A stretch of 64,000 nt of DNA, taken from assembly GCF_003583935.1 (NCBI RefSeq), contig NZ_QYRN01000009.1, forward strand, positions 62,001-126,000, in the 5' to 3' direction. Below the pieces are notes generated by a model. The model worked only from the letters and a program-made list of their open reading frames with translations. It had not been told where the DNA came from and ran no database searches. The DNA comes from Aureimonas flava (lineage in GTDB: Bacteria; Pseudomonadota; Alphaproteobacteria; Rhizobiales; Rhizobiaceae). Below are positions 1 through 64,000 of this stretch, piece after piece (within the stretch, counting starts at the first letter, position 1; every line of letters starts with the position of its first letter). The position numbers and the translations under genes were made by a program.

Positions 1-458
1 ATCTCGGGCGCCGGCTCGGCCGGCGTCGGGGCGGGCTCCGCCTCGGCGGTCTCCGCCGGGGGCTCGGGCGGCGTCGGCTCCGGGGGCGCGGGCTGCGGCG
101 GCTCGGGGCGCGCCTGCGGCGTGGCGGCCGGCGGCGGCGGCGGAGGGGGCGCCTCGGCCGTGCTGACGTTCTCGTGCGGCGAGGGCTTGGGCGCCGGCGG
201 GCTCGCCAGATCGGTCTCGTTGTCGCCGACGTTCTCGGCGGGCATCGGGAGCTTGGCGGGCGTCTTGGTGGGCGTCGGCGCCGACGTTTCGGCTTCCGGC
301 GCATCCTGCTCGCCCAGCGTCGCCTGGCTCACGTCGGTGACCAGCGTCACGGGCAGCGCCTCGCCGCCCATGTCCAGCTTTTCCGGCGTCCCGAAATGCC
401 ACAGACCCCAGGTCAGGATCGCGGTGTGCAGGATCGTGGAGGTGGCAAGGGGTTTCAT
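1..458 (-). CDS. tolA: TolA, N-terminal part (runs off the window)
   Basis: Periplasm-spanning link of the Tol-Pal system: TolA joins the TolQR proton-driven motor to TolB/Pal at the outer membrane during envelope constriction. The visible N-terminus (MKPLATSTILHTAILTWGLW) has one signal-anchor helix, followed by a long Pro/Ala/Glu-rich segment with runs of prolines, as expected for the TolA stalk. The C-terminal TolB-binding domain lies beyond position 1. The ATG at 458 is 10 nt after the tolR stop. The call rests mostly on position after tolR and on composition; a TonB-like energy-transfer protein is the alternative. Confidence 0.8.
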   Translation of the reverse strand, partial: MKPLATSTILHTAILTWGLWHFGTPEKLDMGGEALPVTLVTDVSQATLGEQDAPEAETSAPTPTKTPAKLPMPAENVGDNETDLASPPAPKPSPHENVSTAEAPPPPPPPAATPQARPEPPQPAPPEPTPPEPPAETAEAEPAPTPAEPAPE

Positions 459-468
459 CGGCCGCGCG

Positions 469-921
469 TCAGCTTCCCGCGGTCTGCTGCGTGGTCACGA
501 GACCGATGTTCTTGAAGCCGGCGGCCGAGATGCGCGACATGACGCGCATCACCGTGCCGTAGTCGGCGGCGCTGTCGGCGCGCAGGAAGATGCGCTCCTC
601 GTAGCCGGCCTCGGCGATCGCCTTGAGCTGCTCGACGATCGCTTCCGGCTCCACGGGCGTCTCCTGCAGGAACACCTCGCCGCCCTTCTGGACGGAGATG
701 GTGATCGGCTGCTTGTCGGCCGAAAGCGCCTTGGCGTTGGTCTTGGGCAGGTCCAGCGGCACGCCCACCGTCATCAGCGGCGCGGCCACCATGAAGATGA
801 TGAGCAGCACCAGCATGACGTCCACCATCGGCGTCATGTTGATCTCGGCCATGGGAGCCTTGCGCGCGCGACGCCCGCGGCGCGATCCGCCCCCAGACGA
901 AGCTCCCGTCGACATGCCCAT
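469..921 (-). CDS. tolR: Tol-Pal system protein TolR (ExbD family)
   Basis: Inner-membrane subunit of the TolQR proton channel that energises TolA. The 150-aa protein has a basic cytoplasmic head (about residues 11-24), the family motif MAEINMTPMVDVMLVLLIIF with the proton-relay aspartate at D34, one membrane helix (about 34-53) and a periplasmic domain ending in TTQQTAGS. Length is normal for TolR. The ATG at 921 is used; a second ATG two codons later (MSTG) is also possible. It lies 39 nt after tolQ and 10 nt before tolA, so it is cotranscribed. Confidence 0.95.
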   Translation of the reverse strand: MGMSTGASSGGGSRRGRRARKAPMAEINMTPMVDVMLVLLIIFMVAAPLMTVGVPLDLPKTNAKALSADKQPITISVQKGGEVFLQETPVEPEAIVEQLKAIAEAGYEERIFLRADSAADYGTVMRVMSRISAAGFKNIGLVTTQQTAGS

Positions 922-960
922 GGAAACGATCCCCTCTGAAACGGAACGAGGCGGCGGCGC

Positions 961-1677
961 TCAGCGCGCGGCCGAACGCTCGTCGATCTGGCGCGACAGG
1001 ATGGACGAGAACTCGTCGGCGAAAGCCTCGAGCCGGGCGGCGAGCTTGCCCGCGTCGGCCGAGAGCTTGTTGTAGGCGACCACGGCGGGAATGGCGGCGA
1101 CGAGGCCGATCGCGGTGGCCAGCAGCGCCTCGGCGATGCCCGGTGCGACCACGGCGAGGCTGGTCTGCTCGCTGGCGGCGATGGACTGGAAGGCGGTCAT
1201 GATGCCGACGACCGTGCCGAACAGGCCGACGAAGGGCGCGGCCGAGCCGACGGTCGCCAGGAAGCCGAGGCGGGACTCCAGCCCCTCCATCTCGCGCGCC
1301 ATGGTCACGTCCATCGCCTTCTCGATGCGGGTCTGGAGGCCGATGGGCGAGCGCGCGCCCTTCTCGAAGCTCTTCTTCCACTCGCGCATGGCGGCCACGA
1401 ACAGCGCACCCATGCCGCTGGTCTTGCGGTCGGACAGCGTGTGGTACAGCTCCTCCAGCGACTGGCCGGACCAGAAGTTGTTCTCGAACTGATTGAGCTG
1501 GCGGCGGAAGCGGGCGTAGCGCTGCCACTTGTCGAAGATGATCGCCCAGGTCCACACGGACGCCGCGAGCAGGCCGATCATGACGAACTTGACGATGAAC
1601 CCGGCCTGCCAGAAAAGGCCCAGGAGCGACATGTCGTGGGCCGGCGCGGCCAGCGCAGTCTGAGCGACCTCGTTCAT
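961..1677 (-). CDS. tolQ: Tol-Pal system protein TolQ (ExbB/MotA family)
   Basis: Forms the inner-membrane proton-channel scaffold with TolR. The 238-aa protein has three hydrophobic segments (about 18-47, 138-162 and 175-200). The second and third carry the family signature GSAAPFVGLFGTVVGIMTAF and a GIAEALLATAIGLVAAIPAV-type stretch. The reading frame is open upstream to 1893, but the ATG at 1677 (MNEVAQTALA) has a GAGGGA ribosome site about 10 nt upstream and gives the normal family length, so the extension is rejected. First gene of tolQRA; ybgC lies 261 nt upstream on the same strand. Confidence 0.95.
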   Translation of the reverse strand: MNEVAQTALAAPAHDMSLLGLFWQAGFIVKFVMIGLLAASVWTWAIIFDKWQRYARFRRQLNQFENNFWSGQSLEELYHTLSDRKTSGMGALFVAAMREWKKSFEKGARSPIGLQTRIEKAMDVTMAREMEGLESRLGFLATVGSAAPFVGLFGTVVGIMTAFQSIAASEQTSLAVVAPGIAEALLATAIGLVAAIPAVVAYNKLSADAGKLAARLEAFADEFSSILSRQIDERSAAR

Positions 1678-1866
1678 TCCGTTTGCGTCCCTCGAATCCG
1701 TCGGATCGTCATGGTGGCTCGGAGCTTCTCGCTCCCGGCGGCTCGACGTCCCCGCCACGACGCAGCGGCGCCCGTGCCGGACATGCCGGCGCGAAACGTC
1801 GTCCATCGCGCCCTTTGACCGGTCGAATCCGGTGAAAGAATGGCATGGGGAGCTTGGCCCTTCGAC

Positions 1867-1893
1867 GCTATAAAGCCTCGTTAGGGTTAACAA
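1867..1893 (-). promoter_or_regulatory. Possible promoter ahead of tolQ
   Basis: In the 261-nt ybgC-tolQ gap the minus strand reads TTGTTA, 15 nt, TATAGC. This is an AT-rich island in an otherwise GC-rich gap. The spacing is short, so the assignment is tentative. Nothing else recognisable was seen in 1678-1938. Confidence 0.3.
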
Positions 1894-1938
1894 ATCGTTT
1901 GCGTGCGGTGTTTCGGTGCGTCGCGGGACGACGCTGCG

Positions 1939-2382
1939 TCAACTTGCCGGGGCGCCCAGCCGCTCGGCCACCGCGGGCGGCATCCGCCGGGGCCGCCCGT
2001 CCGGCGATATCACCGCGACCTTCACCGCCGCCTCCACCAGCACCTCCCCGTCGCGAAGGATGCGCTGGTCGAGCACGACGCGCGCGCCGCCGAGCAGCGC
2101 GGTGCGCGTCTCCACCTGGAGAACGTCGTCGATGCGCGCCGGTCGAAGGAACTCGATCTCCATGCGCCGCACCGCGAAGGCCATCGGCTCGCCGAAGGCC
2201 CCGTCCATCAGCGCGCGGTGGCCGATCCCGTGCAGGCGCAGGAAGTCGGTGCGCCCGCGCTCCAGGAAATGGAGGTAGCGCGCGTGGTAGACGACGCCGG
2301 AGAAGTCGGTGTCCTCGAAGTACACGCGCACGTCCAGGCGATGCCCGCCCTCCACGAGGCGGCCGGAAAGCTGGTCTGTCAT
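1939..2382 (-). CDS. ybgC: YbgC-type acyl-CoA thioesterase (Tol-Pal associated)
   Basis: Hot-dog-fold thioesterase that hydrolyses acyl-CoA or acyl-ACP, commonly the first gene of tol-pal operons and tied to phospholipid metabolism at the inner membrane. The motif VYFEDTDFSGVVYHARYLHF carries the catalytic aspartate (D26) and conserved His33. The ATG at 2382 (MTDQLSG) follows TGAGGCG by 4-7 nt and gives 147 aa; in-frame ATGs at 2394 and 2433 lack a better ribosome site. Transcribed towards tolQ, so probably the promoter-proximal gene of the Tol operon, although the long gap allows a separate tolQ promoter. Confidence 0.92.
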   Translation of the reverse strand: MTDQLSGRLVEGGHRLDVRVYFEDTDFSGVVYHARYLHFLERGRTDFLRLHGIGHRALMDGAFGEPMAFAVRRMEIEFLRPARIDDVLQVETRTALLGGARVVLDQRILRDGEVLVEAAVKVAVISPDGRPRRMPPAVAERLGAPAS

Positions 2383-2526
2383 GGCGCGCCTCATAGCCCG
2401 TCCGGCCTTGGATCGCCACCACGAGCCGACCACCGAACCGTCGCGGTCCCGTCATGCGGATGTCATCGCGCCGTTGCATGCGGCTGGTTGGAGGAGCGAC
2501 GTCCGATCAGCCCCGGAAGGTCCTCC

Positions 2527-4734
2527 ATGCGTGCCACCCGCCTCCCCGCCGCCCTGGCGCTCCTCGCCTCCACCGCCCTGCCGGCCGCGGCCGAGCCCGT
2601 GTTCAACCGCATCGCCTCGTTTCCCGTCGCGCTGAACCTGCCCGAGGGCACGCCGGCCACGACGCCCACCTCGGCCGAGATCGTCGCCGCCTCTCCCGAC
2701 GGTGATACCTTGGTCTATTCCGACAGCCCGAACGGCGGCATCGGCTTCATCGACATCGCCGACCCCCGCGCCCCGAAGGCCGCCGGCTACGTCGCCTTCG
2801 GGGGCGGCGAGCCGACCTCGGTGGCGGTCGCCGGCGGCAACGTCGTCGTCGGCGTCAACACCTCGGAAAGCTACACCGCACCGTCGGGCGAGCTGGCGGT
2901 GGTCGCGCTGGACGGGCATGCGGTCACGGCCCGGTGCGAGCTCGGCGGCCAGCCGGACTCGGTTGCCGTGTCGCCCGACGGGTCGCTCGTGGCGGTGGCG
3001 ATCGAGAACGAGCGCGACGAGGACGTGAACGACGGCGCCCTGCCGCAGATGCCGGCCGGCTACGTGGCGATCCTGCCGCTGCGGGACGGCACGCCGGACT
3101 GCGGCGCCATGCGCCGGGTCGAGCTCACGGGCCTGGCCGCGATCGGCGGCGAGGATCCCGAACCCGAATTCGTTTCCTTCAACACGAACAACGAACTGGC
3201 GGTGACGCTTCAGGAAAACAATCACGTCGCGATCATCGACGGACCGACCGGAGTGGTGACGGGCCACTTCTCGGCCGGCACCGTGGCGCTCGACGGGGTG
3301 GACGCGCAGGACGACGGCCGCATCGCCTTCGCCGACGCGATCGAGGCGCGCCCGCGCGAGCCCGACGCCATCAAGTGGCTCGGCACGGATCGCCTCGTCA
3401 CCGCCAACGAAGGCGACTGGAAGGGCGGCACGCGCGGCTTCACGATCTTCAACCGCAACGGAAGCGTCGCCTACGACGCCGGGCGCTCGTTCGAGATGGA
3501 GGTCGCCAAGGCCGGGCACTACCCGGACAAGCGGTCCGACGCCAAGGGCGTCGAGCCGGAAGGGCTGGAGGTCGCCGAGTTCGGGGGCCAGCGATACCTG
3601 TTCGTCCTCTCCGAGCGCGGCTCCGTCGTCGGCGTCTACCGCGACACGGGAGCTGAACCGGAATTCGCGCAGCTCCTGCCCTCCGGGATCTCGCCGGAAG
3701 GCGCGGTCGCCATTCCCGCACGCAACCTTCTCGCCACGGCGAACGAGGCGGACCTCGTGGAGGACGGCGGCGCGCGCAGTCACGTCATGATCTACGAGCG
3801 GGCCGAGGGCACGCCCGCCTATCCGCAGCTCGTGTCCGCCGAGGCGGACGGGGTTCCGATCGGCTGGGGCGCCCTCGGGGCGCTGGCGGGCGACCCGGAG
3901 CGGCCCCGGCGGCTCTTCGCCGCCAGCGACAGCGTCTACGGCAAGGCGCCGACGATCTACACGATCGACGCCTCGGCCAAGCCCGCCCGCATCACCGACG
4001 CGATGGTGGTCGCAGAAGGCGGCGAGCCGGCCCGCAAGCTCGACATCGAAGGCATTGCGCCGGACGGCGCGGGCGGCTTCTGGCTGGCGAGCGAGGGCAA
4101 CCCCGAGAAGGAGGTGCCGCACCGGCTCGTGCATGTGGACGGCAAGGGCGCGGTGACGAAGACGGTCCCCTTCCCGGACGCGCTGCTCGCCCATCAGACC
4201 CGCTTCGGCGCCGAAGGCATCGCCAAGGTCGGCAACCGGCTGTGGGTCGCCGTCCAACGTCCCTGGAAGGACGATCCGACGAACACGACCAAGCTCCTCG
4301 CCTACGACCTCGGCACGCAGGTATGGGGCGCCGTGCGCTATCCGCTGGAAGCGCCGTCGGCCGAGGGCGCCTGGGTCGGCCTGTCCGAACTCGCCGTCGC
4401 CGGCGACAGCGCCTACCTGATCGAGCGCGACAACCTGATCGGCGACGCCGCAAGGGTGAAGCAGGTCACCCGCGTCTCGCTCGCCGACCTCGTGCCCGCC
4501 CCGCTCGGCGGCGAGCTGCCGACGGTGGGGAAGGCGGTGGTGCGCGACCTCCTGCCCGACCTGAAGGGGCAGACGGCCGGCTACGTCGTGGACAAGGTCG
4601 AGGGTCTGGCGATCGACGGGGACGGCACCGCCTTCGTGGTCACCGACAACGACGGCGTGGACGGTTCCTCGGGCGAGACGCTGTTCTTCTCCATCGGCAA
4701 GCTGGACGAACAATCGGCCGCGTTGCGCGACTGA
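2527..4734 (+). CDS. Secreted esterase-like activity of phytase family protein
   Basis: A 735-aa exported protein. Residues 1-23 form a signal peptide ending ALPAAAEP. The rest looks like a beta-propeller: repeated segments of the type DGDTLVYSDSPNGGIGFIDI, PDSVAVSPDGSLVAVAIENE and KGVEPEGLEVAEFGGQRYLF, with the C-terminal half resembling the phytase-like domain (EGIAPDGAGGFWLASEGNPE, KVEGLAIDGDGTAFVVTDND). Such proteins are thought to be periplasmic or surface phosphoesterases; the substrate is unknown. The frame is open upstream to 1903, but the ATG at 2527 begins the signal peptide and follows GGAAGG. It ends in a hairpin shared with ruvB. Confidence 0.8.
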   Translation: MRATRLPAALALLASTALPAAAEPVFNRIASFPVALNLPEGTPATTPTSAEIVAASPDGDTLVYSDSPNGGIGFIDIADPRAPKAAGYVAFGGGEPTSVAVAGGNVVVGVNTSESYTAPSGELAVVALDGHAVTARCELGGQPDSVAVSPDGSLVAVAIENERDEDVNDGALPQMPAGYVAILPLRDGTPDCGAMRRVELTGLAAIGGEDPEPEFVSFNTNNELAVTLQENNHVAIIDGPTGVVTGHFSAGTVALDGVDAQDDGRIAFADAIEARPREPDAIKWLGTDRLVTANEGDWKGGTRGFTIFNRNGSVAYDAGRSFEMEVAKAGHYPDKRSDAKGVEPEGLEVAEFGGQRYLFVLSERGSVVGVYRDTGAEPEFAQLLPSGISPEGAVAIPARNLLATANEADLVEDGGARSHVMIYERAEGTPAYPQLVSAEADGVPIGWGALGALAGDPERPRRLFAASDSVYGKAPTIYTIDASAKPARITDAMVVAEGGEPARKLDIEGIAPDGAGGFWLASEGNPEKEVPHRLVHVDGKGAVTKTVPFPDALLAHQTRFGAEGIAKVGNRLWVAVQRPWKDDPTNTTKLLAYDLGTQVWGAVRYPLEAPSAEGAWVGLSELAVAGDSAYLIERDNLIGDAARVKQVTRVSLADLVPAPLGGELPTVGKAVVRDLLPDLKGQTAGYVVDKVEGLAIDGDGTAFVVTDNDGVDGSSGETLFFSIGKLDEQSAALRD

Positions 4735-4752
4735 CCCTCATCCGCCGCATGA

Positions 4753-4790
4753 GGAAAGGGGGCGGAGCCACCGAGCTTCGCCCCCTTTCC
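4753..4790. terminator. Bidirectional hairpin between convergent genes
   Basis: Perfect 12-bp stem GGAAAGGGGGCG (4753-4764) / CGCCCCCTTTCC (4779-4790). The 14-nt loop can extend the stem with GAGC/GCTT. It occupies almost the whole 61-nt gap between the phytase-like gene and ruvB, which face each other. There is no long T run. Confidence 0.7.
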
Positions 4791-4795
4791 GTGCC

Positions 4796-5839
4796 CTATT
4801 CGTCCTCGCCGCCCTCGAACAGGCTGGACTGGACGCCCTGGTAGGTGGAGGGCACGGCCAGGCCGAGATGCTTGAAGGCGTGCTGGGTGAGGAGCCGTCC
4901 GCGCGGCGTGCGCTGGATGAAGCCCTGCTGGAGCAGATAGGGCTCCACGATATCCTCGATCGCGTCGCGCGGCTCCGAGAGAGCGGCGGCGATGGTCTCG
5001 ATGCCGACCGGACCGCCGCCGAAGTTCATGGCGATCAGGTCGAGATAGCGCCGGTCGAGCTGGTCGAGGCCGAGACTGTCGACGTCGAGCCGGGTCAGCG
5101 CCTCGTCCGCGATGCGCCGGTCCACCGTTTCGGAACCCGCCATGGTCGCGAAGTCGCGAACGCGGCGCAGGAGGCGGCCGGCGATGCGGGGCGTGCCGCG
5201 CGCGCGCCGGGCGATCTCGCGCGCGCCGTCGTCGCCCATGGGCAGGCTCATCAGCCGCGCTCCGCGCTTCACGATGTGTTCGAGCTCGGCGATCGTGTAG
5301 AAGTTCAGCCGCACCGGAATGCCGAACCGGTCGCGCAGCGGGGTGGTCAGAAGGCCGATGCGCGTCGTGGCCGCCACCAGCGTGAACTTGGCGAGATCGA
5401 TCTTCACCGAGCGCGCCGCCGGCCCCTCGCCGATGATGAGGTCGAGCTGGAAGTCCTCCATCGCGGGATAGAGGATCTCCTCCACCGCCGGGGACAGGCG
5501 GTGGATCTCGTCGATGAACAGGACGTCCCGCTCCTCCAGGTTGGTCAGGAGGGCGGCGAGGTCGCCGGCCTTGGCGATCACCGGGCCGGAGGTCGAGCGG
5601 AAGTTGACCCCGAGCTCCTTCGCCATGATCTGCGCCAGCGTCGTCTTGCCGAGGCCGGGCGGGCCGACGAACAGCACGTGGTCCAGCGCCTCGCCGCGCG
5701 TCTTGGCGGCCTCGATGAAGATCTTGAGATTGGCGCGCGCGGCCGCCTGGCCGACGAAGTCGTCGAGCCGCTGCGGGCGCAGCGAGGCGTCGACGTCCTC
5801 TCCGCGCTTCTCGGGGGTGATGAGGCGGGTGCTGCTCAT
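4796..5839 (-). CDS. ruvB: Holliday junction branch migration helicase RuvB
   Basis: Hexameric AAA+ motor that with RuvA drives branch migration of Holliday junctions. The 347-aa protein shows Walker [10 protein letters not shown] (about 59-67), Walker B LFIDEIHR (about 107-114), the sensor/arginine-finger stretch [20 protein letters not shown] and a C-terminal winged helix ([18 protein letters not shown]). Length is standard. ATG at 5839, 11 nt after the ruvA stop, same operon. Last gene of the ruvC-antitoxin-toxin-ruvA-ruvB transcript, closed by the hairpin at 4753-4790. Confidence 0.98.
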
Positions 5840-5850
5840 GATCTATCGCT

Positions 5851-6471
5851 TCATCGGCTGAGGGCCTTGAGGCCGAGGCGGATCAACGTGGTGGAAGGCG
5901 CATCCTCGCCCGCCTCCTTCACCGCGGCGGCGACCGCGCCGGCCGCCTGCTCGCGCGAATAGCCGAGATTGACCAGCGCCGACACCGCATCCGCGATCGG
6001 CGCCGGGGCGACGCCCTCGCCGATCTCTCGCTTCAGCCCGAAGCTTTCCACGGCCGCCGCGCCGGAGAAGGCGGGGGCCCGGTCCTTGAGTTCGGCCACG
6101 ATGCGCGCGGCGACCTTCGGCCCGACGCCCGGCGCGCGCGCCACCATCGTCCGGTCCTGGAGGGCGATGGCGTTGGCGAGATCGCCGGTGGACAGCGTCC
6201 CGACCACGGCGAGCGCCACCTTGGCGCCCACCCCCTGCACGCTCTGGAGCAGGCGGAACCAGTCGCGCTCGGCGGCGGAGGCGAAGCCGTAGAGGCGGAT
6301 CATGTCCTCGCGCACATAGGTCTCGATGAACAGCGCGGCCGCCTCCCCCGCCCCCGGCAGCCCCGCCAAGGTGCGCGCCCCGCAGAAGGCCACATAGCCG
6401 ACGCCGTGCACGTCGAGCGTCACGCAGTCCTCCTCCACCGTGTCCACGGTGCCCTTCAGCTTGCCGATCAA
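5851..6471 (-). CDS. ruvA: Holliday junction DNA helicase subunit RuvA (TTG start)
   Basis: Tetrameric protein that binds four-way junctions and loads RuvB. The sequence begins [14 protein letters not shown] and contains the two helix-hairpin-helix motifs ([16 protein letters not shown] and [20 protein letters not shown]) and a C-terminal RuvB-binding domain (about 155-206). No ATG stands at the conserved start. The codon before IGKLKG is TTG at 6471, giving 206 aa, the normal length. That TTG overlaps the TGA of the upstream PIN toxin in TTGA, so translation is probably coupled to the toxin gene. Confidence 0.93.
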
Positions 6472-6893
6472 GGATGCGTCTCCGGGCAGATGATGAGGAG
6501 GTCGGGGAAGTAGTCGCGATAGCGCGAGGCGTCGCGCGTGAGAAGGCGATGGCCGGCGAACGCCGCGTGGGCGCCGACGAGGAAGTCCGGCAGCGTGCGC
6601 TCGCGCCGTCCCCCGCGCTGCCGGTAGAGCCGGTGCGCCCGTCCGGCGGGATAGGCGGCCTCGAAGGGAAAGGGTTCGTAGGCGAAGCCGAACGGACGCA
6701 GGACCGAGAGGAGCACGCGCTCGTCGGAGTACGGTTGCGAGATCTCCGCAAACGACACGGCACTCAGACACAGGGAGCCGTGATCGGAAGCCTCGTCCAG
6801 CCGCAGGGACGACCAATGCTGCTGCTCGGGCCGGGAGTCCGCGTTGAGGATGTCGAGGAGGATGTCGGTGTCAACGAGGGTCGAGATCGTCAC
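6468..6893 (-). CDS. vapC: PIN-domain toxin, VapC type
   Basis: Putative type II toxin ribonuclease (141 aa). A PIN fold is indicated by the acidic residues expected in the active site: D8 in [11 protein letters not shown]50 in AVSFAEI, D103 in [10 protein letters not shown] and D121 in [14 protein letters not shown]. It starts at GTG 6893, overlaps the antitoxin gene by 23 nt and has CGAGGG just upstream. Its TGA overlaps the TTG of ruvA. VapC enzymes cut tRNA or rRNA; the target here is unknown. The catalytic set looks intact, so it is probably active and held by the neighbouring antitoxin. Confidence 0.85.
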
Positions 6894-7140
6894 GCGGCCC
6901 TCGGATCATGTCCATGTATTCGTCCGTCGTCAGTCCGCCGAGATCCAGGGTCCCCCGCATCGCTTCGAGAGCCTTGCGGACCTGCTCGCGCCTTCGCTGC
7001 TTGGCGTCCGCCTCGTCCAGCCGGACGACCTCCACGAAGCCGTCGCGGTCGACGAATTCCACCTCGCTCCCCGGCCCGATCCCGAGCTTGTCGCGGATCG
7101 GCTTCGGAATGGTCACCTGCCCCTTCTCGGTGACGCGCAT
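6871..7140 (-). CDS. vapB: AbrB/MazE-type antitoxin of the PIN toxin
   Basis: 89-aa DNA-binding antitoxin. Residues 1-47 form a swapped-hairpin AbrB domain (MRVTEKGQVTIPKPIRDKLG and SEVEFVDRDGFVEVVRL); the charged C-terminal half (about 48-89) should bind and block the PIN toxin. ATG at 7140 is preceded by AAAAGGG. A perfect palindrome lies 14 nt upstream of the start and is a likely autoregulatory operator. The pair sits between ruvC (31 nt beyond the palindrome) and ruvA, an unusual place for a toxin-antitoxin module. Confidence 0.88.
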   Translation of the reverse strand: MRVTEKGQVTIPKPIRDKLGIGPGSEVEFVDRDGFVEVVRLDEADAKQRRREQVRKALEAMRGTLDLGGLTTDEYMDMIRGPRDDLDPR

Positions 7141-7153
7141 CGCCTGCCCTTTT

Positions 7154-7176
7154 GGTAATACCGGATCGGTATTACC
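7154..7176 (-). promoter_or_regulatory. Palindromic operator of the toxin-antitoxin pair
   Basis: Perfect 10-bp inverted repeat, GGTAATACCG (7154-7163) and CGGTATTACC (7167-7176), around GAT. On the minus strand a TTGTTC lies 16 nt upstream of TAATAC inside the repeat, so promoter and operator may overlap. AbrB-type antitoxins commonly repress their own operon at such sites. Readthrough into ruvA-ruvB could be affected. Confidence 0.7.
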
Positions 7177-7206
7177 TATCTGCAGGACGGGAACAAGTCA
7201 AGAACA

Positions 7207-7725
7207 TCAGAGATTCGCGTAGGCCGCCCGCGCCTGCGCCGACTGGCGGTGGTGGGTGTGGCAGATGGCGATGGCGAGCGCGTCGGCGGCGTCGTCGGTG
7301 TCGAAGGTGGCCTTCGGCATCAGCACCTTCACCATCATGTGGATCTGCGCCTTCTCGCCGTGGCCGACGCCGATCACCGCCTTCTTCACCGCGTTCGGCG
7401 CGTATTCGGCGACGGGCAGCCCGGCGAGCGACGGCACCAGCATGGCGACGCCGCGCGCCTGCCCCAGCTTCAGCGTGGCCACCGCGTCCTTGTTGACGAA
7501 GGTCTGCTCCACGGCCGCCTCGTCCGGCCGGAAGCCGCCGATGACCTCGGTCAGGCCGTCGTGGAGCTGCCGCAGGCGGGTCGCGAGGTCGAGCTCGTTG
7601 TCGGAGGTCACCGTGCCGCTCGCCACGAAGCGCAGCGCGTTGCCCACCGTTTCCACGACGCCCCAGCCCGTGCGTCGAAGGCCCGGGTCGATGCCGATGA
7701 TGCGAATGGTCCGCTCCTGAAGCAT
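7207..7725 (-). CDS. ruvC: Crossover junction endodeoxyribonuclease RuvC
   Basis: Resolvase that cuts Holliday junctions symmetrically after RuvAB migration. The 172-aa protein has the four acidic active-site residues in RNase H-fold context: D13 ([14 protein letters not shown]), E73 ([13 protein letters not shown]) and D145/D148 ([18 protein letters not shown]). ATG at 7725 follows GGAAGTGG. It is the first gene of the interrupted ruv operon. The toxin-antitoxin operator begins about 30 nt after its stop, so ruvAB may depend on two promoters. Confidence 0.97.
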
Positions 7726-7819
7726 GCTCGTTCCACTTCCGTTCTTCTAGCGCATGGCTACGCCGGAGTGGTGAACAAAATGAAAAGACCGCCCCCCACC
7801 GATCCCGACAATTTTATTA

Positions 7820-7848
7820 TTGCGATAAATTTTACTGCGATATACAAA
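7820..7848 (+). promoter_or_regulatory. Candidate promoter for the 30-aa ORF
   Basis: An AT-rich stretch (7812-7848) unlike its surroundings contains TTGCGA (7820-7825) and TATACAAA (7841-7848), 15-17 nt apart depending on register. TGCGATA occurs twice, around each box. The region lies 27 nt before the ATG of the small membrane peptide. Confidence 0.45.
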
Positions 7849-7874
7849 TCGGACATGGGACGGGGAGGTTCGCG

Positions 7875-7967
7875 ATGGACGACATGAAGCCGATGGTGGG
7901 GCTGTTGAACGGCCTCCTGTTCAGCGCCGTGCTGTGGTTGATGGTGATCGACCTCGTCATCCTGTAG
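7875..7967 (+). CDS. Small hydrophobic peptide, 30 aa
   Basis: An ORF reading MDDMKPMVGLLNGLLFSAVL followed by ten more residues to a TAG. It has a strong ribosome site (GGGGAGG, 7 nt before ATG), a plausible promoter in an AT-rich patch upstream, and one clear membrane helix (about residues 8-29). No family is recognised. Small single-helix proteins of this kind often act as membrane regulators, but no function can be assigned. It lies between ruvC (divergent) and the serine hydrolase gene. Confidence 0.55.
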   Translation: MDDMKPMVGLLNGLLFSAVLWLMVIDLVIL

Positions 7968-8046
7968 GCGGGCCCGCCCGGACCGGATCGCGCAAGAATC
8001 GGTGAGCGGGCTGGAGGGCCGTGCGGCGGCCGCCCATCTCCCCCTT

Positions 8047-9132
8047 ATGACCCATCGCCTGATCGTCTCCGTCGCGCTGGCGGCGCTTCTCCTCCCAGTC
8101 GGCCGGCCGCTCGCGCAGGAGGCTGCCGCGCCCGTGCCGCCGGAAGCACGCGCTCCCGCCGATGCGACGGCGGTCGCCCCGGCCAACTTCGATGCGGCCG
8201 TCGCGCGCGCTGCCGCGTTGCAGCCGCTGGAGACCCTGCTGGTCGCGCAGGACGGCGAGACCGTCGTGGACCGGGGCTTTCGCGGCAAGCGCACGGATCG
8301 GGCCACCAACATCAAGTCGGCCTCGAAGTCCGTCATCTCCGCGCTCGTCGGCATCGCGATCGACAAGGGCCTGATCCAGGGCCCGGACCAGCCGATCGCG
8401 GACTTCCTCGCCGCCGATTTCCCCGCCGATCCCGACCCGCGCCTCCAGCACGTGACGGTCGGCAACCTCCTGTCGATGCAGGCGGGGCTGGAGCGGACGT
8501 CCGGCGGCAACTACGGCGCGTGGATCTCCTCGCGCAACTGGGTGCGCGACGCGCTACGGCGCCCCTTCGTGGCGGACCCCGGCGGCCCGATGCTCTATTC
8601 CACCGGGTCGACGCATCTCCTGTCGGCGATCCTCACCAAGGCGAGCGGTCGCAGCACGCTGGCGCTCGCCCGCGACTGGCTGGGGCCGGCGGGCGTGCGC
8701 GTCACCGACTGGGAGCGCGATCCGCAGGGGATCTATCTCGGCGGCAACCAGATGGCGATGACGCCGCGCTCCCTGCTCGCGCTCGGCGAGCTCTACCGAC
8801 GCGGGGGCACCGCCGCCGACGGCACGCGCGTCCTGTCGCGCGAGTGGATCGAGGGGTCCTGGACGCCCCGCACCACGTCCCGCTTCCACGACGGACGCTA
8901 CGGCTACGGCTGGTTCCTCGACACGTTCGCCGGCCACGAGGGCCGCTACGGCTGGGGCTACGGCGGGCAGATGATCTACGTCATCCCCGATCTCGCGCTC
9001 AGCATCGCGATCACCTCGGCGCAGGATCAGCCCTCGGCGCGCACCGGCTACGTGCAGGCGCTGCACCGGCTCGTGTCCGAGACGATCGTCCCGGCGGCCG
9101 AGGCCCGCCGAGCGGCCGAAGGCAAGAGCTGA
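8047..9132 (+). CDS. Exported serine hydrolase, beta-lactamase/esterase family
   Basis: 361-aa protein of the class C beta-lactamase-like fold (PF00144). A signal peptide spans about 1-24 (ends RPLAQ). The nucleophile motif is S91-A-S-K94 in IKSASKSVISALVGIAID; a YST motif (Y184) stands where the YxN tyrosine is expected, and GWGYGGQMIYVIPD fits the third motif. These proteins are periplasmic esterases, peptidases or carboxypeptidases; the set seen here does not point to antibiotic hydrolysis. The ATG at 8047 starts the signal peptide; the ribosome site is weak. Monocistronic, convergent with yebC. Confidence 0.8.
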   Translation: MTHRLIVSVALAALLLPVGRPLAQEAAAPVPPEARAPADATAVAPANFDAAVARAAALQPLETLLVAQDGETVVDRGFRGKRTDRATNIKSASKSVISALVGIAIDKGLIQGPDQPIADFLAADFPADPDPRLQHVTVGNLLSMQAGLERTSGGNYGAWISSRNWVRDALRRPFVADPGGPMLYSTGSTHLLSAILTKASGRSTLALARDWLGPAGVRVTDWERDPQGIYLGGNQMAMTPRSLLALGELYRRGGTAADGTRVLSREWIEGSWTPRTTSRFHDGRYGYGWFLDTFAGHEGRYGWGYGGQMIYVIPDLALSIAITSAQDQPSARTGYVQALHRLVSETIVPAAEARRAAEGKS

Positions 9133-9229
9133 ACCGTCGCAGCGGCCCGCGTCGGCGCCCGGCCGAGCCGGGGAAACGGCTGCGCGGATCGTCCCCGCGC
9201 CGCCCGCCCGGCGCGAATCGAGGCCCGTC

Positions 9230-9979
9230 TCAGGCCGCCGAAAGCTTGGCCATCGTCTCCTCGTCCACCTCGAAGTTGGCGTAGACGTTCTGCACGTCGT
9301 CGTCGTCCTCGAGGTTGGCGATGAGGCGCAGCACGCTCTGGGCCTTCTCCTCGTCCACCGGCGTCGTGGTCTGCGGGCGCCAGATGATCTTCACGCTCTC
9401 GGCCTCGCCGAGGCTCTTCTCCAGCGCACCGGCCACCTCGTTGAGGTCGCCGAAGGCGGTGATGATGCGGTGGCCGTCGTCGTCGCTCTGGACGTCGTCG
9501 GCGCCGCCCTCGATCGCGGCCTCCATCACCGTGTCGGCGTCGCCGGCCGTGGCGGGATAGACGATCTCGCCGACGCGGTCCCACAGGAAGGAGACCGAAT
9601 TGGTCTCGCCGAGCGCCCCGCCCGACTTGGTGAAGTAGGAGCGCACGTTGGAGGCGGTGCGGTTGCGGTTGTCGGTCAGCGCCTCGACGATCACCGCGAC
9701 GCCGCCCGGACCGTAGCCCTCGTAGCGCACCTCGTCGTAGCTCTCCGTGTCGCCACCGGCCGCCTTGTTGATGGCGCGCTGGATGTTGTCCTTGGGCATG
9801 GACTGCGCCTTGGCGTTGTTCACCGCCAGGCGCAGACGGGGGTTCATGTCGGGGTCCGGCATGCCCGTCTTGGCCGCGACCGTGATCTCGCGCGCCAGCT
9901 TGGAGAACATCTTGGACCGCACGGCGTCCTGCCGGCCCTTGCGATGCATGATGTTCTTGAATTGGGAATGACCGGCCAT
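9230..9979 (-). CDS. yebC: YebC/PmpR family protein
   Basis: 249-aa member of the YebC family, reported as DNA-binding regulators and, more recently, as ribosome-associated factors easing translation of difficult motifs. Hallmarks are the N-terminus [39 protein letters not shown] and the acidic C-terminal part ([18 protein letters not shown]). The ATG at 9979 is conserved in the family and preceded by GAGGAC; the upstream extension to 10081 is not used. YebC is often encoded next to ruvC in proteobacteria; here the serine hydrolase and small ORF separate them. Confidence 0.95.
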
Positions 9980-10152
9980 CGCGGCACCTGTCCTCTTGTC
10001 TGATCGGATCGCTTGGGCCGACCGTATAAGAGCGGGCGCGGCCCGCGTCCAGACGACGCGCACGGGGGCCGATGACGCCACTGTGACTTGGGGGCTGGCG
10101 AAAAGCGGCGCAGGCTCGCTCCCAGAAGGCCCGTATCGGAAGGTCCCACGCG

Positions 10153-10968
10153 ATGCTGCGACGGTTGATCCCCGCCCTCTTCCTGGCGCTCGTCGTCGCC
10201 CCCGCGGCCGACGCGCAAGAGCGGCCGGTCAGCACCTGCCTCGCCATCGCCGACCGCCTTCCCGGCGTGCGCGTCGCCTCGCTGGACGGGCCGCTTGGCC
10301 CGACGCGCCTCGCCCAGAACGGCCGGGACGAGGTGACGATCACCTTCGTGAACCACGCAACCTACCTGATCGAAAGCGCGGAGGGCGTGCGGATCGCGAC
10401 GGACTACGCCGGCTGGCACGGCGGCGGCGCGCTGCCCGACGTCGTGACCATGAACAAGGCGCACTCCACCCACTACACCGACTATCCCGACCCGGCGATC
10501 GGCACCGTGCTGCGGGGCTGGAACCCGGAGGGCGGGGCGGCGCGCCATGCCGTGACGGTGGGCGACGTCCTGATCCGCAACGTGCCGACCGACATCAACC
10601 GGTTCGGCACGTTCGAGGCGGACGGCAACTCGATCTTCATCGTGGAGGCGTCGGGCCTGTGCATCGGCCATCTCGGCCACCTCCACCACAAGCTGACCGA
10701 GGAGGACTATGCCGCGATCGGGCGGCTCGACGTGTTGATGGTGCCGGTGGACGGGTCCTGGACCATGAGCCCGAGCGGCATGGGCGAGATCGCGCAGCGG
10801 CTCCACTCGTCCGTGGTGCTGCCGATGCACCGTTTCCGCACGCCGATCGAGCGGTTCCTGGCGCAGATCCCGGACTTCGCGGTGGAGCGGCGGAACGAGG
10901 CGTCGATCACGCTGTCGGCCCGCACCCTGCCGCGCCAGCCGACCGTGGTGCTGCTCGCGGGCGTCTGA
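10153..10968 (+). CDS. Exported MBL-fold metallo-hydrolase (UlaG-like)
   Basis: 271-aa protein with a signal peptide (1-22, ends APAADAQ) and a metallo-beta-lactamase fold of the short-loop L-ascorbate lactonase type. Metal-site candidates are the His residues in [25 protein letters not shown] and [12 protein letters not shown], and the Asp in DVLMVPVDG. The classical HxHxDH motif is not intact (HSTHYTD), as is common in this branch. Likely a periplasmic hydrolase of unknown substrate. Divergent from yebC with a 173-nt gap; its stop is 3 nt from the end of the opposite lipoprotein gene. Confidence 0.7.
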
Positions 10969-10971
10969 GGC

Positions 10972-11202
10972 TCAGGCACGGCGCCGTCGCTCGCGCGAGG
11001 CCGACCGGTCCGGCCCGGCCTCCTCCTCCAGGATGGCCGCCTCGTCCTCCCGGTCGTCGTCGTCGTCGTCCATCTGGACCTGCACCGGGTTGCGCGCCGC
11101 GCTGGCGTGATGCCGATGCAGTTGCGGTGCCTGCGGCATCGAGGTGGCGCAGCCGATCAGCGCCAGGAGGACGCCGAGGAGATGGAGACGGATCGTCCGC
11201 AA
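10972..11202 (-). CDS. Putative small lipoprotein with an acidic tail
   Basis: A 76-aa ORF that needs a TTG start at 11202 (AGGAAG upstream). Residues 1-18 form a short lipoprotein signal, MRTIRLHLLGVLLALIGC, with lipobox LIGC and Cys18. The mature part has a His-rich patch (LHRHHAS), six consecutive aspartates (MDDDDDDRED), and a tail changing from acidic (ILEEEAG) to arginine-rich. No family is recognised. It follows the YmdB-like gene on the same strand with a 74-nt gap. Supported by the signal peptide and composition only. Confidence 0.45.
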   Translation of the reverse strand: MRTIRLHLLGVLLALIGCATSMPQAPQLHRHHASAARNPVQVQMDDDDDDREDEAAILEEEAGPDRSASRERRRRA

Positions 11203-11276
11203 ACGCTCTGGCTTCCTGCTGCATTTCCTTCGCGAGGGCGGCAGACCATTGCACGAATGCGGCGGTTCTCCGGTCG

Positions 11277-12098
11277 TCACCAGAAGCCGGGGACGGAACC
11301 CTCCAGCCGCGGGCCGATGCGCACCGTGCCGACCTTCTCGGCCAGCCCCGTGCGGTCGGAGACCTCCACCGCCAGCCCGCAGATGGTCGCCGGGCCGGCC
11401 GCCGCCTCGAAGCGGCCGCGCGGCACCTTGGTGACGAAGCGGTTGATCGGCTCCTCCTTGTCCATGCCGAGCGAGGAGTCGTAGTCGCCGCACATGCCGG
11501 CATCCGACTGGTAGGCCGTGCCGCCCGGCAGGATCTGGTGGTCGGCGGTGGGCACGTGGGTGTGGGTGCCGACCACGACCGAGGCGCGCCCGTCGAGGAA
11601 GTGGCCGAAGCACTGCTTCTCGCTGGTCGCCTCGGCATGGAAGTCGAAGATCACCGCATCGGCCTGCTCGCCGAGCGGACAGGCCGCAAGGACGTCCTCG
11701 GCCGCGCGGAACGGGTCGTCCAGTTCGGGGTGCATGAAGACGCGGCCCATGACGTTGGCGACCAGGACGCGCGCACCGTTGCGGGCCTCTACTAGGCAGG
11801 AGCCGCGCCCCGGCGTGCCCTTCGGATAGTTGGCCGGGCGCAGGAAGCGGTCGTGGCGCGGGGCGAAGCTCAACGCCTCGCGCTGATCGAAGACGTGGTT
11901 GCCGGTGGTCACGACGTCGGCGCCGGCGGCGCAGGTTTCCTCGAAGATCTCCTCCGTGATGCCGAAGCCGCCGGCCGCGTTCTCGCCGTTGACCACCACG
12001 AAGTCGAGCCGCCAGTCGGCGACGAGACCCGGCAGGCGCTCGCGCACCGCCGTGCGGCCCGTGCGGCCCACCATGTCTCCCAGAAACAGGAACCTCAT
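11277..12098 (-). CDS. YmdB-type metallophosphoesterase (TIGR00282)
   Basis: 273-aa cytoplasmic di-metal phosphodiesterase; Bacillus YmdB hydrolyses 2',3'- and 3',5'-cyclic nucleotides and affects RNA turnover and development. Metal ligands appear in order: LFLGDMVGRTG (D8), VVNGENAAGG, TTGNHVFDQ, IFDFHAEATSEK and VVGTHTHVPTAD. Length is normal. The ATG at 12098 starts the canonical MRFLFLGD; longer in-frame starts are not plausible. The cyclo-ligase gene commonly lies near this gene in alphaproteobacteria; here a CAP-domain gene on the opposite strand lies between them. Confidence 0.88.
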   Translation of the reverse strand: MRFLFLGDMVGRTGRTAVRERLPGLVADWRLDFVVVNGENAAGGFGITEEIFEETCAAGADVVTTGNHVFDQREALSFAPRHDRFLRPANYPKGTPGRGSCLVEARNGARVLVANVMGRVFMHPELDDPFRAAEDVLAACPLGEQADAVIFDFHAEATSEKQCFGHFLDGRASVVVGTHTHVPTADHQILPGGTAYQSDAGMCGDYDSSLGMDKEEPINRFVTKVPRGRFEAAAGPATICGLAVEVSDRTGLAEKVGTVRIGPRLEGSVPGFW

Positions 12099-12261
12099 GG
12101 CCGCACCGCCGCGCCGACCGCAGTTCCGTCGAAATTCGCCTGTCTGGGAACGGTCCGGGGAATGATCTCGGTCACGGGCGAATCTCCGAGGGGTAAGTTT
12201 GGAACGACGTAGCGCGGGCACGCTCGCGATGCGAGGGCGTACGGCAGGGCAGTTCGGACGA

Positions 12262-12807
12262 ATGACGATCAACACACGATGCGCCGCCGCGCTTCTGGCG
12301 GCGGCGCTCCTGGGCGGCTGCGCGGCCGGCCCGGGCTCCGTCTCGAAGACGGCGGACCTTTCCATCGACCGGGCCCACGGGCTGGCGCTGGTCAACGCCT
12401 TCCGCGCCGAGAACGGCCTGGGGCCGCTGACGGTGGACGAGCGGCTCATGAAGGCGGCGGCCGCGCAGAGCGAGGCGATGGCCGGGCGCGACAAGATGGA
12501 CCACGCGGTGGCCGGCGCCCTGCCGGGGCGCGTCGAGCGAGCGGGCTACCATTGGGGCACCACCGCCGAGAACATCGGCCGAGGCTATAAGGACTACGAC
12601 GCGGCGATGGTCGGCTGGATCAACTCGCCCGGACATCGCCGGAACCTCCTCAACCCGAAGGTGACGCAGATCGGCTTCGCGGGCGCGCAGGCCGTCGGCA
12701 GCCCCCGCGCCTACTGGGCGCAGATCCTGGCGACGCCGGGCCGCGAGCGCACGCCCGTCAGCGCGGAGCGCCCGATGCGCTGGGGATCCGAACTCCGCTT
12801 TCCGTGA
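12262..12807 (+). CDS. CAP-domain lipoprotein (SCP/PR-1-like)
   Basis: 181-aa protein with lipoprotein signal MTINTRCAAALLAAALLGGC (lipobox LGGC, Cys20) and a CAP domain (about 38-165). Recognisable pieces are LVNAFRAENGLGPLTVDERL, KMDHAVAG with the first His, TTAENIGRGYKDY and GWINSPGHRRNLLNPKVTQI. Bacterial CAP proteins sit in the envelope; their activity is mostly unknown. ATG at 12262 is chosen because it begins the signal; the frame is open to 12199. The last 50 nt overlap the 3' end of the cyclo-ligase gene on the other strand. Confidence 0.85.
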   Translation: MTINTRCAAALLAAALLGGCAAGPGSVSKTADLSIDRAHGLALVNAFRAENGLGPLTVDERLMKAAAAQSEAMAGRDKMDHAVAGALPGRVERAGYHWGTTAENIGRGYKDYDAAMVGWINSPGHRRNLLNPKVTQIGFAGAQAVGSPRAYWAQILATPGRERTPVSAERPMRWGSELRFP

Positions 12808-13351
12808 GGATGCGGTCCAGGAACCGGTCGTGCGGCTCGACGGGCACCTCGTCCACCTCCTGCGCGTCGAAGGCGAGCCCGACGGTCACGAGCCTCGGGC
12901 GGACGGCGAGAAGCCGTGCGATGGCGCGGTCGTAGAAGCCGCGACCGTAGCCGATGCGCGCGCCGCGCCGGTCGAAGGCCAGGAGCGGCACGAGGAGGAC
13001 GTCGGGCTCCAGCACGCGCGCGCCGGCGCCCGGCGCGACGGTGCCCAGACCCTGGCGCTCCAACTCGCCGTCGCGCAGCAGCTCCCGGAATTCCAGCTCC
13101 CCCGCGACGATGGCGGGGGCGGCCAGCCGCAGCCTGCGGTCGGCGAGCGCGGTCATGGCCGGGCGCGGGTCGATCTCCGAACCGATGGGAAGATAGGCGC
13201 CGACGACGTCCAGCCCGTCGAAGACCTCGTCGGCCGCGACGTGCTCGGCCAGCGCGAAGGCCGCCTCGATGCGCAGGGCGGGCGCGATCGCCTCGCGCCG
13301 GGCGCGCGCGTCGCGGCGCAGCTCGGCCTTCCGGCCGGCGATGTCGGGCAT
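12758..13351 (-). CDS. 5-formyltetrahydrofolate cyclo-ligase
   Basis: Converts 5-formyl-THF to 5,10-methenyl-THF using ATP, recycling an inhibitory folate. The 197-aa protein shows the N-terminal basic helix (AELRRDARARREAI), the substrate-site stretch VVGAYLPIGSEIDPRP and the hallmark LLVPLLAFDRRGARIGYGRG followed by FYDR. ATG at 13351. It lies directly downstream of the 6S RNA, the same order as zapA-ssrS-ygfA in many proteobacteria, and probably shares that transcript. Its 3' end overlaps the CAP gene by 50 nt tail to tail. Confidence 0.93.
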   Translation of the reverse strand: MPDIAGRKAELRRDARARREAIAPALRIEAAFALAEHVAADEVFDGLDVVGAYLPIGSEIDPRPAMTALADRRLRLAAPAIVAGELEFRELLRDGELERQGLGTVAPGAGARVLEPDVLLVPLLAFDRRGARIGYGRGFYDRAIARLLAVRPRLVTVGLAFDAQEVDEVPVEPHDRFLDRILTESGVRIPSASGAPR

Positions 13352-13399
13352 GACGTCCCCTCCCGTCGAACGGGCGCTTCATAGCGAAGAGGAAGAGGA

Positions 13400-13562
13400 G
13401 TGGCGAGCCACCTCGGCCGATGAGAAGATCGATCCCGGGAACCTACAGAGTAGGTGGGCGCCGTATGCCCCAGCCCACGGGCCGAGGCAGGAACAGCTCC
13501 CTTAGGGATGCGTAAGGCCCCGGGGAATATGTTATCCCTGTCGAACCGCGCAGCCCGCCGAG
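13400..13562 (-). ncRNA. ssrS: 6S RNA (ssrS)
   Basis: Probable 6S RNA, the RNA mimic of an open promoter that sequesters sigma70 RNA polymerase. It lies between zapA and the cyclo-ligase gene, the conserved location. The minus strand folds as expected: an outer stem GGCGGGC (13559-13553) with GCTCGCC (13408-13402), an internal stem around CCCGGGGCC with GGTTCCCGGG, and an apical hairpin GTGGGC with GCCCAC. Between the two inner stems lies CCTTACGCATCCCTAAGGG, a candidate for the single-stranded central bubble. The ends are estimated to within about 10 nt. Confidence 0.7.
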
Positions 13563-13616
13563 ACTAGATATAGCACTGCCCTCGCGGCGTTTCCATGGCC
13601 GTCGCGCGGCCATCGC

Positions 13617-13982
13617 TCAAAGACGTCCGGTCTCCAGCTTGGCGGCGATCCGCTCCACGATCTCGGACACGCCGAGAAGGTGCTCGGTGAGGCGCTGGTC
13701 GCCTGCCCGCGCACCGTGCGCGGACTGTGCCTCGCGGTCTCGGAGTGCGGCGGTCTCGCCCTCGGCCGCGGCGATGCGCCCGCGCGCCTCGTCCAGCTCG
13801 TCCGCCACCATCAGCGCGGCCATCACCATGAGGCGGAGATCGCCAATCTCGCCGAAGCTGCCGCGAAGGCGCGTGACGCGCTCGTCGAGCCCGGCGCCGA
13901 GCGCGAGAAGGTGCTCCTCCTCGCCGTCGCCGCAGGCCATGCGGTAGGTCTTGCCGTCGATGGTCACCGCGATCTGGGGCAT
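13617..13982 (-). CDS. zapA: Cell division protein ZapA
   Basis: 121-aa FtsZ-associated protein that bundles protofilaments and stabilises the Z ring. The N-terminal beta-hairpin domain (MPQIAVTIDGKTYRMACGDG) and GDLRLMVMAALMVADELDEA are typical, followed by a C-terminal coiled coil (about 60-115). ATG at 13982. Downstream is 6S RNA; upstream, 32 nt away, is the DUF4164 coiled-coil gene, a common alphaproteobacterial pair. It matches the division genes at 51-64 kb functionally but is not part of that cluster. Confidence 0.93.
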   Translation of the reverse strand: MPQIAVTIDGKTYRMACGDGEEEHLLALGAGLDERVTRLRGSFGEIGDLRLMVMAALMVADELDEARGRIAAAEGETAALRDREAQSAHGARAGDQRLTEHLLGVSEIVERIAAKLETGRL

Positions 13983-14014
13983 GGGTCGGCTTCCGCTTGT
14001 GGTCTTGGTCGGGA

Positions 14015-14296
14015 TCAGGAGCGGCGATCGGCCAGGACGTCGCGAATCGACTCCATGGCGTTGACGAGGCGGCGCGACACCTCGCGGTTGGCCGTCTCCA
14101 GGCGCTGGGCTCGGGTGAGCGCGGTGTCGAGCTCGCCCGCCAGGCGCGACCGGTCGGCGGTCATCCGCTGCACCTCCTCCTCCACGGACAGGACCACGTG
14201 GTCGCGCGACAGGCGCGCGTCCACCGCGTCCTCCAGGCGCTCCAGGGCCTTCTGCAGACGAAGCGTCGCATCGCCGAGCGGACTAGCCGCATCCAT
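14015..14296 (-). CDS. DUF4164 coiled-coil protein
   Basis: 93-aa, almost entirely alpha-helical and coiled-coil protein (from about residue 8 to the end), with a central [20 protein letters not shown] stretch. Such small proteins are found just upstream of zapA in Rhizobiales and may act in division with it, though their role is not established. Two adjacent ATGs are possible (14299 and 14296); AAGGAGG is 7 nt from the second, the better spacing, so 14296 is chosen. Confidence 0.8.
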
Positions 14297-14602
14297 CATC
14301 CTGCCTCCTTCGAAGGAATCGCGCCTGCGCCCCGTTCGCCGGGCACCTCGCTCAAGGCCTCCCTGCTTTATCGCGCGATCGCCCGATTTGGAAAGCGAAA
14401 GGCGCGTCGCGCCCCCGCGCGATTGACAGGCCCGGAGCACCTATGATGTGTCCCGTGCCGAACGATGAAGCCTCTTCCCGTCGTCCGAATCCCGGAGGAA
14501 AGCGGACCCGATGGCATGCCGGCGCGCACCCGAGCCCACGAGGCGGCGGCGTGCCCGGCCACCGGCGCCCCGCCCCGCGCCCGTCCGCGCTCCGTGCCTC
14601 GG

Positions 14603-14631
14603 CTGACATTTCTCGGCCCGGACCCTATCTC
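14603..14631 (+). promoter_or_regulatory. Candidate promoter and 5' hairpin of gap
   Basis: The 422-nt gap before gap contains CTGACA (14603-14608), 17 nt, then TATCTC (14626-14631), with CTATCT near the rhizobial -10 consensus. A 7-bp stem CGGCCCG (14614-14620) / CGGGCCG (14631-14637) surrounds the -10 and could be a regulator site. No other gene was found in 14300-14721. Confidence 0.4.
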
Positions 14632-14721
14632 GGGCCGGACGAGCCGCATCCGCCGCCCCCTCGTCGCGGGCGGCTCCCGACGGGGCCATTCCGGCCTCGT
14701 CGCCTGAGGAGAAGTAAGATC

Positions 14722-15738
14722 ATGGCAGTTCGCGTCGCCATCAACGGGTTCGGTCGCATCGGGCGCAACGTCCTGCGCGCCATCGTCGAGTCCGGCCGCA
14801 CCGACATCGAAGTGGTGGGCATCAACGACCTCGGCCCGGTCGAGACCAACGCCCACCTGATCCGCTACGATTCGGTGCACGGCCGCTTCCCCGGGGAGGT
14901 GAAGGTGTCGGGCGACACGATCGACGTCGGCCGCGGCCCGATCCGGGTCAGCGCCGAGCGCGACCCGAAGAACCTGCCCTGGAAGGAACTCGGCGTCGAC
15001 GTGGCGATGGAGTGCACCGGCATCTTCACCGACCCGGCGAAGGCTTCCGCCCATCTCGAGGCCGGCGCGAAGAAGGTCCTGATCTCGGGCCCGCTCAGCA
15101 GCTCGCCCGGCGGCGAGAAGACGATCGTCTTCGGCGTCAACCACGATACGCTGGTGGCCGGCGACAAGATCATCTCCAACGCCTCCTGCACCACCAACTG
15201 CCTGGCGCCGGTCGCCAAGGTGCTCAACGAAGCCATCGGCATCGACCATGGCTTCATGACCACCATCCACTCCTACACCGGCGACCAGCCGACGCTCGAC
15301 ACGATGCACAAGGACCTCTACCGCGCCCGCGCGGCGGCCCTGTCGATGATCCCGACCACGACCGGCGCCGCCAAGGCAGTCGGCCTCGTGCTGCCGGAGC
15401 TGAAGGGCAAGCTCGACGGCACCTCGATCCGCGTGCCGACGCCCAACGTCTCGGTGGTGGACTTCAAGTTCGTCGCCAAGCGGAACACCACGGTGGAGGA
15501 GATCCAGGGCATCGTGCGCGAGGCCGCGAACGGCAAGCTGAAGGGCATCCTGGGCTTCACCGACGCGCCCAACGTCAGCCACGACTTCAACCACGACCCG
15601 CACTCGTCCATCTTCCACATGGACCAGACCAAGGTCATGGAAGGCAACTTCGTGCGCGTCCTGTCCTGGTACGACAACGAGTGGGGCTTCTCCAACCGCA
15701 TGTCGGACACGGCCATCGCGCTTCACAACGTCGGCTGA
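14722..15738 (+). CDS. gap: Glyceraldehyde-3-phosphate dehydrogenase, type I
   Basis: Cytoplasmic NAD-dependent enzyme oxidising glyceraldehyde 3-phosphate to 1,3-bisphosphoglycerate. The 338-aa protein has the dinucleotide-binding start [16 protein letters not shown], the catalytic cysteine in [16 protein letters not shown] and the C-terminal [13 protein letters not shown]. The ATG at 14722 follows GAGGAGAAG and matches the family N-terminus; the open frame upstream is noncoding. First gene of a plus-strand set with a glycolipid-binding-like gene 8 nt downstream and pgk, which catalyses the next glycolytic step. Confidence 0.98.
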
Positions 15739-15746
15739 GACCGGCG

Positions 15747-16307
15747 ATGCGCTTCCGGCCCCTCCCCTCGCGCGACGTCCGCTGGACGCCGGTCGAGGGC
15801 GTAGGCCTGGAGCATCTCCACATCGCCGCGACGCCCTCGGGCGTCGCGGCCCGCTCGGCGGTGATCGGGCAGCGCGGGGGCGAGCCCTACGGCGCGTTCT
15901 ACGAGATCCACCTCGACGCCGGCTGGCGCGTCGAGCGGTTCTCGGTCGAGACGGCGGGCGGCGGGCGCCTCGCGCTGGCGCAGGCGGAGCCCGGCCGCTG
16001 GACGGGCGAGGACGGCACGCACCGGGCCGACCTCGACGGCTGCATCGACATCGACCTCGCCGGCACGCCCTTCACCAACACCCTGCCCATCCGCCGCCTC
16101 AACGGCCGGCTCGCGCGTCCGACCGAGCTTCGGATGCTCTACGTGCGCTTCGACACGTTCGAGCCGCTGGTGGACGAGCAGCGCTACACCGAGCTTTCGC
16201 CCACGCTCTATCGATACGAAGCGGTCGACCGCAGCTTCGCGGTGGAGCTTCCGGTGGACGAGGACGGCCTCGTGACCGACTATCCCACGCTTTTCCGGCG
16301 CGCCTGA
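15747..16307 (+). CDS. Putative glycolipid-binding family protein (PF06475-like)
   Basis: 186-aa soluble protein resembling the putative glycolipid-binding family. It has no signal peptide or membrane helix. It is rich in beta structure, with recognisable stretches [37 protein letters not shown] and [18 protein letters not shown]. No catalytic residues can be named and the family function is not established. ATG at 15747 is 8 nt after the gap stop, with GAGACC nearby; the gene lies between gap and pgk and is probably cotranscribed with both. Confidence 0.65.
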
Positions 16308-16345
16308 CCACGGCTCGCGCCCACCCAAGGAACGGAGCCCACGCG

Positions 16346-17539
16346 ATGACCCTGTTCAAGACGCTCGACGACGCCGCCCTCCAGGGCAAGCGCGTCCTGG
16401 TGCGCGTGGACCTCAACGTGCCGATGAAGGACGGCAAGGTGACGGACGCGACGCGCATCGAGCGTATCCTGCCGACCGTCCGCGAGATCTCCGAGAAGGG
16501 CGGGCGCGTGGTCCTGCTCGCCCATTTCGGCCGGCCGAAGGGCAAGGCGGACCCCTCGCAGTCTCTGGCGCCGATCGCGCCGATCCTCTCCGAGAAGCTC
16601 GGGCGCCCCGTCGGCTTCGCCGAGGACTGCGTCGGGCCGGTGGCCGAGGGCATCGTCGCCAACATGACGGACGGCGACGTCCTGCTCCTCGAGAACACGC
16701 GGTTCCACGCCGGCGAGGAGGGGAACGACGAGACCTTCGTGTCGCAGCTCGCCTCCCTCGGCGACGTCTACGTCAACGACGCCTTCTCGGCCGCGCACCG
16801 CGCCCACGCCTCGACCGAAGGCCTCGCCCACCATCTGCCCTCCTATGCCGGCCGCACCATGCAGGCCGAGCTGGAGGCCCTGGAAAAGGGTCTCGGCCAT
16901 CCCGAAAAGCCGGTGATCGCGATCGTCGGCGGGGCCAAGGTCTCGACCAAGATCGACCTTCTCCAGAACCTCGTGACCAAGGTGGACTGCCTGGTGATCG
17001 GCGGCGGCATGGCCAACACGTTTCTGGCCGCCCAGGGCAAGGACGTCGGCAAGTCGCTCTGCGAGCACGACCTCGCCGAAACCGCGAAGGCGATCCTCGC
17101 CGCTGCGGCGACGAGCGGCTGCACCATCCTCCTGCCGGTCGATGCCGTGGTGGCGCGCGAGTTCAAGGCCAACGCCGCGAACGAGACCGTGCCGGTCGAC
17201 CGCGTGCCCTCCGACGCGATGATTCTCGATGTCGGCCCCGCCTCGGTCGGCGCCATCGCCGAATGGATCGACAAGTCGAAGACGCTGGTCTGGAACGGCC
17301 CGCTCGGCGCCTTCGAGATCGAGCCCTTCGACCGGGCGACCATGGCCGCCGCGCGCCACGCGGCCGCCCGCACGGACGCTCACCAGCTCGTCTCGGTGGC
17401 CGGCGGTGGCGATACTGTGGCCGCCCTCAACCAGGCCAGCGTGTCGGAGCGGTTCTCCTACGTCTCCACGGCCGGCGGCGCCTTCCTGGAATGGATGGAA
17501 GGCAAGCCGCTGCCGGGCGTCGACGCGCTCAAGGCCTGA
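16346..17539 (+). CDS. pgk: Phosphoglycerate kinase
   Basis: Transfers phosphate from 1,3-bisphosphoglycerate to ADP, the first ATP-yielding step of glycolysis, and runs in reverse in gluconeogenesis. The 397-aa protein has the N-terminal signature [16 protein letters not shown], the substrate arginines ([15 protein letters not shown]), [16 protein letters not shown] and the C-terminal nucleotide loop [17 protein letters not shown] at 16346 with AAGGAACGGAG upstream. It follows gap with one gene between and is 18 nt before the SGNH hydrolase gene. Confidence 0.98.
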
Positions 17540-17557
17540 GCCGAAGCGCGGCGAGCC

Positions 17558-18286
17558 ATGCGGCCGGCCCTACTCTCCTGGCTGATGCTCCCGGTCTATA
17601 TCTGGCAGGGCATCGGCATCCGGCGGCGCATCGAGCGCATGCTGCCGCCCGCCGGCCCCTTCCACGGGTCGGCGGGCGACGAGCGCGGCGACGCGCCGAT
17701 CCGCCTCCTGGTGCTCGGGGATTCCTCGGCCGCCGGCGTCGGGGTGGACCGGGCGGAGGACGGGCTCGCCGCCCGCCTCGCCGAGCGGCTGCACGCCCTC
17801 ACGGGCGAGGCCGTGCGCTGGCGCGCCATCGGCTCCAATTCGGCCGTCTCGGCCGACGTGCGCGACTTCATCGTGCCGAACGTCGCGGCGGAGGGCTTCA
17901 CGCACATCCTCCTGTCGATCGGCACCAACGACGTGAAGAACTTCCACACCGCGCGGCGCTTCAAGCGCGGCTTCGGCGGCCTGCTCTACGCGCTGCGCGC
18001 CCGCTGGCCGGACGCGCGCATCGTCTGGTCGCCGCCGGTCGACATGCTGCGCGTGCCGGCCCTTCCGCCGGGCCTTGCCAAGGTGCTCTCGCTGCGCGAA
18101 CGCGTGCTGGCGCGGCTCGGCGCCCGCCTGTGCCTGGAGCGCGGCGTGGTGCCCGCCACAACCCTGCCCCGCGTCGAGCCTGCCGGCTTCTCGCGCGACG
18201 GCTTCCACGCCTCGGCCGACGGCGCCGCCTACACGGCCGGCCACCTCGCGCCGTACCTGCTCGGAGACCGCGCCCGCCAGGGGTGA
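17558..18286 (+). CDS. SGNH/GDSL-family hydrolase
   Basis: 242-aa esterase or lipase of the SGNH fold. The nucleophile lies in block I LLVLGDSSAAGVGV (S56), block III appears as LSIGTNDVKN and block V as FSRDGFHASADG, with the catalytic Asp and His. The N-terminus MRPALLSWLMLPVYIWQGIG is hydrophobic and may be a membrane anchor or signal. Substrate unknown; related proteins deacetylate or de-esterify polysaccharides and lipids. It starts 18 nt after pgk, so it is probably the last gene of that operon. Confidence 0.8.
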   Translation: MRPALLSWLMLPVYIWQGIGIRRRIERMLPPAGPFHGSAGDERGDAPIRLLVLGDSSAAGVGVDRAEDGLAARLAERLHALTGEAVRWRAIGSNSAVSADVRDFIVPNVAAEGFTHILLSIGTNDVKNFHTARRFKRGFGGLLYALRARWPDARIVWSPPVDMLRVPALPPGLAKVLSLRERVLARLGARLCLERGVVPATTLPRVEPAGFSRDGFHASADGAAYTAGHLAPYLLGDRARQG

Positions 18287-18429
18287 GACGGACAGGCCTT
18301 GCCTGCCCCCTCCACCCCTGCGTCCGCCGCCGTGGATCATCGCCTCCCCGAGACGGAGAGGCGAAGGGATCATCGAAGGACGGGACGGCCGAGAGCCAAG
18401 CCGGAAGCGTAGGGTGATTCGAGCGCGAG

Positions 18430-18500
18430 TGACGGCGAAGAGCTCGATATCCAAGGGGTGCTTTCGCGCCCCAGATGCGATGCGCGAGCCTTCGCCGTCA
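18430..18500. repeat. Long two-tier hairpin, 16-bp outer stem
   Basis: TGACGGCGAAG (18430-18440) and GCTCG (18442-18446), with one bulged A between them, pair exactly with CGAGC (18485-18489) and CTTCGCCGTCA (18490-18500). The 38-nt loop contains a second hairpin, GGGGTGC (18455-18461) / GCGCCCC (18466-18472), closed by TTTC. Seen directly in the sequence; function unknown. Confidence 0.75.
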
Positions 18501-18545
18501 TCGTCCGCGGCCTGAAGTCGGCCCCGACGCTCCGGGCGTGTCGCG

Positions 18546-18597
18546 ATCTGTCCATCGCGTCCCCCGCGGCCGGTCCGGGGGCGGGCGATGGACGGAT
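18546..18597. repeat. Long hairpin, 13-bp outer and 6-bp inner stem
   Basis: ATCTGTCCATCGC (18546-18558) pairs with GCGATGGACGGAT (18585-18597) with a single G-T wobble. After a small internal loop, CCCCCG (18561-18566) pairs with CGGGGG (18576-18581). The arms are unrelated in sequence to the hairpin at 18430-18500. Confidence 0.7.
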
Positions 18598-18993
18598 GAT
18601 GGCGGGACGCCGACCATCCCGCGCCCGAGCCACGACCGGCACGCCGCATCGCGCACCAGCCCGCGCGAACCGGCGTTGATCGTGCGGACCCGACGCAGGC
18701 TCGCACGAACTCGACGCGTCGGTCCGAACCGCGACGAGCGCCGGGCCCGCCATCGAACGGCAGCGCGACGAGCCGAAAAGGCCGAGCCATGGAAGCGGCT
18801 GCGGCACCCGCGCGATCGGCTCGTGTGCGTCCCTTTCGCCACGGGACTCGCGTGACACTGTGGGATTAGAGCGGCGATCGATCGTTTCAAGATGCACTTG
18901 CCCCAATTCGGACGGAATGGCGGAGGAAAGGCCCGCGCGCCGATTTCATCGCATGCGATCCACCGGCCGGATCGCGCTCCCGGATGCCAGCCC

Positions 18994-20781
18994 ATGCCTG
19001 CCGCTTCCCAGTCTCTCCAAGCCTATGCGCGGGCGATCCTGCTTCTGCGCCCCGAAGCCGGGCGGGTCGCCGGCATCGTCGTGGCCGGCATGGCCGTCGC
19101 CGGCATCCAGGTGGCCGAGCCCGTGCTCTTCGGCCATGCCGTGAACGCCCTCCTAGCGGGCGGAAACGCCTTGCAGCTCGTGCTCCTCTGGGGCGCCGCG
19201 AGCTTCGTCTCGTTCCTCTCGGCCATGACGATCTCGCTCCTCGCCGACCGGCTGATGCACCGCCGGCGCCTTGCCGCCATGGCGACCTTCCTCGAGCACG
19301 TCCTGGCGCTGCCGGCCTCGTTCCACGCGCGCTCGCAGTCCGGCGGGCTGATGCGGGTGATGGTTTCGGGCGTCGACACGCTGTTCTCGTTCTGGCTGCC
19401 GCTGTTCCGCGAGCAGATCGGAAACCTCGTCGCGCTCGCCGTGCTCCTGCCCGTCGCCTTCTGGATGAACTGGCGGCTCGCCTCGCTCCTCGGGGTGCTG
19501 ATCGTCGTCTACACGCTGGTGAACCTTGCGGTCGTGCGTCGCACCTCCGGCGGCCAGGCCCATATCGAGGGGCACTTCACCCGTGTCTCCGGCACCGTCG
19601 GCGAGCTTTTCGGTAATGTGCCGATGCTCCAGAGCTTCCTCGCGGTGCCTCGCGAGATCGGCTCCGTCCGCTCGGCGCTCGACGGCATCCTCTCGGCCCA
19701 GTATCCGGTGCTCAACTGGTGGGCCGTGATGGCCGTGCTGACGCGCGGCGCCTCGTCCATCTCGATCGTCTCGATCTTCGCGTACGGCGCCCTTCTCGCC
19801 TCGCGCGGGCAGACCAGCGTCGGTGAGATCGTCTCCTTCGTGGGCTTCGCGACCCTCCTGATCGCCCGTCTGGACCAGCTCACCGGCTTCCTGATGGGCC
19901 TGTTCTCGCGCGCGCCGATGCTGGTGCAGTTCTTCGCCGTGCTCGGCGAGCGGACCGACGTCGTGGAACGCGCCGATGCGCAGCCGCTGGCGATCACCGA
20001 GGGGCGGGTCCGCTTCGAGAACGTCACCTTCCGCTATCCGCAGGGGTCGGGCGCCGTGCGCGGGCTCGACTTCGAGGCGCGGCCCGGCGAGACGGTCGCC
20101 ATCGTCGGGCCCACAGGCTCCGGCAAGTCCACCGCCCTCTCGCTCCTCCAGCGCGCCTACGATCCCGAAAGCGGGCGCATCACTATCGACGGGCAGGACA
20201 TCCGCGACGTCACGCTCACCTCGCTGCGGGCCTCGATCGGCGTGGTGTTCCAGGAGGCGGGCCTCTTCAGTCGCACCATCCGCGAGAACATCGCCATCGG
20301 CCGGCCCGAGGCGACGATGGCCGAGATCGAGGAGGCCGCTCGTCTCGCGGGCGCCGCCGAGTTCGTGGCCCGCCGGGCCGAGGGGTTCGAGGCCATGGTC
20401 GGCGAGCGCGGCGCGGGCCTGTCCGGGGGCGAGCGGCAGCGCCTAGCGATCGCCCGCGCGCTGCTGAAGGACGCGCCGATCCTGGTTCTGGACGAGGCCA
20501 CCTCGGCGCTCGACACGGCCACCGAGACGCGGCTCCAGGGCGCGCTGGAGCGGCTGCGCCGGGGGCGCACGACCTTCGTGATCGCCCATCGCCTGTCCAC
20601 CATCCGCTCGGCCGACCGGATCATCGTGCTCGACCAGGGCACGATCGTCGAAAGCGGCACGTTCGACGAACTGGTGGCGCGGGGCGGCATCTTCGCCGAC
20701 CTCGCGCGCGACGCCGGTGTGGCGCCTCGGCGCCGGAGCGACGAGGCGGCGCCGCAGCCCTTCCTGGAAGCGGCCGAATAG
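18994..20781 (+). CDS. ndvA: Cyclic beta-1,2-glucan ABC exporter (NdvA/ChvA type)
   Basis: 595-aa fused permease-ATPase of the exporter type. Six membrane helices lie in about 1-320; the nucleotide-binding domain (about 345-575) has Walker A IVGPTGSGKSTALSLL, signature AGLSGGERQRLAIARAL, Walker B ILVLDEATSALD and the switch His in FVIAHRLSTIRSAD. The N-terminus (SLQAYARAILLLRPEAGRV, VAEPVLFGHAVNALL) resembles NdvA, which exports periplasmic cyclic glucans needed for osmoadaptation and host interaction. No glucan synthase (ndvB) is in the window, so another lipid or glycan substrate is possible. ATG at 18994 fits the family; the frame is open to 18892. Confidence 0.8.
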   Translation: MPAASQSLQAYARAILLLRPEAGRVAGIVVAGMAVAGIQVAEPVLFGHAVNALLAGGNALQLVLLWGAASFVSFLSAMTISLLADRLMHRRRLAAMATFLEHVLALPASFHARSQSGGLMRVMVSGVDTLFSFWLPLFREQIGNLVALAVLLPVAFWMNWRLASLLGVLIVVYTLVNLAVVRRTSGGQAHIEGHFTRVSGTVGELFGNVPMLQSFLAVPREIGSVRSALDGILSAQYPVLNWWAVMAVLTRGASSISIVSIFAYGALLASRGQTSVGEIVSFVGFATLLIARLDQLTGFLMGLFSRAPMLVQFFAVLGERTDVVERADAQPLAITEGRVRFENVTFRYPQGSGAVRGLDFEARPGETVAIVGPTGSGKSTALSLLQRAYDPESGRITIDGQDIRDVTLTSLRASIGVVFQEAGLFSRTIRENIAIGRPEATMAEIEEAARLAGAAEFVARRAEGFEAMVGERGAGLSGGERQRLAIARALLKDAPILVLDEATSALDTATETRLQGALERLRRGRTTFVIAHRLSTIRSADRIIVLDQGTIVESGTFDELVARGGIFADLARDAGVAPRRRSDEAAPQPFLEAAE

Positions 20782-20785
20782 CCCC

Positions 20786-21496
20786 TCAGCGCCCTGGCAG
20801 GGGCGCCTTGTCCGGAAGGGGGAAGAAGCCCGCGAAGCGCCGGACGGCGTCGCGGTCGCCCGCAATCTCCAGGGCGCCGGCGCGCTCCAGCGATTCCAGA
20901 TCCTGACCGCCGTAGATCGCGGCCGCCACGGCGCGCGGCTCGCCCGCCAGCACGGCGTCGGCCGGCTCCGGCGGCGCGGCGGCGACCGCGATCCGCCCGT
21001 CCCGCACCTCGGCCAGCAGCGTCTCGCGGCCGAGACGCAAGCCGATGCGCCCCGCGTATCCGTCCGCGAGCGCGCCGTCGAACATGGTGCGCATCGACAG
21101 CATCAGCGACGCCGCCGAGAAGCTCGCGGCCGGATCGTGGAAGGGCGAGCGCGCCCCCCAGCGCCCGACCACGCGGAAGATCGGCTCGGCCTCGTAACCC
21201 CAGGCGGTGAGCTCGTAAACCTTGGCGCCGGACGGCGGCGGCAGCTCGCGGCGGGTGAGGACGCCCGCCTCCTCCAGCCATTCCAGCCGCTGCGTCAGGA
21301 CGTTGGCGCTGATCCCCGGAAGACCGGCGCGCAGGTCGCCGAACCGGCGCGGGCCGGCCATCAGCTCGCGCATCACCAGGAGGGTCCAACGCTCGCCGAC
21401 AAGCTCCAACGCGTGGGCGGCGGCGCATGCGTCGCCGTAGAACCAGTGATGCCCTGTGCCCGGTCGGAGATTTTTAGTTATTTTATCTGACTTCAT
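20786..21496 (-). CDS. HxlR-family transcriptional regulator with C-terminal domain
   Basis: 236-aa regulator. Residues about 16-110 form an HxlR winged helix (ACAAAHALELVGERWTLLVM, GPRRFGDLRAGLPGISANVL, LTQRLEWLEEAGVL). The C-terminal half (about 125-225) looks like an SCP2-type sterol/lipid-binding domain found in longer HxlR proteins, so the ligand may be hydrophobic. It is divergent from two VOC-family genes with an 88-nt gap and is their likely regulator. ATG at 21496 in an AT-rich promoter patch. Its stop is 4 nt from the end of the exporter gene. Confidence 0.85.
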   Translation of the reverse strand: MKSDKITKNLRPGTGHHWFYGDACAAAHALELVGERWTLLVMRELMAGPRRFGDLRAGLPGISANVLTQRLEWLEEAGVLTRRELPPPSGAKVYELTAWGYEAEPIFRVVGRWGARSPFHDPAASFSAASLMLSMRTMFDGALADGYAGRIGLRLGRETLLAEVRDGRIAVAAAPPEPADAVLAGEPRAVAAAIYGGQDLESLERAGALEIAGDRDAVRRFAGFFPLPDKAPLPGR

Positions 21497-21547
21497 CGTT
21501 GCTTTTTATAACTTGCCGTCGCAACCTCGGTCAATCCGAGCCGCGCC

Positions 21548-21560
21548 GGGGGGGGGGGGG
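21548..21560. repeat. Poly-G tract, 13 G on the plus strand
   Basis: An uninterrupted run of 13 G in the divergent region between the HxlR gene and the first VOC gene, 16 nt before its ribosome site. Such tracts slip during replication and can vary expression; the length may also be miscounted by sequencing. Confidence 0.9.
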
Positions 21561-21584
21561 TGCGGCGCCTTCGGGAGGAGCCCC

Positions 21585-22007
21585 ATGCCGACCATGATCT
21601 TCGTCAACCTGCCGGTGCGCGAACTCGCGGCCTCGATCCGCTTCTACGAGGCGTTGGGCGGGTCCAGGAACCCGCAGTGCTCCGACGACACGGCAGCCTG
21701 CATCGTTCTGTCGGACGCGATCCACGTCATGCTGCTCACCCACGACAAGTTCATGCAGTTCTCGCCCCGCCCCGTCGCCGACGCGCGCGCCACGGCGCGG
21801 GTGCTGCTCTGCGTCTCGGCGGAGAGCCGCGAGGCGGTGGACGGGCAGGTGCGCAAGGCGATGGAGGCCGGCGGCACCCCCGACCCGACCCCGACGCAGG
21901 ACTACGGGTTCATGTACGGCCGCTCCTACGAGGACCCGGACGGCCACATCTGGGAGGTGATGTGGATGGACCCGGCGGCCGCTGCGTCGGGAACCGCCGC
22001 CGCCTGA
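21585..22007 (+). CDS. VOC-family (glyoxalase-like) protein
   Basis: 140-aa protein of the vicinal oxygen chelate fold: PTMIFVNLPVRELAASIRFY at the start and YGRSYEDPDGHIWEVMWMDP with the metal-site Glu near the end. Members include glyoxalases, dioxygenases and resistance proteins; this one has a short central insertion (LTHDKFMQFSPRPVADAR) seen in many uncharacterised relatives. ATG at 21585 follows GGGAGGAG by 4 nt. It faces away from the HxlR gene and is followed by a tiny ORF and a second VOC gene, probably one transcript. Confidence 0.88.
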   Translation: MPTMIFVNLPVRELAASIRFYEALGGSRNPQCSDDTAACIVLSDAIHVMLLTHDKFMQFSPRPVADARATARVLLCVSAESREAVDGQVRKAMEAGGTPDPTPTQDYGFMYGRSYEDPDGHIWEVMWMDPAAAASGTAAA

Positions 22008-22037
22008 GGCCTGCCGCCTCGATGCAAGGAGAGGATC

Positions 22038-22100
22038 ATGACCTGCGAGAAACGCTTCATGGCCCCCGCTCCGGGCGCCGTTCTCCGGACCGAGGCCTGA
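22038..22100 (+). CDS. Possible 20-aa leader ORF
   Basis: A short ORF, MTCEKRFMAPAPGAVLRTEA, with a very good ribosome site (AAGGAGAGG, 4 nt before the ATG). It ends 4 nt before the ATG of the next VOC gene. It may couple translation to that gene or be the remnant of a lost one. Nothing recognisable in the peptide. Confidence 0.35.
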   Translation: MTCEKRFMAPAPGAVLRTEA

Positions 22101-22104
22101 GCGC

Positions 22105-22596
22105 ATGGACACCCTGCGCCCCTGCCTCTGGTTCGACGGCAATGCACGGGAAGCCGTCGACTTCTACGTCTCGCTCCTGCCCGGCTCGCGCATCGACGCC
22201 GTGGTTCCGGCACCGCGGGGCACGCCCGGCCGCGCGGAAGGCGACGTCCTGATGATCGAGTTCACGTTGATGGGCCAGCCCTACTCGGCCCTGAACGGCG
22301 GCCCGGACTTCCGCTTCACGCCGGCCGTCTCGCTCGTGGTGCCCTGCCGGGACCAGGCCGAGGTGGACCGGCTGTGGGATGCGCTTGCGGACGGCGGCGC
22401 GCCCTTGGACTGCGGCTGGGTAAACGACCGCTTCGGCCTGTCGTGGCAGGTCGTGCCGGACCGGCTGCTGCAGATGCTGAGAAGCGCGGAGCGCGAGCCG
22501 CGCCAGCGCGCCTTCGAGGCGATGATGGGAATGGTGAAGCTCGACCTCGCGGCGCTGGAGGCCGCCTGGGCCGGTCAGTCGCCCTCGTCCTCGTAG
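22105..22596 (+). CDS. PhnB-like VOC-family protein
   Basis: 163-aa protein of the PhnB/3-demethylubiquinone methyltransferase-like VOC subgroup: LRPCLWFDGNAREAVDFYVS, FTLMGQPYSALNGGPDFRFT, SLVVPCRDQAEVDRLWDALA and GWVNDRFGLSWQVVP. Despite the domain name these are not shown to be methyltransferases. It starts 4 nt after the small ORF and 97 nt after the first VOC gene. Its last 22 nt overlap the 3' end of the opposite exonuclease gene. Confidence 0.88.
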   Translation: MDTLRPCLWFDGNAREAVDFYVSLLPGSRIDAVVPAPRGTPGRAEGDVLMIEFTLMGQPYSALNGGPDFRFTPAVSLVVPCRDQAEVDRLWDALADGGAPLDCGWVNDRFGLSWQVVPDRLLQMLRSAEREPRQRAFEAMMGMVKLDLAALEAAWAGQSPSSS

Positions 22597-23606
22597 CCCA
22601 CGAGGTGGAGCGGGCGGGCGCGCACGCCTTTCAGCGCGCACCAGCGCACCAGCGCCTCCTCGCGGCCATGCGTGACCCAGACCTCCTGCGGCGCGATCTC
22701 GGCGATGGTCTCGACCAGCTCGTCCCAGTCGCAGTGGTCCGAAAGGATCAGCGGCAGCTCGACGCCGCGCTGGCGGGCCCGCCCGCGCACCCGCATCCAG
22801 CCCGAGGCGAAGCAGGAGACCGGGTCGGGAAAGCGGCGCGCCCACTTGTCGGCGAAGGCCGAGGGCGGACCGACGATCACGGCCCCGGCGAATTCGCCCT
22901 TCGCCGCGCCCTCCGCGTCCTTGCCGCGCGCGATCGTGGCGGGCCGCAGCTCGCCGAGGTCGATCCCCTCCTCCTGGTAGAAGTCGCAAAGCCGCTTCAG
23001 CGCGCCGTGGATGAAGATCGGCGCGTCGTAGCCCTCCTCGCGGAGCATGCGGATCACCCGCTGCGCCTTGCCGAGCGCATAGGCGCCCACGAGATGCGCG
23101 CGCTCGGGAAACTGGCGGGTGGAGGCGATGAGCTTGCGCACCTCGCCGCGCGAGTCCGGGTGGCGGAACACCGGCAGCGCAAAGGTCGCCTCCGTGATGA
23201 AGACGTCGCAGGGCACCGGCTCGAAAGCCTCGGCCGTCGGGTCCTCGCGCCGCTTGTAGTCGCCGCTCGCCACGATCCGCATGCCGCCCCATTCCACCAG
23301 GATCTGGGCCGAGCCGAGCACGTGCCCGGCGGGGTGGAACGACACCGTCACGCCGTCGATCGTGATCCGCTCGCCCCAGTCGGCGACCTGCCGCGTCTCG
23401 CAGAAATCCTCGCCGTATCGCAGCGCCATGATCGCGAGCGTGCGGCGCGTGGCGAGCACCGTCCGGTTGCCGGGCCGGGCGTGGTCGGCGTGGCCATGGG
23501 TCACCAGCGCGCGTGCGACCGGGCGCACGGGGTCGATGTGGAAATCGCCCGGCGGGCAGTAGAGGCCCTCGGGCGTCGGGCGGAGGAGGTCTTCGAAGCG
23601 CGCCAT
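22575..23606 (-). CDS. Ligase-associated DNA exonuclease (MBL fold, TIGR04122-like)
   Basis: 343-aa metallo-beta-lactamase/beta-CASP nuclease. The metal motif is VTHGHADHARPGN; further motifs are SFHPAGHVLGSAQI, ASGDYKRREDP, ITEATFALPVF, a beta-CASP middle domain (GAYALGKAQRVIRML) and LILSDHCDWDEL. It belongs to the set encoded with an ATP-dependent DNA ligase, a DEXH helicase and PdeM, thought to act in DNA end repair. The helicase and PdeM lie at 25.4 and 31.8 kb, but no such ligase is found here. ATG at 23606 (MARFEDLLRPTPEGL); the longer frame upstream is rejected. Confidence 0.88.
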   Translation of the reverse strand: MARFEDLLRPTPEGLYCPPGDFHIDPVRPVARALVTHGHADHARPGNRTVLATRRTLAIMALRYGEDFCETRQVADWGERITIDGVTVSFHPAGHVLGSAQILVEWGGMRIVASGDYKRREDPTAEAFEPVPCDVFITEATFALPVFRHPDSRGEVRKLIASTRQFPERAHLVGAYALGKAQRVIRMLREEGYDAPIFIHGALKRLCDFYQEEGIDLGELRPATIARGKDAEGAAKGEFAGAVIVGPPSAFADKWARRFPDPVSCFASGWMRVRGRARQRGVELPLILSDHCDWDELVETIAEIAPQEVWVTHGREEALVRWCALKGVRARPLHLVGYEDEGD

Positions 23607-23693
23607 CCCCCGGCGAGATAGGGCCTGCGCGCCGGTGCGAAAGCCCTTGCGCACGGGGGGTCGGCGGCCGCATATGCGCCAGCCCTTCTCGGA

Positions 23694-24617
23694 ATGCCGC
23701 CCTTGCGCCCCAGCCAGCACAGATCCGGCGACGACCTCGCCGACCGCCGCGCCGACTATGCCGAGGCCTACGCCCGGGCCGGAGACCCGGCGGCGGCCGC
23801 CGACCTCATGGCCCAGGCGGTGGAGCGCGCGCCCGGCTGGCTGCTCGGCCGCGTGCGCTGGGCGGAGCTCCTGGCCGAGGCCGGCGACACGCAGGCGGCC
23901 GGCGAGGCCTTTCGCCGCGCGCTCGACGACGACGGCGCGGACCCCTACGGCGCGCGGCTGAAGCTCGCGCGGCTCGGCGCCGCACCCGTCCCCGACGCGG
24001 CCCCGCCGTCCTTCGTCGCGGGCCTCTTCGACCAGTACGCCGACGGGTTCGAGGACGCGCTGGTGCGCCGGCTCGGCTACCGGGTGCCGGACGAACTCAT
24101 GGCGATGCTGGCGGCATCCGCGCCCGGCGCGCGCTTCGCGGCCGCGCTGGACCTCGGCTGCGGCACCGGGCTGATGGGCGAGCGGCTTCGCCCCGCCTGC
24201 GGGCGGCTCGACGGGATCGACCTCTCGGCCGGCATGCTGGAGAAGGCGCGGCGCAAGCGGCTCTACGACACGCTGATGGAAGGCGACATCCTCGCCGCGC
24301 CGCCGCTCGAGACGGGCGCCTACGACCTCGTCACCGCCGCCGACGTGCTGATCTACCTCGGCGACCTGCGCCCCGTCTTCGCCCATGTGGCCCGGCTCCA
24401 GGCACCGGGCGGCTGGCTGGCCGTCTCGGCCGAGCGGGCGGACCAGGCCGAGACCTTCGTTCTGCGTCCCTCGCTGCGCTACGCGCACGCGCCGGCCTAT
24501 CTCCATGCCATGCTCGGCGAGGCCGGCTACGCGGTGGTCGCCGAGACCGGCGGCACCCTCCGGCGGGACCGGGGCGAGGCGGTCGCCGGCACGCTCATCG
24601 TCGCGCGCCGGGCTTGA
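23694..24617 (+). CDS. TPR-containing SAM-dependent methyltransferase
   Basis: 307-aa protein with two or three helical TPR-like repeats at the N-terminus (about 15-95: YAEAYARAGDPAAAADLMAQ, ELLAEAGDTQAAGEAFRRAL) and a class I methyltransferase domain. Motif I is ALDLGCGTGLMGER (151-164) and the later Asp motif lies in DLVTAADVLIYLGDL. The methyl acceptor is unknown. It diverges from the exonuclease gene with an 87-nt gap, so it could share regulation. The next gene begins within 90 nt. Confidence 0.82.
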   Translation: MPPLRPSQHRSGDDLADRRADYAEAYARAGDPAAAADLMAQAVERAPGWLLGRVRWAELLAEAGDTQAAGEAFRRALDDDGADPYGARLKLARLGAAPVPDAAPPSFVAGLFDQYADGFEDALVRRLGYRVPDELMAMLAASAPGARFAAALDLGCGTGLMGERLRPACGRLDGIDLSAGMLEKARRKRLYDTLMEGDILAAPPLETGAYDLVTAADVLIYLGDLRPVFAHVARLQAPGGWLAVSAERADQAETFVLRPSLRYAHAPAYLHAMLGEAGYAVVAETGGTLRRDRGEAVAGTLIVARRA

Positions 24618-24700
24618 GCATGGCTCCCATGCGAAAGGCGCGCTGGTCCGGGGCGGCCGGCCCGCTAGTCTCGAAGCTGCGACGCCAACGGAGTTCGACC

Positions 24701-25378
24701 TTGAGCGCCACCGAGACCTCGTCCGAGCGGAGGGAGCGGGACACCGTCCGCCGCGCCCACCGCTTCGGCTCATGGGCCGCAACGGCCACGCGGCACAGCC
24801 CTTGGGAGGACGCGCTCGGAATCGTGGCCGGCGTCACGCTGACCGCCGTGGGCGTCGCGATCCTCGGATCGCTCGGCTTTCTCACCGGCGGCATGGCGGG
24901 TCTCGCCTTCGTGGTGCACTACCTCTTCGGCGTGAACTTCGGCCTCGCCTTCTTCGTCCTCAACCTGCCCTTCTACGCCCTGGCGATCGGGCGCATGGGG
25001 CGCGCCTTCACGGTCAAGACCGCCTTCGCCGTCGCGCTTCTGTCGCTGATGACCGCCTTCAGCGGCGAGGCCCTGCGCTTCGCCTATGTCGATCCGCTGG
25101 TCGGCGCGTGCCTCGGCGGGCTGATGCTCGGCTTCGGCCTCCTCGCCCTGTTCCGCCACCGCTCCTCGGCCGGCGGCGTCGGCATCTTGGCCGTGTATCT
25201 CCAGGACCGGTTCGGCTGGCGCGCGGGGCTGACGCAGCTCGGCGTCGATCTCCTGGTCCTGGTCACGGCCTTTGCGGCCGTGTCGCCCGTCGCCGTCGCC
25301 TACTCGGTCCTCGGCGCGATGGTGCTGAACCTCTTCCTCGCGATCAACCACCGCACCGACCGCTATCTCGCGGTCTGA
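24701..25378 (+). CDS. YitT-like multi-spanning membrane protein
   Basis: A polytopic membrane protein with five or six hydrophobic segments, e.g. ALGIVAGVTLTAVGVAILGS, NFGLAFFVLNLPFYALAIG and LVGACLGGLMLGFGLLALF. The repeated GGxxG pattern (LGFLTGGMAGLAFVVHYLFG, HRSSAGGVGILAVYLQDRFG) is typical of the YitT family, whose function is not known. The start is uncertain: TTG at 24701 has CGGAG 8 nt upstream and gives 225 aa; an ATG at 24620, 3 nt after the methyltransferase stop, would add 27 residues but has no ribosome site. Confidence 0.72.
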   Translation: MSATETSSERRERDTVRRAHRFGSWAATATRHSPWEDALGIVAGVTLTAVGVAILGSLGFLTGGMAGLAFVVHYLFGVNFGLAFFVLNLPFYALAIGRMGRAFTVKTAFAVALLSLMTAFSGEALRFAYVDPLVGACLGGLMLGFGLLALFRHRSSAGGVGILAVYLQDRFGWRAGLTQLGVDLLVLVTAFAAVSPVAVAYSVLGAMVLNLFLAINHRTDRYLAV

Positions 25379-25417
25379 CGCCTTGGCAGACCGCGGGGAC
25401 GGCCTTACCTCCCTCGG

Positions 25418-27994
25418 GTGACAGCGCCGCTCTCCACCCCGCCCGCCACCCTGCCAGGCTTCGCGCTGCCGGAGCCGTTCCTGCGCTGGTTCGCGGACAA
25501 GGGCTGGTCGCCGCGCCCCCACCAGCTCGACCTGCTCCAGCGGGCCGAGAACGGGGCCTCCGTCCTGCTGATCGCGCCGACGGGCGCGGGCAAGACGCTG
25601 GCCGGCTTCCTGCCGTCTCTGGTGGACCTGGCGCGGCGCGGCCGTCGCAAGCCCGGCACCCGCCCGCCCGGCATCCACACGCTCTACATCTCCCCCCTCA
25701 AGGCGCTCGCCACCGACATCCGCCGCAACCTGGAGAAGCCGGTGGAGGAGATCGGCCTCCCCATCACGCTGGAGGCGCGCACCGGCGACACCTCGCAATC
25801 CAAGCGCCAGCGCCAGAAGCTGAAGCCGCCGGACATCATGCTGACGACCCCCGAGCAGCTCGCGCTGCTGATCTCGGCGCCCGACGCGGAAAGCTTCTTC
25901 TCGGACCTGCGCTACGTGATCTTCGACGAGCTGCATTCGCTCGTCGCCTCCAAGCGCGGCCACCTCCTGGCACTGGGCCTCGCGCGCCTGCGCCGCCTGC
26001 GGCCGGCCATCCGCACGATCGGCCTTTCGGCCACCGTGAGCGACCCGGACGAGCTGCGCGAGTGGCTGGTGGCGCAGGGGCCGGACGCCGATCCGCCCCG
26101 CCCTCGCCCGATGGCCGACCTGATCGTGGTGGACGGCGGCGCGCGGCCGGAGATCACCATCCTCAAGTCGCGCGAGCGCGTGCCCTGGCAGGGGCACATG
26201 GCGCGCTACGCGATGCCCGAGATCTACGAGGCGATCCGGGCGCACCGGACCACGCTGCTCTTCGTCAACACGCGCAGCCAGGCCGAGCTCCTGTTCCAGG
26301 AGCTCTGGCGGATCAACGAGGAGACGCTGCCGATCGCCCTCCACCACGGCTCGCTGGACGTCTCGCAGCGCCGCCGCGTGGAGGCGGCCATGGCGGCCAA
26401 CGAGCTGCGGGCCGTGGTCGCGACCTCGACGCTCGACCTCGGCATCGACTGGGGCGACGTCGACCTCGTGGTGCATGTCGGCGCGCCCAAGGGCGCCTCG
26501 CGCCTCGCCCAGCGCATCGGCCGCGCCAACCATCGGATGGACGAGCCCTCGCGCGCCATCCTCGTGCCGGCCAACCGGTTCGAGGTGATGGAGTGCCAGG
26601 CGGCGCTGGACGCCAACTATCTCGGCGCGCAGGACTCCCCGCCGATGCGCGAGGGCTGCCTCGACGTCCTCGCCCAGCACGTGCTCGGCATGGCCTGCGC
26701 CGCGCCCTTCCGCTCCGACGACCTCTTCGCCGAGGTGACCGGCGCCGCACCCTACCGCACGCTCGACCGCGACACGTTCGACCGCGTGGTGGAGTTCGTG
26801 GCCACCGGCGGCTACGCGCTGCGCGTCTACGACCGCTACGCCAAGATCCGCCTGACCGAAGACGGCACGTGGCGGGTGACGCACCCGTCGGTGATCCAGC
26901 AGTACCGGATGAACGCCGGCACCATCATCGAATCCGAAGCCCTCCTGGTGCGCCTGATCCGCGCCAAGACGCGGAGCGGCATGGCGCGCGGCGGACCGGT
27001 GCTCGGCAAGATCGAGGAGAACTTCCTGGAGACGCTGGCCGTCGGGGACACGTTCCTGTTCTCCGGCCAGGTGCTGCGCTTTGAGGGCATCCACGAGATG
27101 GAATGCCTCGTCACCAAGACGCGGGACGACGAGGCCAAGGTGCCCTACTACGGCGGCCAGAAGTTTCCGCTGACGACGTTCCTCGCCGCCAAGGTGCGCG
27201 AGATGCTCGCCGACCCTGCACAATGGGGCGCCCTGCCCTCCCAGGTCGGCGAATGGCTGGCGATCCAGAAGCGCAAGTCGGCGATCCCCGGCCCGAACGA
27301 TCTCCTGATCGAGACCTTTCCGAACGGCAACCGCTTCTTCATGGTCGCCTATCCGTTCGAGGGGCGCCTCGCCCACCAGACGCTCGGCATGCTGCTGACG
27401 CGTCGGCTGGAGCGTGCGCGCGCCAAGCCGCTCGGCTTCGTCGCCACCGACTACGCTCTCTCGATCTGGGGCCGCGCCGACCTCGGGCAGATGATCTCCA
27501 CCGGGAAGCTGTCGCTGGAGGAGCTCTTCGACGAGGACATGCTGGGCGACGACCTCGAAGCCTGGATGGCCGACTCCTGGCTGCTGAAGCGCACTTTCCG
27601 GCAATGCGCCGTGATCGCCGGCCTGGTGATGAAGCGCCAGCCCGGCCGCGAGAAGACCGGGCGGCAGGTCACGGTGTCGTCCGATCTCGTCTACGACGTC
27701 CTGCGCGCGCACGAGCCCGACCATATCCTCCTGCGCGCCACCTGGGCCGACGCCGCGACCGGCCTTCTGGACGTGCGGCGCGTGTCCGACCTCCTGGCGC
27801 GCATTCGGCGCCATATCCTTCACAAGGACCTGGAGGAGATTTCGCCCCTCGCCGTCCCGATCATGCTGGAGGCCGGCCGCGAGCGCATCGAAGGCGAGGC
27901 GCGCGACGATCTCCTGGCCGAGGCGATGGAGCAGGATCTCGTCATCAAGGCGCTGGGCGAGATGACCGACTTCCGGTCGAACTACCTGCGCTAG
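25418..27994 (+). CDS. Ligase-associated DEXH-box helicase (Lhr-like, TIGR04121-like)
   Basis: 858-aa superfamily 2 helicase of the Lhr type. Motif I is LLIAPTGAGKT (about 51-61), motif Ia YISPLKALATD, motif II VIFDELHSLV (about 167-176), motif III GLSATVSDPDEL, and the second RecA domain has FVNTRSQAELLFQEL, ATSTLDLGIDWGDVDLVVHV and QRIGRANHRMDEPSRA. A winged-helix and Lhr C-terminal region follow. Likely unwinds DNA ends for the ligase-associated repair set with the exonuclease at 22.6 kb and PdeM at 31.8 kb. It begins with GTG at 25418, 39 nt after the YitT-like gene; no better start is visible. Confidence 0.9.
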   Translation: MTAPLSTPPATLPGFALPEPFLRWFADKGWSPRPHQLDLLQRAENGASVLLIAPTGAGKTLAGFLPSLVDLARRGRRKPGTRPPGIHTLYISPLKALATDIRRNLEKPVEEIGLPITLEARTGDTSQSKRQRQKLKPPDIMLTTPEQLALLISAPDAESFFSDLRYVIFDELHSLVASKRGHLLALGLARLRRLRPAIRTIGLSATVSDPDELREWLVAQGPDADPPRPRPMADLIVVDGGARPEITILKSRERVPWQGHMARYAMPEIYEAIRAHRTTLLFVNTRSQAELLFQELWRINEETLPIALHHGSLDVSQRRRVEAAMAANELRAVVATSTLDLGIDWGDVDLVVHVGAPKGASRLAQRIGRANHRMDEPSRAILVPANRFEVMECQAALDANYLGAQDSPPMREGCLDVLAQHVLGMACAAPFRSDDLFAEVTGAAPYRTLDRDTFDRVVEFVATGGYALRVYDRYAKIRLTEDGTWRVTHPSVIQQYRMNAGTIIESEALLVRLIRAKTRSGMARGGPVLGKIEENFLETLAVGDTFLFSGQVLRFEGIHEMECLVTKTRDDEAKVPYYGGQKFPLTTFLAAKVREMLADPAQWGALPSQVGEWLAIQKRKSAIPGPNDLLIETFPNGNRFFMVAYPFEGRLAHQTLGMLLTRRLERARAKPLGFVATDYALSIWGRADLGQMISTGKLSLEELFDEDMLGDDLEAWMADSWLLKRTFRQCAVIAGLVMKRQPGREKTGRQVTVSSDLVYDVLRAHEPDHILLRATWADAATGLLDVRRVSDLLARIRRHILHKDLEEISPLAVPIMLEAGRERIEGEARDDLLAEAMEQDLVIKALGEMTDFRSNYLR

Positions 27995-28135
27995 GACCGT
28001 CTTCGCCGGGGATTCCGTCCGCTTCGACCCCGAGCGGGGGAACCGGCGGCTTTGCCCTTTCCCTGCGTCACCGAACGTCCTACGGCTGGTGGCGGATTCT
28101 CCCGGACGGTCCAGCCTTCGAGATATAGGTACGAA

Positions 28136-30007
28136 ATGACGATGCAGGTCGATCCCGGCGCGGATGCGAGCCCCACCGGGACGTCGGGCCTTGGGATGCC
28201 GGGCGTTGCGGAGCGGATCCGCCGTCACGACTGGTCGGCGACGCCGCTCGGCGCGCGCGAGACGTGGCCGCAGAGCCTGCGCACCACGCTCGACATCATG
28301 CTGGGCTCGGGCCACGCCATGTGCCTCGCCTGGGGGCCGGATCGCACCTTCCTCTACAACGACGCCTATGCCCCGTTCCTGGGCGCGCGCCATCCTTCGG
28401 CGCTGGGCATGGGCTTTGCCGCCGTCTGGCCGGAGATCTGGGGCGAGATCGGCCCGCTGGTGGACCGCGTCTTCGCCGGCGAGACCACCACCTTCCATGC
28501 CATGCCGCTCGTGATGACGCGCAACGGCTTCGCCGAGGACACGTGGTGGGACTTCTCCTACTCGCCCGTGCGCGACGAGCGCGGCGCGGTGGCCGGCCTC
28601 CTGAACGTCGCCGCCGACGCCACGCCCCGCGTCCTGGCCGAGCGCGAGCGCGACAGGGCGCTCGCCGACCAGCGCGCCAGCCAGGATCGCCTCGCGGCCC
28701 TCGTTTCGGCGAGCTCCGACAGCCTCTACACGATGAGCCCCGACTGGCAGGAGATGCGCAGCCTGGAGGGTCGCGGCTTCATCACCGACACCACCACCCC
28801 CAGCGTGCGCTGGATGGACGTCTATCTCTTTCCGGAGGACCGCGACGAGGTCCGCCGCGCGATCGAGCGGGCGATCGAGCGCGTCGAGCCGTTCGAGCTG
28901 GAGCATCGCGTCCGGCGGCCCGACGGCAGCGAGGGCTGGACCCATTCGCGCGCGGTTCCCATCCTCGGCGACGATGGCGAGATCGTGGAATGGTTCGGCC
29001 TCGCCGCCGACGTCACCGCCCGGCGCCAGGCAACCGAGGCGCTGCGCGAGAGCGAGAGCTTCATGCGGGGCGTCCTGTCCTCGTCCACCGACTGCATCAA
29101 GGTTCTCGACCTCGACGCCAGGCTCGTCTTCATGAGCGAGGGCGGACAAGAGGTCATGGAAGTGTCGGACTTCAACGACGTCGTCGGCTGTCCCTGGCCG
29201 GACTTCTGGCAGGAGGCCGGCAACCTCGCGGCCCGGCAGGCCATCGCCGAGGCGCAGACGGGGCGCTCCGCGACCTTCCAGGGCTATGCCGACACGATGA
29301 AGGGCAACCGGCGCTACTGGGACGTGCAGGTGTCGCCCATCCTCGGCCGCGACGGACGGCCGGAGCGCATCCTGTCGGTGTCGCGCGACGTCTCCGCCCT
29401 CAAGGCCTCCGAGGAGGCGCGGGCCGTCCTGGTGCAGGAGATGGCGCACCGGATGAAGAACACCCTGGCGATGGTCCAGGCGGTGGTGACGCAGACGCTG
29501 CGACAGGCGGCGAGCATGGAGGCGGGCCGTCTGGCGGTGTCCCAGCGCCTCACCGCGCTCGGTCGCGCCCAGGATATCCTGACGCGTTCCGACTTCTCGG
29601 AAGCCGACGTCGGGGATGTCGTCGCGGCCGCGATCGACCCGCACCGGGTGGCGGAGGATCGCATCACCTGGGCGGGTCCTGCCTTCGGCCTGACGGCGCA
29701 ACAGGCGCTGGGCCTCAGCCTCGCCATCCACGAACTGGCGACCAACGCGGCCAAGTACGGCGCCCTCGCGAACGAGACGGGGCGCGTCGCCATGTCGTGG
29801 GACGTGGCGGACGGGGCGTTCAGCTTCCTTTGGACTGAAACGGGCGGCCCGCCCGTCGGCACGCCCGAAAGCCGGGGCTTCGGCTCCAAGCTGATCGAAC
29901 GGATCGTGGCGTCCTACTTCAACGGCGAGGGTCGCATCGACTTCGATCCCGCCGGCATCCGGTTCCGGTTGACCGGCGCGGCCGCCGCGGCGCCCGAGCC
30001 GGACTGA
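28136..30007 (+). CDS. PAS-domain sensor histidine kinase, HWE family
   Basis: 623-aa soluble sensor kinase. Three PAS-like domains occupy about 40-170, 185-310 and 320-430; the first and last end in FSYSPVRDERGAVAGLLNVA and VQVSPILGRDGRPERILSVS. The kinase core is of the HWE type: phospho-acceptor H438 in QEMAHRMKNTLAMVQAVV, ATP-lid E533 in AIHELATNAAKYGALANE and WTETGG. No membrane helix is seen, so the signal is probably cytoplasmic (light, redox or a small ligand). No response regulator is adjacent, so it is an orphan. ATG at 28136 is chosen over the open frame from 28052. Confidence 0.88.
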   Translation: MTMQVDPGADASPTGTSGLGMPGVAERIRRHDWSATPLGARETWPQSLRTTLDIMLGSGHAMCLAWGPDRTFLYNDAYAPFLGARHPSALGMGFAAVWPEIWGEIGPLVDRVFAGETTTFHAMPLVMTRNGFAEDTWWDFSYSPVRDERGAVAGLLNVAADATPRVLAERERDRALADQRASQDRLAALVSASSDSLYTMSPDWQEMRSLEGRGFITDTTTPSVRWMDVYLFPEDRDEVRRAIERAIERVEPFELEHRVRRPDGSEGWTHSRAVPILGDDGEIVEWFGLAADVTARRQATEALRESESFMRGVLSSSTDCIKVLDLDARLVFMSEGGQEVMEVSDFNDVVGCPWPDFWQEAGNLAARQAIAEAQTGRSATFQGYADTMKGNRRYWDVQVSPILGRDGRPERILSVSRDVSALKASEEARAVLVQEMAHRMKNTLAMVQAVVTQTLRQAASMEAGRLAVSQRLTALGRAQDILTRSDFSEADVGDVVAAAIDPHRVAEDRITWAGPAFGLTAQQALGLSLAIHELATNAAKYGALANETGRVAMSWDVADGAFSFLWTETGGPPVGTPESRGFGSKLIERIVASYFNGEGRIDFDPAGIRFRLTGAAAAAPEPD

Positions 30008-30060
30008 GCGCCGGCACCGGCGCGCCAGGTCCCGCCGGGCCGATCCCGTCGCACGGACCG

Positions 30061-30076
30061 GCGGGCCGAGGCCCGC
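30061..30076. terminator. Possible terminator hairpin between convergent genes
   Basis: GCGGGC (30061-30066) and GCCCGC (30071-30076) form a short hairpin in the 96-nt gap between the kinase and the SulP gene. Other GC hairpins are close (30008-30023, 30098-30114). No T run follows, so this is tentative. Confidence 0.3.
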
Positions 30077-30103
30077 GGGTCCTCGATGCCGCGTCCGCCG
30101 GCC

Positions 30104-31588
30104 TCAGTGGCCGGCCGGCAGCTCCAGCGCGTCCGCCCGGTTCTGGATCGTCAGCTTGTCGACGATGGTCTGCGAGGCGGCGTTGAGACCGACGACCTCG
30201 ACCGCCACGCCCGCCTTGCGGAACTTCAGCACCGCCTTGTCCAGGGCGCCGACGCCGGTGAGGTCCCAGATATGGGCGCGAGAGACGTCGATGATGACGC
30301 GCTCCAGCGCCTCGCGGAAGTCGAAGCTCTCGGTGAAGCGGCCGGCCGAGGCGAAGAAGACCTGCCCCTCCACCACGTAGGTCCGCGCCTTGCCGCCGTC
30401 CGTCGAGACGCTGGTGACGGCGAAGATCTGCGCGATCTTGGAGGCGAAGAACAGGCCCGACAGGAGCACGCCCGCGAACACGCCGAGGGCGAGGTTGTGG
30501 GTCCAGACCACGATCACAACCACGGTCAGCATCACCACCGACGAGCGGCGCGGATGGGTGACGAGGCTGCGCAGCGAGCCCCAGTCGAACGTGCCGATCG
30601 AGACCATGATCATGATCGCCACCAGCGCCGGCATCGGGATCACCGCGACCCAGTCGCCGAGCACCACGATCAGGAACAGGAGCGCGACGCCCGCGAAGGC
30701 GCAGGACAGGCGGCCCCGACCGCCGGAGCGGATGTTGATGCCCGACTGGCCGATCATCGCGCAGCCCGCCATGCCGCCGAAGAAGCCGGTGGCGAAGTTG
30801 GCGATGCCCTGGCCGAAGCATTCGCGGTTCTTGTCCGACCCCGTGTCCGTCATGTCGTCGACCACCTGCGCGGTCATCAGCGACTCCAGGAGGCCGACCA
30901 GCGCGATCGCCACCGAGTACGGCAGGATGATCATCAGGGTGTCGAGGTTGAAGGGCACGTCCGGCAGGAAGAAGCTCGGGAAGCTCGACGGAAGCTGGCC
31001 CATGTCGCCCACGGTGCGCACGTCGATGCCGAACACGAGCGCGGCGGCCGTGATCGCCACGATCGCCACCAGCGGCGACGGCACCGCCTTGGTGAGGCGC
31101 GGGAACAGGTAGATGATGGCGAGCGCGGCGGCGACCAGAACGTAGGTCATGTTCGGCACGCCGATGAGCTCGGGAAGCTGCGCCAGGAAGATCAGGATCG
31201 CGAGCGCGTTGACGAAGCCGGTCATCACCGAGCGCGAGACGAAGCGCATGAGATCGCCGAGCCGCAGGAAGCCCGCCGCCATCTGCACGACGCCCGCGAG
31301 CACCGTCGCGGCGAAGAGGTACTGGAGCCCGTGGTCGCGCACCAGCGTCACCATCAGCACGGCGGTGGCGGCCGTGGCCGCCGAGATCATGCCGGGCCGG
31401 CCGCCGAAGATGGCGGTGAGGACGGCGATGGAGAAGGACGCGTAGAGCCCCACCTGCGGATCGACGCCCGCGATGATGGAGAAGGCGATGGCTTCAGGGA
31501 TCAGCGCCAGCGCGACCACGATGCCCGAGAGCAGGTCCGCGCGGACGTTGCCGAGCCAATCGGCCCGGAGATTTTCGGTCGAGAACAT
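30104..31588 (-). CDS. SulP-family anion transporter with STAS domain
   Basis: 494-aa inner-membrane transporter of the SulP/SLC26 family. A block of 10-14 membrane segments fills about 15-400, beginning [20 protein letters not shown] and containing [22 protein letters not shown]-terminal STAS domain (about 410-490: [38 protein letters not shown]) completes the usual order. Substrates in the family include sulfate, bicarbonate and dicarboxylates; the sequence does not decide. ATG at 31588 gives the family N-terminus; the extension to 31774 is not coding. It diverges from pdeM across 260 nt. Confidence 0.9.
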
Positions 31589-31848
31589 AGGGGAAAACAA
31601 CGAGGATCTCGACGACGTTCGCGGCTCCAACGGGAAGCGCGGTCGCATGCTGTCTGAACGTCGTCTGGATTGGCCGAGGGATAGGCGCCCGGCATAGCCA
31701 CCCGGCAGGCCGGGTCCTTGTGCGCCCTCTTCATGTCTTGCACGGGCGCGAGAATCAAGTGCCGATCGTCGCACCGCCTTGCCTTCGCCCCGATTCTGGA
31801 TTCGAAGAACGCTTCGAGAACACGCAAAAGGTCCCGGACGCCACGCGC

Positions 31849-32568
31849 ATGAACATGATCCACCGAAGGATGCGGCAGGGCGAGGCGCCGGGGCTGGAGA
31901 CGACCCTGAACGGCGGCGCCGTGGTGTGCGATCCGTCCGGGGTCCTGTTCGCGCCGTCCGAGCGGCTCCTGGTGGTCTCCGATCTCCATCTCGAAAAGGG
32001 GGCGGCCTTCGCCCGGCGCGGCATGTTCCTGCCGCCCTACGACACGGACGCGACGCTCCTGCTCCTGGAGGCGGCGCTCGACCGCTACCAGCCGCATGTG
32101 GTGGTGGCGCTCGGCGACAGCTTCCACGACCGGCACGGCGCCGGCCTGATGCCCGACGCCCCGCGCGCGCGGCTGAAGGCGGCGATGGCCGGGCGGGACT
32201 GGATCTGGATCGAGGGCAACCACGACCCCGAGCCGCCCGCCGGCCTCGGCGGCCTGTGCGCGGCCGAGGTATCGATCGGGTCCTGGCACTTCCGCCACGA
32301 GCCGACGGCGGGCGAGCGGCCCGGCGAGGTCGCCGGCCACCTCCACCCGGCGGCGCGCGTCAGCGGCAACGGGCGCAGCGTGCGCGGCGCGTGCTTCGCG
32401 AGCGACGGCGCGCGCATGGTGATGCCGTCCTTCGGCGTGACCACCGGCGGGCTCAACGTGCTCGACCCGGCCTTCGCCGGCCTGTTCCGGGCGGCCGACG
32501 CGCGGGCCTACGTGATCGGCGCGGCGCGGATCTACCCGATCCCCTTCGCCGCGCTCAGCCGGGGCTGA
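31849..32568 (+). CDS. pdeM: Ligase-associated endonuclease PdeM (metallophosphoesterase)
   Basis: 239-aa calcineurin-like phosphoesterase of the ligase-associated DNA damage response set (TIGR04123-like). Metal motifs are LVVSDLHLEKG (D45, H47), VVALGDSFHDRHG (D90), IEGNHDPEP (N124, H125), RHEP and VAGHLHPAAR. It should act with the exonuclease at 22.6 kb and the helicase at 25.4 kb, but stands 3.9 kb beyond the helicase with a kinase and a transporter between. ATG at 31849 is chosen; another ATG two codons later is possible. Convergent with the DUF3429 gene, 13 nt away. Confidence 0.88.
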   Translation: MNMIHRRMRQGEAPGLETTLNGGAVVCDPSGVLFAPSERLLVVSDLHLEKGAAFARRGMFLPPYDTDATLLLLEAALDRYQPHVVVALGDSFHDRHGAGLMPDAPRARLKAAMAGRDWIWIEGNHDPEPPAGLGGLCAAEVSIGSWHFRHEPTAGERPGEVAGHLHPAARVSGNGRSVRGACFASDGARMVMPSFGVTTGGLNVLDPAFAGLFRAADARAYVIGAARIYPIPFAALSRG

Positions 32569-32581
32569 CGGCGGCCCGGCC

Positions 32582-33076
32582 TCAGTAGGCGACCGGCTGG
32601 GCCGAGGCGTAGGCGATCACCGCCAGAGACAGGACGGCGCCCACCGTCAGGACCACGCGCAGCGGCGCGAACCAGGGCGTCGCGATGCGCCCGGCCCGGA
32701 TCGCCGCGACGTCCCAAAGGCCCTGGAGCACGAAGGCGACGGCGAGGCCCACGAAGGACCAGGGCGAAGGTAGGAGCACGCAGACCCAGGCGCCCACCGC
32801 CGGGATCACGGATTGCGCCAGCGCAGTCGGGCTCTGCCGGCCCGGCTCGTTCAGCGCGGCGCCCCAGCGGATGCCGCCCAGGAACGACAGGATGATCGCG
32901 CCGTAGGACAGCACCACGAAGGGCAGGTCCGGCAGCGGGATGACCTCCGACCCGGTGACGATCATCCAGGCGCCGACGACAAACGGAATGAGGCCGCCCA
33001 AACCCAGGATCCAGGCCGCGCGAACCATCTGCTCGGCCCGGCTGCGCGGCGGGGCGGAGGAAGCGTCGTCGTACAT
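32582..33076 (-). CDS. DUF3429 membrane protein
   Basis: 164-aa integral membrane protein with about five hydrophobic segments (AAWILGLGGLIPFVVGAW, LPFVVLSYGAIILSFLGGIR, FVGLAVAFVLQGLWDVAAI and two others). The central SYGAIILSFLGGIRWGAAL is the DUF3429 hallmark. Function unknown. It is the last of three tightly packed minus-strand genes (TauE-like, TIGR02186, this), starting 6 nt after the TIGR02186 stop, which suggests they work together. Confidence 0.82.
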   Translation of the reverse strand: MYDDASSAPPRSRAEQMVRAAWILGLGGLIPFVVGAWMIVTGSEVIPLPDLPFVVLSYGAIILSFLGGIRWGAALNEPGRQSPTALAQSVIPAVGAWVCVLLPSPWSFVGLAVAFVLQGLWDVAAIRAGRIATPWFAPLRVVLTVGAVLSLAVIAYASAQPVAY

Positions 33077-33082
33077 TTTCGA

Positions 33083-33880
33083 TCAGTCCCGTTTGAAGAC
33101 AAGCCGGCCGAACCAGCCGGTGAACACCGCGATCGCGACCGCCAGCAATCCGTAGAAGAAGCCGTCGGTCGCCGCGAAGCGGGATATCTGGCTCTCGATA
33201 CCCGTCTTGACCACCCACAGATCCTCCGATCGTTCGCGCACGAAGACGCCTTCGCGGAACAGGATGGCCCGCGCGACATGGCGCCCCACGGGCAGGTCGC
33301 CGGAAAGCTGGAGGTTGGCGCGGAACAGCGTCGCGCTGACGAACTCGATGCCGCCGCTGGACTGGCTGAACGCCCGGCCCTGCTCGCCGAGCCGCTTCAC
33401 CGCCTCGGAGAACTCCGCCTTGCGCTCCGGTCGCACGGTGCGCAGGCTCGGCGCGTCGAACTCAAGGTTCTCCACCCCGATGTCGAGCTGGCGCAGCGTG
33501 GTAGCGGGGGCGATGTCGCGCAGCGGCCGGGTCGAGACCAGCGTGTAGGAACTCGGCACGGCGTTGAAGCGCTCGGCCCCCCGGTTGATCCAGATGCCCA
33601 GCGTGCGCTCCTTCTCGCGCACCACGATGTCGCGCCGTGGCCCCTCCAGGATCACCACGATGTCGTAGCGCCCCTGGCGCAGGAGGCGCTGGTCGGCGTT
33701 GTCGAGCGCCCCGAACACCACGAGGCGCGAGCCGCCGAAATTGGTGCCCACCGAGATCGTCTCGGTGGACAGGCCGATCTCGAAGGTCTCGGCGAGCGGC
33801 GCGGGCGCGGTCTGCGCGCCGGCGACGGCGGGCAGCAGCGCCAGAAGCGCCCCGCACAAGGAGGCTCGAAGGCGCCTCAC
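33083..33880 (-). CDS. TIGR02186-family transmembrane protein
   Basis: 265-aa alphaproteobacterial protein: signal peptide about 1-22 (ends VAGAQ), a periplasmic beta-rich domain (LAETFEIGLSTETISVGTNF, RYDIVVILEGPRRDIVVREK) and a single C-terminal membrane helix (about 237-258). Proteins of this family are usually encoded next to a TauE-type permease, as here; their role is unknown. It begins with GTG at 33880 overlapping the permease stop in GTGA, so translation is coupled. Confidence 0.85.
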   Translation of the reverse strand: MRRLRASLCGALLALLPAVAGAQTAPAPLAETFEIGLSTETISVGTNFGGSRLVVFGALDNADQRLLRQGRYDIVVILEGPRRDIVVREKERTLGIWINRGAERFNAVPSSYTLVSTRPLRDIAPATTLRQLDIGVENLEFDAPSLRTVRPERKAEFSEAVKRLGEQGRAFSQSSGGIEFVSATLFRANLQLSGDLPVGRHVARAILFREGVFVRERSEDLWVVKTGIESQISRFAATDGFFYGLLAVAIAVFTGWFGRLVFKRD

Positions 33881-34809
33881 CCGCTTTCCCCGCTCGGCAG
33901 GGTGATGGAGTAGGGCTCGGCCGGTGGAACCACGAGCTCCACGAAGAGCCGACCCGCCACCGCCAGCACCATGAGCGCGAGCAGCGCGCGGAGCTGCTCG
34001 CCGCGCAGCTTGCGGCCGGCCTCCGCGCCGAACTGCGCCCCGATCACGCCGCCGATCATCAGGAGAAAGGCGAGCACCACGTCCACCGTCTCGTTGGTCG
34101 CCGCCTGGAGCACGGTGGTGGCCGCCGCCGTCACCATGATCTGGACCAGCGAGGTGCCGATCACGACGCTGGTCGGCACGCGCAGGAGATAGATCATGGC
34201 CGGCACCATGATGAAGCCGCCGCCCACGCCCATCACCGAGCCGAGAAGCCCGATCACGAAGCCGAGCCCCAGCACCGGCACCAGCGAGACGTAGAGCTTG
34301 GACCGCTTGAAGCGGGTCTTGAACGGCAGGCGGTGGACCCAGCTATGATGGCCCGAGCGGCGCAGCACCTCGCCCGAGCCGCCGCCGCGCACCCGGCGCA
34401 TGGCGCGCAGGCTCTCGTTCATCATCAGGATGCCGACCGTGCCGAGCATCACGACGTAGAGCATGGACACGGCGAGATCGAGCTGGCCGATGCGGCGCAG
34501 CAGCGTGTAGACGCCGACGCCCACCACCGAGCCGACCACGCCGCCCCCGATCAGCATGCCCGCGAGCTTCAGGTCCACCGTGCCGCGCTTGTAGTGGGCG
34601 AGCGCGCCCGAGAACGAGGCCGCGATCACCTGGTTCGCGCCGGTGGCGACCGCGACGGCCGGCGGGATGTTGTAGAAGATCAGAAGCGGGGTGATGAGGA
34701 AGCCGCCGCCGACCCCGAACATGCCGGACAGGAAACCCACCGCCGCGCCCATTCCGACGATGACGAAGACGTTGACGGTGATCTCTGCGATCGGGAGGTA
34801 GAACGTCAC
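33877..34809 (-). CDS. TauE/SafE-family permease (sulfite exporter-like)
   Basis: 310-aa inner-membrane permease with about eight helices in two related halves; each half carries the family motif GMFGVGGGFLITPLLI or GSVMGVGGGFIMVPAMIYLL. The family exports sulfite, sulfoacetate and related anions; the substrate here is not determined. A GTG at 34809 begins VTFYLPIAEITV and is preferred over an ATG at 34890, which lies past the terminator of the upstream gene. Coupled to TIGR02186 and DUF3429 downstream. Confidence 0.88.
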   Translation of the reverse strand: MTFYLPIAEITVNVFVIVGMGAAVGFLSGMFGVGGGFLITPLLIFYNIPPAVAVATGANQVIAASFSGALAHYKRGTVDLKLAGMLIGGGVVGSVVGVGVYTLLRRIGQLDLAVSMLYVVMLGTVGILMMNESLRAMRRVRGGGSGEVLRRSGHHSWVHRLPFKTRFKRSKLYVSLVPVLGLGFVIGLLGSVMGVGGGFIMVPAMIYLLRVPTSVVIGTSLVQIMVTAAATTVLQAATNETVDVVLAFLLMIGGVIGAQFGAEAGRKLRGEQLRALLALMVLAVAGRLFVELVVPPAEPYSITLPSGESG

Positions 34810-34844
34810 GTGTGGGATTCCGCCGAGCTGGTCCACCGGAACGG

Positions 34845-34877
34845 AAAAAGGGGTCCGGTCCTCATGGCCCGAACCCC
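34845..34877 (-). terminator. Rho-independent terminator after podJ
   Basis: On the minus strand a hairpin with arms GGGGTTCGGG and CCGGACCCC (34877-34850, one mismatch) is followed at once by TTTTT (34849-34845). It lies between the PodJ-like gene and the permease gene and would give the latter its own transcript. Confidence 0.75.
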
Positions 34878-34906
34878 TCGCGGAAGTCAAACGATGTGCG
34901 CGCCGT

Positions 34907-37900
34907 TCAGGCGTCCTTGCGCTCCAGGAGCGCGCGGATCAGCGGCTCGTCGATCTTGCCGGTCGCCTGGAGGCCCGCCTTGCCCTGGAACTGGCGGATC
35001 GCCGCCTCGGTGCGCGCGCCGGCCACGCCGTCGGGCCTTCCCGGATCGTAGCCGAGCTTGATGAGGATCGCCTGGACGTTGCGGATGGCGCGGGTCATGT
35101 CGACCGAGGCCGTGCGACCGGACTTCTCCGACCACTCGGGCGGCAGGTCCACCGTATTGGCGGCCTCCACGCGCGGCTCGGCCGTCCAGGCGGCGATCTC
35201 GGCGTCCAGCGTTCCGCGCTGCCCCGCGGACAGGGTCTTGCCGACCTCCTGCATCTTGGCCTCGGCGTCCTTGTCCCCCGCCCTCGCGACGATGCCGAAC
35301 CAGCGGTAGGAGCTGGCGAGGTCCTGCTCGACGCCAGCGCCTCGGGCATAGAGGATGCCGAGATTGTACTGGCTGTCGCGCATGCCGTGGTCGGCCGCCT
35401 TGATGAACCAGCTCGCCGCGTTCGCCGGCTCGGACTTGCCGTCGATGCCGGTGGCATAGAGGACCGCGAGATTGTGCATGGCGCGCACGTTGCCCTGCTC
35501 GGCGGCCAGGAGATACCAGTCGCGCGCCAGCGCCGCGTCGCGCTCCACGCCGTTGCCCTTCTCGAACAGGGTCCCGAGGCTGTACTGCGCCGGGGCGAAG
35601 CCGCGCGCGGCGGACTGCGCGAACCAGTCGAGCGCGGCGGTCGGATCGCTCGGTCCGTTGCGCCCTTCCATCACGCGCAGGCCGATCTCGAACAGGGCCT
35701 TCGGGTCCTCGGCGGCGACCGCGTTGGCCAGCGCCTCGGAGGCGACTCCCTCGGGCAGCGCCGGAACCGCGCCCTGCGCGGCTTCAGGCAGCCGCGCGCG
35801 GGCGGACGCCAGCAGCGCCACCGCATCGGCGGCAGCGGCAGGCGCGGACGCGACCGGCGCCTCGGGCTGCGCGGCCTCGGGCGCCGCCGCGACCACCGCC
35901 GGCGGCGGCTCCACCGGGGCGTCCATCGGCATCGGCTCGTCGTTCGCCGTCTCCACCGGCGTCGTCGCTGCCATTTCGGGCATCTCGACGGCCCGGGTCT
36001 GGGGCAGAGCCGAGGCCTGCGCCGCGGGCGGCTCCGCCGGAGCGGACGCGGAAGCGAGCTGCGTCGGGGCCACGGCGGGCGCGGCCGAAGCGGACTCCAT
36101 CGCCGGCTCGGGCGATGCGGTCGCCGGCGTTCCGGCGGCCACCGTGCCGTCCACCACGGCCGCGTGCTGCTCCTTCGACGTCAGGCGGTCGATGCCGAAC
36201 GGCACCGCCATCAGCGCCAGGAGAACCGCGCCGACGCCCATCAGGATGGGCTTGCGGCGGTTGGAGGCCGGCTTGTCGGCCAGATCCTCGCCGCGCTTCT
36301 CGCGGTCGCGCAGGGCCTCCGCCTCGGCGGCGGCTGCCAGGGCGGCCTTGCGCGCGGCGGCGATGAAGTCGGCCTTGGCCATCGGCTCGGGCGACGTGTC
36401 CTCGCCGCGCTGCTGCTGGCGCACGCGCTCGATCAGGGCGGCGATGTCGGGCGCGCCGGAACCGGGCTCCAGCGGGCGGTTGGCCTCGCGCGAGATCAGG
36501 CTGTCGGACGGGTCGAGCTCCGGCGCCGCGAGCATCGCGCTCTTGGGGGGCTCCGCATCCTCGCTCGTCCGGTCCTGCGCCATCGGCTCGCGGGCGACGG
36601 GCTCCTCGATCAGGGGCGTCGGGCGGATGCGCTCGGCCAGCGTCGGCGACGCGGGCGCCTCGGCCTTGGACTTGCCGTTGCGGCGGCCGATGTGGCGCTG
36701 CAGGGCGGCGCGCAGCCCCCTCGCCTCCTCCTCGGCGATGGCGCCCTGCGGCGCCGCCCGCTCGGCGAAGGCCGGCATCTCGGCAGCGGGCGCGACCTCG
36801 GCGGCCGGCGGCGCGGCCGGACCACGGGCGTCGGCCGTCACGACCTCCGACATCGGCTCGACGGCGGCCCGGCGCAGCACGGGCGCGGCGGGCAGCTCCA
36901 CGGAGTGGCCGCGCATCTCCTGCTCGATGGTGGTCAGGCGCTCGACGATCTTGATCAGCGTCGCATGCACCGCGTCGAACACGCCGAAGGTGCGCTCGTC
37001 GCTCTCGCGGCACAGCGCCTCGAGATTGCGCATGTCCTGCGCCAGGTCCTGGACGAAGCCGCCCTCGCGGCGCGCGTCCTCCGCCTGCATGCGCCGCACG
37101 GCCTCCTCGGCCGCCGCGCGCGCGGCCGCGACCACGTTGTCGCGGTTCTCGTCGAGCTGGCGCTCGATCGCGTCCAGGCGCTGGCCCACCGCGCCGGCGT
37201 CCTCGGCGAGGGCGCCCGGCACGCCGGCAAGGATCTGCGTCATGCGGGTGATCTGCGCTTCCAAGGCGGCGATGACCTCGGGATCCACCCCGCGCGCCGA
37301 GGCGGAGACCTCCAGGCGCTGCGCGATCGCCGAAAGGCGTTCCTCGAAGGCCGACGTGTCCGCGCCGCCGGCGCGCCGGAACAGGCCGTCCACGCGCTCG
37401 GCCAGGGTGTCGATGCGCCGGCCGAGATCCTCCGACGGTGCGGCGGCGCTCATGTCCTCGACGCGCTCGGCCAGGGCTGCGATCTGCGACGACAGGGCCT
37501 CCACGTTGCGGCTGTCGGCCAGGCGGTCGATCCGGCCCGTGAGGTCGGCGACGCGCGCCTCGATGCGCTCCACCGGCGCCATGTCGATCTCGCCGACGCC
37601 GCGCTTCGCGGCGTTCGCGAGCGTCGCGGAAATCTCCTCCAGCCGCTCTTCCAGAAGGACGAACTGCGACAGGTCCGGCTCGCGGACCTCGCGGGTCAGC
37701 GTCTCGATCCCCTCGGCGAGCGACGCGACGCGCGCCTCGAGCTGATCGATCTGCAGGAACTCGGGCATGCGCACCAGGGCGCGCTCGATCTCGTGCATGC
37801 GTCCGGCCAGGCGCTCGACGCCGGCCTCCAGCTCGGAGGCGTTCAGCCGCTCCGCCAGCGCCTCGAATCGGGCATCCATCGCCTCCGCGCCGTTCTCGGC

Positions 37901-38866
37901 GACGATGTCGTCCAACTTCCGGCGCAGGCCGTCGAGCTCGCCGCGCAGCACCTTGGCGACGGATTCCTCGGCCTGGACGCGGGCGGTGTCGAGATAGCGC
38001 GCCTCGAACTCCTCCCACCGCTGCTGGACCGCGAGGACCTGATCCTCGGTGGCGAGCGAGCGGAGCGAGGTGCGCAGGCGCTCCAGCTCGACCTTCAGGT
38101 TGCGCTTGGCCTCGGCATCCAGCGCCACGTGCTCGGCGATCCGGGTCTCGAAGGCGTCCCAGCGGCTCTTCACGGCCTCCAGCGATTCCTCGCGGGCCAT
38201 CTGCCCCACCATGGCCGCCACGGCGTCGAGATCGCCGCGCAGCGCCTCCAGGGAGGCCTGGTCCGCCGTGCCGGCGGTCAGCTCGGTCAGCGACTCCATG
38301 ATCTCGTAGATCTCGGCACCGATGCGCTCGGGCGCGTCGCGCTCGGCGACCATCTGCTTGAGTTCGCCGAACGATGCCTGGAGCTCCCGGATCCGCGCGT
38401 CGGTGTCGACGCCGACGCGATTCTGGATGTCGCCGCGCAGGAGCGTCAGTTCGGCGGCCAGATCCTTGATCAGCGCGATCGAGGCGTTCTGAAGCTGGAG
38501 CTGCTCGACCTCGGCCGCGATCGCGCCGATGCGGCGGCCGGCGGCGGCGCGGCGGCGCGGCGCCTCGTCCTCGGACGCGAGCGCGCGCTCCACGGCGACG
38601 TTGGACACCGCCGCGGTCAGCGACGGACGGCGCGCCCGGCGCGCTTCCGCCACGGCACGCAGCTTCTCGCCGGGGGTCGGTTCGGCGGTTTCGCCGGCGT
38701 CCGCGGGCTCGGCGGACGGCGCGCCCGCCTGGGCCTTGGACGAGGACAGCCGGCTCAGCCGCTGCTCCAGGTCTTCGAGCGTCTTGCTGAGCGAGGAGAA
38801 CGACCCGTCGGAGGGCGCGTGAGCCTCCTCCGGGCGATGCCTGACCTTGGCTTCGTTCTGGGACAT
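34907..38866 (-). CDS. podJ: PodJ-like polarity factor with Sel1 repeats and peptidoglycan-binding domain
   Basis: 1319-aa inner-membrane protein. About 100-660 is a long, heptad-like coiled coil; 660-860 is acidic and Ala/Pro-rich; one membrane helix lies near 870-892 (ILMGVGAVLLALMAVPFGI). The periplasmic part has a Pro/Ala linker, three or four Sel1-type repeats (about 1055-1203, e.g. NAASWFIKAADHGMRDSQYN, LGILYARGAGVEQDLASSYR) and a peptidoglycan-binding domain (1257-1318). This order is that of PodJ, which marks the cell pole and recruits division and polarity factors in Caulobacter and Agrobacterium. A CtrA box is 74 nt upstream of the ATG at 38866. Confidence 0.82.
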   Translation of the reverse strand: MSQNEAKVRHRPEEAHAPSDGSFSSLSKTLEDLEQRLSRLSSSKAQAGAPSAEPADAGETAEPTPGEKLRAVAEARRARRPSLTAAVSNVAVERALASEDEAPRRRAAAGRRIGAIAAEVEQLQLQNASIALIKDLAAELTLLRGDIQNRVGVDTDARIRELQASFGELKQMVAERDAPERIGAEIYEIMESLTELTAGTADQASLEALRGDLDAVAAMVGQMAREESLEAVKSRWDAFETRIAEHVALDAEAKRNLKVELERLRTSLRSLATEDQVLAVQQRWEEFEARYLDTARVQAEESVAKVLRGELDGLRRKLDDIVAENGAEAMDARFEALAERLNASELEAGVERLAGRMHEIERALVRMPEFLQIDQLEARVASLAEGIETLTREVREPDLSQFVLLEERLEEISATLANAAKRGVGEIDMAPVERIEARVADLTGRIDRLADSRNVEALSSQIAALAERVEDMSAAAPSEDLGRRIDTLAERVDGLFRRAGGADTSAFEERLSAIAQRLEVSASARGVDPEVIAALEAQITRMTQILAGVPGALAEDAGAVGQRLDAIERQLDENRDNVVAAARAAAEEAVRRMQAEDARREGGFVQDLAQDMRNLEALCRESDERTFGVFDAVHATLIKIVERLTTIEQEMRGHSVELPAAPVLRRAAVEPMSEVVTADARGPAAPPAAEVAPAAEMPAFAERAAPQGAIAEEEARGLRAALQRHIGRRNGKSKAEAPASPTLAERIRPTPLIEEPVAREPMAQDRTSEDAEPPKSAMLAAPELDPSDSLISREANRPLEPGSGAPDIAALIERVRQQQRGEDTSPEPMAKADFIAAARKAALAAAAEAEALRDREKRGEDLADKPASNRRKPILMGVGAVLLALMAVPFGIDRLTSKEQHAAVVDGTVAAGTPATASPEPAMESASAAPAVAPTQLASASAPAEPPAAQASALPQTRAVEMPEMAATTPVETANDEPMPMDAPVEPPPAVVAAAPEAAQPEAPVASAPAAAADAVALLASARARLPEAAQGAVPALPEGVASEALANAVAAEDPKALFEIGLRVMEGRNGPSDPTAALDWFAQSAARGFAPAQYSLGTLFEKGNGVERDAALARDWYLLAAEQGNVRAMHNLAVLYATGIDGKSEPANAASWFIKAADHGMRDSQYNLGILYARGAGVEQDLASSYRWFGIVARAGDKDAEAKMQEVGKTLSAGQRGTLDAEIAAWTAEPRVEAANTVDLPPEWSEKSGRTASVDMTRAIRNVQAILIKLGYDPGRPDGVAGARTEAAIRQFQGKAGLQATGKIDEPLIRALLERKDA

Positions 38867-38939
38867 TTCACCGCTCCTTCCGCTGCCCGCCGCCTGCCTG
38901 CGGGCGCGACCGCTCTGCCTCAGTTCACGACCGGGCGGC

Positions 38940-38955
38940 TTAACGAGAGGTTAAC
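38940..38955. promoter_or_regulatory. CtrA box upstream of podJ
   Basis: TTAA (38940-38943), 7 nt, TTAAC (38951-38955): an exact match to the alphaproteobacterial CtrA site TTAA-N7-TTAAC. It is 74 nt before the podJ ATG. In Caulobacter podJ is a cell-cycle gene influenced by CtrA, so repression or timing is likely. A GANTC methylation site (GATTC, 39005-39009) is close. Confidence 0.7.
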
Positions 38956-39023
38956 CGCAGGTCATTTGATTAAGGATTTAAAAACCTAAGCGGGAGCGAG
39001 GCTGGATTCGGAGACGTCTACAC

Positions 39024-39090
39024 TTGCGGAAATGGACCTTCCGCCGATAGTTATTTTTTATGCGGCAAGCTTACGAAATCGCTTCCGCAA
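39024..39090. repeat. Spaced inverted repeat before merR
   Basis: TTGCGGAA (39024-39031) is repeated in inverse as TTCCGCAA (39083-39090), and a nearer TTCCGC (39039-39044) can form a small hairpin with the first arm. A TTTTTTA run lies between. The repeat is in the AT-rich divergent region between podJ and the MerR gene; it may be an operator or an attenuator. Confidence 0.4.
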
Positions 39091-39135
39091 CTACATAACA
39101 CCCGTGTGACAACCGCGGGTGATGAGTGAGACATC

Positions 39136-39618
39136 ATGAAGCATCCCGTATCGGACGACCCTGGCGAGGGCACGGACACAAGGCTCGCGATCGCGGACCT
39201 CCTTGCGTGCGACCATCACGACCCACAGGGGGGCGACCACAGCTACCGGATCGGCGATCTCGCGCGCGAGTTCGGCGTGTCGCTGCGCACGCTCCGGTTC
39301 TACGAGGATCGCGGTCTCCTGCAGCCCGAACGGCAGGGCACCACCCGGATCTACTCCCGCCGAGACCGCATGCGGCTGCGGCTGGTGCTCCTGGCCAAGA
39401 TGCTCGGCTTCTCGCTGACCGAGGCCAAGCAGATCATCGACGTCTACCACCAGCCGGACGGCGCCAGGAAGCAGCTCGAGGTGGCACTGGAGCGAATGAC
39501 CGAGCAGAAGGTCGTGCTGCTCGACCAGAAACGGGAGATCGACCAGTCGCTGGAGGCGATGGATGTCGCCCTGGCCATGGTCGGCGATCGGCTCGAACGG
39601 GCTGCCGGCAACGGCTGA
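39136..39618 (+). CDS. MerR-family transcriptional regulator
   Basis: 160-aa regulator. Residues about 36-105 form the MerR winged helix (YRIGDLAREFGVSLRTLRFY, EDRGLLQPERQG, RDRMRLRLVLLAKMLGFSLT), followed by a coiled-coil dimer helix (about 112-155). No metal-binding cysteines are seen in the C-terminal region, so it is not a classical metal sensor. The N-terminal 35 residues are an unusual polar extension. ATG at 39136. It diverges from podJ and stands alone; the target is unknown. Confidence 0.88.
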   Translation: MKHPVSDDPGEGTDTRLAIADLLACDHHDPQGGDHSYRIGDLAREFGVSLRTLRFYEDRGLLQPERQGTTRIYSRRDRMRLRLVLLAKMLGFSLTEAKQIIDVYHQPDGARKQLEVALERMTEQKVVLLDQKREIDQSLEAMDVALAMVGDRLERAAGNG

Positions 39619-39772
39619 ACCCTCGCCGCAGCAGCGTTGTCGCGGCGATCATGAACGGATCATGAAGATCGGCCATGAAATGCCCTGCGTCCTCGGCACG
39701 GAACCTATGCACCGGATGGGATAGCTCGCCGTGCGGCGATGCAGCATATGAGAACCCGGGAGCACGAGAGAG

Positions 39773-39997
39773 ATGTCCCAAGAGGTTCGCATGATCAACG
39801 TCCGCACCGAACGTACCGGGTCCTTCCCGACGCAAATCGGCGCCAGCGCACGCCGTCCGGGGGCCGACCGGTCCCGCCCGTCCAGCCGTTTCGCGCATGG
39901 AACCGCGCGTCCGATGTATCTCGAGACCGAGCCGATGATCCACATGATCTCGCGTCGCGGTTCGATGTTCGAGGCGAGTGCGCCGCAGCGCCCCTAA
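39773..39997 (+). CDS. Small uncharacterised protein, 74 aa
   Basis: A short ORF, basic and Met-rich (PMYLETEPMIHMISRRGSMF), with no membrane segment and no recognised family. Two starts are possible: ATG 39773 and ATG 39791 (MINVRTERTG), the latter with AAGAGG 6 nt upstream. A strong rho-independent terminator 45 nt after the stop shows that this stretch ends a plus-strand transcript, which supports a real gene or a small RNA here. The 154-nt gap after merR has no clear promoter. Confidence 0.45.
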   Translation: MSQEVRMINVRTERTGSFPTQIGASARRPGADRSRPSSRFAHGTARPMYLETEPMIHMISRRGSMFEASAPQRP

Positions 39998-40041
39998 AGC
40001 TTCGCCCGGAGACGGGCGCATCGTCCTATGCGATTTCACGA

Positions 40042-40069
40042 GGGCTCGGCCATTGGCCGGGCCCTTTTT
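40042..40069 (+). terminator. Rho-independent terminator
   Basis: GGGCTCGGCC (40042-40051), loop ATT, GGCCGGGCCC (40055-40064), then TTTTT (40065-40069): a textbook terminator on the plus strand (one T-G pair), 35 nt before the prmA stop on the other strand. Confidence 0.85.
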
Positions 40070-40103
40070 CGTGCGCCCGGCCCGCTCGTGAAATGCGGGA
40101 GGG

Positions 40104-40982
40104 TCAGACCGCCCCCACCCGGTTGCGGCACAGGTGCAGCGTGACCCACTCGCCGCGAAGCAGCGTGCGGCGATGGAACAGGCCCTGGATGCGATAGGCC
40201 GCCAGGACCGCCTCCCTCTGCCGCTCTAGGATGCCGGAGAGGATCACGTCGCCGTCGTCCGACAGGTGGCGCGCCACCTGCGGCGCCAGTTGCATCAGCG
40301 GCCCGGCGAGGATGTTGGCGATCACGAGGTCGAAGGGCGCATGGCGGCGGAAGGCGGGCGAGCCGAACCCGGTCGCGGTCGCCGTCTCGACATGGCGCGA
40401 CACGCCGTTCGCGCGCACGTTCTCGCGCGCCACGGCGATCGCGACCGGGTCGATGTCGGTCGCCAGCACGGGCCGGCGCGCCAGCTTGGCGAAGGCGATC
40501 GCCAGCACCGCGCTGCCGGTGCCCAGATCCAGCGCGTTGCGGGGCCGGCGCCGGCGCACCACGCTCTCGATGGCCGACAGGCATCCGGCCGTAGTTCCGT
40601 GGTGCCCCGTGCCGAAGGCCTGCCCCGCCTCGATCTCGATCGACAGGTCGTTGGGCAGCACCTTGTCGCGGTCGTGCGCCCCGTGCACCAGAAAGCGCCC
40701 GGCGCGCACCGGCTTGAGGCCGGCCAGGACCTCGGCCATCCAGTCGATGTCCGGCAGGTCCTCGCGCTCGGGCGCGAGATCGCCGAAGGCCTCGCGCACC
40801 GCCGCCTCGTCCACGGCCTCCGCCTCCTCGAAATAGACGGAGACCTCGAACAGCGCGGCCTTCTCGTCGATCTCGGTCAAGGCCACCGGCGACCCGTCCT
40901 CGCCGAACCAGGCGTCGAGCCGGCCATAAAGCGTTTCGGCGGGCGCGCGCGACGAACGCGCGTAGTATCGGACCTGACCCAA
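40104..40982 (-). CDS. prmA: Ribosomal protein L11 methyltransferase PrmA
   Basis: 292-aa SAM-dependent methyltransferase that modifies lysines of ribosomal protein L11. Typical elements are a small N-terminal substrate domain (about 1-100), IEAGQAFGTGHHGTTAGCLS, motif I ALDLGTGSAVLAIAFAK, LATDIDPVAIAVARENVRAN and the NPPY-like IANILAGPLMQLAP. ATG at 40982. The gene follows the Sco gene on the same strand after 51 nt. Nothing unusual. Confidence 0.93.
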   Translation of the reverse strand: MGQVRYYARSSRAPAETLYGRLDAWFGEDGSPVALTEIDEKAALFEVSVYFEEAEAVDEAAVREAFGDLAPEREDLPDIDWMAEVLAGLKPVRAGRFLVHGAHDRDKVLPNDLSIEIEAGQAFGTGHHGTTAGCLSAIESVVRRRRPRNALDLGTGSAVLAIAFAKLARRPVLATDIDPVAIAVARENVRANGVSRHVETATATGFGSPAFRRHAPFDLVIANILAGPLMQLAPQVARHLSDDGDVILSGILERQREAVLAAYRIQGLFHRRTLLRGEWVTLHLCRNRVGAV

Positions 40983-41033
40983 GACGACCTCGTTTCCTCG
41001 ATTTTCCGGCGGCGACGCGGCCGCCCTGCCCCG

Positions 41034-41660
41034 TCACAAGGTGACAAGGCGCTCCAGCTTGCCCTCGGCCGTCTTGGGATCCTCGCCATAGGCGATGGTG
41101 CCGACGAAACGCCCCGTCCGGTCGAGCAGGATCACGGACGCCGTGTGGTCCATCGTGTAGTCGTCGCCCTGCTCGACCTTGCGCGAATAGGCACCGTATC
41201 CCTTGAGCATGGCGGCCACCGCGTCCGGCGCGCCGGTCACGGCGGTGATGTCGGACGATAGAGCGCTGACATAGGTCTTCAGGATCTCCGGCGTATCGCG
41301 CTCCGGGTCCACGGTCACGAAGACGATGCCGAAGCTCTCGCCCTTCTCCTTCAGCGCCTTCTGGTAGCCCGAGAGTTCGTAGAGCGTCGTGGGGCAGACG
41401 TCCGGGCAATGGGTGAAGCCGAAGAACAGGGCCGTGGGTCGGCTGCGCAGCACCGCCTCGGTGACCGGCGCGCCGTTCTGGTCGACCAGCGTGAACGCCG
41501 TGCCGTAGGGGTCGGCCCCCTCGGTCACCTGCGCCATCTCCGCCCGTCCGAAGGTCCACACGAGGACCAGAAGCGCCAGCACGGCCGCCACGAGGAACCA
41601 GAGAGCGAAGCGCATCGCCGGCAGCCGGCGGCGGCCTTTGCGCGGGGTCGGGTCGGTCAT
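41034..41660 (-). CDS. SCO1/SenC-family copper chaperone
   Basis: 208-aa membrane-anchored thioredoxin-fold protein that delivers copper to the CuA site of cytochrome c oxidase or acts as a thiol reductase. A single helix (about 16-36) anchors it; the copper ligands are C85 and C89 in [14 protein letters not shown] and H172 in [18 protein letters not shown] at 41660 (MTDPTPRKG); the frame is open upstream to 42482 but not coding. Divergent from the acetyltransferase gene across 81 nt; no oxidase genes are near. Confidence 0.92.
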
Positions 41661-41741
41661 GTCGTTGCTCCCATGTCGCGGTCTCGGATACAGCAATGCT
41701 CCGCCGGCTCCAAGCCGCGACGAACGGGGCCAGGGGCGACG

Positions 41742-42395
41742 ATGAGCGAAGCCGATCCGGGAAACGACGATCTTCGGTTCAGGCCGGACGAGCCGCGCAT
41801 CCATCCCAGCGCGGAGCTGAAGCAGACCCGCCTCGGCCGCCACTGCGACATCGGCCCGCGCGTGGTGCTGCGCGACGTCGTGGTGGGCGACTACTCCTAT
41901 TTCGAACGCGGCGGCGAGGCCACGCATGCCGAGGTGGGCAAGTTCTGCTCGATCGCGGCCCATGTGCGGATCAACGCGCTGGAACACCCGGTGGAGCGCG
42001 TCTCCACCCACAAGATCACCTACCGGCCCAACGAATACTTCCGCTGGCGGGGCGTGGACGACGCGTTCCGCGAGCGCCGGCTCCAGCGCCGCGTGACGCT
42101 CGGCCACGACGTATGGATCGGGCACGGCGCGGTGGTGCTGCCGGGCGTCCGCGTCGGCACGGGCGCCGTGGTCGGTGCCGGCGCCGTGGTGACGCGCGAC
42201 GTCGCGCCCTACACGATCGTGGCGGGCGTTCCCGCCCGTGTGCTTCGCCCGCGCTTCACGCCCGACGTGGCCGAACGGCTCCTCGCTCTCGCCTGGTGGG
42301 ACTGGTCCCCCGCCCGGCTCTTCGACGCCATCCCGGACATGCAGTCGCTGTCGGCCGAGCACTTCCTGGCTCGCTGGGAAGGCGCCGAAGGCTGA
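41742..42395 (+). CDS. Hexapeptide-repeat acetyltransferase (DapH/CatB-like, phn-type)
   Basis: 217-aa left-handed beta-helix acyltransferase. Hexapeptide turns run through about 20-165 ([60 protein letters not shown]), and the C-terminal helix ends [18 protein letters not shown]. This ending and the [20 protein letters not shown] segment resemble the transferase encoded in phosphonate (phn) clusters; no other phn gene is present, so the acceptor is uncertain. ATG at 41742; a sugar or antibiotic O-acetyltransferase is the alternative. Confidence 0.82.
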
Positions 42396-42529
42396 GGCCG
42401 CCCGTTCCGACCCTGTCGAACTTGTGATCGCCCGGGCGCGCCGCGGAGGCGGGGAATCCTTTCCAGCCGGAAAGCCGGGCACCTATATGGAGCCCGACGC
42501 ATAACGGCATATCGGGAGGATCGACCCTC

Positions 42530-43525
42530 ATGGGCACTTCGGCCAAGACGCGCGGCATGGCTCTGATGAGCGTGCTGGCGCTGACCTTTTCGCTCGCGGC
42601 GGTCGACTACGCCGAAGCCCGACGTGGCGGCAGCTTCGGCAGCCGCGGCGCGCGCACCTACCAGTCCGCGCCGCCCACCAACACGGCGCCCGCCGCCGCG
42701 CCCGTGCAGCGGTCCATGACCTCGCCCGGCACCGCCGCGCCCGCGGCCGGCGCTGCGGCCGCCGCGCGCCCGGGCGCGCGCACGGGCATGTTCGGCGGCG
42801 GCTTCGGCGGCGCGCTGATGCGCGGTCTCGTGATCGGCGGTCTGTTCGGCCTGCTGATGGGCACCGGCTTCGGCGGCCTTGCCGGCATGCTGGGCTTCCT
42901 GGTCCAGGCCCTGCTGATCGGCCTCGCCATCATGTTCCTGGTGCGCATGTTCCGCCGCCGCTCCGAGAGCGCCGCGATGGCCGGCGGTCGTCCGAACGCG
43001 GGCGGGGACCGGACCATGTTCGAGGGCCTCGGCCAGCGCGCTCCCCAGGGCGGACAGGCGGCCGGCGCGCGCGGCTATAACGGCCCGCAGGGCGCGGCCG
43101 CCCCGACGGCGGCCGGCGTCGACCAGCTCCGCATCACGGCGGCCGACCTCGACATCTTCGAGAACCGCCTCCGGACGCTGCAGGACGCGTTCAGCCGCGA
43201 GGACTACGCCGCGTTGCGCGAGATCACGACGCCCGAGGTCGCCTCCTACCTGTCCGAGGAACTGGCCACCAACGCCTCCAAGGGCATCCGGGTCGAGGCG
43301 AGCGACGTGACGCTGCTGCAGGGCGACGTCGCGGAGAGCTGGAAGGAAGGATCGCGCGAATTCGCCACCGTGGCGATGCGCTATTCGATGGTCGAGACCG
43401 TGCGCGACCGCGAGACCGGCGCCATCCGTGAAGGCGGCTCGACCCCGGTGGAGTCCACCGAGGTCTGGACCTTCCTGCGCGACTTCAAGGACGAGTGGAA
43501 GCTTTCGGCGATCCAGGAGGGCTGA
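42530..43525 (+). CDS. Tim44-like domain membrane protein
   Basis: 331-aa protein: signal-like segment (about 8-28, ends DYAEA), a low-complexity Ala/Pro/Gly stretch, a Gly-rich hydrophobic region forming one or two helices (about 95-143: GGLFGLLMGTGFGGLAGMLG) and a C-terminal Tim44-like domain (about 200-330: ITAADLDIFENRLRTLQDAF, EVWTFLRDFKDEWKLSAIQE). In mitochondria Tim44 tethers the import motor; bacterial relatives are membrane-associated with unknown roles. ATG at 42530 with GGGAGG upstream. Convergent with the exonuclease gene. Confidence 0.87.
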   Translation: MGTSAKTRGMALMSVLALTFSLAAVDYAEARRGGSFGSRGARTYQSAPPTNTAPAAAPVQRSMTSPGTAAPAAGAAAAARPGARTGMFGGGFGGALMRGLVIGGLFGLLMGTGFGGLAGMLGFLVQALLIGLAIMFLVRMFRRRSESAAMAGGRPNAGGDRTMFEGLGQRAPQGGQAAGARGYNGPQGAAAPTAAGVDQLRITAADLDIFENRLRTLQDAFSREDYAALREITTPEVASYLSEELATNASKGIRVEASDVTLLQGDVAESWKEGSREFATVAMRYSMVETVRDRETGAIREGGSTPVESTEVWTFLRDFKDEWKLSAIQEG

Positions 43526-43560
43526 CCGCCCTCGCCTCCCGACATCCGCCCGATCGGCCC

Positions 43561-43591
43561 GCCCGTTCCCCCCGGAACCGGCGGGCTCTTT
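43561..43591 (+). terminator. Likely terminator after the Tim44-like gene
   Basis: GCCCG (43561-43565) pairs with CGGGC (43582-43586) and TTCC (43566-43569) with GGAA (43574-43577), with a small internal loop. CTCTTTC follows. It lies in the 81-nt gap between convergent genes. Confidence 0.45.
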
Positions 43592-43606
43592 CGTGGGCGC
43601 GGCCGC

Positions 43607-44464
43607 TCAGGCGGCGCCGCGCCGGCCGGCCGCGAACAGGCGCAGCAGCTCCCGCTCGATCTCGGGCGTCAGGCCGACCACGGCGCCGAGATCGCCCAGC
43701 CGGAGCGCGGCGCGATGCTTGCAGTCGGAGCGGAAGCGCGAGGCCGGGCAGGTGCAGGCGAGGCGCATGTCGCCGCGCGGTCCCCGCACCGCCTCGATCT
43801 CGTAGGGCGTGCCGCGGCTTCCCGCCACGCGGAAACGAAGACGGCTCGTCGCCGCGGCGCCCCGCGCGGCCAGGGCGCGGGCCGCCACGCCGCCCGCCTT
43901 CGGTGCCGCGCCGGCCGCGACGGCCTTCGCGAGCCCGGAGGTCTCGGCCAGCTCGCCGATGTCGCGCGCGCCGGCGTGGCGCACGCCCTCCAGCGCGATC
44001 GCGGCGCAGGCGAAGGCATCCTCGCCGGCATCATGGTGGCGGAAGGCGATGCCGAAGCGCGCGGCCAGCGCCGAAAGCTTGCGGCTCGGCTCCTCCGGCC
44101 AGAGGCGGCGCGCCATCGCCACCGTGCAGAACGAGCGGAACCGGGGCAGCGCCAGCCCATGACGCGCGGCGGTGCGCTGGAGGACGCCCATGTCGAACGA
44201 GGCATTGTGGGCGAGCACCAACGCCCCGTCGAAGACGGGCGCGATGTCGCGCCAGACCTCGGCGAAGCTCGGTGCGTGGAGCACGTCCTCCGGCCGGATG
44301 CCGTGGACGCGGATGTGGAACGGATCGAAGTCGAGCTCCGGCGGACGCACCAGCGTGTGGAAACGGCGCGTCACGGCGCCGCCCTCCACGAAGGCAAGCC
44401 CGATGGCGCAGGCGCTGTCCGGGCTGCGGTTGGCGGTCTCGAAATCGAGGGCGACGACGGTCAT
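43607..44464 (-). CDS. DEDD 3'-5' exonuclease fused to a SWIM-type zinc motif
   Basis: 285-aa protein. Residues 1-165 are a DnaQ-like exonuclease with D7/E9 (VVALDFETANRSP), D91 (LAHNASFDMGVL) and the ExoIII-type H144/D149 (HHDAGEDAF). An Ala-rich linker (about 180-205) leads to a C-terminal domain whose Cys/His pattern, C237-x-C239-x8-C248-x-H250 (ACTCPASRFRSDCKH), fits the SWIM zinc-finger signature. SWIM domains bind DNA or protein; the fusion suggests a repair or trimming nuclease. It starts 33 nt after ligA and is likely cotranscribed with it. Confidence 0.82.
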   Translation of the reverse strand: MTVVALDFETANRSPDSACAIGLAFVEGGAVTRRFHTLVRPPELDFDPFHIRVHGIRPEDVLHAPSFAEVWRDIAPVFDGALVLAHNASFDMGVLQRTAARHGLALPRFRSFCTVAMARRLWPEEPSRKLSALAARFGIAFRHHDAGEDAFACAAIALEGVRHAGARDIGELAETSGLAKAVAAGAAPKAGGVAARALAARGAAATSRLRFRVAGSRGTPYEIEAVRGPRGDMRLACTCPASRFRSDCKHRAALRLGDLGAVVGLTPEIERELLRLFAAGRRGAA

Positions 44465-44497
44465 GCGGATCCGGAAAACGGGAGGTCCCCGTCTGAA

Positions 44498-47098
<2,601 letters not shown>

Positions 47099-48772
47099 TC
47101 AGCCGGGGTGGCCGATCAGCCGCGCTGCGGCCGCCCGCGCCTCGTCGGTCACGGTGTCGCCGGCCAGCATGCGGGCGATCTCCTCGCGCCGCGCGGACAC
47201 GTCGATCGTCGCCACCCGCGTCGACAAGCGTTCGTCGCCCGGCACGGTCTCGGCCTTGGAGATCAGGAGATGCGTCGTCGCGCGCGCGGCCACCTGCGGC
47301 GCGTGGGTGACGGAGAGGACCTGGACGCGCGAGGCGAGCCGCGCCAGGCGCCGGCCGATCGCGTCGGCCACCGCGCCGCCGACCCCGGTGTCGATCTCGT
47401 CGAACACCAGGGTCGGAGCCGAGCCCCTGTCGGCCAGAACCACCTTGAGCGCCAGCAGGAAGCGCGACAGCTCGCCGCCCGACGCCACCTTCATCATCGG
47501 CCCGGCGCGCGTGCCGGGATTGGTGCGCACCCAGAACTCGGCGGTATCGATGCCCGCGCCCGTGCGCGCCTGCGCGTCGGTCGCGATCTCCACCAGAAAG
47601 GCGGCGCGCTCGAGTTTCATGTCCGGCAGCTCGCCCATCACCGCCTCGGCGAGATGCCCCGCCGTCTCGTGCCGCCGGGCCGACAGGTCGGCCGCCAGCC
47701 GGTCGAAGGCGTCGCGCCGGACGGCCACCTCGGCGTCCAGATGGCCGAGGCGCTCCTCGCCGGCGTCGAGATCGGCAAGGTCGCCCACCATCTTCGCCGT
47801 GAGGTCGGCAAGGTCGTCCACGGGCACGTTGTACTTGCGGCCGGCGGCGCGCAGCGCGAACAGGCGCTCCTCGCACCGCTCCAGCGCGCGCGGGTCGAAC
47901 TCCAGCGTACGCAGCGCGCCCTGGAGGCTCATCTGCGCGTCGGAGAGCGCGTCGAGCCCCGCCTCCAGCCGCTCGATCACCTCGTCCAGAAGACCGGGAA
48001 GCTCGTCCCGCTTGCGGTCCAGCCGGCGCAGCAGGCTGCCGAGGCCCGGGATCGGCGAGGCCTGGCCCGAAAGCTCCTCGTGCGCGTCGTTGACGTCGGT
48101 GGCGACCTTCTCCGACCGCATCATGCGCTGACGCTCTTCGGCGAGCTCCTCCTCCTCGCCGGCGATCGGGGCGAGGTCGGAGAGTTCCTCCACGGAGGCC
48201 CGCAGGTAGTCGGCCTCGCGCGCGGCGGCCTCGACGCGGGCGCGGTGGCGCGTGAGCTCAGCCTCCGCCCGGCGCCAGTCGTCGAAGGCGCGCGACACGG
48301 CCGCCGCCTCGCCGGCAAGCCCGCCGTACTCGTCGAGAAGCAGCCGGTGCGCTTCCGGGTCCACCAGCGCGCGGTCATCGTGCTGGCCGTGGATCTCGAC
48401 CAGGCTGGCGCCCACCTCGCGCATCAGGCCGACGCTGGAGGGTCTGTCGTTGATGAAGACGCGGGTTCGGCCGTCGGCGCTCTGCACGCGCCGCAGGATG
48501 AGGTCGCCGTCGTCGTCGAAACCGTTCTCGGCCAGAAGCCGGCGCGCCGGATGGGCGGCGGGCAGGTCGAACACCGCCGACACCTCACCCTGCTTGGAGC
48601 CGTGGCGCACCAGCCCCCCGTCGCCGCGCCCGCCGAGGGCGAGCGAGAGGGCGTCGAGCACGATCGACTTGCCGGCGCCGGTCTCGCCGGTGAGCACCGA
48701 CAGGCCGTCGTTCAGCGCGAGGTCGAGCCGGTCGATGAGGACGATGTCGCGGATCGAAAGGTGAACAAGCAT
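47099..48772 (-). CDS. recN: DNA repair protein RecN
   Basis: 557-aa SMC-like ATPase that bridges ends during double-strand break repair. The N-terminal half has Walker A SVLTGETGAGKSIVLDAL (G29-S36) and the C-terminal half has the signature VASGGELSRFLLALKV and Walker B TLVFDEIDTGVGG, separated by two coiled-coil arms (about 150-360). ATG at 48772. Separated from bamD by a strong terminator, so recN and ligA are probably a separate unit. No LexA box was recognised upstream. Confidence 0.96.
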   Translation of the reverse strand: MLVHLSIRDIVLIDRLDLALNDGLSVLTGETGAGKSIVLDALSLALGGRGDGGLVRHGSKQGEVSAVFDLPAAHPARRLLAENGFDDDGDLILRRVQSADGRTRVFINDRPSSVGLMREVGASLVEIHGQHDDRALVDPEAHRLLLDEYGGLAGEAAAVSRAFDDWRRAEAELTRHRARVEAAAREADYLRASVEELSDLAPIAGEEEELAEERQRMMRSEKVATDVNDAHEELSGQASPIPGLGSLLRRLDRKRDELPGLLDEVIERLEAGLDALSDAQMSLQGALRTLEFDPRALERCEERLFALRAAGRKYNVPVDDLADLTAKMVGDLADLDAGEERLGHLDAEVAVRRDAFDRLAADLSARRHETAGHLAEAVMGELPDMKLERAAFLVEIATDAQARTGAGIDTAEFWVRTNPGTRAGPMMKVASGGELSRFLLALKVVLADRGSAPTLVFDEIDTGVGGAVADAIGRRLARLASRVQVLSVTHAPQVAARATTHLLISKAETVPGDERLSTRVATIDVSARREEIARMLAGDTVTDEARAAAARLIGHPG

Positions 48773-48875
48773 GCGGAAGAAGGGCTAGACCGGCTCGGGC
48801 AGAATGGCAATCGCGAAGATATGGACGCACCCGCGCGCTGAGAAGGGCGGGCGATGCCGGCCGGCCCCGGAAACG

Positions 48876-48900
48876 AAAAAAGGCCGGCGGATGCCGGCCT
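48876..48900 (-). terminator. Rho-independent terminator after bamD
   Basis: Minus strand: AGGCCGGC (48900-48893), loop ATCC, GCCGGCCT (48888-48881), continuing into TTTTTT (48881-48876). A perfect 8-bp stem 17 nt after the bamD stop. Confidence 0.88.
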
Positions 48901-48917
48901 TCCTCGATCTGGCGCCC

Positions 48918-49853
48918 TCAGCCGCGCGCCGGCGGCCTCAGCACGGTGGCGTCGGCCTGAGCGCGGCTGGCCGCCGGCGTGCGGTCCGCGCCGGTGATGG
49001 CGCGCGTCGCATTGCTGAACCAGGACGTCGCCCCGCCCTGGCGCGGCTGCAGACCGTTGGACTGAAGCAGCGCATAGGAGTCGCGATACCACTCGGATTC
49101 GGGGAAGTTCTGCCCCAGGACCGAGGCGGACGCCTGTGCTTCCTGGGTCAGGCCCATCGCGTAGTAGCTCTCGGTGAGGCGTGCCAGCGCCTCCTCCACG
49201 TGCCGCGTCTCGGGATAGGTGTCGACCACGTTCTTGAAGCGGTTGATCGCGGCGATGTACTCGCGGCGCTCCTGGTAGTAGCGGCCGACCTGCATCTCCT
49301 TGCCAGCGAGCTGGTCCTTGGCGACGCGCAGCTTGGTGCGCGCGTCCTCGGCGTACTCGCTGTCGGGATAGCGGTCCACGACCTCCTGCATCGCCTGCAC
49401 GGCGCGCGCCGTGTCGGACTGGTCGCGCGTCACGTCCGGCATCTGGCGGAAGTAGGACAGGCCGATGATGTACTGGGCGTAGGCCGCGTCCTCCGAGCCC
49501 GGATAGAGCGACAGGTAGCGGCGGGAGGAGGCGACGGCCTCGTCGTAGTCGCCGGTCCGGTAGCTGGAGAAGGCGCGCATCACCAGCGCCTTGCGGGCGA
49601 ACTCGGAATAGGGGTGCTGCCGGTCGATCGCCTCGAACTTGGCGGAGGCCTCCTTCAGCCGGCCGCCCTCGAGATTGGCGAGGCCCTGGTTGTAGAGCAC
49701 GTCGGCCGGCTCGGTCTGCGAGGCGAGCGCCAGGGCGTCGATGTCCGTGTCCTTCGAGGACATGCACCCCGAGAGAAGAAGGCCGGACGCGGCGATGGCC
49801 AGTGCCATCGGCACGACCGGAAAGCGGCCGGTCAGCGGCATCTTGATTCCCAT
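48918..49853 (-). CDS. bamD: Outer membrane assembly lipoprotein BamD
   Basis: 311-aa lipoprotein of the BAM complex, which inserts beta-barrel proteins into the outer membrane. The signal ends in lipobox LSGC (Cys30). Five TPR units follow (about 50-265, e.g. [60 protein letters not shown]). The C-terminal tail after 270 is low in complexity. ATG at 49853 follows AGGGGGA; the extension to 49946 is unused. It lies 140 nt after lpxC, a common alphaproteobacterial order (lpxC-bamD-recN-ligA). Confidence 0.94.
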
Positions 49854-49993
49854 CGAACTGGTTCCCCCTGGCTTCCCCGGACGGACGCGGACCGTCCCAA
49901 CGGGACACCTTCCTAGCCAACGTCCCGCATCGCGACAACGCTTCACGACAGGCCAAGGCGCCTTTTTTAAGACCTGTCGAGGCTCGGGATGGC

Positions 49994-50935
49994 TCAGAGC
50001 ACCTGCGGGCCGAGCGCGGGCACGGCCAGAGCGGCCATGCCGGACTGGCGAACGGGCTCCGCCCGGCGGCCCGACACCTCGACCAGCGCATGCGCCGACG
50101 GATCGGCGAGGAGCGCCTGGAGCGCCATGGCGTTGAGGCGGTGGCCGCCCTTGAACGAGCGGTAGCAGCCCAGGACGCGCGCGCCGGCCAGCGCCTGGTC
50201 GCCCACGGCGTCCAGCACCTTGTGACGCACGAACTCGTCCGGATAGCGAAGGCCGGCCGGGTTGATCACGCGATCGTCGTCGCCGATCACCACCGAGTTC
50301 TCCAGCGACGAGCCGAGCGCGTGGCCCGATGCCCAGAGCCGCTCCACGTCCTTCATGAAGCCGAAGGTGCGCGCCCGGGCCAGCTCGTCGCGGAACACGG
50401 CGGGGCTCAGGTCGGCGCAGAAACGCTGGCGGCCGATCGCGGCGGTGGCGAAGTCGATCTCCACCTCGAACCGCGTGCCTTCGTGCGGATGGTATTCGGC
50501 ATAGCCGCCGTTGAGCTCGACGCGCACCGGCTTCAGCACCTTGATGAAGCGGCGCGGGGCGCGCTGGGCGACGAGGCCGGCCGATTCGATGGCGCGCACG
50601 AAGACGTCGGAGCCGCCGTCCATGATCGGGATCTCGTTGCCGTCGATCTGGACCACGACATTGTCGACGTCCATCGCGTAGAGGGCGGCCATGATGTGCT
50701 CGATCGTCGCCACGTGCGCGCCGCGCCGGTCGCCGACGATGGTGGACAGGTCGGTCGAGGTCACGTTGCCGGACACGGCGCGGATCTCGTGCACCAGGCC
50801 CGACGCCTCGAAGACATGGAACACGACGCCGGTGTCGGGCTCGGCCGGGTGCAGCGACAGTTCCACCAGCGTGCCGCTGTGAACCCCCACGCCCTCGAAA
50901 CCGATGCGCGCTCCGATCGTGTGCTGACTGACCAC
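49994..50935 (-). CDS. lpxC: UDP-3-O-acyl-N-acetylglucosamine deacetylase LpxC (GTG start)
   Basis: Zinc deacetylase for the committed step of lipid A synthesis. Start at GTG 50935 ([20 protein letters not shown]), behind AAGGATGAG, gives 313 aa and puts the zinc ligands at H80 (TIEHIMAAL), H238 and D242 ([10 protein letters not shown]) and H265, close to E. coli numbering (79, 238, 242, 265). An ATG at 51025 would add 30 residues without family support. It follows ftsZ on the same strand after a 12-bp terminator hairpin, so it has its own promoter. Confidence 0.95.
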
Positions 50936-51131
50936 GTGATACTCATCCTTATACCGGCCTGCCGCGCGCCGAACGATCGCGCCCGGGGCAGGAAACTCTT
51001 CTCGGCGTCCGGACGATCCCGACATGGATTCCGCAAGCACACGCGAAGTGTCTGAAACTGCCCCGAAAACTAGGTCTCGGCCCAAATAAGGCCAAATCAC
51101 GCTTTCTTACCCTGTGTTACCGGAAAGCGGC

Positions 51132-51147
51132 TTAATGTTTGATTTAC
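51132..51147. promoter_or_regulatory. Degenerate CtrA-like box upstream of lpxC
   Basis: TTAA (51132-51135), 7 nt, TTTAC (51143-51147): one mismatch from TTAA-N7-TTAAC. It lies between the ftsZ terminator and lpxC, in an AT-rich patch. The gap 50936-51230 otherwise holds only that terminator and no gene. Confidence 0.4.
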
Positions 51148-51175
51148 GATTGCGAAATCAACCTGTTAACGAGAA

Positions 51176-51203
51176 CGGCCCGCCCTCTTGCGAGGGCGGG
51201 CCG
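51176..51203 (-). terminator. Terminator hairpin after ftsZ
   Basis: Perfect 12-bp stem CGGCCCGCCCTC (51176-51187) / GAGGGCGGGCCG (51192-51203), loop TTGC, 27 nt after the ftsZ stop. On the minus strand TTCTCGTT follows, so the T run is imperfect. Confidence 0.75.
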
Positions 51204-51230
51204 CACCAAAAGGCGCTGAGTTTGTGACCG

Positions 51231-52829
51231 TCAGTTGGACTGACGACGCAGGAAGGCCGGGATTTCCAGCTGATCCTCTTCGCTCGGCTGGCGAACCTGG
51301 CTCTGCGGACGAGCCGCGGAGTCGGCCGCCTGGCGGCGCGGCGCGTAGGGGCTGGCCTCGGCCGGACGACGCTGTGCGGCCGGACGGACCGGATCGGCGA
51401 GCAGCGCCTCGTCCTCCTCGCGGCGCGACAGGCCGGTGGTCAGGCGACGCAGGAGACCCATCGGACCCCGCTCGTCGCCCGCCGCTTCGACGCCGGCGCG
51501 GCGCTCGATCTCGGCCTGCACCACCGGCGGGAAGTCCTCCACGCGGGGCATGCGGGCCTGGGCGGGCTGCTGCACCGGCTGGCGCGGAGCCGGGGCACGC
51601 GGCGCGACCTGGGCGATCTCGGCCTCGAGAGCGGCGGTGAAGTCGTCCTCGATGTCGGCCATCGCAGGGGCCGGCTGGTAGGCCGGCTGCGGGGCGGCGA
51701 AGGTCGCGGCCGGAGCCTGGGCGACCGGCGCCGGCGCGACGGGCTGCGCCATCGCGGCGGGCTGGGCGACATAGGCCGGAGCGGGAGCCGGCTGCGGTGC
51801 CGGACGGCTGGCCACGGCGGCGGCGGCGCGCGTTTCGGCGGCGTGGCCGTAGACCTCCATCGCGGCCTTGTCGATGCCGGTGGCGACCACCGACACGCGG
51901 ATCACGCCTTCCAGGCTCTCGTCGAAGGTGGCGCCGAGGATGATGTTGGCGTCCTGGTCGACTTCCTCGCGGATGCGGGTGGCGGCCTCGTCCACCTCGA
52001 AGAGCGTGAGGTCGCGCCCGCCGGTGATGGAGATGAGGAGGCCCTTGGCGCCCTTCATCGAGGTCTCGTCCAGGAGCGGATTGGCGATGGCGGCCTCGGC
52101 GGCGGCCATGGCGCGGCCCTCGCCGGACGCCTCGCCCGTGCCCATCATGGCCTTGCCCATCTCGCGCATCACGGAGCGCACGTCCGCGAAGTCGAGGTTG
52201 ATCAGGCCTTCCTTGACCATCAGGTCGGTGATGCAGGCGACGCCCGAGTAGAGCACCTGGTCGGCCATGCCGAAGGCGTCGGCGAAGGTGGTCTTGTCGT
52301 TCGCGATCCGGAACAGGTTCTGGTTCGGAATGACGATCAGCGTGTCGACGTTCTTCTGCAGCTCCTCGATGCCCTGCTCGGCGATGCGCAGCCGGCGCTG
52401 GCCCTCGAAGTGGAACGGCTTGGTGACGACGCCCACCGTCAGGATGCCCTTCTCGCGCGCCGCGCGGGCGACCACGGGCGCGGCGCCCGTGCCCGTGCCG
52501 CCGCCCATGCCGGCGGTGACGAAGCACATGTGCGAGCCGAGGAGGTGATCGCAGATCTCGTCCAGCGACTCTTCCGCCGCCGCGCGGCCCACCTCGGGCT
52601 GCGAACCGGCGCCCAGACCCTCGGTCACGGCGACGCCCATCTGGATCACGCGCTCGGCGCGCGAGGAGCGCAGCGCCTGGGCATCGGTGTTGGCGATCAC
52701 GAACTCGACGCCCTCGAGCCCGGCGTTGATCATGTTGTTGACGGCGTTGCAGCCGCCGCCGCCCACACCGAACACGGTGATCCGCGGCTTCAGCTCGGTG
52801 ATGTCCGGCTTCTGCAGGGTGATGCTCAT
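51231..52829 (-). CDS. ftsZ: Cell division GTPase FtsZ
   Basis: Tubulin-like GTPase forming the Z ring. The 532-aa protein has [20 protein letters not shown] near the start, the tubulin signature [16 protein letters not shown] and the synergy loop (about 205-212). From about 330 a long Pro/Ala-rich disordered linker (near 190 aa) leads to the conserved C-terminal peptide [16 protein letters not shown], which binds FtsA. Such long linkers are usual in alphaproteobacteria. ATG at 52829 follows AAAGGAAA; the frame is open to 52901. It follows ftsA after 114 nt, where an extra promoter is possible. Confidence 0.98.
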
Positions 52830-52943
52830 CGTGGTTTCCTTTGCGTCTGGGCCGGTTCGCCGCGCGGCCTTCGGGTCTGTTGGCCGGTGCGCGGCGCGCA
52901 CCGATTTGGGGTTCGGGTGGGTGAGCTTCGCACGCGAAGCTTG

Positions 52944-54272
52944 TCAGAAGCTCTGCCGGAGCCAGGATCCGAATCGTCCGACGCGCGTGCGCGGGTCGAG
53001 CGCGAAATCGATCATGGACTGCTCGGGCACGTGTTCGGCGGCCGCGACCTGCGGATAGATCAGGAGGCCGACGGCCGTCGCGAAGGCCGGGCTCTTGTTG
53101 GAGGCCGAGAGGCCCGCGACGCCGACCGGCCGGCCGAGCCGGACGTTGCGGTTCAGCAGTGCGCGCCCCGCCTCCGACAGGCCGGCGAGCTGGCTGGCGC
53201 CGCCGGTGAGAACGACCCGCTTGCCGATGACGTGGCCGAGATTGGACGCCGCGAGCCGGTCGCGGATCAGTTCCAGCGTCTCCTCCACGCGCGGGCGGAT
53301 GATGCGCGCGATCAAGGAGCGCGACACCTGCACCGGCTGGTCGTGGGCCTCGTCGCCGAGCGGCGCCGCCGAGACGGTCTCGCCGTCGGCCATCAGGCTG
53401 GGCAGCGCGTTGCCGTGCATCACCTTCAGCCGCTCGGCCTGCTCGGGGCGGATCGACAGGCCGCGCGCCAGATCCATGGTGATGTGGTGGCCGCCCAGCG
53501 CGACGGCGTCGGCATAGGCGAAGTGGCCGTTCTGGAAGATCGAGATCGTGGTCGAGCCAGCGCCCATGTCGATGCAGGCCGAGCCCATCAGCGCCTCGTC
53601 GTCCACCAGCGTGGACAGGCCGCTCGCATAGGGCGTGGCGACGAAGGCCTCGACCACGAGGTGGGCGCGGTTGATCGCCGCTTCCAGGTTGCGCAGCGGG
53701 GTTTCCTCCGCCGACAGGATGTGGAGTTCGGCGCCGAGCTCGGAGCCGGTCATGCCGACCGGGTTCTCCAGGCTCCCCTCCCCGTCGAGCGACAGGTCGA
53801 AGGGCACGCGGTGCAGGGCGACGCGACCGTCGCGCAAGGGGTGGCGCGCGGCCTGGTTGAGGACGCGGCGAAGATCGAGCTCGCCGACCTCGGCGCCCTC
53901 CACGGCCGCACGGGCCGAGCCGCGCAGGCTCTTCAGCCGGCCGGCGCAGACGGACACGATCAGCGACTCGATCGTGAGCCCGGCCATGCGCTCGGCGGCG
54001 TCGACGCAGAAGCGGATCGACTTCTCGGCGGCTTCGAGGTCCACCACGACGCCGGACTTCACGCCGCGCGAACGCTGGTGGCCGATGCCGATGACCTCGA
54101 CCACGTGCGTGCGGCCCGGCAGGACCTCGCTCTCGGGGCGAGGCTTGAGCCTGGCGATCAGGCAGGTGACCTTGGAGGAGCCGACATCGAGCACCGAGAT
54201 GGTGCGCACGCGGCGGTCCGAGGGCTTCCTGATCCGGGGCAGATCGTCGGTGGGCTTGGAGAAGAGGCTCAT
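52944..54272 (-). CDS. ftsA: Cell division protein FtsA
   Basis: 442-aa actin-like ATPase tethering FtsZ to the membrane. Phosphate-1 is ISVLDVGSSKVTCLIARL, phosphate-2 CIDMGAGSTTISIFQNG, and the adenosine stretch VVLTGGASQLAGLSEAG; the SHS2 1C domain lies in about 100-180. The end SWLRQSF is a candidate amphipathic membrane helix. ATG at 54272 overlaps the ftsQ stop in ATGA, so translation is coupled. Confidence 0.96.
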   Translation of the reverse strand: MSLFSKPTDDLPRIRKPSDRRVRTISVLDVGSSKVTCLIARLKPRPESEVLPGRTHVVEVIGIGHQRSRGVKSGVVVDLEAAEKSIRFCVDAAERMAGLTIESLIVSVCAGRLKSLRGSARAAVEGAEVGELDLRRVLNQAARHPLRDGRVALHRVPFDLSLDGEGSLENPVGMTGSELGAELHILSAEETPLRNLEAAINRAHLVVEAFVATPYASGLSTLVDDEALMGSACIDMGAGSTTISIFQNGHFAYADAVALGGHHITMDLARGLSIRPEQAERLKVMHGNALPSLMADGETVSAAPLGDEAHDQPVQVSRSLIARIIRPRVEETLELIRDRLAASNLGHVIGKRVVLTGGASQLAGLSEAGRALLNRNVRLGRPVGVAGLSASNKSPAFATAVGLLIYPQVAAAEHVPEQSMIDFALDPRTRVGRFGSWLRQSF

Positions 54273-55168
54273 ACCGGCTTTTCCTTCTGAGCCTGCTTCC
54301 AGAGCTTGTCGCGTTCCTTGACGACCTTGTCCCACCGCTGCTTGGCGGCGGGCGTGAGCTTGACCACCATCCGGTCGGACAGGCGCATGTCGACCGAGAC
54401 GATGTCGCGGGCCAGGAGGCCCTCGTTGCGGTCCACTCGCATCACGGTGGCCGCCGCCTCGATCGGGTCGAGCTCGGGCAGGCGGATCACCACGCCGTTG
54501 TCGAGCCGCAGGTCCCAGCGCCGGTCGCCGACCCGCACATAGGCCTTGATCCGCTGGTCGAGCTCGGGAACCAGCGCCATCTTGTCGAGGATGTCGGCCG
54601 CCTCGCGCGCCGCGCCCGGCCCCACCACGAACGGCAGGTCGGTGAAGCGCGTGGTGGCGTAGGGCACGATCTCGCGGCCGTCGTGGTCGACGATCCACAG
54701 ATCCTTATCGCGCTGCCAGAGCGCGAAGGGCTTGCGCTCCACGAGCGCGATCTTCACCCGGTTGGGATATTCCTTCTCGATCGTCGCGCTCTCGATCCAG
54801 GGCATCGCCTCGATCGCCTCGCGCGCGGCCGTCACGTCCAGCGCCGGCAGCGTCTGCGCGCCGGCCATCCAGAGCGTCTGGAGCACGTCGATCTCGCTCG
54901 TCTCCGCGTAGCCCGTCACGTCCACGGTCTCGATCGACATGCCGAGCGGCTCGGCCACCGCGTCGATCACCGCCGTGGTATGGCCGCCCAGCACCATGCC
55001 GTAGACGGCGGTGGAGCCCAGCAGGCCGACGGCCAGCGTCCGGAAGCGCGGCAGCGGCATCTCGCGCACGTTGCGGATCCACACCACGGTCTTCCGGCCG
55101 AGGCGCTGGACACGCATCACGATCGGGCTGACGCGGTGGAACATCGGGGCTTCGTTCAACGGGCGCAT
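54269..55168 (-). CDS. ftsQ: Cell division protein FtsQ
   Basis: 299-aa single-pass divisome protein. A short cytoplasmic basic tail, a helix (about 41-62: [20 protein letters not shown]), a POTRA domain (about 80-150: [20 protein letters not shown]) and the FtsQ beta domain ([20 protein letters not shown]) are in order. It links early (FtsA/FtsZ) to late (FtsL/B) divisome parts. ATG at 55168 overlaps the ddl end by 13 nt; the stop overlaps ftsA. Confidence 0.95.
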
Positions 55169-56079
55169 GAGGCGTCCCTCACCATCCAGGACAGGAGTTC
55201 GCCGAACGAGTGGCCGGCCTTGCGCGCGATGTCGGGCACGAGCGAGGTCGGCGTCATGCCGGGCTGGGTGTTGATCTCCAGCCAGACCAGTTCGCCCTTG
55301 TCGCCGAAGCGGTCGTCGTAGCGGAAGTCCGAGCGCGACACGCCCCGGCAGCCGACCGCGCGGTGGGCGGCCAGCGCCGCCTCCTGCACGCGCCTGGCGA
55401 CGGCGGGCAGGATCTCGGCCGGAATGACGTGCTGCGAGCCGCCCGGCAGGTACTTGGAATCGTAGTCATAGAAGGCGTGGCCCTCCGTGGTGATCTCGCA
55501 CACGGGCAGCGCGACGTCGCCCATCACGGCGCAGGTCAGCTCACGCCCCGGCACGAAGCGCTCCACCATGACCTCGTCGCCGAACGCCCATTCGGCGCCG
55601 TGCAACTGCTGGGGCGGGTGTTCCTGGTCGGCGCGCACGATCAGCACGCCGAAGGACGAGCCCTCCGCGATCGGCTTCACCACGTAGGGCGGCGCCATCG
55701 CATGGGCCTTGGCGACCGCACGGCGGTCGAGGATCTTGTGATCGGCCACCGGGACGCCGGCCGCCTTGGCGATCGTCTTGGCCTTCACCTTGTTCATGGC
55801 GAGGGCCGAAGCGAGGACGCCCGAATGCGTGTAGGGGATCTGGAGGAACTCGAGGATGCCCTGGATCGTGCCGTCCTCGCCGAACGGCCCGTGCAGAGCG
55901 TTGAAGGCCACGTCCGGCGCCAGATCCTTGAGCACCGCCGCCACGTCGCGGCCGACATCCACGCGGCTGACGCGGAAGCCCTCGGCCTCCAGCGCCTCGG
56001 CGCAGGCCTTGCCCGACGAAAGGCTCACGGGCCTTTCGGACGAGAAGCCACCGAACAGCACTGCGACATGCGAGGTCAT
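55156..56079 (-). CDS. ddl: D-alanine--D-alanine ligase
   Basis: 307-aa ATP-grasp ligase making the D-Ala-D-Ala end of the peptidoglycan stem. Typical regions are the N-terminal [40 protein letters not shown], the ATP loop [10 protein letters not shown], and [20 protein letters not shown]. First gene of the ddl-ftsQ-ftsA-ftsZ block. ATG at 56079, with a GANTC site (56087-56091) and a perfect CtrA box (56134-56149) upstream, which suggests the block begins here and is timed by the cell cycle. The foreign-looking GT gene starts 277 nt away on the other strand. Confidence 0.96.
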
Positions 56080-56133
56080 CGACCGGGAATCCCATCCATT
56101 AAGGGTCAGGAACCATTCATCGCCCGAGGATGG

Positions 56134-56149
56134 TTAAGCGGTGGTTAAC
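56134..56149. promoter_or_regulatory. CtrA box upstream of ddl-ftsQAZ
   Basis: TTAA (56134-56137), 7 nt, TTAAC (56145-56149): exact TTAA-N7-TTAAC. It is 55 nt before the ddl ATG, with GAATC (GANTC) at 56087-56091. In Caulobacter ftsQA and ftsZ respond to CtrA and to CcrM methylation. It also lies in the upstream region of the divergent glycosyltransferase gene. The rest of 56080-56356 holds no gene. Confidence 0.75.
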
Positions 56150-56356
56150 CGACCGTGGCAGGATCAAGAAAATCGTAAGGCCGTTTGAAGAGACGGCGTT
56201 TACCTTTTCCGGAGGCCGAACGGAGCCGAATGCGTCTGCACTGCTCTCCGCCCGCCGACCTGTGAGCGAAGGGCGAATTTTTCGCCAAAGCCGGTGCAGG
56301 CGAGGCTGTGCCGCGATATCAGATGCTTCGGACGGTATAGTCGTGGATGAAACGTC

Positions 56357-57598
56357 GTGCGCCTGTCCGGGCGAACGATCACGGTCTGGCGGTGGAAAAT
56401 GGCGGAACAGGTCGCGTATGCCTGCGTCGAAGAGGCGAAGGTCCAGGCATTCCTGTATCCGATCGTCGATGCGCCAATCGGCTTCCGGGGTGGCCCGGTC
56501 CTCACCGATCCGGCGCAGCAGCGTCTTCGCCACCATCGCAATTCAGCGCCCTACGATCACTTCCAGGCCGATACGGCCTACGACGATCGCCTGAGCGGAG
56601 ACTATTACTACGCCGGCCCGCTGTACGATCACTTCGGACACTTCTTGTCCGAGATGGTCCACCGGATCGTATCGGCGCACCATCACGGCGCTGGATATCC
56701 GTTGCTGTTCATCTCGACGCGGGAAACGCCGACACCTGCCGATATCGAAACGGCGGCTTCCTACATCCAGGACATCCTGCATTTCCTCGGCATCGATGCT
56801 GGAAACTCGGTCGTCATCAGACGAAACACGATCGTTGAGCGGCTTCACGTGTTCGAGCAAGGGGCGTGTTGGGGCGGCCATCCGAAGGCGTCCTATCTCG
56901 ACCGGCTGGCCGCGTTCTCAGGGGATCGGCTGGACCAGATCTGCGGAGCCGTCGAGCGGCCGAAGAAGATCTACGTATCCCGCTCGGCTCTTCCGAAGCT
57001 CGGATCGATCCTTGGGGAGGAGTATTTCGAACGCATCCTCCACGAAGAGGGGTTCACCGTTTTCCGACCGGAGAACCATCCGTTCGCTGTCCAGATGGAT
57101 CATTATCGCAAAGCGGACACGATCGTCTTCGCGGAGGGGTCGGCAGCACACGGCACGGAACTCCTGGGGTCCCGTATGATGGGCACTGTGGTTCTGGTCC
57201 CACGATCCCCGCAAGCGTATGTATTCGAGAGAGTGCTTCAGCCTCGATCCCGACGCTTCATTCGAGCCAACGTCACACGTTATCTCGGCACGGTGAAGGA
57301 GAACCCGTCGGACGGATCTCCCCTGTTTCACAGGGGAGTATCCATCATGAGACCGCAGATCACAGTGCAGACCTTTCGCGAGAACGGCATCTCGCCGATG
57401 CGTCGCTTCTCGTCGACTGCCTATCTGAAGGCCGCCGTCGCGGATCTGCGCCGCTATTGGGATGAGGCCAAGCGCATCCCGGAGCCCTTCAACCGGCGGT
57501 ATGCCGCGTCGCTGGCGCGCAACCTGGCCTTCGGGTGGATGGAGGGAGACGGAGTCTCGAGGAAGGCCCTGCGCGAGGGCGAAAAGACGGGGTGCTAG
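56357..57598 (+). CDS. GT61-family glycosyltransferase-like protein
   Basis: 413-aa protein resembling the GT61 (DUF563) family: [60 protein letters not shown] and [20 protein letters not shown], the last near the sugar-nucleotide site. No membrane helix. Bacterial members often modify surface polysaccharides. It lies opposite to the surrounding cell-wall genes; hand counts of two 60-nt lines gave 60% and 53% GC against 77% in a murB line, so it was probably acquired. Start uncertain: GTG 56357 or ATG 56399 ([12 protein letters not shown]). Its TAG shares CTAG with the murB stop. Confidence 0.8.
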
Positions 57599-58542
57599 GG
57601 CCGGAACGGCTCGACCTCGGCGCCGGGCGCAAAGCGGCCGAGCCGCCGGATCTCCCATTCCAGGAGAATGCCGCTCGTCTCGTGGACCCTGCGGCGCACG
57701 GTCTCGCCGAGGAGTTCGAGGTCGTGCCCCGTGGCCTCGCCGACGTTCAGCATGAAGTTGCAATGGAGCGCCGACATCTCGGCACCGCCGACGCGTAGAC
57801 CGCGACAGCCGGCCCGATCCACTTCCTTCCAGGCCGAGGTGCCCGGCGGGTTCTTGAAGGTCGAGCCGCCGGTCTTCTCGCGCACCGGCTGCACCGTCTC
57901 GCGATGGTGCTGCACCTCGTCCATGGCGCGGCGGATGTCGTTGCGGTCGGCCTCCGGTCCTTCCAGCACCGCCGAAACGAAGACGAGGTCCTCCGGCGCG
58001 TCGGCATGGCGATAGGAGAAGCCCATGTCGGCCCGGGAAAGCACATGCGCGCCTCCCCGGCGGTCGAGCGCCCGCGCTTCCACCAGCCGGTCGGCCATCT
58101 CCACGCCGTTGGCGCCGCCGTTCATGCGGATCGCGCCGCCGACGGAACCCGGAATGCCGTGCAGGAAGTGGAAGCCGCCGATGCCCGCCTCGCACGCCAC
58201 CGCCGCCACCCGCTTGTCGCTGGCGGCGGCGCCCGCGCGGATGCGCCCCCTTCCGATCGCCTCGACCTCGCCGAACCCCTTGGCCGGCAGACGCAGCACC
58301 ACGCCGCCGACGCCGCCGTCGCGGATCAGGAGGTTGGAGCCGATGCCGACGACGGTCAGCGGGACCTCGGCCGGCAGCGCGGCGAGGAAGGCGACGAGAT
58401 CCGCCTCGTCGGCGGGCTGGAACATCAGGTCCGCCGGCCCGCCGGTGCGGAACCAGGTGATCTTGGAAAGGTCCGCCCCGGCCTGCAGCCTGCCGCGAAG
58501 GCCGAGGGCCGGATCGGCGAGCGCGGCGAAGAGCTCGCTCAA
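57595..58542 (-). CDS. murB: UDP-N-acetylmuramate dehydrogenase MurB (TTG start)
   Basis: 315-aa FAD enzyme reducing UDP-GlcNAc-enolpyruvate to UDP-MurNAc. FAD-binding parts are [20 protein letters not shown] and [20 protein letters not shown]; catalytic candidates are the Ser in [12 protein letters not shown] and the Glu near the C-terminus. The start is TTG 58542 ([11 protein letters not shown]), overlapping the murC stop in TTGA; the ORF is open to 58617 inside murC, but the extra residues do not fit the family. The stop TAG is shared in CTAG with the opposing GT gene. Confidence 0.94.
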
Positions 58543-59951
58543 GCCTCCCGTCCCAGCGCCTCGAGTTCCTTCGGCAGGGCATAGGCCCAGGTGGTGATCG
58601 ACCCGGCGCCGAGGCACACGACCATGTCGCCGGCTTCGGCCACGCGGTGAACCAGCGGAGCGAGCTCGGCCGGGCCGTCGATCAGCCGGGCGTCGCGATG
58701 GCCGCCGAGGCGCAGGCGCTCGGCCAGCATCACCGAATCCACCCCGTCGATCGGCTCCTCGCCCGCGGAATAGACGGGCGCCAGGATCACCGTGTCGGCG
58801 TCGTTGAAGCAGGCGGCGAAGTCCGCGAATAGGGACTGGAGGCGCGTGTAGCGATGCGGCTGCACCACGGCGACGACACGGCCCGAGGCGGCCGAGCGCG
58901 CGGCCGACAGGACGGCGCGAATCTCCACCGGGTGGTGGCCGTAGTCGTCGTAGACATCGATGCCGAGCGCCTGGCCGGTATGGGTGAAACGGCGCTTGAC
59001 GCCACCGAACGAGCCGAGCCCCTTGCGGATCGCGGCCTCGTCGATGCCGATGCGGTGGGCGACCGCGACGGCCGCCACGGCGTTGCTAACGTTGTGCCGG
59101 CCCGGCATCGGCAGGACGAGGTCCTTCATCGTCGCCGTCGCCCCGGTGATGCGGTCGCGGATCGTCACGTCGAAGGTGGAGCGCGGCCCCTCGGCGCGCA
59201 CGTTTTGGAAGCGCGCGTCGGCCTGGAGATTCTCGCCGTAGGTGATGATGCGCCGATCCTCGATCTCGGACACCAGCGTCTGCACCTCCGGGTGGTCGAG
59301 GCACATCACGGCGAAGCCGTAGAAGGGCACGTTCTCCACGAAGGCGCGGAAGGCGGCACGCACCTTGTCGAACGTGCCGTAGTGGTCGAGGTGCTCGGGG
59401 TCGATGTTGGTGACCACGGCGACGTCCGCCGGCAGCTTCAGGAAGGTGCCGTCGCTCTCGTCGGCCTCCACTACCATCCACTCGCCCTCGCCCATCCGGG
59501 CGTTGGTGCCGTAGGCGTTGATGATGCCGCCGTTGACCACGGTCGGGTCCATGCCGCCGGCGTCCAGCAGCGTCGCCACCATGGAGGTGGTGGTGGTCTT
59601 GCCGTGCGTGCCGCCGATGGCGATGGCCTGACGGAAGCGCATCAGTTCGGCCAGCATCTCGGCGCGGCGCACGATGGGCAGAAGGCGCTCGCGCGCCGCC
59701 GACAGCTCGGGGTTGGAACGCTTGATGGCGGTCGACACCACGACGACCTCGGCCAGGCCGAGGTTCTCGGCGGCATGGCCGACATGGACGGTGACGCCCT
59801 TGTCGCGCAGCCGCTGGACGTTGGCGTTCTCGGACGCGTCCGATCCCTGCACCGTGTAGCCGAGATTGACCAGCACCTCGGCGATGCCACTCATGCCGAT
59901 GCCGCCGATGCCGATGAAATGCACCGGGCCGATATTGGGCGGCATCTTCAT
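58539..59951 (-). CDS. murC: UDP-N-acetylmuramate--L-alanine ligase MurC
   Basis: 470-aa ATP-dependent ligase adding L-Ala to UDP-MurNAc. N-terminal [23 protein letters not shown] loop [20 protein letters not shown], central [20 protein letters not shown] with EHLDHYG, and C-terminal [20 protein letters not shown] are characteristic. ATG at 59951 follows AGAGGAG. It lies 31 nt after murG; translation of murB is coupled to its stop. Confidence 0.97.
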
Positions 59952-59982
59952 GGCCGGCTCCTCTGGTCGTGTCGTGGAGGGG

Positions 59983-61086
59983 TCAGCGCCCCGCGGCGGC
60001 GTCCGGCATAGACGCCACGAGATCGGCAAGCAACCGCGCCGCCTCGGGAATGCCCTGGGCGCGCGCGGCGCCGGCCATCGTCACCGCCTTGTCGGCGTCG
60101 TTGGCGACCATCGTCACGAGACCGGCCAGGCGCTCGGGCGAGAGGTCGGACTGCTGCGAGACGATCGTGCCGCCCGCCCCCTGCAGGCGTGCCGCGTTGG
60201 CGGCCTGGTCGTGGTCGAGCGCGTGCGGATAGGGCACCAGGATCGATGGACGGCCGATCACCGACAGCTCGGACACCGTGGAGGCGCCGGCGCGGCTGAC
60301 CACGAGATGCGCCTTGGCGATGCGCCCGGCCATGTCGCCGAAGAACGGCGAGACCTCGGCGGGAATGCCGAGCTCGCGATAGGCCGCGACGGTGCGCGCC
60401 TCGTCCTCGGCCCGCGCCTGCTGGGTCACGCGCAGCCGGGCGCGCACCGCCGGCGGCAGGAGCTTGGCCGCCTCCGGCACGGCATCGGAAAAGAAGCGCG
60501 CGCCCTGGCTGCCGCCGAACACCACGAGCTCGAACGGCTCGCCCTCGCCGCTGGCTCGGTAGGGCTCGGCCGCCGCCTCCAGCACCGCCGGGCGCACCGG
60601 ATTTCCGGTCACCGTGGTCTTGGCCGCCACCGCGCCGTCCGCGCCGGTCTGCGGAATGCCGGCGGCGACGCGCCGCACGCGGGGCGCCAGGAAGCGGTTG
60701 GCCCGGCCCATCACCGCGTTCTGCTCGTGGATCGCGGTCGGCAGGCCGAGCTGCACGGCGGCCATCATCGGCGGCAGGGTCGGATAGCCGCCGAAGCCGA
60801 TCACGGCCACCGGTCGCAGGCGCTTCATCAGGGCGATCGCGCCGCGATAGCCGGTCCACAGCTTCAGCCCGGAGCGAAGCACGGCTGCGGGGTTCCGCGA
60901 GCCGAAGGTCGCCGAGGGCACGACATGCGTCTCGTCCGCCGGGAAGCTGCCGGCGTAGCGCCCCGCCCGCTCGTCGGTGACGAGATGGACCGCGTGGCCG
61001 CGCGCGCGCAGCTCGTGCGCCAGGGCTTCCGCCGGAAACAGGTGGCCGCCGGTCCCGCCGGCGCACAGGAAGATGGGTGCGGTCAT
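59983..61086 (-). CDS. murG: Lipid II synthase MurG
   Basis: 367-aa GT28 glycosyltransferase that adds GlcNAc to lipid I at the cytoplasmic membrane face. Motifs: [40 protein letters not shown], the UDP site [20 protein letters not shown] and [23 protein letters not shown] at 61086 is 10 nt after the ftsW stop. Normal length. Confidence 0.97.
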
Positions 61087-61096
61087 GGCCTGATCG

Positions 61097-62263
61097 TCAG
61101 CGCGCGGGATGGGGCACCTGGAAGGCGAGCGTGCGCTCCACCAGCCGGTCGGTCTGCGATACGTTCTCGGCGCGCTTGCGGGTCAGCGCCAGCACGAAGC
61201 CGGCCGAGATCGCGACCGCCATCATGGAGGAGCCGCCGTAGGAGATGAAGGGCAGCGTCATGCCCTTGGCGGGCATCAGGTGCAGGTTCACGGCCATGTT
61301 GATGATCGACTGGAGGCCGAACAGCATCACGAGGCCCGAGATGGCCAACCGGTTGAACGTGTCGCGCTGGCTGAACGCGATGGTCAGGCCGCGCAGCACG
61401 ACGAAGCAGAACACCGCCGCCAGCGCCATGCAGGACACGATGCCAAACTCCTCGGCGATCACCGAGAAGGCGAAGTCGGTGTGGCTGTCGGGCAGCATGC
61501 GCTTGATCGTGCCCTCGCCCGGCCCCTGGCCGAGCCAGCCGCCCGACAGGATCGCCTCGCGCGCCGTGTCGACCTGGTAGGTGTCGCCCTCGCCCGTCAG
61601 GAATCGGTCGATGCGCGAGGCGACGTGCGGGAACACGGTGTAGGCGCCCAGGAAGCCGACCATTCCGATGCCGCCGAGCATGACGATCCACACCCAGGAG
61701 AGGCCCGCCATGAAGAACATGCAGCTCCACGTGGCGGCGGTCAGGATGGTCTGGCCGAGGTCGGGCTGGGCGACGAGCAGCGCGGTGACGACCAGAAGGA
61801 GCATGATCGAGAACAGGTTGCCCGGCACGTCCGGCCGGCGCGAGCGCTCGGCGAAGAGCCAGGCGCAGACCACCACGAAGGCCGGCTTCATGAACTCGGA
61901 CGGCTGCACCGTCAGCGGGCCGAAGTCCATCCAGCGCCGCGCGCCCTTGACCTCCATGCCGAAGAACAGCGCCATCACCATGATGACCAGCGAGGCGGCC
62001 AGCATCACGATCGACATGCGGCGGATGCCGCGCGGGGTGAGCAGGGAGGTCGCCAGCATCACCGCGATGGACGGAAACAGAAACAGCGCGTGGCGCTTCA
62101 CGAAGTGGAACGGCTCCAGGCCGATCTTCTCGGCCACCGGCGGGCTGGCGGCGAAGGACAGGACCATACCGCCGATCATCAGGATCAGGAAGGCGGCCAG
62201 GAACCAGCGGTCGACGGACCACCACCAGTCCGTGATGAGACCCTTCTTGGCGCGGCTCGACAT
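61097..62263 (-). CDS. ftsW: Septal peptidoglycan polymerase FtsW (SEDS family)
   Basis: 388-aa polytopic membrane protein with about ten helices. SEDS hallmarks: [40 protein letters not shown] and the C-terminal [20 protein letters not shown]-type stretch. Works with a class b PBP at the septum. ATG at 62263, 3 nt after the murD stop. Confidence 0.96.
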
Positions 62264-62266
62264 GGC

Positions 62267-63661
62267 TCAACCCTTCGCTGAGAGTTCGGTCGCGGGCAGC
62301 GCGGCCACAAGCTGGCGGAACGTGTCGCCCCGCACCTCGAAATTCCGGAACTGGTCGAAGCTGGCGCAGGCCGGCGACAGGAGCACGACCTCCTCCTCAC
62401 CGGTCCGGGCGGCGTCGCGCGCCGCATCCTCGACCGCGACGTCCAGGGTACCGGAGATTTCGTAAGGAATTCGTTCACCAAGCGCGGCGGCGAAGGCGGG
62501 CGCGGCCTCGCCGATCAGATAGGCCTTGGCGATGCGCGGGAAGAGCGGCTCCAGCGAGGCGATGCCGCCCTCCTTGGGCAGGCCGCCGGCGATCCAGTGG
62601 ATGCGCTCGAAGCTGCCGAGCGCGGGCGCGGCGGCGTCCGCATTGGTCGCCTTGGAATCGTTGACGAAGAGGACGCGGCCCTGCCGGCCGACCTCCTCCA
62701 TGCGGTGGGCGAGGCCCGGAAACGACCGCAGGCCGGCGAGAACCTCGTCGTGGTCGAGACCGAGCGCCAGAAGCGTCGCCACGGCGGCGGCGGCGTTCTG
62801 GCCGTTGTGGCGCCCGCGCAGCGAGCCGATGCCCGCCAGGGGAAAGCGCGCGGCGACCGTGCCGCCCGTGGCGACCCGCACCTCGCCGTCCGCAAAGAAC
62901 ACGCCGTCGGACAGCGCGCGCTCCTTGGAGATGCGAACCACGACGTTGCCCTCGCTCTCATGCCAGTCGGCGATGCCGGCGCAGTAGTCGTCGTCCACCC
63001 CGATCACCGCCGTTCCGGCCTCCTGGAGGAGCCGCGCCTTGATGGCCGCGTAGTTCTCCATCGTACCGTGGCGGTCGAGGTGGTCCGGCGTGAGGTTCAG
63101 GAGGATGCCCACGGTGGGGCTGATCGAGGGCGCGAGGTCGATCTGGTAGGACGAGCACTCCACCACGTAGAAGCGATCGGGGCCGGGCGGCTCCAGCGTC
63201 AGAACCGCGACGCCGATGTTGCCGCCGAGCTGCGTGTCGCGCCCGGCGGCGCGCAGGCAATGGGCGACCAGCGCCGTGGTGGTGGACTTGCCGTTGGTGC
63301 CGGTGATGGCGACGAAGGGCGCGCGGGGCGTCCCTGCGTCGCGCTCGCGCTGGAAGATCTCGATGTCGCCGATCACCGGGACGCCGGCGGCGATGGCGAG
63401 GTCGGCCGCCCAGTGGGGCTTGGGATGGGTCAGCGGCACGCCCGGCGAGAGCACCAGCGCCTCCACCGCGGTCCAGTCGAGATCGTGCAGGTCGCAGGTC
63501 GGGATGCCCTCCGCAGCCGCCGCCTCGACGCTCTTCGGATTGTCGTCGAAGGCGACGAGGCGCGCGCCTCCCGCCTCCAGCGCGCGGGCCGTCGCCAGCC
63601 CCGAGCCGCCGAGCCCGAACAGGGCGACGGTGCGATCCTTGAACGTGCGGGCCGCGATCAT
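62267..63661 (-). CDS. murD: UDP-N-acetylmuramoylalanine--D-glutamate ligase MurD
   Basis: 464-aa Mur ligase adding D-Glu to UDP-MurNAc-L-Ala. [20 protein letters not shown] at the N-terminus, ATP loop [40 protein letters not shown] with the metal His, and [20 protein letters not shown] near the end. ATG at 63661, 8 nt after mraY. Same operon. Confidence 0.97.
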
Positions 63662-63669
63662 CCCCGACC

Positions 63670-64000
63670 TCAGCGCAGCTTGAGGGTCGACAGGCCCACG
63701 AAGGCCAGGAGAAGCGCGATGATCCAGAAGCGCACCACGACCTGGCTCTCGGTCCAGCCGAGCTTCTCGAAATGGTGGTGGATCGGCGCCATCAGGAAGA
63801 CGCGCCGGCCGGTCATCTTGAACCAGCCCACCTGAATGATGACCGAGAGGGCCTCCATCACGAAGAGGCCGCCGATCACCCCGAGCACCAGCTCGTGCTT
63901 GGTGGCGACCGCCACGGCGCCGACCAATCCGCCCAGCGCCAGCGAGCCCGTGTCGCCCATGAAGATGGCGGCCGGCGGCGCATTGAACCAGAGGAAGCCG
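63670..64000 (-). CDS. mraY: Phospho-MurNAc-pentapeptide transferase MraY, C-terminal part
   Basis: The last 109 residues of a polytopic transferase making lipid I; the 5' part lies beyond the window. Visible are the catalytic-site stretch [20 protein letters not shown], helices around [20 protein letters not shown], the conserved [12 protein letters not shown] loop and a final helix ending STLKLR. An internal ATG at 63960 is not a start. Confidence 0.95.

Follow-up and report, generated by a model that had tools for sequence, protein, structure and literature searches.

A toxin-antitoxin pair of the VapBC type is, as judged from its sequence, lodged between ruvC and ruvA in Aureimonas flava, within the 64,000-nucleotide stretch of DNA that was analysed here and that we call the window, and this module is probably a second, DNA-damage-induced supply line for ruvAB. 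We read it in this way because a match to the LexA box stands in front of the pair and a likely Shine-Dalgarno sequence for ruvA lies at the end of the toxin gene; loss of the module would probably be costly. The presence of a toxin-antitoxin pair inside ruvCAB, on the same strand and between ruvC and ruvA, had been noticed in a first-pass annotation of the window, an observation that gene coordinates and Pfam matches confirm and that is larger than was stated.

All five genes are encoded on the minus strand, in the order ruvC-vapB-vapC-ruvA-ruvB. Behind ruvC (7207-7725; Pfam RuvC PF02075, 153 bits) and a spacer of 66 nt comes vapB (6871-7140), encoding an AbrB/MazE-type antitoxin of 89 amino acids (MazE_antitoxin PF04014, 47.8 bits against a cut-off of 24.7; TIGR01439, 55.4 bits), which is the sole MazE-type match in the genome at an E-value of 0.001. 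It overlaps by 23 nt (6871-6893) with vapC (6468-6893), which has a GTG start and encodes a PIN-domain toxin of 141 amino acids (PIN PF01850, 25.8 bits against a cut-off of 23.6). There follow ruvA (5851-6471; 206 amino acids, TTG start; RuvA_N, 68 bits; TIGR00084, 180.6 bits) and ruvB (4796-5839; RuvB_N PF05496, 266.9 bits). The TGA stop of vapC (6468-6470) and the TTG start of ruvA (6469-6471) are merged in a minus-strand TTGA at 6468-6471, just as the first-pass annotation had it. Domain matches and recurrence in relatives rule out vapB and vapC as chance open reading frames, and a chance arrangement is rejected because the same gene order recurs in 72 of the 163 family genomes readable at this junction, the window's own included. 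Divergent from ruvC, a candidate 30-residue hydrophobic peptide was read by eye on the plus strand at 7875-7967.

These counts come from a sample of 217 genomes, of which 199 were drawn from the family and 18 are additional congeners; from these we fetched the 170 with a listed place for RuvA or RuvC, that is, among the matches listed and with the weakest left out. Two places in the operon were followed, slot 1 between ruvC and ruvA and slot 2 between ruvA and ruvB, the counts leaving out seven of the 170 genomes, where ruvC is absent before ruvA in the fetched stretch, and four without a readable ruvB. The 72 occupied first slots each hold an intact PIN gene, accompanied in 70 by a recognised antitoxin. 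Slot 2, readable in 166 genomes, holds a toxin-like gene of another subfamily in 56, with a recognised antitoxin in 51. That the two toxins differ rests on profile searches in which the slot-1 profile finds no slot-2 toxin at 1e-5, nor the reverse; the slot-2 toxin is labelled PIN by its conserved acidic residues, and its profile was built from the same 49 candidates that it counted, among them the doubtful one of G152, which has not the usual tail. With both junctions readable (159 genomes), both slots are filled in 32, the first only in 38, the second only in 18 and neither in 71. The extremes include a genome with two tandem AbrB-PIN pairs in slot 1 plus one slot-2 module (L073, G031) and another with two AbrB antitoxin genes in slot 2 (L129, G182). 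In four further loci (L065-L068, from G064, G165, G234 and G071) ruvC lies on another contig and none stands before ruvA; their ruvA-ruvB gaps measure 732-1358 nt and in three of the four include a recognised AbrB gene, and the gaps of about 1.36-1.38 kb in L191 (G097) and L067 (G234) contain further unassigned open frames.

The window's genus carries the module in 16 of 21 genomes. In an order-wide draw, the query A1 found matches in 33 of 249 genomes, eight of these in the family; 30 loci were fetched, and 18 of them have ruv genes as neighbours, among them loci from families f14, f16 and f28. Named carriers include records of Antarcticirhabdus, Aurantimonas, Rhizobium, Mesorhizobium and Hoeflea, the first two having a RuvA 81-82% identical to that of the window. 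The arrangement is thus widespread but not standard across the whole order; had it been standard, this would, as the first-pass annotation itself had stated, have told against its reading. Where the module is missing, the junction is short in 77 of 91 genomes, and all but a few of the junctions are without a scar, so that clean loss or primary absence appears common. Remnants are found in a few cases: by pattern, a toxin tail precedes ruvA in three module-less genomes (G085, G086 and G180), an antitoxin is retained in G129 and a short piece of toxin in G173.

Both genes look like parts of a VapBC system. The first encodes a small DNA-binding antitoxin and lies directly upstream of, and overlapping, the second, a PIN toxin with conserved acidic residues (E50 and D103 in 72 of 72 module genomes, D8 and D121 in 71 of 72). 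Since these residues are kept and the fold predicted for the toxin (pLDDT 95.7) matches structures of VapC proteins, 3zvk and 4chg among them, toxin activity of VapC is to be expected in the window; the NCBIfam model NF047959 scores 24 bits on vapC against a required 80. A mobile origin was rejected, the window's VapC giving zero matches among 50,697 phage records and 113 among plasmid records, every one below 60% identity, and so was membership of a defence system, for which PADLOC models gave zero matches.

The most telling feature of the locus is the minus-strand DNA between ruvC and vapB. Here, at 7191-7205, the LexA box GTTCTTGACTTGTTC, an exact match to GTTC-N7-GTTC and a predicted SOS operator, encloses a predicted -35-like TTGACT (7196-7201), which is followed 17 nt later by a predicted -10-like TAGGTA (7173-7178), a weak match to the consensus. 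A palindrome found by repeat search, GGTAATACC-N5-GGTATTACC at 7154-7176 (in full GGTAATACCGATCCGGTATTACC), overlaps this -10 element and is a predicted VapB operator. The span 6468-7176 assigned in the first-pass annotation covers the module and the palindrome but ends short of the LexA box, and the link that it drew between recombination and stress proves better grounded than its author knew, because a predicted LexA box and a VapB-operator-like palindrome both stand before the module. GTTC-N7-GTTC is given as the LexA motif of Alphaproteobacteria in Table 1 of PMC9578287 and in the available text of PMC3323433, and the module has a match to this motif at its predicted promoter, as a LexA-regulon gene would.

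A single match to so short a motif means little, because three occur in the whole window against 1.5 expected, and it is the comparison across relatives that carries weight. Each of the 72 module genomes has an exact LexA box at a distance of 1-21 nt behind the end of ruvC, where shuffled sequences give a mean of 0.22 in 72; of the 91 genomes without an intact module, 12 have one. The stretch searched ran from 60 nt upstream of the ruvC stop to 200 nt downstream of it in the former and up to ruvA in the latter. Among the module-less genomes, the box occurs in three of 77 gaps below 100 nt, eight of 12 gaps of 100-500 nt and one of two above 500 nt; nine of the 12 thus persist in gaps of at least 100 nt, as expected of decayed modules, and that of G085, having no TTGAC, may be due to chance. 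The three in 77 short junctions disfavour, within the family, the idea that the box is an ancestral ruvAB promoter irrespective of the module. The other promoter elements recur as well: TTGAC within the box in 67 of 72 module genomes (the exceptions being G008, G020, G131, G145 and G216, with the vapB start about 170 nt behind the box in G145 and G216), TA at the -10 spacing in 63 of 72, and a palindrome arm of at least 7 in 52 of 72 against one of 72 sequences shuffled once each. In a second, partly overlapping set of 110 homologs (60 or 61 at ruv, 49 elsewhere), among which are the locus of the window itself, other genomes of the survey and near-copies, the box is found in 51 of 60 ruv-located members and none of the 49 others; eight of the nine misses, all of which lie outside the family's usual form, read GTT[TG]-N7-GTTC, as does none of the 49. 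Slot-2 modules have the box in 0 of 48. Taken together, the LexA box and promoter are predicted to belong to the module and to be bound by LexA and VapB.

Within the window's own genome, two boxes stand upstream of lexA, one exact and the other with one mismatch, and the recA locus fetched gave neither an exact nor a one-mismatch (GTTT/GTTC) box, so that the motif is checked there at lexA only. A scan with the sigma-70 consensus found no promoter at the LexA-box site, where the -10 is poor. The same scan found none for ruvAB inside vapC, which is weak evidence because it had missed the LexA-box promoter too.

The module probably does not bring LexA control to an operon otherwise free of it. 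The stretch upstream of ruvC was readable in 60 of the 170 genomes, and 56 of these 60 have a relaxed box there (GTT[CT]-N7-GTTC), both with the module (24 of 26) and without it (32 of 34), against a shuffled mean of 0.58, and the family's ruvCAB operon therefore already looks LexA-controlled, in agreement with the induction of ruvCAB in Caulobacter described in the available part of PMC9578287 and in line with that of PMC3323433. An inverted LexA-box match, GTTCCACTTCCGTTC, lies on the plus strand at 7730-7744, 5 nt before the ruvC start, and is common to G002, G004, G009 and G015. The module looks to add to this operon an inner, exact box, and the inner promoter may be dispensable for ruvAB because ruvC has a relaxed box of its own.

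At its other end the module runs into ruvA. The last codons of vapC, CCG GAG ACG CAT CCT (P-E-T-H-P), contain a GGAG at 6480-6483 on the minus strand, 8 nt before the TTG, which sequence and a comparison of codons and energies mark as the predicted Shine-Dalgarno sequence of ruvA. A tail of the form [ED][TS]H[PS] is found in 46 of 61 ruv-located homologs and none of the 49 others; VapC homologs at non-ruv loci (L264-L314), in Actinomycetota, Myxococcota, Geobacter relatives and others, have neither tail nor LexA box. The slot-1 toxins of at least 110 residues number 73 from 72 genomes, one being the upstream copy of G031, and 40 of them share an NTGA with ruvA (ATGA 19, TTGA 17, GTGA 4), the remaining 33 having no overlap. 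Overlapping toxins have the stronger predicted pairing with the anti-Shine-Dalgarno sequence (mean -5.58 kcal/mol against -3.05; p 1.4e-6, uncorrected for kinship), more often contain GGA in the tail (37 of 40 against 16 of 33) and, among those having the tail, more often have CCG-GAG as the two codons concerned (21 of 33 against 4 of 29). The ribosome site of ruvA thus probably belongs to the module, but it alone is insufficient to explain the tail, because P-[ED]-[TS]-H-[PS] is kept in 29 of the 33 slot-1 toxins without overlap. At the second junction, 48 of the 49 slot-2 candidates end in NTGA at the ruvB start region, with ATGGA just before in 45 of 49.

The TTG start is another matter. 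The first-pass annotation expected ATG to replace TTG where the pair is absent, yet the five module-less congeners have TTG in four and GTG in the fifth, close to the 14 TTG starts among 16 congeners with the module. Across the whole sample an association does appear, ruvA starting with ATG, TTG and GTG in 50, 17 and 5 module genomes and in 79, 5 and 7 others; outside the genus, however, TTG is rare on both sides (3 of 56 with the module, 1 of 86 without). TTG is therefore best seen as a habit of the genus, in which its origin by insertion of the module is rejected.

Between its conserved ends, the module is variable in a way that points to exchange. In six of ten close pairs of genomes, DNA identity drops to 31-69% from the second part of vapB to the middle of vapC, and in the other four (G000-G015, G002-G009, G002-G007 and G009-G007) there is no drop, the middle staying at 72% or above; all ten have 82-92% in the first vapB window, 83-93% in the last vapC window and 73-100% in the ruv genes. 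At the protein level, RuvA and RuvB are 94-99% and RuvC 91-99% identical in 13 pairs. A tree of RuvC, RuvA and RuvB places seven species, the window's among them, in one group (100/99), and the approximately unbiased (AU) test rejects a single VapC clade for those seven (p 1.2e-6). VapC instead pairs G018 with G003, and G002/G007/G009 with G012, and the same test rejects for VapC a second ruv group (G012, G016 and G019; p 4.6e-4) as well as the genus as named by the database (p 2.7e-5), the last result saying less because the ruv tree itself does not firmly recover the genus. Identities of RuvA, RuvB and RuvC correlate only moderately among themselves, at 0.32-0.42, and with VapC at 0.18-0.22, and tree distances of VapC and RuvA give a Spearman coefficient of 0.14 (one of 999 permutations as high), too weak to be used alone. 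Species have apparently exchanged the middle of the module, by recombination within its conserved edges.

Exchange is not the only way to arrive at such a pattern. The module could have been fixed once and passed down vertically, its middle changing fast by co-evolution of toxin and antitoxin. The ruv-located VapC proteins are indeed strongly clustered, with three label changes against a shuffled mean of 29 in a 90-row tree made up of 52 chosen ruv rows and 38 of the 49 non-ruv rows, and VapB and VapC identities correlate (0.585, 68 genomes). VapC groups nevertheless cross the well-supported ruv groups, as the first two AU tests show, and synonymous change is raised in some pairs (in G002-G015, dS is 0.86 for vapC but 0.18 for ruvC and 0.40 for ruvA), though not in all (G000-G004, 0.63 in ruvC and 0.82 in vapC), and descent without exchange between species appears unlikely. 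At the ruvA end, the first-pass annotation had proposed that RuvA synthesis may need translation of the toxin, and in its strictest form RuvA would be made only by ribosomes just finishing vapC, so that toxin loss would silence ruvAB. The TTGA in the window and the NTGA ends at both junctions are what such coupling would produce. A good Shine-Dalgarno match 8 nt before the TTG, inside the vapC tail, speaks against the proposal, as do the 33 of 73 slot-1 toxins that do not reach ruvA and the identical 4-nt overlap of ruvC with ruvA in 19 of 91 module-less genomes, because of which vapC may merely occupy the former place of ruvC; we consider obligate coupling improbable.

A possible reading, doubtful on balance but to be taken seriously, makes the module a selfish passenger, which would profit from a valuable operon because deletions hitting ruvAB are weeded out, the host gaining nothing, the LexA box timing the module's own expression only and ruvAB living on the ruvC promoter. 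AbrB-type antitoxins do pile up at ruv: 121 family genomes have 305 MazE matches between them, and of the 150 that were listed at least 57 sit there, a lower bound in that ruv places were entered for only some of the genomes. The two slots, the tandem copies in G031 and G182, the relaxed LexA box of ruvC itself and the 91 of 163 genomes that live without an intact slot-1 toxin point the same way. Against it, toxins that overlap ruvA differ from those that do not in the strength of the Shine-Dalgarno match and in the codons used in the tail, so that the junction looks tuned for ruvA, and some decayed loci retain the LexA box or the toxin tail. A module that supplies ruvAB under DNA damage is the reading that we prefer.

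Several known systems resemble this one in part. In the E. coli dinB operon, dinB-yafN-yafO-yafP, the toxin-antitoxin pair lies behind dinB, and to our knowledge it supplies neither the dinB promoter nor its ribosome site. What that operon has in common with the ruv module is that a DNA-repair gene and a toxin-antitoxin pair are joined in a single SOS operon (PMC9578287, available text). The available text of PMC13384398 describes a nearer parallel, higBA of Caulobacter crescentus, likewise a chromosomal type II module in Alphaproteobacteria, with a promoter repressed by LexA and by its own antitoxin, a LexA site in sequence unique to strains with the module, and a downstream host gene (higX) under the module promoter. 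The differences are that the double control was measured in Caulobacter and is predicted for the ruv module, that higBA is restricted to one lineage and encodes other toxin and antitoxin families, and that the gene downstream of it, at a distance of 42 bp, encodes a transcription factor, whereas here a repair helicase follows, with its likely ribosome site in the module's last gene. The ruv module thus works like higBA in its predicted double control but, its proteins being PIN and AbrB/MazE and not HigB and HigA, is a VapBC system and not a member of that family. For Vibrionaceae, the available text of PMC3323433 reports that ruvC and ruvAB are each preceded by a LexA site of their own and that other genes have been inserted into the operon; it does not name a toxin-antitoxin module, and the gamma-proteobacterial LexA motif differs.

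The same gene order has been met before in Rhizobium leguminosarum 3841, where, in the available text of PMC11406972, a VapBC pair (RL3987-RL3988) lies upstream of ruvAB (RL3989-RL3990), in the same order before ruvA. In the transposon screen of that paper, vapB (RL3987), vapC (RL3988), ruvA (RL3989) and ruvB (RL3990) all fall in the core attachment set, the bacteria needing them to attach to roots at three pHs, which is the result to be expected of a single transcription unit; vapB, with fewer than six insertion sites, is in a later-stage class apart from the other three. Its authors ascribe a role to the toxin-antitoxin pair and to ruvAB alike; the gene order described above suggests that all four phenotypes could stem from polar loss of RuvAB. 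The text available to us notes the location and mentions neither LexA box, ribosome site nor second slot, and ruvC has zero occurrences in the main text. Our search of open-access literature, which most subscription papers and preprints lie outside, found the gene order in PMC11406972 only; PMC2701414 has zero occurrences of RuvA or RuvC.

The mechanism that we propose would run as follows. LexA and the VapB-VapC complex would both repress the inner promoter until DNA damage removes LexA, whereupon vapB-vapC-ruvA-ruvB would be fired as one message, adding to read-through from the LexA-controlled ruvC promoter. RuvA would be made by ribosomes re-initiating after vapC or by new ones binding the GGAG, VapB would normally neutralise VapC, and rebinding of VapBC would shut the promoter again. 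Deletion of the module would take the inner promoter and ribosome site of ruvAB along with it, so that partial decay would be better tolerated than total loss. Homologous recombination in the conserved edges may pass the variable middle, antitoxin tail plus toxin head, from one species to another.

More tentatively, though as a real possibility, the ruvCAB operon of this Rhizobiaceae-type family might be a docking station for exchangeable toxin-antitoxin cassettes in the two fixed slots, in which each toxin tail would be the ribosome site of the next ruv gene and the first cassette would carry a LexA promoter of its own. The Holliday-junction machinery would then be expressed through a toxin gene, and, with specificity cores swapped between species by homologous recombination, growth arrest would be coupled to the capacity for recombination when DNA is damaged.

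It has long been asked why toxin-antitoxin modules are kept in chromosomes, and here the question becomes testable at one locus. The module occupies one and the same position in several families of an order, appears to have become part of both the promoter and the ribosome site of a core repair gene, and is seemingly still being exchanged. Natural relatives with zero, one, two or three modules make comparisons possible with or without toxin activity and the inner LexA site. The locus also carries a warning, in that what is scored when such 'toxin' genes are knocked out or hit by a transposon may really be the loss of RuvAB.
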